From a virus: 37,632 bases of DNA. The notes beneath the pieces are model-generated. The model searched no databases. It had not been told where the DNA came from and was given only the letters and a program-made list of their open reading frames with translations. Numbering within the stretch: the stretch's first letter is position 1; each line of letters begins with the position of its first letter. Location: the IMG/VR virus record IMGVR_UViG_3300037200_000222, positions 1 to 37,632 of that record; one strand, given 5' to 3'. This document shows positions 1 to 37,632 of the stretch, one piece after another. The position numbers and the translations under genes were made by a program.

Positions 1-165
1 AATGCGCTGATGCGCGATGGTCATGATGAAGAATCTGCTCACGCCCTTGCGATCGGAGCTGTTGAACGTTGGGCAAGCGGAGGCGGAAACGTCACCCCCG
101 AGGTAAGGGAAGCAAGCCAAAGAGCCGTACAGGAGTTCGAGGAACTCCGCGCTCACCATCCGTAG
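1..165 (+). CDS. C-terminal end of an upstream head gene (partial)
   Basis: The reading frame is open from the first base to TAG at 163-165, so only the last 54 residues are seen. They form a compact helical, charged tail with the pattern GHDEESAHALAIGAVERWA, then a short Gly stretch and a second helix. In actinophage head proteins I recall similar tails (a helix ending in KKWA or ERWA, Gly-rich turn, PEVRxAxxxAL helix) at the C-terminus of portal or maturation-protease-type genes. Its place just upstream of a capsid protease fits a portal protein, but that is inference from gene order. Its stop overlaps the proposed GTA start of the next gene as GTAG. Confidence 0.6.
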   Translation, partial: NALMRDGHDEESAHALAIGAVERWASGGGNVTPEVREASQRAVQEFEELRAHHP

Positions 166-317
166 CGCTGGACAGACTCGCTTCCGCGCTGAACGCGTGT
201 GAAAAAGCCGGGCTGAATCCGAAGTTGAAGCATGGCATCGTGTTCACGGACGCGGCGATCATACTCCCGATCAAAGATCGGTGGGTAGTGCGGATGCTGA
301 CAAAGCCAGGTAAGTGA
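162..317 (+). CDS. small conserved phage protein, unusual start
   Basis: The frame from 162 to TGA 315-317 encodes about 51 residues beginning ALDRLASALNACEKAGL and containing KLKHGIVFTDAAIILPIKDRW. This resembles a family of 50-60 residue actinophage proteins of unknown function found beside head genes, which in my memory start at the equivalent of M-x-LDRL. No ATG, GTG or TTG lies at that point. The codon there is GTA (162-164), forming GTAG with the TAG stop of the upstream gene. The only normal in-frame start upstream is TTG at 69. Using it would add a very basic, low-complexity N-terminus read out of frame through the upstream gene, which looks like a shadow. A CTG at 168 is another possibility. 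The 3' end overlaps the opposing HNH gene by 47 bases. Function is not recognised. Confidence 0.55.
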   Translation, partial: VALDRLASALNACEKAGLNPKLKHGIVFTDAAIILPIKDRWVVRMLTKPGK

Positions 318-807
318 TAGCGGCGGCGAGTACCTCGGGATTGTCCTGGAACATCCCGAGCCCGGTATTGCACTGGTCACACAGCAGCCCCCGGACTCTC
401 AGGGTCTTGTGGCAGTGATCCACGGATAGGCGCGTCTTCCCTATCGGGGGTCGCTGGCAGATGGTACACAGACCACCCTGAGCTTCCGACATGACGTCGA
501 ACTCTTCACGAGTGATGCCGTACTTCCGGAACATCCTGTCATTATTGTGCTTCTCGCGACGGTTCGTGTAGTTCTCGACATAGAACTCTCTGAAATGCTG
601 CTTCCGCTTGTTGCGGAACTCGGAATCTTCCTCGTACTTCCGGTTGTACCAGTCGCGGTAACAGTTCCGGCAGCGAGTTTGCAGACCATCAGGCTTAGAC
701 CTGTTTTTATGGAAAGCCTCGAACGACAGACGCTTCTTGCAGATAGTGCAGACCTTGGAGTTCTCCAGGTCATCTGTTTCCTCAAAGCGTGGAGCAGGTC
801 TAGGCAT
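271..807 (-). CDS. Endonuclease VII-like HNH nuclease (homing type)
   Basis: A protein of 178 residues on the minus strand, against the direction of its neighbours. Residues 20-49 hold two CxxC pairs (C20/C23, C46/C49) like a small zinc ribbon. Residues 110-160 hold the recombination endonuclease VII signature: CTIC at 114-117, DHCHKT at 130-135 with the catalytic Asp-His, and CDQCNTGLG at 143-151, where the four cysteines bind structural zinc and the Asn belongs to the nuclease site. Known relatives are free-standing HNH nucleases scattered through phage genomes and thought to move by cutting unoccupied sites. The insertion lies between a small head gene and the protease, and it seems to have brought AT-rich flanking DNA. 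The ATG at 807 sits in one arm of an inverted repeat (806-842). Confidence 0.85.
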   Translation of the reverse strand: MPRPAPRFEETDDLENSKVCTICKKRLSFEAFHKNRSKPDGLQTRCRNCYRDWYNRKYEEDSEFRNKRKQHFREFYVENYTNRREKHNNDRMFRKYGITREEFDVMSEAQGGLCTICQRPPIGKTRLSVDHCHKTLRVRGLLCDQCNTGLGMFQDNPEVLAAAITYLALSASALPTDL

Positions 808-842
808 TATGTTGCGCTTCCGTTAGAGGTTGTCAACATAAT
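806..842. promoter_or_regulatory. divergent control region with inverted repeat
   Basis: ATTATGTTG (806-814) and CAACATAAT (834-842) form a perfect 9-bp inverted repeat around a 19-nt centre, in an AT-rich island between the minus-strand HNH gene and the protease. Each arm carries a CATAAT -10-like hexamer. The plus strand has TTGCGC at 812-817 and the minus strand TTGACA at 836-831, both with 19-nt spacers. The plus-strand pair would start transcription just before the protease ribosome site AGGAG (854-858). The minus-strand -10 overlaps the HNH start codon, so it would miss that ATG. The repeat could be an operator or an RNA hairpin. No experimental support. Confidence 0.4.
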
Positions 843-862
843 CGTATTAAATTAGGAGCCGT

Positions 863-3535
863 GTGGCAACTACCCTTACCGACGACGGTCAGATAACCTT
901 CGCGTCTTTTCCCATAGACAAAATGGAGACAAACGACGACGGCGATCTGGTCGTGTTCGGAAAGGCTTCCGACGGTTCCGTCGATGCCGACAACCAGGTC
1001 GTGAGCCCGACCTGGATGGCGAAAGCCGCACAGGAGTGGCTTGCCACCGGCGCGAATCTGCGAGTGCAGCACTCGCCGCAGCGCGACCCGGCTGGCATCG
1101 GACTGGAAGCCAGCACGGACAGCAGTGGAGCAACCTGGGTCAAGAGCCTGGTCGTGGAGCCAATTGCCCAGAAGCTGGTCGCCAAGGGTGCGTTGAGGGC
1201 ATACTCGGTCGGAATTGCCAGACCCACCATCGAACGCGATGTCACCGGCAAGGCACGCGGCGGGATTATCACTGACGGCACCCTGGTCGAGATCAGCCTG
1301 GTTGATCGCCCTGCGAACAAGTCCTGCGGATTCCAGCTCGTCAAGAGTGACGGCGACGGCAACCTGGAGTATGTCGGCAAGGTCTTCGGCGATGACGAGG
1401 TAATCGCTAAGTTCACCGAGGCGGAAGTCACCAAGGGTATTGAAGGCGGGCACGAGGGATTTACTCCTTCGACTCCGAATGACATCACCCTGGACTTCAC
1501 CCCGAATGACCTGATGAAGATCCTGCAGAACAAGATGGTGGAGCGTCACTACGATGACCTTGCTCTCAAGGCGGTCTACGACGCCGAGGGTGAAGTTTAC
1601 AAGCGCGATATCGACACCGCGACCCGGCGCAGTCTCGCGTCCCAGGGGCACGCGCTTAGTGATGGCAGTTATCCGATCGCCAATACCGAGGACCTGCACA
1701 ATGCAGCCATCCTGGCACGCGGCGGTCACGGCAACGTCTCAGGCGCACGTGCGCTCATAGCCAGAAGGGCAAAGGATCTCGGTGTGGCAAATCCGCTTTC
1801 CGATACTGACAACGACAAGCTCGACGGGGTAGAGGAAGTTCTCCCCAAGGAAGCCACTCCCGAGGTCATCAAGGACCCGGAAGAGACTTCTGAGCCTGAA
1901 GCCGAGAAGGCGAAGAAGCCTGCCAAGGGCAAGAAGATGCCCCCGTGGCTGAAGCCCAAGGACGGCGACTCCGACGACGACTCCTCCTGCAAGGAAGAGC
2001 ACGCGCACACGGAGAAGTGCAGTCCCAGCGGCACTCCCAAGTCCACCAGCGGTGCTTCGGATGCCGCGGACATGCAGGAGATTCCCAACACGGGTCCGGC
2101 TCCCGAGAGCCCCATGCCCGCGGGCATCAAGAACGCCTCCCCCGAGACCTCCGCGATGCTCCGCTTCAAGTCCATCGGTATCGACACCGACCTGGGTCGG
2201 CTGCACGATCTGACCTGCCCTGCGTACCACCCGGAGGACGTGAGCAAGTATCATCCGCTGACCGACTTCACCACGGTGATTGACGAGAGCCTGTGGCAGC
2301 GCAAGGCGCTGGATGCAGCCACCTCCAAGTCGCTTACCGAGGCGATGGCGATGCAGGAGGTCTGGCAGGCGGTCAGCATCCTGAAGGGCGCCGACTTCGC
2401 CGAGCTGAATGACTACCGGCTGGAGACGCACAAGGCGTTCCGGGACGCGAACCCCGGGGTGGGGGGCTATCCCAGTCCCGGGAGCATGTCTCCCGGGAAG
2501 TACAACCGTCCCCTGGTCACCGCGGGTCACGAGGCTAGCTCTCCCGGGCACATGCCCCCGAACAGCTCCCCGGGTGTCGCCGGCGGTCCCGTCCACGCGG
2601 GCAGCTTCGACCGTCCCCCGCTGGGATCGGGTCACCAGACCCCGAGCCCCGACTTCATGAAGCGCGACGCGGAGTACCCGAGGGAGCAGGGCGTCCTCAC
2701 TCACCTGAACTACGCGGCGATGGAGAAGGAGCATTCCCGGCAGGCACTCAGCCGGGTGCACGAGCACCTGTCCCGGCAGTTCCCCGAGGTGTGCCCGATG
2801 GACACGTACACCCCCGTAGTCCCTGCCGCCAACCCTGTTCCGGCTCCCGTCGGGAAGGCTGTCGAGCCCGAGGTGCAGGTAGCCGCGGTCAGCAAGTCCC
2901 CGGAAATTCCCCAGGATGTCCTCGATTCGATCGAGAAGGGGATGCGGAAGAAGCTCGGCAAGAAGGTCCTCAGCGGCAAGATGACCGTGGACGAGGCTCG
3001 CTCCAAGATGGGTCGCATGCGCTCCCAGAAGATGCAGGAATGGCAGCTTGAGGAGCAGCTCACCAAGGGCGAGATCACTCGCGAGGATGCCCTGAAGGCA
3101 CTCGGTTTTGAGGACGAGGTAATCGCCGCCAAGAGCGCCGAGCCCGAGGTCATCAAGAGCCCCGCCGGGAACTCTCCGGCGCCATTCTTTCCCCCGGCGG
3201 TTGACCCGGACATTATCAAGTCCGCGATTGCGGAGGCTCTCGCGCCTCTCGTCGCGAAGGTGGAAGAGCAGCAGAAGGTCATCAGCGCGCAGGAGAAGCG
3301 CTGGGAGGATGCTGCCCTTCTCCCCGATCCAAGTACTGCGGGTTTTGCGGGCTTCGCCCTGAACCCGGTGAAGAAGTCCCGTCCGGCGGACGTGACTAAG
3401 ACTGCTGAGTTTGCGGAGCATACCCAGCGCATGATTGCCCGTCAGCTGCAGCGTACTGCGCGGACGAGCGAGAATCCCGCGGAGAGGGAAGCCGCATGGG
3501 CGGAACTCTCCAAGTACGGCAATGTAACTGACTAA
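863..3535 (+). CDS. capsid maturation protease, long fusion form
   Basis: GTG start at 863 behind AGGAG (854-858); 890 residues. Residues 1-165 look like a prohead (HK97 U35/XkdF-type) serine protease: His70 in RVQHSP, Ser115 in LRAYSVGIAR and the terminal strand LVEISLVDRPAN (141-152). The enzyme would cleave scaffold and capsid N-termini during head assembly. Residues 247-310 match the DUF6582-type motif, with DIDTATRRSLA then DGSYPIAN. Residues 320-400 are charged and Lys/Glu-rich; 520-600 are Pro/Gly/Ser-rich; 680-820 are helical and charged and may act as an internal scaffold. Prohead proteases are usually 150-300 residues, so the length is notable. No separate scaffold gene is visible before the capsid gene 27 bases downstream, which supports a fused scaffold. 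The protease role is well supported by motifs and position; the scaffold role is inferred. Confidence 0.85.
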   Translation: MATTLTDDGQITFASFPIDKMETNDDGDLVVFGKASDGSVDADNQVVSPTWMAKAAQEWLATGANLRVQHSPQRDPAGIGLEASTDSSGATWVKSLVVEPIAQKLVAKGALRAYSVGIARPTIERDVTGKARGGIITDGTLVEISLVDRPANKSCGFQLVKSDGDGNLEYVGKVFGDDEVIAKFTEAEVTKGIEGGHEGFTPSTPNDITLDFTPNDLMKILQNKMVERHYDDLALKAVYDAEGEVYKRDIDTATRRSLASQGHALSDGSYPIANTEDLHNAAILARGGHGNVSGARALIARRAKDLGVANPLSDTDNDKLDGVEEVLPKEATPEVIKDPEETSEPEAEKAKKPAKGKKMPPWLKPKDGDSDDDSSCKEEHAHTEKCSPSGTPKSTSGASDAADMQEIPNTGPAPESPMPAGIKNASPETSAMLRFKSIGIDTDLGRLHDLTCPAYHPEDVSKYHPLTDFTTVIDESLWQRKALDAATSKSLTEAMAMQEVWQAVSILKGADFAELNDYRLETHKAFRDANPGVGGYPSPGSMSPGKYNRPLVTAGHEASSPGHMPPNSSPGVAGGPVHAGSFDRPPLGSGHQTPSPDFMKRDAEYPREQGVLTHLNYAAMEKEHSRQALSRVHEHLSRQFPEVCPMDTYTPVVPAANPVPAPVGKAVEPEVQVAAVSKSPEIPQDVLDSIEKGMRKKLGKKVLSGKMTVDEARSKMGRMRSQKMQEWQLEEQLTKGEITREDALKALGFEDEVIAAKSAEPEVIKSPAGNSPAPFFPPAVDPDIIKSAIAEALAPLVAKVEEQQKVISAQEKRWEDAALLPDPSTAGFAGFALNPVKKSRPADVTKTAEFAEHTQRMIARQLQRTARTSENPAEREAAWAELSKYGNVTD

Positions 3536-3562
3536 AAAGCTCCAGCAAACTTCAGGAGATGT

Positions 3563-5461
3563 GTGGCAGATATCCTAACTGCGGATGAGAGTATCGCCGC
3601 GCCCGGAATGGGCGGCGCGCGCGGTAGCTCGGCAAGTGATGTTACTGCGAATATGGCTCGCAGGTCCGATTACGAGGCTGTTTTCTCGACTAAGGCGAAG
3701 ACCCTGGTCAAGGGCGCCGGTCATGTCATGAACAACGGCATCCCGCTGAATGACGCGGATCACGGCAGCCTGATCATGACCAAGGCAGCCCAGGCTGCGC
3801 TGGACCTGCGCACCTCGGTGATGCAGGGCACCCGGAACACCGAGAGCGTCCTTTCCGGGATGTCCGGGGAGTTCTGGAATCACCGGCAGATGGGCGCGGC
3901 TAAGTACCAGGCGCTGCAGAGCGCGGACACCCGCAAGGCGTTCTCCGCGGGCAACCTCGGGCTGAGCGGCGTTCCGTACGGTTTGGTACCTTTTGACCTT
4001 CTTGCCCCAAGTCGTCTCATTTATCCGGTTTATACCCTTTTCCGGAACAAGTTCCCTCGTCCGGCTGGACAGGGTGCTTCCCGCCAGGTCTACGGTCTGC
4101 TCGGGATCTCCGGCTCCCAGACCGGGGGTCAGGGCATCGTTGACATCTCCATCCCGGAGCTTGTCGGCAGCACCACCTCGCTGGGTTCGACTCACTGGCC
4201 GCTGAACATCCCCGGCACCGGGTCGCAGACCGAGTACAAGCTGAATGTTCCTTACCGGTTCTTCGGACTTTCCGAAACTCTTTCCTGGCTTGCCCAGTTT
4301 GAGGGTCAGGGATTCGAAGACATTTCCGCGCTGGCGAACCTGGTCCTCCTGCAGGAGATGATGCTCGGCGAGGAGTACCAGATGATCGCCGGGTCGAGCC
4401 AGAACCTGGCAGCTCCGGCAGCCCCGACGCTGACCGTGCGGACCGCGGGCTCTAACGAGACCGCACTGACCGGGGTCACCAGCAGCGAGATCGCGGTCGA
4501 GGTCACCGCCCTGAACTACTTCGGGGAGACCGCCGCAGGAACCGCCACCGCCAACACCACCGGCGTGACCAGCACCTCGGTCGTGGATGTCGTGATCAAC
4601 CCCGTCGCGGGCGCTCAGCAGTACAACGTCTACGTCCAGACCGGGAACACCGGCAGCTACTACCTGCAGGTGGGCACCTCGGTCCAGTCCAGCACCACCT
4701 ACACCGGGAAGCAGACCGCGAACTCGGTCGGCGGCATCCGGATCACCCTGCAGGGCGCTCTCGCCACCTCCGGCGGAACTCCTCCTTCCACTGACACCGG
4801 CACCGGCAACAGCAACCGGATGGACGGGCTCATCCCGGTCCTCTCGGGTCTGTCCAGCACCGGCTCCGGTCCCTACACCAACGTGGGCTTCGAGTCCACC
4901 GGGGTCTGGAAGGGCGGCTACATCAACCAGTCCGTGGGAACTCACCTTTCCACGAATGCCATCTTCACAGCCCTCGATGCCCTCTGGGAGAATAACGGGC
5001 TGAATAACGTAACCCCGGGTATCTACAAGGCGGACCCCTCTGAGATCGTCGCCGACGGCGGTGACCTCATGCGGCTCGCCAATGACATGCTCACCCAGGG
5101 TGCGGGTCTGAACTACCTGCTGAATATCAGCCAGGACCAGATCAGCGGCATCCGCGCAGGCGCGGCTGTCTCGGAATTCGTCAACCCGGTCACCCGGAGC
5201 ACCGTCAAGCTCACTGTTCACCCCTGGATGTCCCAGGGTACCGCGCTGCTTATGAGCTACCAGCTCCCGCAGACGTGGAGCCACGTGGACAATGCCTGGG
5301 AAATGACCTGCGTGCAAGACTATGTGTCTGTCGCATGGCCGGTAATTGACGCGACCTTCCGGTATTCAATTTTCCTTCTGGGAACCCTCGTCGCGCACGC
5401 GCCGATGTATTCCGGGATCCTCCAGGGACTTCAGGTATCGGACACAACCCCATATTCTTGA
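3563..5461 (+). CDS. major capsid protein with fibronectin-like insert
   Basis: GTG start at 3563 with AGGAG at 3554-3558. The ATG at 3559 is rejected because its frame closes within nine codons. 632 residues. Gene order (directly after the protease), size and sequence style support the major head subunit that forms the HK97-fold shell. Residues 135-280 include YGLVPFDLLAPSRLIYPVYT and a long helical segment SWLAQFEGQGFEDISALANL. Residues 283-400 change character to a Thr/Ser-rich beta domain starting APAAPTLTV and ending near GIRITLQGAL, which resembles a fibronectin III or Ig-like domain. The capsid fold resumes with NRMDGLIPVLSG (417-428). Such Ig-like inserts are known on phage shells and are thought to be displayed outside. 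No assembly function can be read directly, so the call rests on context. Confidence 0.85.
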   Translation: MADILTADESIAAPGMGGARGSSASDVTANMARRSDYEAVFSTKAKTLVKGAGHVMNNGIPLNDADHGSLIMTKAAQAALDLRTSVMQGTRNTESVLSGMSGEFWNHRQMGAAKYQALQSADTRKAFSAGNLGLSGVPYGLVPFDLLAPSRLIYPVYTLFRNKFPRPAGQGASRQVYGLLGISGSQTGGQGIVDISIPELVGSTTSLGSTHWPLNIPGTGSQTEYKLNVPYRFFGLSETLSWLAQFEGQGFEDISALANLVLLQEMMLGEEYQMIAGSSQNLAAPAAPTLTVRTAGSNETALTGVTSSEIAVEVTALNYFGETAAGTATANTTGVTSTSVVDVVINPVAGAQQYNVYVQTGNTGSYYLQVGTSVQSSTTYTGKQTANSVGGIRITLQGALATSGGTPPSTDTGTGNSNRMDGLIPVLSGLSSTGSGPYTNVGFESTGVWKGGYINQSVGTHLSTNAIFTALDALWENNGLNNVTPGIYKADPSEIVADGGDLMRLANDMLTQGAGLNYLLNISQDQISGIRAGAAVSEFVNPVTRSTVKLTVHPWMSQGTALLMSYQLPQTWSHVDNAWEMTCVQDYVSVAWPVIDATFRYSIFLLGTLVAHAPMYSGILQGLQVSDTTPYS

Positions 5462-5520
5462 TCTGCGGAAACATCAGGATCACAGGGCTTGCAATCAAAC
5501 ATGTGGAACTATCAGCAGTA

Positions 5521-5559
5521 AATCCTGGAGCGCCGTATCAATGGCGGCGCTCCAGGATT
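5521..5559 (+). terminator. strong hairpin after the capsid gene
   Basis: AATCCTGGAGCGCC (5521-5534) pairs perfectly with GGCGCTCCAGGATT (5546-5559), and one more G-C pair closes a 9-nt loop. No T-run follows. It sits in the 162-base gap between the capsid gene and the next start; I see no gene in that gap. It could be a partial terminator or attenuator of the T-less type common in actinobacteria, or a 3' structure that protects the abundant capsid message. Confidence 0.65.
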
Positions 5560-5623
5560 ATCATCACAGCGGCAAAGAGCCGCCCACCTCAAAAGCAGAT
5601 TAACACACAGAACAAGGAGTTGT

Positions 5624-5929
5624 GTGGCTCTTGCAGTTGCATATCAGACCGTTATCACCAGCGTTACCAACTCGTCCCTGGCGCTCTGGACCAGTCCGAG
5701 CACCGGCTATGTCCGTGATGTGGTTATCACCAACAGCGGCGCGAGCACTCTGTTCGTGTCCTCGGGAACCGGCGTCAGCAGCGCCTCCACCACGGTCAGC
5801 TTCGGCATCCCGACGGGGCAGTCGCTCGTCCTGGAAGGTCAGCTCCCATCGAGCACGATCTTCTACGGGTTCAGTGGTGGCACCGCCGCCGCGTCCATTG
5901 GGTACGCATCGGTCGTCTCCGTCATCTAA
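5624..5929 (+). CDS. small beta-rich protein, possible head decoration
   Basis: GTG start at 5624 behind AAGGAG (5613-5618), inside the recurrent TGTGTGGC start context also used by the protease, capsid and 29226 genes. 101 residues, rich in Ser, Thr, Val and Gly, with alternating hydrophobic residues (GYVRDVVITNSG, TTVSFGIPTGQSLVLEG) that suggest a single beta sandwich. No cysteine, signal peptide or membrane segment is seen. I do not recognise the family. Its place directly after the capsid gene and before another beta protein suggests a capsid decoration or head fibre subunit. That is inference only. Confidence 0.7.
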   Translation: MALAVAYQTVITSVTNSSLALWTSPSTGYVRDVVITNSGASTLFVSSGTGVSSASTTVSFGIPTGQSLVLEGQLPSSTIFYGFSGGTAAASIGYASVVSVI

Positions 5930-5958
5930 GAGACTTCTCTCTCTAGAAAGGAGAAACC

Positions 5959-6492
5959 ATGCCTTTCCCTAACCTTCCCCCGGGATCGCCTAACTACGTC
6001 AACCTGACGTTTACCCCGACGTGGCTGTTCACCCCGAACACCGCCGCGGTCAATAATGTCCGGGTGCATAACACCGGGAGGACCCCGGTGCTCCTCGGGC
6101 AGGTGAACATGACGCAGAACGGCGGGACCCCGCTTCTGCCCGGGGCGCCGCCGGTGGAGATAAACAATGTCACCAGCTCGCTGTACGCGATGTCCCCGGT
6201 GACCCTCGGGGCAGCTATCGGGACCATCACCACCACGGTCATGACCGCCGGGACCTCGATTGTCACCGCGACCACCGCAATGACGGCGCAACTGGCGACA
6301 GGTGCGACGGTTGCCGTCCAGAGCACCGTGAATACCTCCAACATGGAGGTACTGGCAGTCAGCAGCTTCAGCACCGCGGGCACGAGTTTCACCGCGACTA
6401 CCACCGCGCAGTTCGCGCATGACACCACGAATATCGTTTACCTCTGCACCGCGACGTACGGGCAGGTGTCAATCCGCTACGGCGTCATGTAA
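5959..6492 (+). CDS. beta-rich protein, possible decoration protein
   Basis: ATG at 5959 with AAAGGAG just upstream; 177 residues. Residues 12-75 resemble the preceding small protein in style (LTFTPTWLFTPNTAAVNNVR, then VLLGQVNMTQNGG). Residues 89-160 form a module of short Thr/Ala/Val strands ending FTATTTAQFAHDTT. A similar module (strand repeats, then F-x-H near the end) appears in the major tail protein (about 104-178) and in the connector. Such inserted beta modules are common in actinophage virion proteins and may be Ig-like. The gene ends just before a hairpin at 6506-6547 and is probably the last gene of the head transcription unit. Role inferred from position; family not recognised. 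Confidence 0.7.
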   Translation: MPFPNLPPGSPNYVNLTFTPTWLFTPNTAAVNNVRVHNTGRTPVLLGQVNMTQNGGTPLLPGAPPVEINNVTSSLYAMSPVTLGAAIGTITTTVMTAGTSIVTATTAMTAQLATGATVAVQSTVNTSNMEVLAVSSFSTAGTSFTATTTAQFAHDTTNIVYLCTATYGQVSIRYGVM

Positions 6493-6505
6493 CAGAAGGA
6501 CATCC

Positions 6506-6547
6506 GCCCATCCCAGGGGAGAATTATCTTTTCCTCCTGGGATGGGC
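6506..6547 (+). terminator. terminator-like hairpin before sugar cassette
   Basis: GCCCATCCCAGG (6506-6517) pairs with CCTGGGATGGGC (6536-6547) over 12 perfect base pairs. The inner sequences GGAGAA and TTTTCCT can extend the stem with a bulge. A long T-run is lacking after the stem. It separates the head genes from the glycosyltransferase cassette and directly abuts a -10-like element. Confidence 0.65.
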
Positions 6548-6556
6548 TAGGATAAT
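6548..6556 (+). promoter_or_regulatory. possible promoter -10 element for sugar cassette
   Basis: TAGGATAAT lies immediately 3' of the hairpin, containing TAGGAT, the usual -10 hexamer of streptomycete sigma-70-type promoters, and overlapping GATAAT. No good -35 is seen; the region 17-18 bases upstream is the T/C-rich inner arm of the hairpin. Transcription would begin near 6563, ahead of the ribosome site GGAGG upstream of 6587. Confidence 0.35.
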
Positions 6557-6586
6557 GGTCAGAATATCCATTTCCTGGAGGCGCGA

Positions 6587-7303
6587 ATGCCCAGCCTGAT
6601 TATCATGGCTCCCATCCGGGGTCGCAAGGCTAACTGCGAGCGGCTGATCAGATCCTATGAGGAGACCGCGGACTTCGCGGATATGGTCTTCATTCTCGAT
6701 CCTGATGACCTCGGTACGTACGAGGGGGTTGACTGGGGCAGGACGAAGCAGGTCGTCCTGGATCCCCGGGGGATGATCGGACCCAAGCGGAACTATGCGG
6801 CGAAGCTTTTCGTCAATGATTACGACGCGCTGATGTGCATGGAAGATGACGTCACCTACGGCACCAAGGGCTGGGATACCATCCTGATGGGCGAGCTGGC
6901 GAAAATGGGCGGCACCGGGATGGTGTACCCGAATGACGACCGGCGCATTGACGTCCCGGAGAACGTGCTGATCTCCAGCGATATCGTGAAAGCCCTGGGC
7001 TGGTTCTGCGAGCCCTCGATGAGTCATTACTACATCGATAATGCCTGGGCTGACCTCGGGAATACCGCCGGGTGCCTCCGGTTCTGCCCTGATGTGCTCT
7101 TCGAGAACTTTCACTACAGCATGGGCAAGCAGGAATCAAAGCCTGATAAAACGTACTCCGAAGCGGAGAAGCTCGGACCTGCCGACAGGGCGGCGTACCT
7201 CACCTGGCTGCAGGAGCGCCTGAATGATGATGTGAAGACAGTCAGGAAGGTCCTCGGCACCGAGACGGGCTTGAAGATCGTGCGCAAGGGGAAGCTCGCG
7301 TGA
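6587..7303 (+). CDS. GT-A type glycosyltransferase 1
   Basis: ATG at 6587 with GGAGG just upstream; 238 residues. The opening strand LIIMAPIRGR and helix, then FILDPDD (35-41) and ALMCMEDDVTYG (81-92), give a GT-A-like layout in which EDD at 86-88 takes the place of the metal-binding DxD motif. Later conserved blocks are GGTGMVYPNDDRR (108-120), PENVLISSDI (124-133) and DNAWADLG (151-158), with FENFHY at 172-177. The same blocks occur in the protein at 8939-9631, so the two are paralogs. The likely reaction is transfer of a sugar from a nucleotide sugar; donor and acceptor cannot be read. It overlaps the methyltransferase by four bases (GTGA), so the cassette is probably one operon. Possible targets are virion proteins or a host glycan. 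Confidence 0.8.
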   Translation: MPSLIIMAPIRGRKANCERLIRSYEETADFADMVFILDPDDLGTYEGVDWGRTKQVVLDPRGMIGPKRNYAAKLFVNDYDALMCMEDDVTYGTKGWDTILMGELAKMGGTGMVYPNDDRRIDVPENVLISSDIVKALGWFCEPSMSHYYIDNAWADLGNTAGCLRFCPDVLFENFHYSMGKQESKPDKTYSEAEKLGPADRAAYLTWLQERLNDDVKTVRKVLGTETGLKIVRKGKLA

Positions 7304-7935
7304 AGATCATCACGGACCATCCTCTCGCCGAGTGGTCGCCCGATCATATTCACCCCAAGGGCACTGCCACCGACTCGACCACGAATGCCGGATTCAACCG
7401 GAAGCTTTTCGCGCTGATCCCCGGGGTGAGCCTGCTGGACCTGGGATGCGCAGGTGGCGGGCTGGTTGCCAGTATCATCTATGATCACGGTTTCGCCATC
7501 GGGGTCGACGGCTCGGATTACAGCAAGCAGCGCTCCCGTGCCTCCTGGAGTACAATTCCCGGGAACCTGTTCACCGCGGATATCACCCATCCTTTCACCC
7601 TGGAAGACGATAAGGGCAATCCTGTCCTGTTCGATGTGGTGACCGCGTGGGAAGTGCTGGAGCACATCCCGGAGTCCTCTGTCGAGGCGATGATGAGCAA
7701 CGTGGAAAGGCACCTTTCCCCGGAAGGGCTGTTCATCTGCTCCATCTCCCAGAGCAGGGATCACTGGGAGGGCTTTGACTATCACGTGACCATAGAACAG
7801 CGCCCCTGGTGGATCGGGAAGCTTGGTGAACTCGGCTGGCGCGAGCGCCCTGAACTCAATGACTACTTTACCCCGGACTGGGTGCGGGGTCCGGACCGGG
7901 GAATGGATTCTTTCGCCATGGTGGTGAGCAAGTGA
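7300..7935 (+). CDS. class I SAM-dependent methyltransferase
   Basis: GTG at 7300 overlaps the previous stop (GTGA); 211 residues. Motif I is LLDLGCAGGG (45-54), the SAM-binding glycine loop. Motif II has acidic residues in IGVDGSDYSK (67-76). FDVVTAWEVLEHI (111-123) is the usual motif IV region of small-molecule and sugar methyltransferases of the Methyltransf_11/23 type. The C-terminal strand EGLFICSIS fits the Rossmann fold. No target-recognition domain for DNA is present, and the gene is embedded among glycosyltransferases. O- or N-methylation of a sugar is therefore more likely than DNA methylation, but that is inferred. It also overlaps the downstream gene by four bases (GTGA). Confidence 0.85.
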   Translation: MKIITDHPLAEWSPDHIHPKGTATDSTTNAGFNRKLFALIPGVSLLDLGCAGGGLVASIIYDHGFAIGVDGSDYSKQRSRASWSTIPGNLFTADITHPFTLEDDKGNPVLFDVVTAWEVLEHIPESSVEAMMSNVERHLSPEGLFICSISQSRDHWEGFDYHVTIEQRPWWIGKLGELGWRERPELNDYFTPDWVRGPDRGMDSFAMVVSK

Positions 7936-8942
7936 CATTCACCGTGGTAGTCCCCACGATCCGCGAGGAATGTGCCGTCAAGTGGGTGGAAGAATGGAAA
8001 GACGACCTCCGCGACGCCCGGGTCATCATCGTGGAAGACAATCCCGAGGCTACATTCAGGCTCCCGGGAGTAGAGCACTACTCCTGGCGTGATATCGATG
8101 CCGAGCTTGGTCAGGATGCCTGGATCATCCCCCGGCGGACTTCTGCCTGCCGTTCCTACGGGTTCCTGAAAGCCCTGGAGGGCGACGCAGATTACATCTG
8201 GACCACCGATGACGACTGCTATCCCGAGGATGCCCGCAAGGGGCGGTACGCGGAGCTGCTGAAGCTGAATTTCGGCGAGGTTACCTCTGATGACGTGATG
8301 AACGGGTGGTGGAACACCATCTCCAGCTCCGGGCTTTATCCTCGTGGCTACCCGTATGACATCCGCGGCAGGTCCCGCCCGGTGATGGTCCACCACGGGC
8401 TCTGGAGCAATATCCCCGACCTGGACGGGATCACCCAGCTTGCGAATCCGGATTTCCGCCTGAATCCCTCGTACTTCTCAGAAGTGGTTCCGGAGAAGGC
8501 GCTCTTCCCGTTCTGCATCATGAACGTGACATTCCGCAGGGAAGCTGCTCCTTTGCTGTACATGCTCCTGATGGGGAAGGATCCCAAGGGGGACCCCTGG
8601 GGCTTTGACCGCTTCGATGACATCTGGGGCGGGGTCATGATGAAGAAGGTCGCAGATCATCTCGGCTGGGCAGTCACCTCCGGCTCTCCCTCAGTGCACC
8701 ATTCCCGCGCCTCAGACCCGCACAGGAACGCGGAGCTGGAAGCCCCCGGGATGAAAGCCCATGAGGAATTCTGGCGTCTCATGGAGGCTGCCAGGCTCAC
8801 CGGGACCGATGCTGCCTCCTGCTACCGGGAGCTGGCTGACGCTATCCGGGAGATCAGGATCGGGACGCCCCGCAAGTACTACTGGCGCACGCTGTCAGAT
8901 GCCATGAAGATATGGGCGGACCTGACGGAAGGAAGCGCATGA
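7932..8942 (+). CDS. UDP-arabinopyranose mutase-like (RGP family) protein
   Basis: GTG at 7932 overlaps the upstream stop (GTGA); 336 residues. The sequence follows the plant reversibly glycosylated polypeptide/UDP-arabinopyranose mutase family: an N-terminal VVVPTIRE strand, a DDD motif (93-95, IWTTDDDCYPED), the segment RGYPYDIRGR (138-147) around the arginine expected to be auto-glycosylated, HHGLWSNIPDLDGITQL (154-170), FPFCIMNVTFRRE (192-204) and RFDDIWGG (227-234). Plant members interconvert UDP-arabinopyranose and UDP-arabinofuranose. Activity here is unproven, but nearly all family landmarks are present. Between two glycosyltransferases and beside a methyltransferase, it could make an activated pentofuranose for them or act as a transferase. 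Not a common phage gene to my knowledge. Confidence 0.82.
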   Translation: MTFTVVVPTIREECAVKWVEEWKDDLRDARVIIVEDNPEATFRLPGVEHYSWRDIDAELGQDAWIIPRRTSACRSYGFLKALEGDADYIWTTDDDCYPEDARKGRYAELLKLNFGEVTSDDVMNGWWNTISSSGLYPRGYPYDIRGRSRPVMVHHGLWSNIPDLDGITQLANPDFRLNPSYFSEVVPEKALFPFCIMNVTFRREAAPLLYMLLMGKDPKGDPWGFDRFDDIWGGVMMKKVADHLGWAVTSGSPSVHHSRASDPHRNAELEAPGMKAHEEFWRLMEAARLTGTDAASCYRELADAIREIRIGTPRKYYWRTLSDAMKIWADLTEGSA

Positions 8943-9631
8943 GCATGCTGGTGATGGTTCCCGCGAGGGGGCACCGCAAGCAGGCAGAAGCCCTGCTGGA
9001 GAGCTTCGAGAAGAACACTGATTCCGCGGAGCTGGTCTTCATCCTCGATCCCGATGACCAGGACACCTTCGAGGGAATCGACTGGAAAGATGCCGCGGTC
9101 GTGGCGCTGTCCCCGAGAGGGTCCCTCGCGGAGAAGCTGAACGAGACTGCCGCCGGGTTCATTGATGACTATTCCGCGATCATGTTCGCCCGCGATGATA
9201 ACGTGTTCCTCACCGAGCACTGGGATACCGTGATGCTCGCGGAACTGAAGAACATGGGCGGCACCGGGATGCTCTACCCGGATAACCGGAGAAGGCGCGA
9301 CATCCCCGAGGTCATCATGATCTCCACGGATATCATCCGGGAGCTGGACTTTTTCGCCGAGCCGCATATGGGGCGCTTCTACTTCGATAACGCCTGGGCT
9401 GACATGGGACGCCGCTCGGACCTGCTGCGGTTCGTCCCGGAAGTGATCATGGAGCACCGGCATGTCCCCGAGGGGGAGCATGATGCGCTTTTCCATGAAA
9501 TAGAGAACAGGCAGGGCGATGCAGACCTGCAGACGTACCAGCAGTGGCGCGCCGTCCAGCTGCCGATGACGGTCTCCCTGCTTCGCAGGGCATTTAATCC
9601 GGATCTAAAGTGGCTACTGGGAAAGGTCTGA
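8939..9631 (+). CDS. GT-A type glycosyltransferase 2 (paralog of 6587 gene)
   Basis: ATG at 8939 overlaps the previous stop as ATGA and has GAAGGA upstream, so it is preferred over an upstream in-frame GTG/ATG-type start at 8912. 230 residues. It shares with the 6587 protein LVFILDPDD (32-40), GGTGMLYPDNRRR (107-119), IPEVIMISTDI (122-132) and DNAWADMG (150-157). The acidic motif is RDD (85-87) where the paralog has EDD, so the metal-binding site differs slightly. LRFVPEVIMEHRH (163-175) matches the paralog's LRFCPDVLFENFH. Probable sugar transferase of the same cassette, arising by duplication and since diverged. Donor and acceptor are unknown. Confidence 0.8.
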   Translation: MSMLVMVPARGHRKQAEALLESFEKNTDSAELVFILDPDDQDTFEGIDWKDAAVVALSPRGSLAEKLNETAAGFIDDYSAIMFARDDNVFLTEHWDTVMLAELKNMGGTGMLYPDNRRRRDIPEVIMISTDIIRELDFFAEPHMGRFYFDNAWADMGRRSDLLRFVPEVIMEHRHVPEGEHDALFHEIENRQGDADLQTYQQWRAVQLPMTVSLLRRAFNPDLKWLLGKV

Positions 9632-9632
9632 A

Positions 9633-9974
9633 ATGCCCCGAGTTCAGCTTCCGCCAGGATGCATAGGATTCTCCGACGGGAACGACCGGTTCATCCCCGA
9701 GGGGTCGAACCGCTTCGTCAACATCGATGACACCGATCCCGCCGGGGCGAAGGCGCTGAGAAAACTGAAGAGCCAGGACTACGCCTCCGCGGGTCTGGTC
9801 GATGCGGGTCCGGAGAAGATGTTCGTACGAGGGGGTCCCGAGGGTAGATGGTGCCCGGAGTGCCCGTGCAACACCATCCATCATTCCTGGACGAAAATCT
9901 GCCCTTCTTGCGGTGGCGAGACAGTTCCTGAGAGCGAGATGTCCCGGACCAGGCTGGAGAAGTGGATTCCTTAG
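9633..9974 (+). CDS. small zinc-ribbon-like protein
   Basis: ATG at 9633 one base after the previous stop, with AAAGG upstream; 113 residues. The C-terminal half has WCPECPCN (73-80), HH at 83-84 and CPSCGGE (90-96), a likely zinc ribbon using C74/C77 and C90/C93. The N-terminal half (PPGCIGFSDGNDRFIPEGSN) looks like a small beta unit. I do not know its function. It is last in the sugar cassette and is followed at once by an intrinsic terminator. Several similar CxxC proteins lie elsewhere in this window (10047, 10729, 22891, 25296). Confidence 0.75.
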   Translation: MPRVQLPPGCIGFSDGNDRFIPEGSNRFVNIDDTDPAGAKALRKLKSQDYASAGLVDAGPEKMFVRGGPEGRWCPECPCNTIHHSWTKICPSCGGETVPESEMSRTRLEKWIP

Positions 9975-9989
9975 CCAGCTTTTCCATTC

Positions 9990-10024
9990 ACCCCGTAATC
10001 CGAATCGGCTTGCGGGGTTTTTTC
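9990..10024 (+). terminator. intrinsic terminator after sugar cassette
   Basis: ACCCCG (9990-9995) pairs with CGGGGT (10013-10018), with an inner TCCGAATCGG region that can add pairs, and the stem is followed by a run of six T (10018-10023). This is a textbook Rho-independent terminator, 16 bases after the stop at 9974 and upstream of the next ATG at 10047. Confidence 0.8.
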
Positions 10025-10046
10025 ATGCAACGAGAAAGGTGAGCAC

Positions 10047-10721
10047 ATGCTCTTTTCCCGCTCAGATGTCATGAGCATCAGCATTCCGAGCGCGTCCGGA
10101 GGGTGTGGCAGAAACCATATCCGACCCGTCCGCAACGGAGCCCCCGATAAGGTCTTCAAGATTGAATGCGCGCCCTGTGAAGGGTACCTCAAGGGCGACC
10201 GCAAGCCCCAGGTCCTGCGATACGAGCTGGACCCGAACACCCATACCGTACTGTCCCAGCAGCGCGTCGCGGATGCGGACCCGCACTGGGCATCCACTCC
10301 GTACGCGACCTCGGAGACCCCGGACGAGCGCAAGACCCACAAGCGCCAGATGGAGATGGGCGAGAAGCAGCTCGCGACCATCCAGGCACTGACCGCGGCA
10401 AAGGCTGCCGGCATCAACGTCCCCCCGGAAGCTCTCTTCATGATCGAGCACTACCTTCCCGGGCAGGTTGTGCAGGGCACGGTACTGTGCGCGGACAAGC
10501 ACGAGAATCCTGCCGGCATCAAGTTCTGCGGCGAGTGCGGCATGAGCATGAACGCCAAAGCTGAGGTCGAGCCTCCCGTCAAGGAGATTCCTGCTGATGA
10601 ACCTGCCGGAATCCCCCTGGATATGCTCCACATCGCCACGCTGAAGAAACTGTGCCGCGAGGCTGGGCTAAGTGACCGGGGGAAGAAGCCGGAACTCATC
10701 GAGCGACTGAAGAACGCGTAA
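10047..10721 (+). CDS. zinc-motif protein with C-terminal SAP domain
   Basis: ATG at 10047 preceded by AAAGGTGAG; an in-frame ATG at 10071 is an alternative. 224 residues. Residues 20-44 hold a C-x3-H and C-x2-C set (C20, H24, C41, C44). Residues 148-164 hold C148, H152, C161 and C164 in a second small zinc-binding unit (KFCGECGMSM). Residues 191-223 (LDMLHIATLKKLCREAGL, then KKPELIERL) match a SAP helix-turn-helix, a nucleic-acid-binding motif that often ends actinophage structural-region proteins. The middle is polar and helical. A DNA-binding role at the head-neck junction is possible but not shown by the sequence. Eight bases separate it from the next start. Confidence 0.75.
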   Translation: MLFSRSDVMSISIPSASGGCGRNHIRPVRNGAPDKVFKIECAPCEGYLKGDRKPQVLRYELDPNTHTVLSQQRVADADPHWASTPYATSETPDERKTHKRQMEMGEKQLATIQALTAAKAAGINVPPEALFMIEHYLPGQVVQGTVLCADKHENPAGIKFCGECGMSMNAKAEVEPPVKEIPADEPAGIPLDMLHIATLKKLCREAGLSDRGKKPELIERLKNA

Positions 10722-10728
10722 GGGGCAT

Positions 10729-11124
10729 ATGAGCAGAGCAGCCGGGCTGTGCGTGAAATGTGGCGGTCCCAAACGCGGACGTTCAGCCCGGACTGCTGCC
10801 CCCATTGGTCAGTGCGAAAGCTGCCGGGGAGATATCTGCCTGAAGCACGCACGATGGCAGGGGGACTTTTACCTCTGTTATAAGTGTGAACGTAAAGGCA
10901 AGAAGAGTGACATTAACATCAGGATCGAGCTGCCTGACGAACTGGATTCCGTGCTAGCCACCCAGGAGCTGGAAAGCCAGCCTGAATCAGGGGAGGAGGT
11001 GATGCCCTGTGACTACCCCGCTGCCTCTCGGCTTGGCGCCTTACCTCAGCCCTCTTACGCTGATGACCGCTCCTACGGGGATCGATTTAGGACTTCGAGA
11101 CGATTCCTCCTGGTGACGACGTAA
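10729..11124 (+). CDS. small zinc-finger protein; uncertain C-terminus
   Basis: ATG at 10729; the upstream AAGG is a weak ribosome site. 131 residues to TAA at 11124. The first 55 residues carry CVKCGG (8-13), CESC (29-32), C37/H40 and CYKC (50-53), enough for two zinc sites. Residues 64-92 form an acidic tail. From about residue 92 the frame runs over the connector gene, whose GTG at 11009 follows GGGGAGGAGG (10990-10999), for about 116 bases. That part (PAASRLGALPQPSYADDRS) looks like a shadow. Other neighbours here overlap by only four bases, so the real stop may have been lost to an indel just upstream of 11009. Function unknown. Confidence 0.65.
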   Translation: MSRAAGLCVKCGGPKRGRSARTAAPIGQCESCRGDICLKHARWQGDFYLCYKCERKGKKSDINIRIELPDELDSVLATQELESQPESGEEVMPCDYPAASRLGALPQPSYADDRSYGDRFRTSRRFLLVTT

Positions 11125-12002
11125 CTCCAGCGCAGAATATCAATGAAATCTGGAATATGTGCTCGCGGGCGACCGCACGCGTCGATGAATACTGCAACCA
11201 GGCTCTCCGTGCAACTATCGACACCGAATTGATGCACGGTCCCGATTACAGGGTCACCAGCGGTCCCGGGGCAGGGGGCGGCAGCCCCACTCCTTACTGG
11301 GGCAACGCCGGGTACAACGCCCGGATCGTGCTGTCCCGGTGGCCGGTGCTGGAAGTGACGAATGTCCAGACCTGCCCGAATAGCCTGTGGCCACGACAGT
11401 GGACGGCACTCCCCACTGGGTACTACGAGCCGGAATCTCCCCCGATCGGGATCTACGGGTCTGCTGCAGCCGGGGGGGCTGCCCAAGGCGGGCAGGCGAT
11501 CATCATCGCCCCCGGGTATATCACCTGGAACTACGGGCGCAACGGCTGGGCTATCCAGATCACCTACATTAACGGGTGGCCGCACACGGAGATCACGGAG
11601 TATATCGCGGCTGGCGTCAGCGAGATTCCCGTGGACGATACCACCGGCTGGGCGACCGAGAACTACTTCAATACCTTCACCGGGGCGACCGGGACGATCA
11701 AGGACTCGGGTCAGCAGGAATCAGTTCACGTCACCGAAGCCTCCGTGGCATCCGGACCCGGGACGCTGACTCTCGCCTCCCCGACGAATTACCCCCATCA
11801 GGCAGGAACCCTGCTCACTACGCTGCCTTCCTCCGTGGAGCAGGCGTGCATCTACTTCGCCACCGCGGAGGCGCTCACAAGAGGTGCCACCTCCACCACG
11901 ATCCATTCCATCGGCGGGCACGCGCAATCCTCCGGTCAGTCCAGTGCCGAGCTGATCTCCGAAGGCGAGCTTCTCCTGAAGGCATTCAAGAGGACGATTT
12001 AG
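11009..12002 (+). CDS. head-tail connector protein, frame broken near 11090
   Basis: A GTG at 11009 with GGAGGAGG ending 9 bases upstream opens TTPLPLGLAPYLSPLTLM then TAPTGID, the usual N-terminus of actinophage head-tail connectors. That frame closes at TGA 11114-11116. The rest (FETIPPGDDVTPAQ, then CSRATARVDEYCNQALRAT and on) is in the +1 frame, open from 11091 to TAG 12000-12002. Joining GAT (11084-11086) to TTC (11094) skips seven bases and gives a smooth GIDFETIPPG protein of about 328 residues. Residues from about 175 to 245 form a Thr/Gly-rich beta insert; the C-terminal helix returns to the connector fold. Taken alone, the second frame would start at ATG 11157 and lack the conserved N-terminus. 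Either a programmed hop or a frameshift mutation or error. Connector role is from sequence style and position. Confidence 0.75.
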
Positions 12003-12121
12003 AGCGGCGACGGGAGCCATTGCGAATAAACATGGCGACGGGAGTCATCCAGACATGTTTTCCCAGCCCCAACCAGCCCAGGCTGATAACTCCCGTTCTC
12101 ACGTGGCTGTCCTCGCCGCTT
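12003..12121 (+). other. structured spacer, possible RNA element
   Basis: AGCGGCGA (12003-12010) pairs with TCGCCGCT (12113-12120), closing a 118-nt region. Inside, ACGGGAGT (12038-12045) pairs with ACTCCCGT (12089-12096). A near-exact direct repeat GGCGACGGGAGYCAT occurs at 12006-12020 and 12034-12048, so the first copy could compete for the same partner. The 12133 gene's ribosome site (AGGAG, 12122-12126) lies just 3' of the closing stem. It might control translation of that gene. It lacks the T-loop of a tRNA. A short frame (ATG 12055 to TAG 12123, 22 residues) also runs through it, without a ribosome site. Confidence 0.4.
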
Positions 12122-12132
12122 AGGAGTATAAC

Positions 12133-12663
12133 ATGTCCTGCGGAACTCATAAGACCACGCGCCAGGCGCAGTCCGCGAACCGGAACACCCACTCGGTGAC
12201 GGTCGCAGCGCAGACAGCCTCCCGGGTCAGCGCAGCACGTGCCGCGGCAGCGAAGAAGCGCAGCACCCCTGCGGTGACGAAGGTCTCGACTACCAAGACC
12301 GCCACGGCTGCATCGAAAAAGCCGCAGACGGCGGCGGAAGCCGCGGGTGCAGCGAAAGCGTCCGCGACCGCAAGCAAGACAGCTTCCGCGACAGCCAGTG
12401 CCCACGCGAAAGCGACTGCCAGTGCGCATGCCAAGGCAACCGCGAGCGCGCACGCGAAAGCCACTGTCCGGGAAGACGCCCTGGAGAGGCGAGCATGCTA
12501 CATCAATCACCGGGATGCCACCTCAAGTGATTACGCACGAGAAGTGGCACGGGCGCGTCGCCGGGTAGCCAGGGCGCAGGCTAGGGCGATTACCCGTTCT
12601 GCCCGGCAGGCGGCAAAAGCGGTACGACCCTCCAGGTCGCAGCGGGCGCTTAAAGCCTCATAG
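12133..12663 (+). CDS. histone-like Lys/Ala-rich basic protein
   Basis: ATG at 12133 with AGGAG seven bases upstream; 176 residues. Composition is dominated by Ala, Lys, Arg, Ser and Thr. Residues 36-115 are a low-complexity (S/T)A(K/H) stretch like the tails of bacterial histone H1-like and HupS-type proteins, including three perfect ASAHAKAT units at 88-111. Residues 112-176 are a basic helical region with many Arg (REDALERRACY, then AREVARARRRVARAQARA). No membrane or signal segment is present. Such proteins bind DNA or RNA without sequence specificity. In a head-neck operon it may help condense packaged DNA or be injected with it; this is inference. A random basic shadow is unlikely, given a good ribosome site and an open frame in an otherwise filled region. 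Confidence 0.7.
   Translation: MSCGTHKTTRQAQSANRNTHSVTVAAQTASRVSAARAAAAKKRSTPAVTKVSTTKTATAASKKPQTAAEAAGAAKASATASKTASATASAHAKATASAHAKATASAHAKATVREDALERRACYINHRDATSSDYAREVARARRRVARAQARAITRSARQAAKAVRPSRSQRALKAS
12394..12465 (+). repeat. three tandem 24-bp units
   Basis: Three in-frame 24-base units encode ASAHAKAT each (residues 88-111 of the basic protein). The codons differ between units (for example CAC/CAT, AAA/AAG), so the protein repeat is better conserved than the DNA. That suggests selection on the peptide rather than a fresh slippage event. Confidence 0.8.
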
Positions 12664-12700
12664 CAATTTACGGAAAAATAAGATAAAATGACACAGGGCG
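12661..12700 (+). promoter_or_regulatory. AT-rich start-proximal segment, possible promoter
   Basis: An AT-rich island contains AAGATAAAATG (12681-12690) just after the stop of the basic protein. TAAAAT (12684-12689) could be a -10. No -35 is found at the right distance. A 14-codon frame (ATG 12688 to TAG 12730-12732) passes through the next ribosome site and ends overlapping a possible ATT start at 12728; it could be a leader peptide. Confidence 0.25.
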
Positions 12701-12712
12701 TATCTATGCCCA

Positions 12713-13243
12713 TTGGAGGCGATCGAAATTAGCATCGTCACCGTGCAGTCGTTTATGCTCAGCCTTCTGGACGGGCTTTCGATGCCCTACGGGAAGCCTG
12801 CGGCTAACGCGTACATCACCCCTCCGGACCCGCGGGTCAAGGCGAAAGTCCCGGCTATCTACATCTGGCCTTCCGAGGGTGACGAGAACCGCAGCCAGGC
12901 TCTCGGCGGCACTGTCCCCAGGAATACCGGGGTGGGCACTGCCTCCGGCACCAAGGGCAGGCTGCACTCCATGGACGTGTACCTGACCTGGTTCTCCAGC
13001 AATTCAGGCAAGCAGCAGGACCCGGTGTTCCCTGCAATGGTGGACGCGGTGATGTTCGCGCTGGGGTACAGCCAGCCCAACCCGGCGTACGTCACCGACC
13101 CGAACACGAATCTCACCTCGACTATCTACAACATAGGCGAGAACATGAAATACCGCATCGGGGTGGAATCCACTGATGACGAGCGCTGGCTGAGATACGA
13201 CTCTCTCATCACGTGCTCGATCTGGGAGATCTTCAATGCCTAG
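12713..13243 (+). CDS. neck/tail-terminator-like protein
   Basis: The first usual start is TTG at 12713, giving 176 residues, but that codon overlaps the best ribosome site GGAGG (12715-12719). An ATT at 12728, eight bases after GGAGG, would give a protein opening SIVTVQSFMLSLLDGL, which fits the N-terminus expected of the family. ATT is a rare but known bacterial start. Features: AYITPPDPRVKAKVPAIYIW (about 30-50), a Gly-rich turn GGTVPRNTGVG, a strand SMDVYLTWFSS, FPAMVDAVMFAL, GENMKYRIG and a C-terminal SLITCSIWEIF strand. Similar proteins lie between connector and tail tube in actinophages and are probably tail terminators or neck joining proteins. Assignment is by position and resemblance, without a catalytic motif. 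Confidence 0.7.
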   Translation: MEAIEISIVTVQSFMLSLLDGLSMPYGKPAANAYITPPDPRVKAKVPAIYIWPSEGDENRSQALGGTVPRNTGVGTASGTKGRLHSMDVYLTWFSSNSGKQQDPVFPAMVDAVMFALGYSQPNPAYVTDPNTNLTSTIYNIGENMKYRIGVESTDDERWLRYDSLITCSIWEIFNA

Positions 13244-13251
13244 GGAGGCAT

Positions 13252-13443
13252 GTGCTCGTCACTTTTCACGGTCATGAGGTCCTGACCTACCTGGGTTATA
13301 TCGATACTTCCACAGGACAGACCCTGGTATGCGAGCCCGGGGGAACTTACGAGATCATCCCTGAGATCACGCCAGGGGACGGGCGCTTCAGCGAAGTCCC
13401 GAAGAAAACCCAGAAGCCCAAGCCGGAAACAGAAGAGGGATAG
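13252..13443 (+). CDS. small neck-region protein
   Basis: GTG at 13252 with AGGGAGG (13241-13247) upstream, nine bases after the previous stop; 63 residues. It opens with a compact beta pattern LVTFHGHEVLTYLGYID and GQTLVCEPGGTYEI, then a Pro/Lys/Glu tail (KKTQKPKPETEEG). Short proteins of this look occur between neck genes and the tail tube in actinophages, function unknown to me. An ATG two bases upstream is in a different frame. The stop codon lies inside a perfect hairpin (13439-13456). Confidence 0.7.
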   Translation: MLVTFHGHEVLTYLGYIDTSTGQTLVCEPGGTYEIIPEITPGDGRFSEVPKKTQKPKPETEEG

Positions 13444-13475
13444 CGCTTGCGCTATCAGATTCATCAACATATAGC
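13439..13475 (+). promoter_or_regulatory. hairpin and possible promoter before tail tube gene
   Basis: GATAGCGC (13439-13446) and GCGCTATC (13449-13456) form a perfect 8-bp inverted repeat spaced by two bases, overlapping the stop of the small gene. Within and after it, TTGCGC (13447-13452) and TATAGC (13470-13475) are 17 bases apart, a possible -35/-10 pair for the abundant tail tube gene that starts at 13511. No T-run follows the hairpin. Confidence 0.35.
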
Positions 13476-13510
13476 AGGCGCTGCCCCGATAAGGGCACGG
13501 AAAGGACTGT

Positions 13511-14809
13511 GTGTCCCTCGGAACCCCTAATGTTTACCCAAGTGTACTGTCCTACCTGGGCATTGCCCGGGAGCTGACCGCGGGGACTCCCTTGCCCCCG
13601 GTTATCACCCATCCGCTGGAGCAGGGCTCCTTCGAGCCCGAGGACATGCCGAAGTTCCTGAAGGACAACGCCATCAGGGGCGCGATGACGGACCTGTTCT
13701 ACGAGACCCTGGGCGTGGAGTCCGCGACCTTCTCCTTCGGCGGACCCAACTTCCTGGATAGCCACGGCTACTTCATGGACAACGTGTTCGGGGACCTGTC
13801 CACTACTGGATCCGGTAACGGCAACCTGGCAACTGCGTCCACGGCACTTGCTGTGGGCGCGCAGGCGATGACTCTCTCCGCGGCGCCTCCTGCCGCGTAC
13901 ACGGCATCCGCGACCATCCAGATCGGGACCGGGAGTACCACCGAGGTGGTGGTCATCTCTACCACTGCCGCGTCCAACGTGGTCAACTTCGTGAACAACC
14001 CGCTGCGGTTCACCCACCCGACCGGACCCACGGTCAGCAGCTGCTCCACCCCGTTCACGCACACGTTCGCGGCACTGAACTCGGCACTGGGCTACGGCGG
14101 CGCTTACGGCGCGCAGCCCCCGACGCACACCTTCACTGACGTCACCAACATCGTGAACACGTACACCAATGCCACCTACGGCACTGCCCCGACCAACCCC
14201 TACGGTGCCCGGTGGTACCCGAGCGCCTGCCTGAAGTCAATGGACTTCTCCGGGAACGCGGAACAGCTGCTGAACATCAAGATGACCGGGGACTCCTGGA
14301 TCTCCAGTGCGGCGTCTTCCGTGATCACGAACGTCACCACGAACAGCCGCCCGATTCCCAACTGGAACTCCACGGTCAGCATCCTGGGCTCCACCATCTC
14401 CACCATCGGCGAGTTCAGCTTCTCCTTCAAGCGCACCACCCAGGTCTACTGGACCGTGCAGGGTCAGCAGAACCCGTTCATCATCGCGCGGGGACCGCTG
14501 AACATGGACGGGAGCATCCAGTGGGACCCGGCGACCACTGAGCAGCCGCTGGACATGATGCTGCTGAACGCGCAGGGACCGATGGTTATCACGGTCTCCA
14601 ATACCGGCATCAAGAACTCAGGTACCCCCTTCACCCTGACCTTCACTGCCTCTCAGGTGGCGAACGTCAAGTCCAAGATCATGCGCTCCAAGGCTCTCAT
14701 CGGGTACGGCAACACCTTCGAGGGCGTTGCGAATGCCACCGATGTCGGCGGTTCCGGGGGGCTTGGTCCGGGGACTATCACGCTTGTGAACTCGACTGCG
14801 ACATACTAA
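13511..14809 (+). CDS. major tail (tube) protein with beta insert
   Basis: GTG at 13511 preceded by AAAGGA; 432 residues. Position after the neck genes and before the tail chaperones, a high content of beta-type sequence, and conserved-looking ends (N-terminal ELTAGTPLPPVITHPLEQGS; C-terminal ITVSNTGIKNSGTPFTLTFT) support the tail tube subunit. Residues 104-178 look like an inserted Thr/Ala/Val-rich module (TASTALAVGAQAMTLSAAPP to RFTHPTGPTV), similar in rhythm to modules in the 5959 protein and in the connector. Such inserts in tube proteins are often Ig-like and lie on the tail surface. The stop overlaps the convergent HNH gene by four bases. Highly expressed in comparable phages. Confidence 0.82.
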   Translation: MSLGTPNVYPSVLSYLGIARELTAGTPLPPVITHPLEQGSFEPEDMPKFLKDNAIRGAMTDLFYETLGVESATFSFGGPNFLDSHGYFMDNVFGDLSTTGSGNGNLATASTALAVGAQAMTLSAAPPAAYTASATIQIGTGSTTEVVVISTTAASNVVNFVNNPLRFTHPTGPTVSSCSTPFTHTFAALNSALGYGGAYGAQPPTHTFTDVTNIVNTYTNATYGTAPTNPYGARWYPSACLKSMDFSGNAEQLLNIKMTGDSWISSAASSVITNVTTNSRPIPNWNSTVSILGSTISTIGEFSFSFKRTTQVYWTVQGQQNPFIIARGPLNMDGSIQWDPATTEQPLDMMLLNAQGPMVITVSNTGIKNSGTPFTLTFTASQVANVKSKIMRSKALIGYGNTFEGVANATDVGGSGGLGPGTITLVNSTATY

Positions 14810-15408
14810 GTCTTCCGCTTGTATTCTTGCTTGGCAAGCTTAGCGCATTCCGGCGTGCAGTACCTCCGGGCACCTTGCCCAAGGGGTCGCTCGAACTCCC
14901 GCTTACACCAGGGGCAGATCATCGTTGCGTCTTTACGAGTTGCATGCGCTCGCATCCACTCGCGACTCTGGATTTTTGCACATTCCCGGCATGCCCTGCT
15001 TCCTGATTTAAGGATACGCGTATTCTCGGGCGTGTACTCGTGATCTTTCGGGCAGTGCGTGATGTTGGACTGCCATTCAGTCCCGTGTATTTGCTTGTCA
15101 CGCATGTTCTCGCTATGCGTCCCGTACTTGAGATTATCGAGAAAATTATTCCCGGGATCTCCATCGAGATGCCTCACCTCTAGTCCTTCAGGACAAGGCT
15201 TGTCAAAGGCAAGCAGGACTAGACGATGCACCTGGAAGCGACACTGCTTCCCGTCTTTGGTGAGCGTTACCCAATGATAACCACGCGTGCCGATTATGTG
15301 CTTGAGCAAACCACCGCGCGTTGTCGCTCGTGGCTCACTCCATATTTTGCCCTCATCTGAGACACGGTATAGATCTTCATAGTCAGGTATCCAGCACCAT
15401 CTTTCCAT
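14806..15408 (-). CDS. NUMOD4/HNH homing endonuclease
   Basis: Minus strand, ATG at 15408; 200 residues, inserted exactly between the tail tube and chaperone genes. Residues 2-27 match NUMOD4 (ERWCWIPDYEDLYRVSDEGKI). Residues 57-110 match HNH_3: VHRLVLLAF (60-68) with His61, VRHLDGDPGNNFLDNL (78-93) with His80, Asp82 and Asn87/88, and KYGTHSENMRDK (94-105). Two C-terminal zinc units follow: C119/H123/C140/C143 (the HCPKDHEYTPENT type) and C165/C168/C184/C188. Free-standing homing nucleases of this type are common in phages. It is visibly richer in A/T than its neighbours. A CACACTCT/AGAGGTGTG near-palindrome lies just before its start (15414-15433). It is unlikely to serve virion assembly. 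Confidence 0.88.
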   Translation of the reverse strand: MERWCWIPDYEDLYRVSDEGKIWSEPRATTRGGLLKHIIGTRGYHWVTLTKDGKQCRFQVHRLVLLAFDKPCPEGLEVRHLDGDPGNNFLDNLKYGTHSENMRDKQIHGTEWQSNITHCPKDHEYTPENTRILKSGSRACRECAKIQSREWMRAHATRKDATMICPWCKREFERPLGQGARRYCTPECAKLAKQEYKRKT

Positions 15409-15475
15409 GAATCACACTCTATCAGAGGTGTGCACGTATTTCATGTCCAATACCAGGAAGCTAAAGGAGACGCGA

Positions 15476-15835
15476 ATGCCGCGTAAGATCGACCTTCCCA
15501 GCGGGGCGTGGGTGGAAATCCGCGAGGACCTCAAAGCCCGGGACCGGTTCGAGGTGCAGAGCGTCGCCATGCTGGAAGTCGGGGAAGGTCGCAACAAGGC
15601 TGCCCTGTACGAGATGCAGAACGACATGCGCAATGCGCTCCTGGGCAGGATCATCACCGCCTGGAGCTATCCCGTGCCCCCCCCTGCGGGAAACAACCTG
15701 GTCGCGGCGGATGTCATCATCGGGGAAGCGATGGACCTGGATGACTACGCGGTCCTCGCGGAGGAAGTCGAGCCGCTCATGGACAAGATCCAGGGGCGCA
15801 AGACCCCGGACCCAAAAAAGCCATCAGCCGCCTGA
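15476..15835 (+). CDS. tail assembly chaperone, zero-frame product (gpG-like)
   Basis: ATG at 15476 with AAAGGAG upstream; frames opening earlier (15407) run through the HNH control region and are rejected. 119 residues: RKIDLPSGAWVEIREDLKARDRF, a helical middle, then IITAWSYPVPP, LDDYAVLAEEV and a Lys/Pro-rich end. The placing (after tube protein, before tape measure), size and an end containing the slippery heptamer A AAA AAG at 15814-15820 identify the short chaperone of the lambda G/GT type. It would bind the tape measure and tube subunits during tail assembly and be absent from the virion. Confidence 0.88.
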   Translation: MPRKIDLPSGAWVEIREDLKARDRFEVQSVAMLEVGEGRNKAALYEMQNDMRNALLGRIITAWSYPVPPPAGNNLVAADVIIGEAMDLDDYAVLAEEVEPLMDKIQGRKTPDPKKPSAA

Positions 15836-16056
15836 CCCAGATTTTCGTCCACCAGCACTGGGGACGAGACCCCCGGTTCACCCCAGCCCTTCCTGATGGA
15901 TTCCCCGGGGCGAAGATGATGTATTACGAGAGCTTCGCCGAGCTATGGGGATGGACTCCATCGCAGGTGGATGAACTCACCGATGAGCAGCTCCAGTGGC
16001 TGCCTATCATCAGGGCGGCGAAGAGTGACGCCGTAGAGCAGCTCCGAGACAAATGA
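15476..16056 (+). CDS. tail assembly chaperone frameshift product (gpGT-like)
   Basis: A -1 slip on A AAA AAG (15814-15820) moves ribosomes into the frame that continues AISRLTQIFVHQHWGRDPRF and ends at TGA 16054-16056. The fused product has about 193 residues: 115 from the zero frame plus 78. The second part contains YYESFAELWGWTPSQVDEL, a helical pattern seen in the T half of actinophage chaperones, and it has no ribosome site or start codon of its own near the overlap. This decoding is conserved in long-tailed phages, where the G to GT ratio matters for tail assembly. Efficiency cannot be judged here. Confidence 0.85.
15814..15820 (+). promoter_or_regulatory. -1 ribosomal frameshift slippery site
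   Basis: The heptamer A AAA AAG is in the zero frame of the chaperone gene, preceded by CCC. Both P- and A-site tRNAs can re-pair on AAA AAA. The zero frame stops 13 bases later (TGA 15833-15835) while the -1 frame stays open for 78 more codons. A GC-rich stretch follows that could hold a stimulatory structure; I did not establish one. Confidence 0.85.
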
Positions 16057-16066
16057 CGGGCATTTC

Positions 16067-16080
16067 TGGTAAACTTACCA
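16067..16080 (+). repeat. short inverted repeat before HNH-AP2 gene
   Basis: TGGTAA (16067-16072) and TTACCA (16075-16080) form a perfect 6-bp inverted repeat with a two-base centre, directly before the GTG at 16082. No ribosome site is visible between it and the start. It may mark the edge of the inserted nuclease gene or act as an operator. Confidence 0.35.
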
Positions 16081-16081
16081 A

Positions 16082-16585
16082 GTGCGTGAAATTGAGCTGC
16101 ATGGTATTCATTCGCAAGGTCGGGTAGCTCTGATTGATGACGAGGACTACGACCTAGTGAGTCCGTATCGCTGGCATGTCAATCGGGTTTCCGATTCGAA
16201 GAAGTCCCCTTACGCTATCACTGATATTCCTGCGGTCGGGCTTAAGCGTCCTTACACCTCGATGACCATGCACAAGATGATCACCAGGTACAAGATGACC
16301 GACCACTGGAATCGGGACACCCTGGACAACCGACGTTTCAATCTGCGTGAAGTTACACCGTCACAGAACCAGATGAACACGCTTTCACGGGGCGGAGTCT
16401 CTCAGTATAAGGGAGTCCGATGGCGCAAGGAGCGCTCCAAGTGGATAGCGACTATCACGATCGATTATAAACGGAAGCGCGTAGGTTCTTTTGATGATGA
16501 AATTCAGGCAGCTTACGCTTACGACGTGGCAGCACGGGAACTATTCGGGGAGTTCGCATTGCTGAACTTCCCAGACGGGAGGTAG
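16082..16585 (+). CDS. HNH homing endonuclease with AP2 domain
   Basis: GTG at 16082, without a clear ribosome site; 167 residues. Residues 60-95 hold an HNH core: MHKMI with His64, DHWNRDTLDNRRFNLR (74-89) with Asp74-His75 and Asn83. Residues 105-164 form an AP2/ERF DNA-binding domain: SQYKGVRWRKERSKWIATI, VGSFDDEIQAAYAYDVAA and the LNFP ending. HNH-AP2 proteins are known phage homing nucleases, in which AP2 reads the target. The gene is richer in A/T than its neighbours and lies between the chaperone and a glycosyltransferase gene, ending three bases before that ATG. The adjacent transferase is frame-broken 43 bases further on, which may or may not be linked to nuclease activity. Confidence 0.88.
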   Translation: MREIELHGIHSQGRVALIDDEDYDLVSPYRWHVNRVSDSKKSPYAITDIPAVGLKRPYTSMTMHKMITRYKMTDHWNRDTLDNRRFNLREVTPSQNQMNTLSRGGVSQYKGVRWRKERSKWIATITIDYKRKRVGSFDDEIQAAYAYDVAARELFGEFALLNFPDGR

Positions 16586-16588
16586 CCA

Positions 16589-17724
16589 ATGCGAGTCTTG
16601 TGGCATTCTTGCGCCCCATGGGCTCCTAGTTTAGCGGTTACGGAACCCAGACCGCGGTATGGGTCCAGGAACTGGCGAAGATGGGTCATGAAGTATTCGT
16701 CAGCGCCTACTGGGGACTGAGCGGCGCCCCGACCCAGTGGAATGGCATTACCATTCTCCCGGGATTCGGCGCGAACTACTGCTCCGCCTCCCTCGGCGGG
16801 CACGCCAAGGCACTGCAGCCTGATCTGGTCATCACATTGGGTGATGTCTGGGTACTGGACCACAACATCCTCAAGGAAATACCGGTCGCGCACTGGCTGC
16901 CCAATGACTGCCGCCCGATGTCCTCCGCGGACTCCGCGGTAGTGAATGCCTCCGGGGCGCAGCTCATCGCGATGTCCCGCTTCGGCGAGAAGCGCTTCCG
17001 CAACGCGGGCTTCGATCCCCTGTATGTCCCGCACGGAATCGACATGGAGACCTTCAAGCCCCCGGAGGACCGTGAGGAACTCCGGGCGAAGTACGGGCTG
17101 AATGACCGTTTCGTCATCGGGATCAACGGCGCGAACAATGACGCGATCAGGAAGGCTCTCCCGGAGCAGATGCTCGCGTTCGCGAAGTTCCATAAGGACC
17201 ACCCTGAGGCGCTGCTGAGCCTGCACACGGGGGTCCACCAGGACGGCGGTCAGGACCTGGAGGCGGTCGCGGAGAACCTCGGTATCACCGACTGCGTGCA
17301 AGCCGTGGACCAGTACCGGTACCAGTCCGGCTTGGTGCAGCCAGCCGATCTCGCGGAATGGTACAACTGCCTGGACGTGCTTTCCTGCTGCTCCTACGGC
17401 GAGGGCTTCGGGCTCCCGATCATGGAAGCGCAAGCCTGCGGCGTCCCGGTGATCACCACGAAAGCCTCCGCGATGGAGGAGCTTAATCCCCATGGCATCC
17501 AGGTGGACGGGGAGCCTTTTTACAACGGAGTTCACAAGGCGTGGTGGATAAAGCCGAACATTTCGGAAATGGTAGCAGCATATGAAGCTATCCATTCTGG
17601 TGAACCAGATCGTGACAAGCTTCGCGCCTTCGCAGAAGAATACGAAGTCAGCAAGATCTCCAAGGCGTATATGAAGCCAGCAGTAGATGAGCTGCTCGCG
17701 CGGATGGCGGCTCGAAGGGGGTAA
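16589..17724 (+). CDS. GT-B (family 4-like) glycosyltransferase, frame broken near 16630
   Basis: ATG at 16589 behind GGGAGG (16577-16582) opens RVLWHSCAPWAPS, the normal start of GT4 enzymes. That frame drifts into nonsense and stops at 16718-16720. The continuation GYGTQTAVWVQELAKMGHE is in the -1 (+2) frame from 16636. Jumping from AGT (16628-16630) to GGT (16636) skips five bases and restores APSGYG, the Gly loop that grips the nucleotide sugar, for a product of about 376 residues. Without this, the first start in frame is ATG 16681 and the loop is lost. The C-terminal Rossmann domain has EGFGLPIMEAQACGVPVITT (from about nt 17401), the E-x7-E donor motif. It would add a sugar to a virion or host target. 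It is either a programmed event or a broken gene. Confidence 0.8.
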
Positions 17725-17726
17725 TC

Positions 17727-18242
17727 GTGTCCCCGGAAGAGAACGCCGCGTTTTTCGAGGCAATCAAGGATCAGGTTCCCGGGGCTAACCAGAACGCGAA
17801 CACCCGGATGTCATCGCAGTTCTCCGGGGATGTCAGCAGGGTCCTGCGGATGACGTTCCATGCTCCGGGACCATCGGGTGCTCCGCATTACAGACCCTTC
17901 GGGATCTTCTATAACGCGGCAGAAGGGGCTCCGCCTGCCTATGCCACCGGGAACCTCGCCAACAGCATGGTGCGCACGCCAGCCTCAGCAGGGCTCGTGT
18001 CCCGGGCTATGGTCGGGAACGTCGCGATTTACGCCGGGGTCCAGGAATGGGGAGCGGTCAACCTGCCGAATTCCGCGTATCTCCACTGGAGGAACACCCG
18101 GGGCAGCTTCTGGATGAAATCGGTGACGATCACCGAGCACCCGTATTTCCGCCGCGCCCTTGAATTTGATCTTGCTAACGGCTCTCTGACCGAAGCTGCC
18201 ATGAAGGGCTTCATGGAGGGAATGACGCTCCTGGACACTTAG
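17727..18242 (+). CDS. neck or tail-completion-like protein
   Basis: GTG at 17727, three bases after the previous stop region, with AGGGGG upstream; 171 residues. Notable pieces: SRVLRMTFHAPGPSGAP, PPAYATGNLANSMVRTP, IYAGVQEWGAVNLP and YFRRALEFDLANG. The order basic N-terminus, Gly/Ser loop with TGNLANS, VQEWG strand and C-terminal helix recalls HK97 gp10-type neck and tail-completion proteins, though these usually sit before the tail tube gene. Here it lies just upstream of the tape measure, separated from the chaperones by the nuclease and glycosyltransferase. The gene's last codons form the left arm of a strong terminator. Function is inferred with modest confidence. Confidence 0.6.
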   Translation: MSPEENAAFFEAIKDQVPGANQNANTRMSSQFSGDVSRVLRMTFHAPGPSGAPHYRPFGIFYNAAEGAPPAYATGNLANSMVRTPASAGLVSRAMVGNVAIYAGVQEWGAVNLPNSAYLHWRNTRGSFWMKSVTITEHPYFRRALEFDLANGSLTEAAMKGFMEGMTLLDT

Positions 18243-18264
18243 TTCTGGGAGCGTCCTTTTTTTT
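18224..18264 (+). terminator. intrinsic terminator upstream of tape measure gene
   Basis: GACGCTCC (18224-18231) pairs with GGAGCGTC (18248-18255), and eight T follow (18257-18264). The loop contains the stop codon (18240-18242) of the upstream gene. This is a strong Rho-independent terminator inside the tail operon, so the tape measure gene needs read-through, antitermination or its own promoter. Confidence 0.85.
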
Positions 18265-18301
18265 GCGTCAAACTTGCGTCAGAGAGGAGGTGAGATAAGA
18301 C

Positions 18302-21300
18302 ATGCCGGAATTGCCAAAGGTAAGCCAAGACTTCACAGCTGACGCAACAGCTTATTCTGATGCAATCGATGAGATGATCACGAAGAACGAGGAGTTGGTC
18401 ACCTCTATCAGGAATGTCCAGGACGCAATTGATGAAATGCACGGCAAGACCATCGATATCGGTTTCGATGAAGATGAGATAATGGAGCAGCTCGCGTACA
18501 TCAACGAGATTATCGATGATGCGACACGGGACCGGACAGTTACCATCCTGGTGAAGTATGTCACCGAGGGCAATCCGGAGGATGTCCAGGCTGCGACGGA
18601 GCTGATTAAGCAGGAGGTCATTCCCGCTAACAATGACAATGCGCTCGGCGTCACGAGCGATTACATGCAGGACCTCGTTGACGAAGCCACCAAGCTTAAC
18701 GATGTGATGAACGAGACGGGCACCCTTGGCGATGAGGGAGCTGCCGCGCTTGAGCGTCTCGCAGACGAGTATGACCTTGCCGGGAGTGCAGCCTCTAGGC
18801 TGGCAGCACAGGAGCGAAGCCTTGCTGCGGCCTTCATCGAGGACAAGATCAATTCCGGCGACCTTGCGGAATCCGCAGATGGCGTCGCCTCCAAGATGGG
18901 TCTTGCCGGAGAGGCTGCCGATGATCTCGCTGCCGGATATGAACGACTGCATAACAATACGGTATTCACTGCCGATGACATGAATGTCCTGAATGACGCT
19001 CTCGCTCGCACTGTAGTGGATGCGGAAGGCGTTACCCGCTATATTGAGCCCGCGGCAACTGCGACTAAGGCTCTCGGGCAAGCCGCTGCTGACTCCATTC
19101 CGACATGGTTCTCCTGGACGCGCCAGTTCCAGACGTTCGGAGGCGCGGCGGAGATGGCACTGGGGAAGATGGTCCCCCTGGTTACCTCCATAGCAGCATG
19201 GCATCTGGTCCTGGACAGTGTAGCCGAGGGCATTATCGCCCTCTCGGGATCGCTTATTGCACTAAGTGCCGCCGCAGTCGGACTTGCCCCCTCGTTCCTG
19301 GATATCTACAATCACCTGACTGCCACCCGGGATCAGATCGAGGCATTCGGCATCGAGATCGCCCCGTTCAATCAGTGGTTCCTGAACCTGCAGCATGCGA
19401 TGCAGACCCAGGCGATCGAACTGTACGGGGAAGCCCTTCTTGACATGGGCAAAGCGGGCAGCTCCACCGCCACCGCCATCGAGAATGCCGGCGGTGCCAT
19501 TGACCGGATGGGCGCGAAGATCTCCGAGTGGGTCGGATCGAACACCGATTTCGCCCAGACGATCTCCAAGGGCGCCGATTACGCGAAGGACCTCGGGGAT
19601 ATCCTGGGGAACCTGATCGTCATCATCGATGAGCTGATCCGCGCCGACTCAGGTGTCGTCAATATCGTCCTGACCTTCGCGAGGGTGTTCACTGGAGCAA
19701 TCGTCGCGGTCCTCGGATTCTCCGAGACCCTGGATAAGGTACTTCTGATCGGGCACGCGTTCCTGCTCTGGGGCGGGCTGCTGTCCTCGTTCCTGATCAA
19801 CCTCGCGCTGGTGTTCCTGAAGCCCGTCGCGGGCATCCTCTCGTTCATCGCCGGAACCAAGAGCGCGACGGTGGCGATCGGGGAATTCGAGGCAGCGCAG
19901 TCAGCTCTCGCAGGAGAGGAAATAGCCGCTAATCCCCTCCAGAAGATGGGGATCGTTCTTCAGTCCCTGGTCGTATCACTGAAGGGCATGGGGACTGCCA
20001 TCGCAACCTGGGCGGCAGAAGTCGGCACCAGCATGGCGGAAGCTGAAGGAGTTGTCGCTACTGGCGCAGCCGGGATCGAGGGAATCATCGCGGTCCTTGA
20101 TATCGTCCCGGGAATAGTATGGATAGCTGCCATTGCAGCCGGAATCGGGTATCTCGCGTACCAGACTACCCAGGCAAGCGCCTCCACTGCAGCTTTTATC
20201 AGTAAGCTAAATGAATCCCTTGGTCAGATGAATATCTCCCAGCAGGCGACTCAGGGAATGACTGATGCTGTCGGGCAGCTGGACGCCAAGATCGCCTCGA
20301 CAAATGTCAGCAGCGAACTGCAGAACTGGGGCGGGAGCTGGCAGCACTTCGGGGATGATGCCCGCGGGGTCATTACCGATATGGTCTCAGGAATCGCGAG
20401 TCTTTCCAGCGGCAACGTGATCGGCGGACTGGAGAAAGTCGGAGATGCCGTCAAGGGCATCTTCGTTCCCGGGGCAGGTGCTGCCCAGCAGGCAAAAACT
20501 GACATCAGTGCCTACGAGCAGGCTATCTCCGGCTTGACCAGCAGCCAGGCGACCCTGTTCAAGGTCGCCGGGGCGACGATGCAGCAGAACGGGATGACGT
20601 TCACTCAGGCGCTGGGACTCATGGATGCCGCCGGGATCAAGTCCGGAGAATCCTTCCAGGAGGATATGACCCAGGTCAACGGGCTGATCACGGGCTACAA
20701 GAACCTTGGCGTCCAGGGCGGGCTCCTCGGGAACAGCATCAACGCGATCACCCTGCAGACCGAGGACCAGGAATCCGAGATCAGCAAGATCACCAGCGCC
20801 TGGACGAACTTCATCAGCCTGGTCACCGGGGGGCAGTCGGCATTCGACACCTTCGGGCAGCAGATGTTCTCGGTCGCGCAGGCGCTCGGGGCGACCTCGA
20901 CCACCCTGGAGACGGAAAGCGGCAAGGCGAGCGTCAAGGTCGAGACGACGGCAACCTCGATGTCCTCGCTTGCCTCCGCGGTCAAGGACTCGAAGACGAG
21001 CTTCAACGGGCTCTCCAGTGCCAGTCTCAACCTGCAGCAGACTTTCCTCTCCGGGGTAAGCGACGCGAGCAACCAGATAAACAGCCTGCTGGAACTGTCT
21101 TCTGCCGCCGGGGCGGGCAAGCAGGGGCTGGCGGAGGTCTCCCAGGCGGGCAAGGACATGGTTGCCGAGATGCTCCCGGTGGCACAGGGCAGCGCAGCCG
21201 CGACCACGGACCTGTACGCGCTGGCTCAGCAGGCGGGCTACACGGGAAATGACAGCTTCAAGGCGCTGGCTACCTGGGTGGGCAATACCCAGAACCCGAT

Positions 21301-22882
21301 GGCGAACCTTGAAGGCATCACCAACAAGATGACGATCGCGGCAGGGAACCTTGCCACCGACGTGCAGAACCTGGCGAACGCGATCGATACCGACCTGAAC
21401 TCCGCGATGGCTCTCGCGGTCCTGTCCGGGAACAAGACCCAGACGGCGTTCAACAACGCGGCGACCGCGATCAAGAACGCGCACGGGAATATGACGTCGA
21501 TAGTCCCGTCGGTCGAGACCCTCGGCAAGTCCATATACCAGGATCTCGGCGGGAATATCCAGCAGACGAATGCCGAGCTTTCCACGTTCATGAAAGCCAT
21601 GGGACTCTCCCCGGGACAGATCAAGGCAATCCTCTCGCAGATAGACAGCTCATTCGCGACGACTGCTTCTAATGTTAACCACAGTCTTGAGACTATCCAG
21701 CAGGAAATCAACAGCCTGCACGGGAAGACCATTACCATCACCAGCCAGTATGTCACTTCCGGCGGTACGGTCCCGGGAGTCACCGAGGGCATCCCCTCGG
21801 GCGTTAAGGCGGCAGGCGGGATGCTCGTTCCCGGGTCAGGCTCGGGCGATACCGTCCCGGCGATGCTTTCCCCGGGTGAAGCGGTCGTGCCGAAGCACCT
21901 GGTCAGCGCCATTGCCCCGTTCCTCGGGGCGAACAAGGTCCCCGGGTTCGCTTCCGGCGGCATGGTCGCGCCGATGACAGCTCCCCTTCCCGACCCGACG
22001 GGGCTGCTGGCACTGCAGACGCAGATGGCCGGGACCACTTCCAATGCTGCCGCGTACCTCGCCACCGAGAAGCTCGACCAGACCGCGGTCACCAAGGCGC
22101 AGGCGGTCCTGGCTGCCGCGAAGACGGCTCTCGGCTACGACGAGAGCCACGCCAAGGCACTTGACGCCAAGACTGCCGCGGCGAAGCTCATCGACAGCAA
22201 GGCTGCCGCGGTACTGAAAGAAGCCGAATCCGCGGAAAGCAAAGCCAAGAGCAACCTTTCCGCGGCGGAGAAGATGAAGAAGGACAAGGACCAGCAGGAC
22301 GCGGTGAAGGCTCTCACGAAAGTTTATGACGCTGCCGCGAGCAAGGTCACGAAAGACAAGACCGCGCTGGCAGCAGCCGCCAAGCTGCTCTCCACGGACG
22401 AGCACGCGCTTTCCAGCGCGAAGACCGCGGAATCCCAGGATGCTTTCTCCCTGTGGCAGAAGCAGGATGCGCTCACGGCTATCACGGCATCCGCGGTCCA
22501 GGCTCAGCTCCGCACCACTGACGCGACCAAGCAGCTAGATGCACTGCAGGCTATCCAGTCGGGATCCAAGGGCGTCTCTTCCATGAACAGCCTCCTGCTC
22601 CCGGGAACGCCGCTGTCCACGCTGGCGAGCGCCATGCCCGGGCTGGGGCTCTACTGGGGCTCCTATGACTCCGGGGGCTATCTCCCGCCGGGGCTTTCTC
22701 TCGCGGTGAACGGCACCGGGGCACCTGAGCCGGTCGGGGCGGCTGCTAATCCCGGGGAACTGCACAGTCATATCAGCGTCAATCTTGACGGGCAGCAGAT
22801 ATGGCAGGCAGTCCAGAAGCAGGGGCTGAAATACGGACTCAGGAATAATGGGCTTGCCACCGGCTTGATGAAGCCAAAGTAG
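18302..22882 (+). CDS. tail tape measure protein
   Basis: ATG at 18302 with GAGGAGG upstream (spacing about 12); 1,526 residues, the second largest protein here. Residues 1-260 are acidic and helical. Hydrophobic stretches around 295-350 (IIALSGSLIALSAAAVGL), 450-530 and 590-630 resemble the membrane-active parts of tape measures. About 1160-1220 has the familiar GGMLVPGSGSGDTVPAMLSPGEAVVP segment found near the C-termini of actinophage tape measures, here split around GGMVAP. Residues 1240-1400 form a long Ala/Lys-rich coiled coil (KAQAVLAAAKTALGYDESHA onward). No lysozyme or peptidase domain is evident. The protein sets tail length; at about 1.5 angstrom per residue the tail would be roughly 230 nm, an estimate from the usual rule. 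It would be processed or chaperoned by the 15476 products. Confidence 0.92.
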   Translation: MPELPKVSQDFTADATAYSDAIDEMITKNEELVTSIRNVQDAIDEMHGKTIDIGFDEDEIMEQLAYINEIIDDATRDRTVTILVKYVTEGNPEDVQAATELIKQEVIPANNDNALGVTSDYMQDLVDEATKLNDVMNETGTLGDEGAAALERLADEYDLAGSAASRLAAQERSLAAAFIEDKINSGDLAESADGVASKMGLAGEAADDLAAGYERLHNNTVFTADDMNVLNDALARTVVDAEGVTRYIEPAATATKALGQAAADSIPTWFSWTRQFQTFGGAAEMALGKMVPLVTSIAAWHLVLDSVAEGIIALSGSLIALSAAAVGLAPSFLDIYNHLTATRDQIEAFGIEIAPFNQWFLNLQHAMQTQAIELYGEALLDMGKAGSSTATAIENAGGAIDRMGAKISEWVGSNTDFAQTISKGADYAKDLGDILGNLIVIIDELIRADSGVVNIVLTFARVFTGAIVAVLGFSETLDKVLLIGHAFLLWGGLLSSFLINLALVFLKPVAGILSFIAGTKSATVAIGEFEAAQSALAGEEIAANPLQKMGIVLQSLVVSLKGMGTAIATWAAEVGTSMAEAEGVVATGAAGIEGIIAVLDIVPGIVWIAAIAAGIGYLAYQTTQASASTAAFISKLNESLGQMNISQQATQGMTDAVGQLDAKIASTNVSSELQNWGGSWQHFGDDARGVITDMVSGIASLSSGNVIGGLEKVGDAVKGIFVPGAGAAQQAKTDISAYEQAISGLTSSQATLFKVAGATMQQNGMTFTQALGLMDAAGIKSGESFQEDMTQVNGLITGYKNLGVQGGLLGNSINAITLQTEDQESEISKITSAWTNFISLVTGGQSAFDTFGQQMFSVAQALGATSTTLETESGKASVKVETTATSMSSLASAVKDSKTSFNGLSSASLNLQQTFLSGVSDASNQINSLLELSSAAGAGKQGLAEVSQAGKDMVAEMLPVAQGSAAATTDLYALAQQAGYTGNDSFKALATWVGNTQNPMANLEGITNKMTIAAGNLATDVQNLANAIDTDLNSAMALAVLSGNKTQTAFNNAATAIKNAHGNMTSIVPSVETLGKSIYQDLGGNIQQTNAELSTFMKAMGLSPGQIKAILSQIDSSFATTASNVNHSLETIQQEINSLHGKTITITSQYVTSGGTVPGVTEGIPSGVKAAGGMLVPGSGSGDTVPAMLSPGEAVVPKHLVSAIAPFLGANKVPGFASGGMVAPMTAPLPDPTGLLALQTQMAGTTSNAAAYLATEKLDQTAVTKAQAVLAAAKTALGYDESHAKALDAKTAAAKLIDSKAAAVLKEAESAESKAKSNLSAAEKMKKDKDQQDAVKALTKVYDAAASKVTKDKTALAAAAKLLSTDEHALSSAKTAESQDAFSLWQKQDALTAITASAVQAQLRTTDATKQLDALQAIQSGSKGVSSMNSLLLPGTPLSTLASAMPGLGLYWGSYDSGGYLPPGLSLAVNGTGAPEPVGAAANPGELHSHISVNLDGQQIWQAVQKQGLKYGLRNNGLATGLMKPK

Positions 22883-22890
22883 GAGTTTTA

Positions 22891-23085
22891 ATGCTGCTTA
22901 TCACATGTAATACGTGCGGAGCGCAGGGCTTTACTAACAATGGTCGCTATCCAGATGAGGCACTGCAGTGCGAATGCTGTCCTGAAGGTCACAATCACGG
23001 GAAGTCCGCGAACGAGACCGGGGTCATCTGCCGCCCGGTGACGATCACCGTCGTCCCGGGCAGCCAGTCGCTGAGGATGGGATAA
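22891..23085 (+). CDS. small Cys-rich protein after tape measure
   Basis: ATG at 22891 with GGAG eight bases upstream; 64 residues. It has CNTC (6-9), CECC (27-30), HNH at 34-36 and C47, plausible ligands for one or two zinc ions. The C-terminal part (VTITVVPGSQSLRMG) is a short strand. I do not recognise it. The next ATG follows its stop directly (TAAATGG), suggesting coupled translation. It is one of five small Cys-rich proteins between virion genes here. Confidence 0.65.
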   Translation: MLLITCNTCGAQGFTNNGRYPDEALQCECCPEGHNHGKSANETGVICRPVTITVVPGSQSLRMG

Positions 23086-23493
23086 ATGGCTGCCATCGAC
23101 AATACCGAAGCCAGCGCCCTGCTGAACGCGATCCTGCGCCAGCAGGCTACCGCGTCCACCACGGGAATCAACCTGCGCCTGGGGTCTACTTCCCCGAGCG
23201 GCAGTTCCGACATGACCGAGCTGGCGAACGGCAACGGGTATACCACCGGCGGGACCGCCTGCACATTCGGCGCAGCCTCGATCGTCTCCGGGGTACCCAC
23301 GAGCTACAACACCTCGGTTCTTACCTGGACTAATACTTCCGGGGGCTGGACTATCAACGGGGTGGAGCTGTGGGATCAGGCAGGAAGTCCTAACAGGTGG
23401 ATGTGGGGCACCTGGATCGGGGCTCCGATCTCTATTGCGAACGGCAACTCGTTCAGCGTGCCTGCCAGCGGGATTATCGCGACCCTGCAATGA
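23086..23493 (+). CDS. tail tip beta protein; repeat-related to 24021 C-terminus
   Basis: ATG at 23086 immediately after the previous stop; 135 residues. The sequence SALLNAILRQQATASTT, LRLGSTSPSGSSDMTELANG, TLTWTNTSGGWTINGVELWD style and the terminal FSVPASGIIATLQ are repeated with changes in residues about 285-420 of the 24021 product (VLDAILLQQPVAST, LRLGSSSPGAAADMTELANG, ALTWTNTSGGWEITGLEFWD, FAIPSGSLEIFL). So this is a free-standing copy of that domain. Similar short proteins occur after the tape measure in actinophages, where they are called tail or minor tail proteins. It is probably part of the tail tip or fibre. Confidence 0.72.
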   Translation: MAAIDNTEASALLNAILRQQATASTTGINLRLGSTSPSGSSDMTELANGNGYTTGGTACTFGAASIVSGVPTSYNTSVLTWTNTSGGWTINGVELWDQAGSPNRWMWGTWIGAPISIANGNSFSVPASGIIATLQ

Positions 23494-23582
23494 CGGGAGA
23501 GACGATGGAAGAGCCCCCCCCTGAGATCACCTGCTCCGGCGGGATATCAATCTCCCTGACGATACCGGAGGAAGAGGAATGA
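23490..23582 (+). CDS. 30-residue acidic small protein
   Basis: ATG at 23490 overlaps the previous stop (ATGA), and the TGA at 23580-23582 overlaps the next ATG (ATGA), so both junctions have the four-base overlap typical of real genes here. The product has Pro and Glu-rich ends around SGGISISLTIP. An internal ATG at 23505 preceded by GGGAG could be used instead. It may work mainly to couple translation between its neighbours. Not recognised. Confidence 0.5.
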   Translation: MTGETMEEPPPEITCSGGISISLTIPEEEE

Positions 23583-23992
23583 CCGCAGCCATTTACACAT
23601 CCCCGGCGACGACCGCGATGACCGCGTTCACGGCGACGCTGAACGGGGGCACGATGGCGATCTACACCGGGACCCAGCCGGTGACCAACGCGGCTCTCAC
23701 GGGCACCAAGATCGTCACCCTGGCGCTGTCCGCGACGGCTTTCGCCGCACCCACCACCACCGGCAGCGGCAACTCGACCATCGTGCAGGCGGCAGCGAAT
23801 GTCATCACCGCCGGGACCGCGACCAGCACCAACACCGCGGGGTATTTCGCACTCCTCGGGTCCACGGGATCAACGATCGCAACGGGACTATGCGGGACTT
23901 CCGGCGCGGACCTCAACCTGTCCTCGCTGGCAATCGCGGACGGGGCAATAGTCAGCTGCAGCTCATTCTCTGTTCAGCTGCCCCTTTACTAA
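23579..23992 (+). CDS. small beta-rich tail protein
   Basis: ATG at 23579 overlapping the previous stop, with GAGGAAGAGGA upstream; 137 residues of Ala, Thr, Ser and Gly with alternating hydrophobics (GTMAIYTGTQPVTNAALTG, KIVTLALSATAF, ADGAIVSCSSFSVQLPLY). It looks like a compact beta sandwich of the kind found in phage fibre and tip proteins. No Cys pair or transmembrane helix is convincing. Position within the tip gene run supports a structural role; I do not know the family. Confidence 0.68.
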   Translation: MTAAIYTSPATTAMTAFTATLNGGTMAIYTGTQPVTNAALTGTKIVTLALSATAFAAPTTTGSGNSTIVQAAANVITAGTATSTNTAGYFALLGSTGSTIATGLCGTSGADLNLSSLAIADGAIVSCSSFSVQLPLY

Positions 23993-24020
23993 CAGGCATC
24001 TCTAGCGGCAGGGGAGGATT

Positions 24021-25283
24021 ATGGCGATCTCCCTTGTCCAGCACGCCGGCGGCTCCTCCACGAGCAACGCGGTCACGATCACCCTCGCCGCGACCGGCGC
24101 CAATAACGCCCTGATTGTCGTCGCCAGCTATAACGAGACGACCGACAGCAATCTTTCCGGGATAACCCTCGGCGGCTCAGCCTCGGGCTGGTCATCGCAG
24201 GTGTACAGCGAGGGCACCGACGCGTTCAACGTAGCCGTCTGGGCTAACTTCGGCATCGCCGGGGGGCAGACTTCCCTGGTCGTCACCGGGAACGACGCTG
24301 ACGGCACCAGTGACATCTCGGTGGATGCCTACGAGGTCTCCGGGCTGGCTAACACCAATGTCCTGGATAAGACCTCGCAGCAGGAGGTTGACGGCAGCGG
24401 CGATGCGTGGTCCTCGACCGCGACCGCGACGACGAGCCAGGCTGCCGAGTTCATCCTCGGCTGGATCACCGGGTACAACAACGCCGGAGCCGCCTGGACC
24501 ATCACCGGTCCCGCCTCCCCCTGGGTGAATGAGGCACAGCTCACCCCGGCAGACAGCGGCGGCTATCCCAGCCAGCGTTCCGGGTACCAGATCGCCGCCA
24601 GCGAGGCTGCATTCACTTACTCGGGTACGACGAACACCACCGCGACTAATCTCTACTACCAGGCTGGCGTAGCAACTTTCAAGGGCGCAGGATCCGCTCA
24701 GGCGGGTCCGAAGTTCTATCCCCAGGGCGCGGTCCAGGCGAAACGGCAGCGGCTTCCCCTGCAGGGCAGGATCCGGTCCTCCCCCGGCGGACCCGCGTCC
24801 ACGACGAGCATCGTCGCCACCGGGAAGATCACGTTCCAGCCTTTCGGGTCCCTGGGGTACGTCACCGGGACCGCGGGGCTGATGGACAGCACCCAGGCGC
24901 TGTCGGTACTGGACGCGATCCTGCTGCAGCAGCCTGTCGCGTCCACGGGGAATCTCACCCTGCGCCTGGGCAGCAGCTCCCCGGGTGCCGCCGCGGACAT
25001 GACCGAGCTAGCGAATGGCAACGGCTATACCCAGGGCGGGCAGGTCTGCGCCTTCAATGCCGCGAGTGCGGGGGCTGCATTCAACTCGACAGCACTGACC
25101 TGGACGAATACCAGCGGGGGCTGGGAGATCACCGGACTGGAATTCTGGGATGAGTCCAATCCGGTGCACGGGGGGACAGGGGTCCGGTGGCTTTTCGCGG
25201 ACTGGTCCGGGAATCCGGTAGCAGTTGCCGCCGGGAATACATTCGCAATCCCTTCCGGGTCGCTGGAAATCTTCCTACGGTGA
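24021..25283 (+). CDS. two-domain tail tip protein
   Basis: ATG at 24021 with GGGGAGG upstream; 420 residues. Residues 1-218 are one beta domain (LVQHAGGSSTSNAVTITLAA, ANNALIVVASYNET and later AGVATFKG). This resembles residues about 225-470 of the 25555 product (ALLVVMTSFDYQ, EFALALQEI) and the start of the 29777 product, suggesting a shared module. A basic linker (about 225-262, QAKRQRLPLQGRIR) follows. Residues about 285-420 duplicate the 23086 protein. The domain architecture is that of a multi-module minor tail or fibre protein. The modules may bind the cell surface, but no active-site pattern is visible. Confidence 0.72.
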   Translation: MAISLVQHAGGSSTSNAVTITLAATGANNALIVVASYNETTDSNLSGITLGGSASGWSSQVYSEGTDAFNVAVWANFGIAGGQTSLVVTGNDADGTSDISVDAYEVSGLANTNVLDKTSQQEVDGSGDAWSSTATATTSQAAEFILGWITGYNNAGAAWTITGPASPWVNEAQLTPADSGGYPSQRSGYQIAASEAAFTYSGTTNTTATNLYYQAGVATFKGAGSAQAGPKFYPQGAVQAKRQRLPLQGRIRSSPGGPASTTSIVATGKITFQPFGSLGYVTGTAGLMDSTQALSVLDAILLQQPVASTGNLTLRLGSSSPGAAADMTELANGNGYTQGGQVCAFNAASAGAAFNSTALTWTNTSGGWEITGLEFWDESNPVHGGTGVRWLFADWSGNPVAVAAGNTFAIPSGSLEIFLR

Positions 25284-25295
25284 TAGAGGTTCAGT

Positions 25296-25562
25296 ATGCC
25301 TTGCATGAACCGGCGCGGCTGCGCCGAGCGGTTCCGTGACCGTCTCAGCGTCAGTCAGCTTACCGCCATCCTTGCGCATCACGGCAGCTGCGCGGAATGC
25401 GGTAACGACGTGACCGATAATCCGCGGTTCGCTGATTCCGGGAAAGCCCTGGTCCCGTATTGCCCGGGGTGCTTTGAGGAACAGCGGGCAACAGGCGCGC
25501 CTGGACCGTTTGAGTACGGGAAGCCCCGGGTTTTCCCTCAGCGGACGCTGACAGATGGCTAA
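25296..25562 (+). CDS. small zinc-finger-like protein
   Basis: ATG at 25296, preceded only by weak AGAGG; 88 residues. CAEC (32-35) and CPGC (56-59) make a likely zinc site, and C3 and C9 lie near the basic N-terminus. The region between is helical (SVSQLTAILAHHG). It overlaps the next gene's ATG by eight bases. No known role, but it fits the series of short CxxC proteins here. Low-complexity or repeat signs are absent. Confidence 0.65.
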   Translation: MPCMNRRGCAERFRDRLSVSQLTAILAHHGSCAECGNDVTDNPRFADSGKALVPYCPGCFEEQRATGAPGPFEYGKPRVFPQRTLTDG

Positions 25563-27015
25563 TCCCGTTGGTCCCAGCGGCAACTGGACTCTCGTTTTCG
25601 AGGACGACTTTCCCGGGACCACTCTTAACACGGCTAACTGGACTGCCGTAAACGGCGCCGTCAACAGCGGCGTGACAACGAAATCGTCTTCCGTGTCCGT
25701 GTCCGGGGGCTACTGCCAGCTGATCCTCGCCGCCATGATCAACAGCAACTCGGTCAACGGGTTCCCCGGACCCTCCACCGGTCCCGAGTTCGTCGTCGGG
25801 AACTGCATCGAGGCGATGGTCAGCTTCCCCGGTCCGAGCGGGGACGAGGCGTACAACTGGCCGGCATTCTGGGCATCCGGGGCTGACTGGCCGGCGAACG
25901 GCGAAGAAGACATCTTCGAGAGCTATAACGGGACTCCCTCGGCGCTTAACTATCATACTTCCGAGGGCGCCAATAACGGTCCGTTCCCCAGCGGATCCTG
26001 GTGTAACAGCTTCCACACCTATACCTGCGTCCGGGGACCGGGCACCATCGACGTCTACTGGGACGGGGTGCTGGAGCGGAGCGTCACGCTCGTCGATGAC
26101 GGCGGTCCGCAGTCCATCTTGTTCCTCATCGGGTCAGCCAATACTGTCTCCGATACCGCGGTGACGCTCGTCGAGTACGTCCGCATGTGGACCCCGGGAG
26201 GCAGCGGACCCACCGGGATCACCTCCACGGGCTCCATCTCCCTGCAGCCCCTGAAAACATCAGGGAATGCCAGCGCCACCACCGCCGGGAATATCACCCA
26301 GGATGCCTCCACCCCGGCGGTAGTCACGGCATCCGGGTCCGCGGGCAGCTCATTGACCACGGCGAGCTTCTCCCCCCCGGCGAATGCCCTGCTCGTGGTG
26401 ATGACCAGCTTTGATTACCAGGCGGCTAATACCACCTCCCCCGTGTTCACGATCAGCGACTCGGCAAGCGGCACCTACACCGCGGGACCCTCGGTCTTCG
26501 ACGGCTCCCGGGGGATAGCCGCGATCTGGACGAGGTATCTCTTCACTGCCCCCGGGGCTATGACCGTGAGCATCTCCAACTCCGGACCCAGCGCTACCCA
26601 CGGGCAGATCCTCGCGGTGTACGTCCTGAACAACGCGGGCTCGGTGCAGACCGAAGCCGCCTCCGACACCGCGGACTCGGCTACCGCGGTCACCGCGTGG
26701 ACCATGGGGATCACCACCACGGTCTCCGGGTCCTGGGTGCTGGCTGCCGCGGCAGGAGCGGCACTGGGGACGATCACCCCGCAGAGCACCACCACGGGCT
26801 TGGAGACCTACCAGGACTCCACGGACGAGGTGAGCCTGCTCACGGGCAAGCAGTGCGCCGCGACAGTAACCCCGGTTCACGTGAACCTGGGCTGGACTTC
26901 CTCGGTCGCCGGGGAATTCGCGCTGGCGCTGCAGGAGATCCTGCCCCTGATCACCCCCCCGCCGCCCCCGTTCGCGCTCACCATGCAAGCGGTCAAGCGC
27001 GCATCATCTTACTAA
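25555..27015 (+). CDS. GH16-like tail protein with beta module
   Basis: ATG at 25555; 486 residues. Residues 10-215 match the glycoside hydrolase family 16 jelly roll: WTLVFEDDFPGTTLNTANWT (11-30), YNWPAFWASGADWP (100-113), GEEDIFESYNG (116-126) and HTYTCVRGPGTIDVYWDG (154-171). The catalytic pattern E-x-D-x-x-E is present as Glu117, Asp119 and Glu122, so hydrolysis of a beta-glucan or galactan is plausible. Residues 220-470 form a second beta domain like those of the 24021 and 29777 products. The end is PPPPP and a short basic tail. No signal peptide is present, as expected for a virion part. It could degrade host capsule or wall glycan on contact; substrate is unknown. Confidence 0.8.
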   Translation: MANPVGPSGNWTLVFEDDFPGTTLNTANWTAVNGAVNSGVTTKSSSVSVSGGYCQLILAAMINSNSVNGFPGPSTGPEFVVGNCIEAMVSFPGPSGDEAYNWPAFWASGADWPANGEEDIFESYNGTPSALNYHTSEGANNGPFPSGSWCNSFHTYTCVRGPGTIDVYWDGVLERSVTLVDDGGPQSILFLIGSANTVSDTAVTLVEYVRMWTPGGSGPTGITSTGSISLQPLKTSGNASATTAGNITQDASTPAVVTASGSAGSSLTTASFSPPANALLVVMTSFDYQAANTTSPVFTISDSASGTYTAGPSVFDGSRGIAAIWTRYLFTAPGAMTVSISNSGPSATHGQILAVYVLNNAGSVQTEAASDTADSATAVTAWTMGITTTVSGSWVLAAAAGAALGTITPQSTTTGLETYQDSTDEVSLLTGKQCAATVTPVHVNLGWTSSVAGEFALALQEILPLITPPPPPFALTMQAVKRASSY

Positions 27016-27026
27016 GGAGGCAGGCG

Positions 27027-27431
27027 GTGTTCCCGGCTTTCTCCTCTATCCCCGGGCAGTCCGTCCCAGGACGGTTCACTATCAATTATCCCGGGGGAGT
27101 CACCCCGGTGGTATCTGCGTATCGCTATTACGGGCAGTTCCCCGCGGTCTGGATGGACTACGAGAATGCCTTTCTCGGGGAGACGCTGTACGCGATCCCC
27201 GGGGAACTTTACCTGATTGATGTCGCGAACACCAGGCAGGGGCTCACCATCCCGCCGCCAGGTCCTTCCTGGAACCTCACCGAGGAGGAGGAAATGCTGC
27301 TGCTAATTGACATCACCCCTCCCCGAAAGCCCGATGACCCTGCCGTTATCCGCGCCAGGAATACTACGACGCAGCAAGCTCACAGAGACATGAAACGGCG
27401 CATGGAGATGCTCGCCAGGGGGAGAGCCTGA
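27027..27431 (+). CDS. tail tip protein of unknown function
   Basis: GTG at 27027 behind AAGGAGG (27014-27020), eleven bases after the preceding stop; 134 residues. The frame is open further upstream, but only as a shadow of the GH16-like gene. It begins FPAFSSIPGQSVPGRFTINY, contains YYGQFPAVWMDYENAFLG, then GELYLIDVAN, and ends with a charged helix (DMKRRMEMLARGRA). Not recognised. Similar short proteins with an acidic LTEEEE segment are found ahead of tailspikes in some actinophages and may be small baseplate or adaptor proteins. The stop overlaps the next ATG (TGATG). Confidence 0.65.
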   Translation: MFPAFSSIPGQSVPGRFTINYPGGVTPVVSAYRYYGQFPAVWMDYENAFLGETLYAIPGELYLIDVANTRQGLTIPPPGPSWNLTEEEEMLLLIDITPPRKPDDPAVIRARNTTTQQAHRDMKRRMEMLARGRA

Positions 27432-29215
27432 TGGCTGTCGAGGTCTTCGCTAATAACTCGGCGACGAATGTCTCCTCTGGGGGAACGGACGCCCCGGCAG
27501 GCGGCACCATCGAGACCTGGACGGTACTGTCCTCCTCGTCTTTCCCTGCCGCGAGCAGTACCGCGACCCCGCCGACGCAGTTCCATGTCACCGACCCGGA
27601 AGCCTACTCCGAGGTCATTCTCGTCACCAATGTCTCAGGAAATACCTGGACCGTGACGAGAGGCGCGGAGAGTACCACTCCGGTGGCGCATTTGGCTGAT
27701 TTCCAGGTGTACCAGGTGTCCACGGCAGGGGCGCTGACCCAGTTGCGCAGTACCGACTGGCTGAACGTGGTCACGATGTTCGGGGCTGACCCGACCGGTA
27801 CGAATGATTCAACTGCTGCAATCCAGGCTGCCGTCACCGCCGTTCCTTCTTCCGGCGGGGTAGTCTACCTGCCCGCGGGAACTTATAAAGTCAGTACCAC
27901 GATCACCTGCACTGCATCCGGCGTCTACCTGATAGGTGACGGTCCGTGGGTCACGACCATCAAGTTCACCGGGACCGGGGACTGCTTGCGCTGGTATGAC
28001 GCCAGCACTTATACCACCCGGACAATCAACGGCGGCGGTCCGGTAGGCATCACGGTCAACATCAGCAGCTCCGGTTCGGGATCATGCGCCCTGCATGCCG
28101 GGGATATCCTGCAGTTCCGGTTCAATATCACGGTGGAAGGCTCGGGGAGTTCTTCCAGCACCGGCATTCACCTGGATAACCAGAACTACTGGACCGAGCA
28201 GGCGAACGGCGTCGCTTATATCGATTCGTGCACCCAGGACGTAATCTTCGACTGCGGCGGCGCGAGCACCTCGAACGGCAGTTTCGACCGGGGCGACTTC
28301 ACCTTCTACCTGTCGCATAAGACCTTCACCGGGAACTGCATCACCTGGCAGAACGGCGCCTACCAGTTCGGCGGGTGGGTCCGCGTCTATGGCAACATCA
28401 ACTCCAGCTCCAGCACCTTCACCAAGGCAGTGCTCGCCATCACCGGCTCAGCCCCCGGGGGGCATACCGCATCGTACTCCGGACTGCAGTGCGGGCTTGA
28501 CATCAACGTGGAGTCTGATGAGGCGCAGACTTACACGTTCCAGACGATCAACTTCGGCAGCACGAACAACACGATCACGGACTCTTTCGGAAATGTCAAC
28601 TTCGGCTCGGGAAACCAGTTCACCACTTCGAATATCACTAGCGTGTCCGGTCAGTTCACCTTTGAGGGGCCGGTGATCGGAGACAACACCCTGAACGAGA
28701 TGACTCTCACCGGGCGGCTCGCCGTTCCCAGCGAGGCATTCTTTTTCTCCTCGGTGTATCTCGGGGAACTCGGATCGGCACCTTCCACCCCCTCGGGCGG
28801 GGGTCTGCTGTACGTGGACGGATCCGGGAACCTCTGGTATATCTCGCCCGGGGCGGTATCGACTGAGCTGTCGGCGGCAGTCACCTCGATCACGGCAGGG
28901 GACACCTCGATCACGGTAGGCGGAACCGCTGCCGCCCCGACCATTGAGACCGGATCGCTCGACAAGATCGCCGGTGATCACGTCACAGCAGGTTCCTGGT
29001 CGAACAACAACCACGGCATCACCAGCCTGGCGCTGGTGGGGCTTTCCGGGAGCACCGGCGCGACAGCGGCATCACGCTACGTCGGGGCAATAGCCTCAGG
29101 GTCCGCCCCGGCGTCAGGTACTTTCAATACCGGCGATTTCATTATCATCCAGACCGGGGGAATTGCTATCTGCACTGCAGGCGGCACCCCCGGGACATGG
29201 ACCGCAATAACATAA
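27431..29215 (+). CDS. tailspike with pectate-lyase-like beta-helix
   Basis: ATG at 27431 overlapping the previous stop (TGATG); 594 residues. Residues 1-105 are an N-terminal beta module. Residues 114-170 match the opening of the Pectate_lyase_3 fold: FGADPTGTNDSTAAIQAAV and GGVVYLPAGTYKVSTTIT. The region to about 440 has the short-strand rhythm of a right-handed beta-helix. Residues 440-594 are Gly/Ser/Thr-rich with SITAGDTSITVGG and a small end domain. Such proteins form trimeric spikes that bind and often cut surface polysaccharide. No specific active-site residues can be named with confidence. With the GH16-like protein nearby, the tip carries two candidate depolymerases. Confidence 0.82.
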   Translation: MAVEVFANNSATNVSSGGTDAPAGGTIETWTVLSSSSFPAASSTATPPTQFHVTDPEAYSEVILVTNVSGNTWTVTRGAESTTPVAHLADFQVYQVSTAGALTQLRSTDWLNVVTMFGADPTGTNDSTAAIQAAVTAVPSSGGVVYLPAGTYKVSTTITCTASGVYLIGDGPWVTTIKFTGTGDCLRWYDASTYTTRTINGGGPVGITVNISSSGSGSCALHAGDILQFRFNITVEGSGSSSSTGIHLDNQNYWTEQANGVAYIDSCTQDVIFDCGGASTSNGSFDRGDFTFYLSHKTFTGNCITWQNGAYQFGGWVRVYGNINSSSSTFTKAVLAITGSAPGGHTASYSGLQCGLDINVESDEAQTYTFQTINFGSTNNTITDSFGNVNFGSGNQFTTSNITSVSGQFTFEGPVIGDNTLNEMTLTGRLAVPSEAFFFSSVYLGELGSAPSTPSGGGLLYVDGSGNLWYISPGAVSTELSAAVTSITAGDTSITVGGTAAAPTIETGSLDKIAGDHVTAGSWSNNNHGITSLALVGLSGSTGATAASRYVGAIASGSAPASGTFNTGDFIIIQTGGIAICTAGGTPGTWTAIT

Positions 29216-29225
29216 CAGGAGTTGT

Positions 29226-29780
29226 GTGGCAGGAATTTTCTGGGTAATGAACGCAGCATTCCCGACGACCGCGCCCCCGGTCAAGATGACCACCGGGACC
29301 TCCACCAAGACGCTGCTGCAGATAGCGACCCCTTCCACGACCTCGATCCAGGTCATCGAGTGGGGCATCTCCTTCGACGGGGAGGTCGTCTCCACCCCGA
29401 TCGAGTGCGAGCTTGTGGATACCGAGACGGTAGGCGCGACCTCGCTCACCTCGGTGACCCCGGCTTTGTACGGGACGCCCACGGGGGAGGCAAGCCTGTG
29501 CGTCGGCGGGGCCTCCGCGACCGGGTTCAACTCGGGAAGTTCAACCGAGGGCAGCATTACCAATGTCCGCTACGGGGACGTGCAGCTCATCTCCCCGACG
29601 AACCAGTACGTGAAGCAGTTCCCGCTGGGGCAGTCATTTGTCGTGCCTGTATCTCATTTCCTGCGAATCCGGGTCACTGCAGGGACTGCCGTGAATGCGT
29701 ACGCATATTGCATCTGGTCCGAGTTATGCTTTGTGATCGTCGCCCTCGTCATAACGGCTAGGAAAGGGGGGATTGTGTAG
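29226..29780 (+). CDS. beta-rich tail tip protein
   Basis: GTG at 29226 with AGGAG and the recurrent TGTGTGGC context; 184 residues. It opens AGIFWVMNAAFPTTAPPVKM and alternates short strands (STTSIQVIEWGISFDG, VSTPIECELVDTE), ending in a hydrophobic strand CFVIVALVITARKGGIV. The hydrophobic end is too short and late to call a membrane anchor with confidence. Similar style to the 5624 and 5959 products; probably a structural tip or fibre protein. Its TAG stop (29778-29780) overlaps the proposed GTA start of the giant minor tail gene. Confidence 0.7.
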   Translation: MAGIFWVMNAAFPTTAPPVKMTTGTSTKTLLQIATPSTTSIQVIEWGISFDGEVVSTPIECELVDTETVGATSLTSVTPALYGTPTGEASLCVGGASATGFNSGSSTEGSITNVRYGDVQLISPTNQYVKQFPLGQSFVVPVSHFLRIRVTAGTAVNAYAYCIWSELCFVIVALVITARKGGIV

Positions 29781-32700
29781 CACGCACCGGACGCTCCTTT
29801 CCCCTGAACTGGCTGAATAAGTTCCGCCCGGTCAAGAATGCCCCGATCCAGGTCGAAGCCGCCGCGGACCTCCCGGGTACCACCTCGGGACTGTTCCCCA
29901 GCACCCTGGAACCAGTAGTCACCCTGCCCGGGACCGCGAACCTCCTCTCGGAGAACGGTCCGCACGCGCTGCTGAACGCCGGGGCGACCCTGACCGCCGG
30001 GGGGCAGACTGAGGGGGCGGTCCTCCTCGCCGGGGCTGGGAACATCGCGGCGCAGGGCACCTCCTACAGCAACCCCTCGGTCATCCAGCAGGTCACCGGG
30101 AGCAACACCGACGGCTACGGGATGGGCACCTCCACGATGTCCACGTCCGACGGGAGCTTCCTGGTTGCCTTCCTCGGCTGGGACACCACCAATGCGAACC
30201 TCTCGCTGACTGAGCCCGCGAATCCCCCGCCGTACTGCCCCGCGGTGAATGTCACTGATTCCGCGGGCAACCTGTGGCAGCAGATAGGGATCACCGTCTC
30301 TCAGGGGTATTCTTCCCGGTGCGCGGTCTGGGCGTGCGCCAATGCGGCAGAAGTCACCTGGGTCTCGGTGGGGCTGACCGGGTTCGCCGCGAGCCTCGCC
30401 TGGACTATCGCCGAGATGGCGAACATGCCCCAGGATATCGGGCTTGATTTCTCCTCCGGGGATACCACCGCTCCCCTGCAGGTTGATTCCCTGACTCTCG
30501 CAGGTGATGCGGCCGGTTCCTCGGACATCGTGTTCACGATGCTGGCGCTCCCGGTGAGCACCTCGGTCAATCCTTCCGTGACTTCCGGTCCCGGGGGATT
30601 CACCGCGCTGGATTCCGTGGTAGCAGGCGTCTCCGGGGGCTCTGGGATCGCGATCTACCCCTACTGGCAGTACGGGGTCACCGAGGGAACCGTCGAAGCC
30701 GAGTACTCGATCAATGCCACCGACGTGATGGCGGGAGTAGTCGCCGGGGTCTCCTCGGATGCCGCGGGACCCCCTCAGGAGAGCTTCAGCTTCCCCCTGG
30801 TCATTGTCGAGGCAGCCTTCGGGGCATCCCCGGGGGATCTCACCAAGTCCGTGGACTACCTCGTGGACAACGAGGGGATCTACTGGACCGATATCAGCGA
30901 GCGGGTCCTCGGGGACCAGGCGCAGTCCCGGATCACCTGCTCCCGGGGCAGGCAGTACGAGCTGTCCCAGGAGGAAGCCGGGGAACTCACCGCGTACCTG
31001 AGCAACCTCGACGGGGCATTCGCCCCCGGGAATACCGCATCCCCGTATTACAGCAATGCGCTCAACGAGAATATGTCATTCGAGCTGACGACCGACCCGT
31101 GGACCCCATACGGGAATGCCACCCTTGCTCAGTCAGCTGCTTATGCCTACACCGGGAACTGCTCACTGCAGGTCACTCCCGACGGGGTGACGGCTGATCC
31201 CGGGGCATCCTCGGAACTGGTCGATATCACCGGGACCGCGGGACGCATCGGATCCCAGGTGGCAGCCTCGCAGATCTTCGTCAACTCCGGGTCCTGGACA
31301 GCCCCCGCGGGGATCTCCGCGGTGACAGCCGAGTGCTGGGGAGCCGGAGGCGGCGGCGGGGGTTCCGATGCCACCGCGAATTCCGCCGGCGGCGGCGGCG
31401 GCGGCGGCGAGTATGCCGCGGCAGGCATCGGGGTGACCCCGGGGAACAGCTACTCTTTCACCGTGGGTGCCCCCGGGACCGGGGGTAACGGGTCAGGCAC
31501 CGAGACGATCACCGTCACCTACCTGAGCCCGACTATCTGGACCGCGCCTGAAGGCGTCACCTCCGTCCAGGTGCAGTGCTGGGCTGGCGGCGGTAACGGC
31601 GCGGGAGCCACATCTGCCGGAATCGGCGGCGGCGGCGGGGGAGGCGGCGAGTATGCCGCCGAGACTGCCGTCGCGGTCACCCAGGGGCGCTCCTATGACA
31701 TCAACGTCGGGGGCGTATCCGGGAACTCCTCCTTCACCGGGGACTCCAAGACCGTGACGGCGCACGCCGGGGGGAACGCCAGCGGGTCTTCCGGGGGTGC
31801 CGGGGGAACGGGATCTTCCAACACCACCCACTATCCCGGGGGCGCCGGGGGCAACGGCGAGACCTTCCAGTCCGGGACCTCCGACGGGGACACCTTCAAC
31901 GGGGAAGACGGCGCCGGCGGTCAGGTGACCAACACCGTGACGATCGACACCACCCTGAACTTCAACAACGAAGCCATCACCGAGATGACCATCACCTGCG
32001 GCGGCGGCGGCGGGGGGGGGCAGGGCGGCGGTGCCTTCGGCGAGGGCTACGGCGGCGGCGGCGCGGGCGGCGGGGGTTATGCCTCCGGGGTCATCCCGGT
32101 AACAGCAGGCTTGGTCTACACGCTGTACTGCGGCAACGGCGGCTCCGGCGGGGATAACGGCACCGACGGGCAGTCCGGGGGCTACTCCGGGGTCACCGGG
32201 AACAGCGGTTCCCAGGTCATCGCGTACGGCGGCGGCGGGGGCAACAACAACGGGCTGGGCGGAGCCGGGGGCGGTGCATCAGGCTATGCCGGGGGCTACG
32301 CGATCGGGGGTTCCGGCGGCGGTGACGGCGCGAGACCCGGCGGCGGCTACATGGGCGGCGGCGGCGGCGGGGCCGGCGGCGGCGGCGAGAACGGCGCAGG
32401 ACAGGACGCGCACCCGAGCGGGACCACGACCCGGCAGCCGGGAATCGGCGGCGGCAACGGCTCCGGCGGCGGCTGGGGCTCCTCCAGCCTCGGCTCCGGG
32501 GATGACACCGGCGGCGGCAACGGCGGCGACGGGAACGGGAACTTCGGCGGCGGCGGCGGCGGCGGGGCCGGCTCCGACACTCTCACCACCGGGGCTGCCG
32601 GGGGCACCGGCGGCGCGGGCTGGATCTCCTACGCCTACGGGAACCTGCTGGACACCCCCCTCGGCGGCGGCGGCGGGAGTTCTGCTGCCCCCTCGGGCGC

Positions 32701-35700
32701 GGGCAGCGCGGGCGGCACCACCACCGACACGGGCACGGCAGCCCTCGGCGGGACTGCCCTGACCTCGGGCGGCGGCGGCGGCAACGGCGGCATCCCCACT
32801 ATTCCCGCGCAGGCGGGAGGTGCCCCGGGCGGCGGCGGTGGCGGCGGCTACAGCACCGCCGGGGGTTCCGGCGGCGCCGGTCAGGTCATCATCACCTACA
32901 CCACGACCACCTCGGTGTCCTCGGGGACCGCCGGAGGCTACACCAGCTTCCCCGGGGACTCGGCAGCGGTCACCGCGTACGGGGGTCTCGGCGGTTCCGA
33001 GGGGATCTCCGGGGGGCAGGGCGCAGGCGGTTCAGGCGGTTCCGGCTCGGTCAACTCAGTCAATTACAACGGCGGCGCGGGAGCATCCGGCGTCTCCGCG
33101 ACCGGGTACGGCGGCGGCGGCGGCGGCTCCGGGGGCACCTCCTCGGCAGGCAACGCAGCCAGCGGCATCACCGGGGCTCCCGCGGTCACCGGGGGAGCAT
33201 CCGGCGGCGGCGGCGCGTACGCCACGGGCACCGGACTCGATATCGCCCCTGTCACCCCCTCGGTAGCAGGAGGCGGGGGAGGCGGCGGCGCCGAGAACGC
33301 GGGCTTCTCCGCGGCAGCCGCGGGAGCCCCGGGGCAGATCAGGCTGACTTACACCCCGAGCGGGACAGTCAGCGCCTCTGCCTGGTTCTACGTGCCTGCC
33401 GGGTGGTCTCCCGGAGGTCAGGTGAACATCACCTGGTACGACTCGGGGATGGCGGAGATCTCCTCGACGCAGGGACCTCTCGTCCCTGTCCCGGCGGCAA
33501 CCTGGACGCAGGTCGCGAGCACCGATGTCAGTTCTCCCCCCGGAGCCGAGTACGCGGTCTTCACCCCGGTGCTCTCCGGAACCCCGTCAGCCTCGGACGT
33601 CTTCTATATTGACGAAGCCGCGATCGTCCCCGGGTCCGCGGTGGTCCAGACGGGTCTGGTCCGGCTGGAGACCCCGGTCAGGGTCTCTGCCTGGTGGGCG
33701 GGACGCAGGTACCCGATCTGGTTCGGGTACGTGGAGAGGTTCCCGCAGGAGTGGCCGGAGCTGCCCCAGTGGGGCATGTCCCAGATGGCCGCGACCGACG
33801 TCGTGAGCGTCGCCTCCGCGGTGAGCATGTTCTCCGCGATGCAGGGCGAGATCCTCGCGGACAACCCCTACAGCTACCTCCCGTGCAATGAGCAGTACAC
33901 CTCCTCGGAGGAAGGTCCGACCCTGCAGTTCAGCCTCCTGGACGCGAACGGGCTGGTCGCGCTCAACTACGCGCCGCAGAACCAGACCCCGGGAGTCTAC
34001 GGGGACGGGCTGAATTCCGCGGTCTACACGGGACTTCCCGTCAACCTCCTCGGGGACCAGAACACGGGTCTCGGGACCTCCAATTACCAGGCGCAGGATT
34101 CCGGGGACCGGGGACCCGCGGTCCTGTACTACGATCCGCAATTGCCCGTGAATTCCTCGGGCTCAGGTCTGACCATCGAATTCTGGTTCACCTATGACGG
34201 GACCGTCCAGGACTGCACCCTCCTGACAATCTACGGACCCCCGAGCACCTTCAAGGCTCCGGCGAGATCAGGTAACGGGGCTCTGGGCTATGTCCTGGTC
34301 AACGGGACATCGAGCATCGTCTCGGTACACGGACCCGGGAATGCCGTGCTCAGCTTCCCCATCGTCCTGAACGCGAACAACCCGCAGCAGCTCGTGCTGG
34401 TCATGACAACCTCCAACGGGGATACGAACGTCTACTTCAACGGGGCACTCCAGGGCACTGTCATCCTGGGAGTCTCGGAGACTTTCTACGCGGTGAACCT
34501 GGGTCCGGGAAGGTACTCCTACGACGCGGACAACGCGTATTCCTATGAGTCCTTCAATTACACCGCGGCACATCTCGCGATCTACTCTTACCAGCTGACC
34601 GCGCTGCGGATCGCATCTCACTACAACACCGGGTTCACCGGGGCATCGGGAGTGAGCGCGGCGCAGAGATTCGCGCAGATCCTCACCTGGGCGACCCTGG
34701 GACTGAAACGCGGGTACTACTGGTGGCAGGGAGCCACCGGGAACCCGGAGGTCACCCAGATCGGGAGTGCCTACGCGCTCAACGGGAGTTCAGCGGCAGA
34801 TGCCATCAACGGACTGGAGCAAGCCGAGGACGGGCATTCCTATGCGCAGGCGAACGGGAGCTATGTCTACCTGGAGCGCTGGGGAACCTACAATCTCTCC
34901 TCGCAGGCGACCTTCGGGGATATCCCGGTCCCGGCAGGCGGGGTCGCGTTCAGCCCCAGCACCTTCAGCGGCGGAACAGGCACCTGGACCGCGACGAATG
35001 CCGCGCTGACCTTCTCTCAGGCGCAGGTCTACTACGGGACCGGGAGCGCGCTGCTGACCCCGGCCGGCGGCGGCGCCCTGTTCGCGCTGATGAACTCCGA
35101 GTCGTTCGCTGTGTCATCAGGGGATGTCTATCTCGCGGAAGCCTGGGTCTATTCTGTCAGCGGCTGGGACACCATCCAGATCGGGTGCGACTGGTACGAT
35201 GCCAACGGCGACTACCTCTCTACCACCGCGGATGTCCTCGCGGCCCCCCCGGGAGCCTGGGCGTACATTTCCGCCTCGGATCTCATGACGGTCACCGGAG
35301 CCGTCTCGGGGCAGATGCGGATTTCCCAGATCGGGTCACCCGGATCAGGGAACCTGCTGTACGTGAGCTACGCCGCGGCTATCTCCGCGAGCCCGGAGAT
35401 CCCGTATCTGCAGGACACCACATTCGATTACGATAATTCCTACCTGTATAACCAGGTGCAGACCACCCAGCAGTCCGGTCCCAACACCCTGGTGATCGCG
35501 AGCGAGCGGAACATCCCCTCAATCGGTCTCTACTTCGACAGGTCCGCGCTGACATTCACCTCGGACGCGGTGAGCCCGTATGACATCTCCGACCTGACCA
35601 CGTGGTCACTGGCGAAATACGGGAACCCGAGCCTGCACCTGAAGCAGGTGACCGTGGACGCGGCATCTGCTCCCTATTCCGCGTTCAGCCAGCTATTGCA

Positions 35701-35911
35701 CCTTGATATAGGCGATATAGTCACCGTGATAAGGCGTCCCGTCGGAGCCCCGCCGATATCTCAAGCCTGTATAATTGAGAGAATCGAGCATAATATCGGA
35801 GCATCCTACTGGCGCACGACATTTCAGCTGTCTCCGTACGCTGTCGGAAATGCGGTTATGACCGTGGACGGGTCTGATAATACACCTGGCAGTTTCAATC
35901 TCGGCTGGTAG
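29777..35911 (+). CDS. giant minor tail protein with nested glycine-rich and sugar-binding-like modules
   Basis: The open frame runs from 29777 to TAG at 35909-35911, about 2,044 residues. The first ATG is at 30122, but 115 upstream codons are coding-like and begin ARTGRSFPLNW, typical after the initiator of this family. The codon there is GTA in a GTAG overlap with the previous stop, with AAAGGGGGG upstream. Residues 341-425 and 1293-1375 (LETPVRVSAWWAGRRYPIWF) are split minor-tail core. 428-488 with 1195-1288 resemble one CBM4/9-like sandwich split by residues 498-1190, a Gly-rich region with at least three WTAP or TITC-type modules. 1443-1615 look LamG-like (LTIEFWFTYDG, IYSYQLTALRIASHY). 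1722-1872 resemble a second CBM. 1875-2044 end in the usual minor-tail segment LDIGDIVTVIRRPVGAPPIS. Probably the host-contacting tip hub. Confidence 0.82.
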   Translation, partial: VARTGRSFPLNWLNKFRPVKNAPIQVEAAADLPGTTSGLFPSTLEPVVTLPGTANLLSENGPHALLNAGATLTAGGQTEGAVLLAGAGNIAAQGTSYSNPSVIQQVTGSNTDGYGMGTSTMSTSDGSFLVAFLGWDTTNANLSLTEPANPPPYCPAVNVTDSAGNLWQQIGITVSQGYSSRCAVWACANAAEVTWVSVGLTGFAASLAWTIAEMANMPQDIGLDFSSGDTTAPLQVDSLTLAGDAAGSSDIVFTMLALPVSTSVNPSVTSGPGGFTALDSVVAGVSGGSGIAIYPYWQYGVTEGTVEAEYSINATDVMAGVVAGVSSDAAGPPQESFSFPLVIVEAAFGASPGDLTKSVDYLVDNEGIYWTDISERVLGDQAQSRITCSRGRQYELSQEEAGELTAYLSNLDGAFAPGNTASPYYSNALNENMSFELTTDPWTPYGNATLAQSAAYAYTGNCSLQVTPDGVTADPGASSELVDITGTAGRIGSQVAASQIFVNSGSWTAPAGISAVTAECWGAGGGGGGSDATANSAGGGGGGGEYAAAGIGVTPGNSYSFTVGAPGTGGNGSGTETITVTYLSPTIWTAPEGVTSVQVQCWAGGGNGAGATSAGIGGGGGGGGEYAAETAVAVTQGRSYDINVGGVSGNSSFTGDSKTVTAHAGGNASGSSGGAGGTGSSNTTHYPGGAGGNGETFQSGTSDGDTFNGEDGAGGQVTNTVTIDTTLNFNNEAITEMTITCGGGGGGGQGGGAFGEGYGGGGAGGGGYASGVIPVTAGLVYTLYCGNGGSGGDNGTDGQSGGYSGVTGNSGSQVIAYGGGGGNNNGLGGAGGGASGYAGGYAIGGSGGGDGARPGGGYMGGGGGGAGGGGENGAGQDAHPSGTTTRQPGIGGGNGSGGGWGSSSLGSGDDTGGGNGGDGNGNFGGGGGGGAGSDTLTTGAAGGTGGAGWISYAYGNLLDTPLGGGGGSSAAPSGAGSAGGTTTDTGTAALGGTALTSGGGGGNGGIPTIPAQAGGAPGGGGGGGYSTAGGSGGAGQVIITYTTTTSVSSGTAGGYTSFPGDSAAVTAYGGLGGSEGISGGQGAGGSGGSGSVNSVNYNGGAGASGVSATGYGGGGGGSGGTSSAGNAASGITGAPAVTGGASGGGGAYATGTGLDIAPVTPSVAGGGGGGGAENAGFSAAAAGAPGQIRLTYTPSGTVSASAWFYVPAGWSPGGQVNITWYDSGMAEISSTQGPLVPVPAATWTQVASTDVSSPPGAEYAVFTPVLSGTPSASDVFYIDEAAIVPGSAVVQTGLVRLETPVRVSAWWAGRRYPIWFGYVERFPQEWPELPQWGMSQMAATDVVSVASAVSMFSAMQGEILADNPYSYLPCNEQYTSSEEGPTLQFSLLDANGLVALNYAPQNQTPGVYGDGLNSAVYTGLPVNLLGDQNTGLGTSNYQAQDSGDRGPAVLYYDPQLPVNSSGSGLTIEFWFTYDGTVQDCTLLTIYGPPSTFKAPARSGNGALGYVLVNGTSSIVSVHGPGNAVLSFPIVLNANNPQQLVLVMTTSNGDTNVYFNGALQGTVILGVSETFYAVNLGPGRYSYDADNAYSYESFNYTAAHLAIYSYQLTALRIASHYNTGFTGASGVSAAQRFAQILTWATLGLKRGYYWWQGATGNPEVTQIGSAYALNGSSAADAINGLEQAEDGHSYAQANGSYVYLERWGTYNLSSQATFGDIPVPAGGVAFSPSTFSGGTGTWTATNAALTFSQAQVYYGTGSALLTPAGGGALFALMNSESFAVSSGDVYLAEAWVYSVSGWDTIQIGCDWYDANGDYLSTTADVLAAPPGAWAYISASDLMTVTGAVSGQMRISQIGSPGSGNLLYVSYAAAISASPEIPYLQDTTFDYDNSYLYNQVQTTQQSGPNTLVIASERNIPSIGLYFDRSALTFTSDAVSPYDISDLTTWSLAKYGNPSLHLKQVTVDAASAPYSAFSQLLHLDIGDIVTVIRRPVGAPPISQACIIERIEHNIGASYWRTTFQLSPYAVGNAVMTVDGSDNTPGSFNLGW
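31350..33300 (+). repeat. GGC/GGN-rich microsatellite-like coding stretch
   Basis: Inside the giant tail gene, long runs of glycine codons (many as consecutive GGC, for example near 31387, 32000, 32353, 32549 and 33110) alternate with short Ser/Thr/Asn/Tyr spacers. The runs are prone to slippage and recombination, so copy number may vary between relatives. At protein level they match the Gly_rich-type tail modules that start with WTAP and give GGGGGG loops. Confidence 0.8.
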
Positions 35912-35928
35912 GGAGAGGGGGATAAAGA

Positions 35929-37632
35929 ATGCCGACAGCACCGAGTACCTGGTATTCTGGACCTCTTTCCCCTCAGCAACTGAATACGAACCTGTATTCC
36001 TTCAACGGCAGCGGCTACGGAGCGAATGGCATCCTGTTCCATGCCCACAGGACTGTCCTGCACGAGAGCATGTCCCAGAGCGCGCTGTTCACCGTGAGCA
36101 CCGCGGGCACCTGGAACCGGTTTCCTAATACAGCCACCACGGCATTCAGCATCCTGGACACCGGGGCTCTCTTCGGGAGCGGCTGCGATAATCCCGGGGG
36201 ATACGCCCTCTACCAGTTCATCCCGAATGCTATCGCAGGCTCCGGGATAGGATACACCCCGGGGGCTACCACTATCCTGTCTGCCGCGACCGCGCCGAGC
36301 GTCCCGCAGGGCGCCGGGGGGAATTACCTGGTCTCGCATTTCGCCACCGGGCAGACCGCGAAGACCGGACCTGCCGCGATCGGCGCCGGGATGTACTACA
36401 GCCCGGGGCTCCCGGCGGAGGAGGATTTCGTCTCCACCGGAGCCATCCAGGCGCACACCACCACCGTCCAGGGCTGTGCTCCCTATCTTGACCTGATCAA
36501 CGCGGGCGGGAATGCCTCCGGGACCGTCGCGTCCCCGGTCGCGTACCAGCAGATCGCGAGCATCTACGTGCCGCAGGGATTCTGGACCGCGAACTGGACC
36601 GTGGTCATCGCCGGGACCGCGAGCAGTGCCGATGTCAATAACTTCTCGATGATCCTCGGGGTCGCCACGATCGCGACCTCCTCCAATTCCGGGGCGGTCG
36701 GGTCCTACCCCCAGGCGGGGCAGTACCTCTACGTCACCTCCCCTGCCGGGGAGTACGTCTCGGTCACCGCGGGGGCGGTCGCCCCGACGAGTGCCGCCAC
36801 GTACTCCACCGCCATCTTCGGGCACGACATGCCCGGGACCGGGAACGGGAGCATCTTCCAGCCTGCCGGATTCTACGCGGATGCCTCCGCGACCTCAGAG
36901 CAGCTCCCGGCGAACGCGACCGATACCGCCGGGTTCACCCCGAGGCACACCTGGGTCTGGGCGTCAGTGACCCAGCAGGGCACCCTGGTCACCCAGAACC
37001 CCAACCCGTACACCCCGGGCGGGGACCTTACCGGGTGGTCTGCTGCCGGAGGCTCGATCACCGCGGCGACCCCGCCTCCGGGGAACCCGCCGCCGGTGCC
37101 CTCGGGGGTGCTGCTGACGCCAGGCGGGTCCACCGCCGCCACGGTGACAGCCGGGTCTTTCAGCGTCACCCCGGGAACCGGGTACCAGGTGGTGACGAAT
37201 TTCTTCCCCAGTGGTATGCAGGGCTGCACGCTGGCTACCGGGTTCATGTGGTACGGCTCCTCGGGCAACCTGCTGTCCTCCAGCAGCGCGAGCTACGTCA
37301 CTGCCAACGGCGAGAGTTCCTACACCTGGACCCCGGTCACCTGCTGGGGGACAGCCCCGTCTTCCGCGGTCACCGCGGTGCCCTACGGGGGGCTCACCGG
37401 GGGAGCGGTCCCCGCGACCGCAACTACGTACCTCGCCGGGATCGCGGTCGTCGGGCAGGTGCCGGCACCGCAGGCTTCCTGGTCCGGGGGGATCACCTCG
37501 GCATTGATGAACGGTCCGTCCGGTCCCCTGCAGGCACTGACCTTCCTGAACAACCCCCCGGCGCTGCGCCAGGGGATGTTCACTGCGCCCTCGATCCCGA
37601 ATGCCGCGAATACGGTGGTCGTGTTCAATCCC
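35929..37632 (+). CDS. minor tail/fibre protein (3' end beyond window)
   Basis: ATG at 35929 with GGGAGAGGGGG upstream, 17 bases after the giant gene stop. The frame is open for 568 codons to the window edge, so this is the N-terminal part only. It opens PTAPSTWYSGPLSPQQLNT and NLYSFNGSGYGANGILF, a beta-rich start seen in actinophage minor tail genes. Residues about 385-500 (LLTPGGSTAATVTAGSFSV, WYGSSGNLLSS, LAGIAVVG) have the rhythm of a carbohydrate-binding CBM4/9-like sandwich. The region after it (SALMNGPSGPLQALTFL) is another core. It is probably the next protein of the tail tip or fibre. No domain can be fixed with certainty while it is incomplete. Confidence 0.75.
   Translation, partial: MPTAPSTWYSGPLSPQQLNTNLYSFNGSGYGANGILFHAHRTVLHESMSQSALFTVSTAGTWNRFPNTATTAFSILDTGALFGSGCDNPGGYALYQFIPNAIAGSGIGYTPGATTILSAATAPSVPQGAGGNYLVSHFATGQTAKTGPAAIGAGMYYSPGLPAEEDFVSTGAIQAHTTTVQGCAPYLDLINAGGNASGTVASPVAYQQIASIYVPQGFWTANWTVVIAGTASSADVNNFSMILGVATIATSSNSGAVGSYPQAGQYLYVTSPAGEYVSVTAGAVAPTSAATYSTAIFGHDMPGTGNGSIFQPAGFYADASATSEQLPANATDTAGFTPRHTWVWASVTQQGTLVTQNPNPYTPGGDLTGWSAAGGSITAATPPPGNPPPVPSGVLLTPGGSTAATVTAGSFSVTPGTGYQVVTNFFPSGMQGCTLATGFMWYGSSGNLLSSSSASYVTANGESSYTWTPVTCWGTAPSSAVTAVPYGGLTGGAVPATATTYLAGIAVVGQVPAPQASWSGGITSALMNGPSGPLQALTFLNNPPALRQGMFTAPSIPNAANTVVVFNP

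What the first reader, a model, noticed from the sequence alone, without database searches (positions are those of the whole stretch)
11084..11093. Connector gene interrupted; GAT and GAC flank the gap
The conserved start of the head-tail connector (11009 on) and its body are in different frames. The smooth family sequence APTG-I-D-F-E-T is restored by passing from GAT (11084-11086) to TTC (11094), omitting TTAGGAC. GAT and the skipped-to GAC code for Asp and can use one tRNA, so a peptidyl-tRNA hop (as in T4 gene 60 and described short forward hops) is possible. Skipping TTAG only (GAT-GAC-TTC) also works. Loss of this gene would normally kill the phage, so either recoding, an assembly indel or a defective genome applies.
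Basis: partly seen in the sequence, partly recalled or inferred. Interest (0 to 1): 0.8.

Follow-up and report, generated by a model that had tools for sequence, protein, structure and literature searches.

The report
Ribosome hop triggered by UUA codon
A soil phage's essential head-tail connector gene is split by seven extra bases that start with the otherwise unused leucine codon TTA, and relatives carry different TTA-led inserts at nearly the same spot and in other genes, so these viruses probably make the ribosome hop over the codon rather than carrying a broken gene.

Summary
GAT 11084-11086 is followed by TTAGGAC 11087-11093, and the body of the connector resumes at 11094 in another frame. 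It is not an assembly error: three divergent relatives carry the identical 7 bases. Others carry different inserts of 5, 7, 10, 11 or 16 nt within four codons of the same place; ten relatives have none. TTA-led inserts also sit in a second gene of the window (glycosyltransferase, TTAGC at 16631) and a third gene of a relative. Lengths fall in all three frame classes, which excludes a fixed +1 or -1 slip. Landing codons often match the take-off codon (GAT/GAC here). tRNA-rich relatives carry 31-43 tRNA genes but no tRNA-Leu(UAA). Best explanation: UUA in the A site stalls the ribosome and peptidyl-tRNA hops to a codon just downstream. The precedent is the likely UUA bypass in the terminase of Streptomyces phage phiHau3; plaque-forming isolates carry such inserts there. 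No protein evidence exists and the host is unknown, probably Actinobacteria.

The parts
10990..10999 (+). Shine-Dalgarno-like GGGGAGGAGG upstream of the connector start
   Evidence: direct reading of the sequence
11009..11086 (+). N-terminal coding part of the head-tail connector, GTG start, VTTPLPLGLAPYLSPLTLMTAPTGID
   Evidence: conserved in relatives; pN/pS 0.31 over 11 interrupted relatives
11084..11086 (+). take-off codon GAT (Asp)
   Evidence: last codon of the conserved upstream frame
11087..11093 (+). skipped segment TTAGGAC: in-frame TTA 11087-11089; landing codon GAC 11091-11093; TAG 11088-11090 in the downstream frame
   Evidence: identical in L003, L008, L031; absent from 10 uninterrupted relatives
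11094..12002 (+). body of the head-tail connector (resume codon TTC 11094)
   Evidence: 59-74% identical to relatives; PHROG 442 head-tail adaptor in 9 of 21 family members, best E 1.9e-5
16589..16630 (+). N-terminal part of a glycosyltransferase gene, MRVLWHSCAPWAPS; take-off AGT 16628-16630
16631..16635 (+). second skipped segment in this window: TTAGC (in-frame TTA; landing AGC 16633-16635)
   Evidence: split-HSP scan and comparison with intact relatives
16636..17724 (+). body of the glycosyltransferase (Glyco_trans_1_4), resume codon GGT 16636
   Evidence: (E 3.3e-12)

Best explanation
The seven bases are a short recoding element. The ribosome translates from GTG 11009 to GAT 11084-11086. 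The next codon is UUA, which these phages hardly ever use and for which, where they carry their own tRNA set, they have no tRNA. The A site stays empty, the peptidyl-tRNA-Asp lets go of GAU, the mRNA slides, and the tRNA re-pairs at GAC 11091-11093. Decoding resumes at UUC 11094 and gives the normal connector (...APTGID-FETIPPG...). The glycosyltransferase at 16589-17724 is read the same way (AGT, TTAGC, AGC). Shown here: the sequence facts, the constant TTA, variable insert length, lack of TTA elsewhere, absence of tRNA-Leu(UAA) genes in five tRNA-rich relatives, and selection on both flanks. Inferred: that the hop occurs, that lack of UUA decoding is the trigger, the exact landing site and product, and the actinobacterial host. 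A role as a gate that lets late genes be made only where UUA is not read is speculation.
For: (1) All inserts start with in-frame TTA: 9 distinct ones in the connector, 5 in the glycosyltransferase, 1 in a third gene. Two of them (L109, L114) came from searches that required TTA; the other 13 did not. (2) TTA is otherwise almost absent: 5 of 123,996 codons in confident genes, one of these the G017 insert, against CTA 168 and TTG 372. (3) Lengths 5, 6, 7, 9, 10, 11, 16 cover all classes mod 3, so the common element is a gap, not a fixed shift. (4) The landing codon equals the take-off codon at the first two bases in 6 of 14, against 2.3 when shuffled (P 0.01); with phiHau3 8 of 16 (P 0.0007). 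(5) pN/pS about 0.3-0.44 on both sides of the gap in interrupted members. (6) Five relatives carry 31-43 tRNA genes with Leu anticodons CAA, GAG, CAG and no UAA. (7) Cultured Streptomyces phages phiHau3 and GreenWeasel carry two TTA-led 10-nt inserts in the terminase and BroPlease one, with matched codons GGC..GGT and TCT..TCC; Zemlya and phiScoe2 have none. A UUA-linked bypass was already proposed for phiHau3 (PMC5009743).
Against: No peptide, ribosome profiling or reporter data. In more than half of the inserts the landing codon matches only partly (GGT/AGC, AGT/TGC, GAT/GGC, ACA/TCA, ACA/ATT), so the landing rule is loose or the product differs in those. No conserved RNA structure marks the site. 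The host is unknown; WhiB was found in one uninterrupted relative only. Some frame breaks in the split-HSP scan have no TTA, for example an HNH gene in G013 at 18481; most of these look like gene boundaries or antisense ORFs and were not all resolved.
Confidence: 0.77

Rival explanations
1. Programmed +1 (or -1) ribosomal frameshift at or near the UUA codon, with part of the insert translated, instead of a hop over a gap.
For: The window insert is +1 mod 3, and UUA as a slow A-site codon resembles Ty1-type +1 sites with their slow AGG codon (PMC5009743). L004 has a CCC-CCG run that could slip.
Against: Inserts of 5, 6, 9 and 11 nt would need +2, 0, 0 and +2, and the two in-frame inserts need no shift at all. 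Only removal of the whole insert gives the family sequence in every case. No shared slippery heptamer.
Confidence: 0.12
2. Sequencing or assembly error, or a genuine inactivating indel in a defective phage.
For: Metagenomic contig; reads are not available here.
Against: Identical insert in contigs from different samples at 59-64% protein identity; every insert begins with TTA; purifying selection on both sides; the same design in plaque-forming phiHau3, GreenWeasel and BroPlease.
Confidence: 0.03
3. Two separate products: a short N-terminal peptide, and a body started internally, for example at a non-canonical start after an AGGA-like sequence inside the insert, or at ATG 11157.
For: The window insert contains AGGA; ATG 11157 is the first ATG in the body frame.
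Against: Other inserts (TTACC, TTAATGCGAC, TTACCTGAGC) contain no such motif; the 22 codons between gap and ATG are under purifying selection (pN/pS 0.41); no ATG/GTG/TTG lies between in the window; the N-terminal part is conserved in the same way (pN/pS 0.31).
Confidence: 0.05
4. The segment is removed at RNA level (splicing or editing) or decoded by a special tRNA.
For: Exact removal restores the protein; one relative has a tRNA with an odd predicted 4-base anticodon.
Against: Segments of 5-16 nt are far too short for any known intron; no tRNA for UUA was found; the odd tRNA has anticodon tagg and lies in an uninterrupted relative.
Confidence: 0.03

Closest known systems
[quoted passage not shown] 2016, PMC5009743)
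   Same: In-frame UUA directly after the take-off codon, short gap, synonymous take-off and landing codons, late essential gene, intact sister phages.
   Different: Other genes (head-tail connector, glycosyltransferase and a third family), unrelated uncultured phages, gap of 5-16 nt in all frame classes including in-frame gaps, nine variants at one spot, looser landing match.
T4 gene 60 50-nt bypass
   Same: Peptidyl-tRNA would leave one codon and re-pair at a synonymous codon downstream, joining two frames.
   Different: 5-16 nt instead of 50, sense codon UUA instead of a stop in the A site, no conserved stem-loop found.
byp elements of Magnusiomyces capitatus mitochondria
   Same: Short inserts in conserved genes, an unused codon in the A site, sometimes imperfectly matched landing codons (PMC5009743).
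   Different: Bacterial virus instead of mitochondrion, shorter, always UUA-led, only one to three genes seen per genome.
Hopping over a starved sense codon in E. coli under aminoacyl-tRNA limitation
   Same: Empty A site at a starved sense codon makes peptidyl-tRNA slide forward to a matching codon (PMC5009743).
   Different: Laboratory starvation or overexpression instead of a conserved viral gene feature.

Membership tests
UUA-triggered bypass (phiHau3 terminase kind) | in-frame UUA immediately 3' of the take-off codon | tested here: met
   phiHau3 itself read
UUA-triggered bypass (phiHau3 terminase kind) | synonymous take-off and landing codons flanking a short gap | tested here: met
   window GAT/GAC and AGT/AGC; in relatives fewer than half match at both first bases
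UUA-triggered bypass (phiHau3 terminase kind) | UUA avoided in the rest of the genome | tested here: met
UUA-triggered bypass (phiHau3 terminase kind) | host in which UUA is read by a scarce tRNA (bldA in Streptomyces) | tested here: inconclusive
   WhiB in one relative points to Actinobacteria; no relative found in GTDB genomes
UUA-triggered bypass (phiHau3 terminase kind) | bypass demonstrated at protein level | not testable with these tools
   described as 'likely' for phiHau3 too in PMC5009743
T4 gene 60 bypass | stop codon after the take-off codon | tested here: not met
   A-site codon is UUA in every case
T4 gene 60 bypass | take-off stem-loop in the mRNA | tested here: inconclusive
   no common or unusually stable fold, z from +1.85 to -1.8
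T4 gene 60 bypass | nascent-peptide stimulator | not testable with these tools
   the N-terminal peptide is conserved, but equally so in uninterrupted relatives
programmed +1 frameshift | constant one-nucleotide shift | tested here: not met
   insert lengths 5, 6, 7, 9, 10, 11, 16
head-tail adaptor (PHROG 442) | profile match of family members | tested here: met
   9 of 21 members, best E 1.9e-5; low-confidence model resembles head-to-tail adaptor/gp6 proteins

The most novel reading that the evidence does not exclude
A group of actinobacterial phages uses UUA as a dedicated hop signal: they purge UUA from their genes, omit tRNA-Leu(UAA) from otherwise near-complete tRNA sets, and repeatedly gain and lose tiny UUA-led hop cassettes early in late genes, which would make those genes readable only in cells where UUA is not decoded (for example vegetative, not differentiating, mycelium).
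Probability: 0.35. Interest if true: 0.92.

Novelty: new variant of a known kind. Interest (0 to 1): 0.8.

Why it matters
Natural ribosome bypassing is known firmly from T4 gene 60 and yeast mitochondria only, and its use in Streptomyces phages has been a suggestion from one terminase (PMC5009743). Fifteen distinct UUA-led inserts in three genes, with intact sister genes beside them, turn that suggestion into a testable rule (UUA in the A site, a gap of 5-16 nt, near-matching landing codon). Cultured phages (phiHau3, GreenWeasel, BroPlease, Zemlya) are available for a direct test. It also warns that such genes may be annotated as broken.

Tried and rejected
Assembly error (identical insert in independent contigs). 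Simple +1 slip (insert lengths in all frame classes). RNA stimulator structure: 16 segments folded, nothing in common. Host by relatives in GTDB genomes: connector and capsid profiles found none. Cultured relatives of the connector: only a weak Thermoanaerobacterium phage match. Search of solved structures by sequence: nothing; the AlphaFold model of an intact relative is poor (pLDDT 57), and the PDB second look lists only common beta-barrel matches. The primary paper on phiHau3 could not be found in the library, so I cannot say whether the second TTA insert in its terminase was noted there. A third possible site in the window (in-frame TTA at 29724) could not be judged, since no relative covers it.

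Full report
What was checked. The window is an IMG/VR virus record of 37,632 bases, 62% G+C. The connector starts at GTG 11009 and keeps the family sequence to GAT 11084-11086; the body of the protein lies in another frame from GAC 11091 to the stop ending at 12002, with TAG at 11088-11090 closing that frame upstream.

Relatives. Profile scans of IMG/VR gave relatives at 59-74% protein identity. Ten distinct ones read straight through (ACN GGN ATH GAC TGG in nearly all). The others carry inserts within four codons of the same place, written take-off[insert]resume: GAT[TTAGGAC]TTC or TGG in the window, L003, L008, L031; GAT[TTAGGGC]TGG in L109; GAT[TTAATGCGAC]TGG in L015; GAT[TTAATCTGGC]TGG in L012; GGT[TTACCTGAGC]ATC in L002; GGT[TTAGC]ATC in L033; ACT[TTACC]GGC in L018; ACA[TTAGGGCCCCCGGTCA]GGC in L004; ACA[TTATCGAAATT]GGA in L030. 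Leaving out the insert restores the family sequence in each. All begin with an in-frame TTA.

TTA is a codon these phages do not use. In genes of 150 codons or more with several relatives, 21 contigs together show 5 TTA in 123,996 codons, one of which is an insert, against 168 CTA, 372 TTG and 5,398 CTG. In the window the only in-frame TTA codons in genes with relatives are the two inserts; one more, at 29724, lies in an ORF without relatives.

Other genes. A scan for proteins whose two halves lie in different frames of a relative, which did not use TTA, found the connector again plus two more genes. The first is a glycosyltransferase (PF13692): AGT[TTAGC]GGT in the window at 16631, AGT[TTAGC]GGG in G006, AGT[TTAAAGC]GGT in G019; reading all its relatives added two inserts that keep the frame, AGT[TTAAAATGC]GGA in G017 and CCT[TTACCC]AGC in G001, and a pattern search added AGC[TTAATGC]GGT in L114. 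The second is a small gene of unknown function in G002, TAC[TTAAC]ATC. In-frame inserts that begin with the same shunned codon cannot be explained as frameshift sites. All five sequenced contigs with a glycosyltransferase insert also have the connector insert, and none of nine connector-intact contigs has one (Fisher P 0.03, not corrected for descent). Some other frame breaks without TTA appear; most look like gene boundaries or antisense ORFs and I did not resolve every one.

Evolution. On a tree of 22 connector proteins the insert changes state at least four times by well-supported branches and eight times by parsimony. L015 and L017 (without) are sisters, with pN 0.03 and pS 0.41 between them. 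Both flanks are under purifying selection in interrupted members: pN/pS 0.31 upstream, 0.41 over the 22 codons after the gap, 0.44 over the body. So both parts are translated, most simply as one protein, and inserts come and go.

tRNAs. Relatives G002, G013, G009, G015 and G020 carry 31-43 tRNA genes each, covering nearly every codon, always with Leu anticodons CAA, GAG and CAG and never UAA. G002 and G013 have the connector insert, the other three do not. The window fragment has no tRNA gene. G015 has a WhiB gene (PF02467, E 1.1e-17), a family of Actinobacteria and their phages (established knowledge), so the host group is probably Actinobacteria. [quoted passage not shown]

Precedent. The review by Atkins et al. 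(PMC5009743) describes likely bypassing in the terminase of Streptomyces phage phiHau3, tied to a UUA codon after KGWG. I read that genome (JX182369): GGC[TTACTCCGGT]AAG, and a second insert TCT[TTAACGGTCC]ACG in the same gene. GreenWeasel has both (first one TTACCCCGGT), BroPlease only the first, Zemlya and phiScoe2 neither. These are isolated phages and the large terminase is essential in tailed phages (established knowledge), which indicates that such inserts are tolerated in life. Architecture and on/off pattern are those of the connector inserts.

Mechanism. I conclude that an empty A site at UUA makes the peptidyl-tRNA leave its codon and re-pair a few bases on. Landing codons match the take-off codon at the first two bases in 6 of 14 (2.3 expected by shuffling, P 0.01), 8 of 16 with phiHau3 (P 0.0007); the rest differ at one of the first two positions. 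No RNA structure is shared. Shown: sequence facts. Inferred: the hop, its trigger and its product. A regulatory purpose is open.

Identity of the gene.

Noticed in passing
L068:12357-12441 (G015 32357-32441) and L063:12506-12590 (G009 72506-72590): An 85-nt RNA gene inside the tRNA arrays matches tmRNA (RF00023, model positions 1-374) but with the whole mRNA-like part missing (2 nt instead of about 290 in G015); a tag-less mini-tmRNA with a G3-U70-like acceptor pair, perhaps a decoy against ribosome rescue.
   Followed up: partly
L042, L054, L055, L063, L067, L068, L074: Arrays of 31-43 tRNA genes in relatives cover nearly all codons but lack tRNA-Leu(UAA) in all five contigs.
   Followed up: yes
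L068:341-416 (G015 20341-20416): A tRNA gene with a predicted four-base anticodon (tagg).
   Followed up: no
window 29226-30122: The frame of the large gene 30122-35911 is open and coding-like from 29762 but has no ATG/GTG/TTG before 30122; the gene before it (29226-29780) has an in-frame TTA at 29724 and AAAGGGGGG near its end, so a further recoding or fusion is possible.
   Followed up: partly
L039:2924-2933 (phiHau3 terminase): A second TTA-led 10-nt insert with matched codons (TCT/TCC) in the phiHau3 terminase, present in GreenWeasel and absent from BroPlease.
   Followed up: yes
L067:12905-13231 (G015): WhiB family gene (PF02467), pointing to an actinobacterial host.
   Followed up: yes
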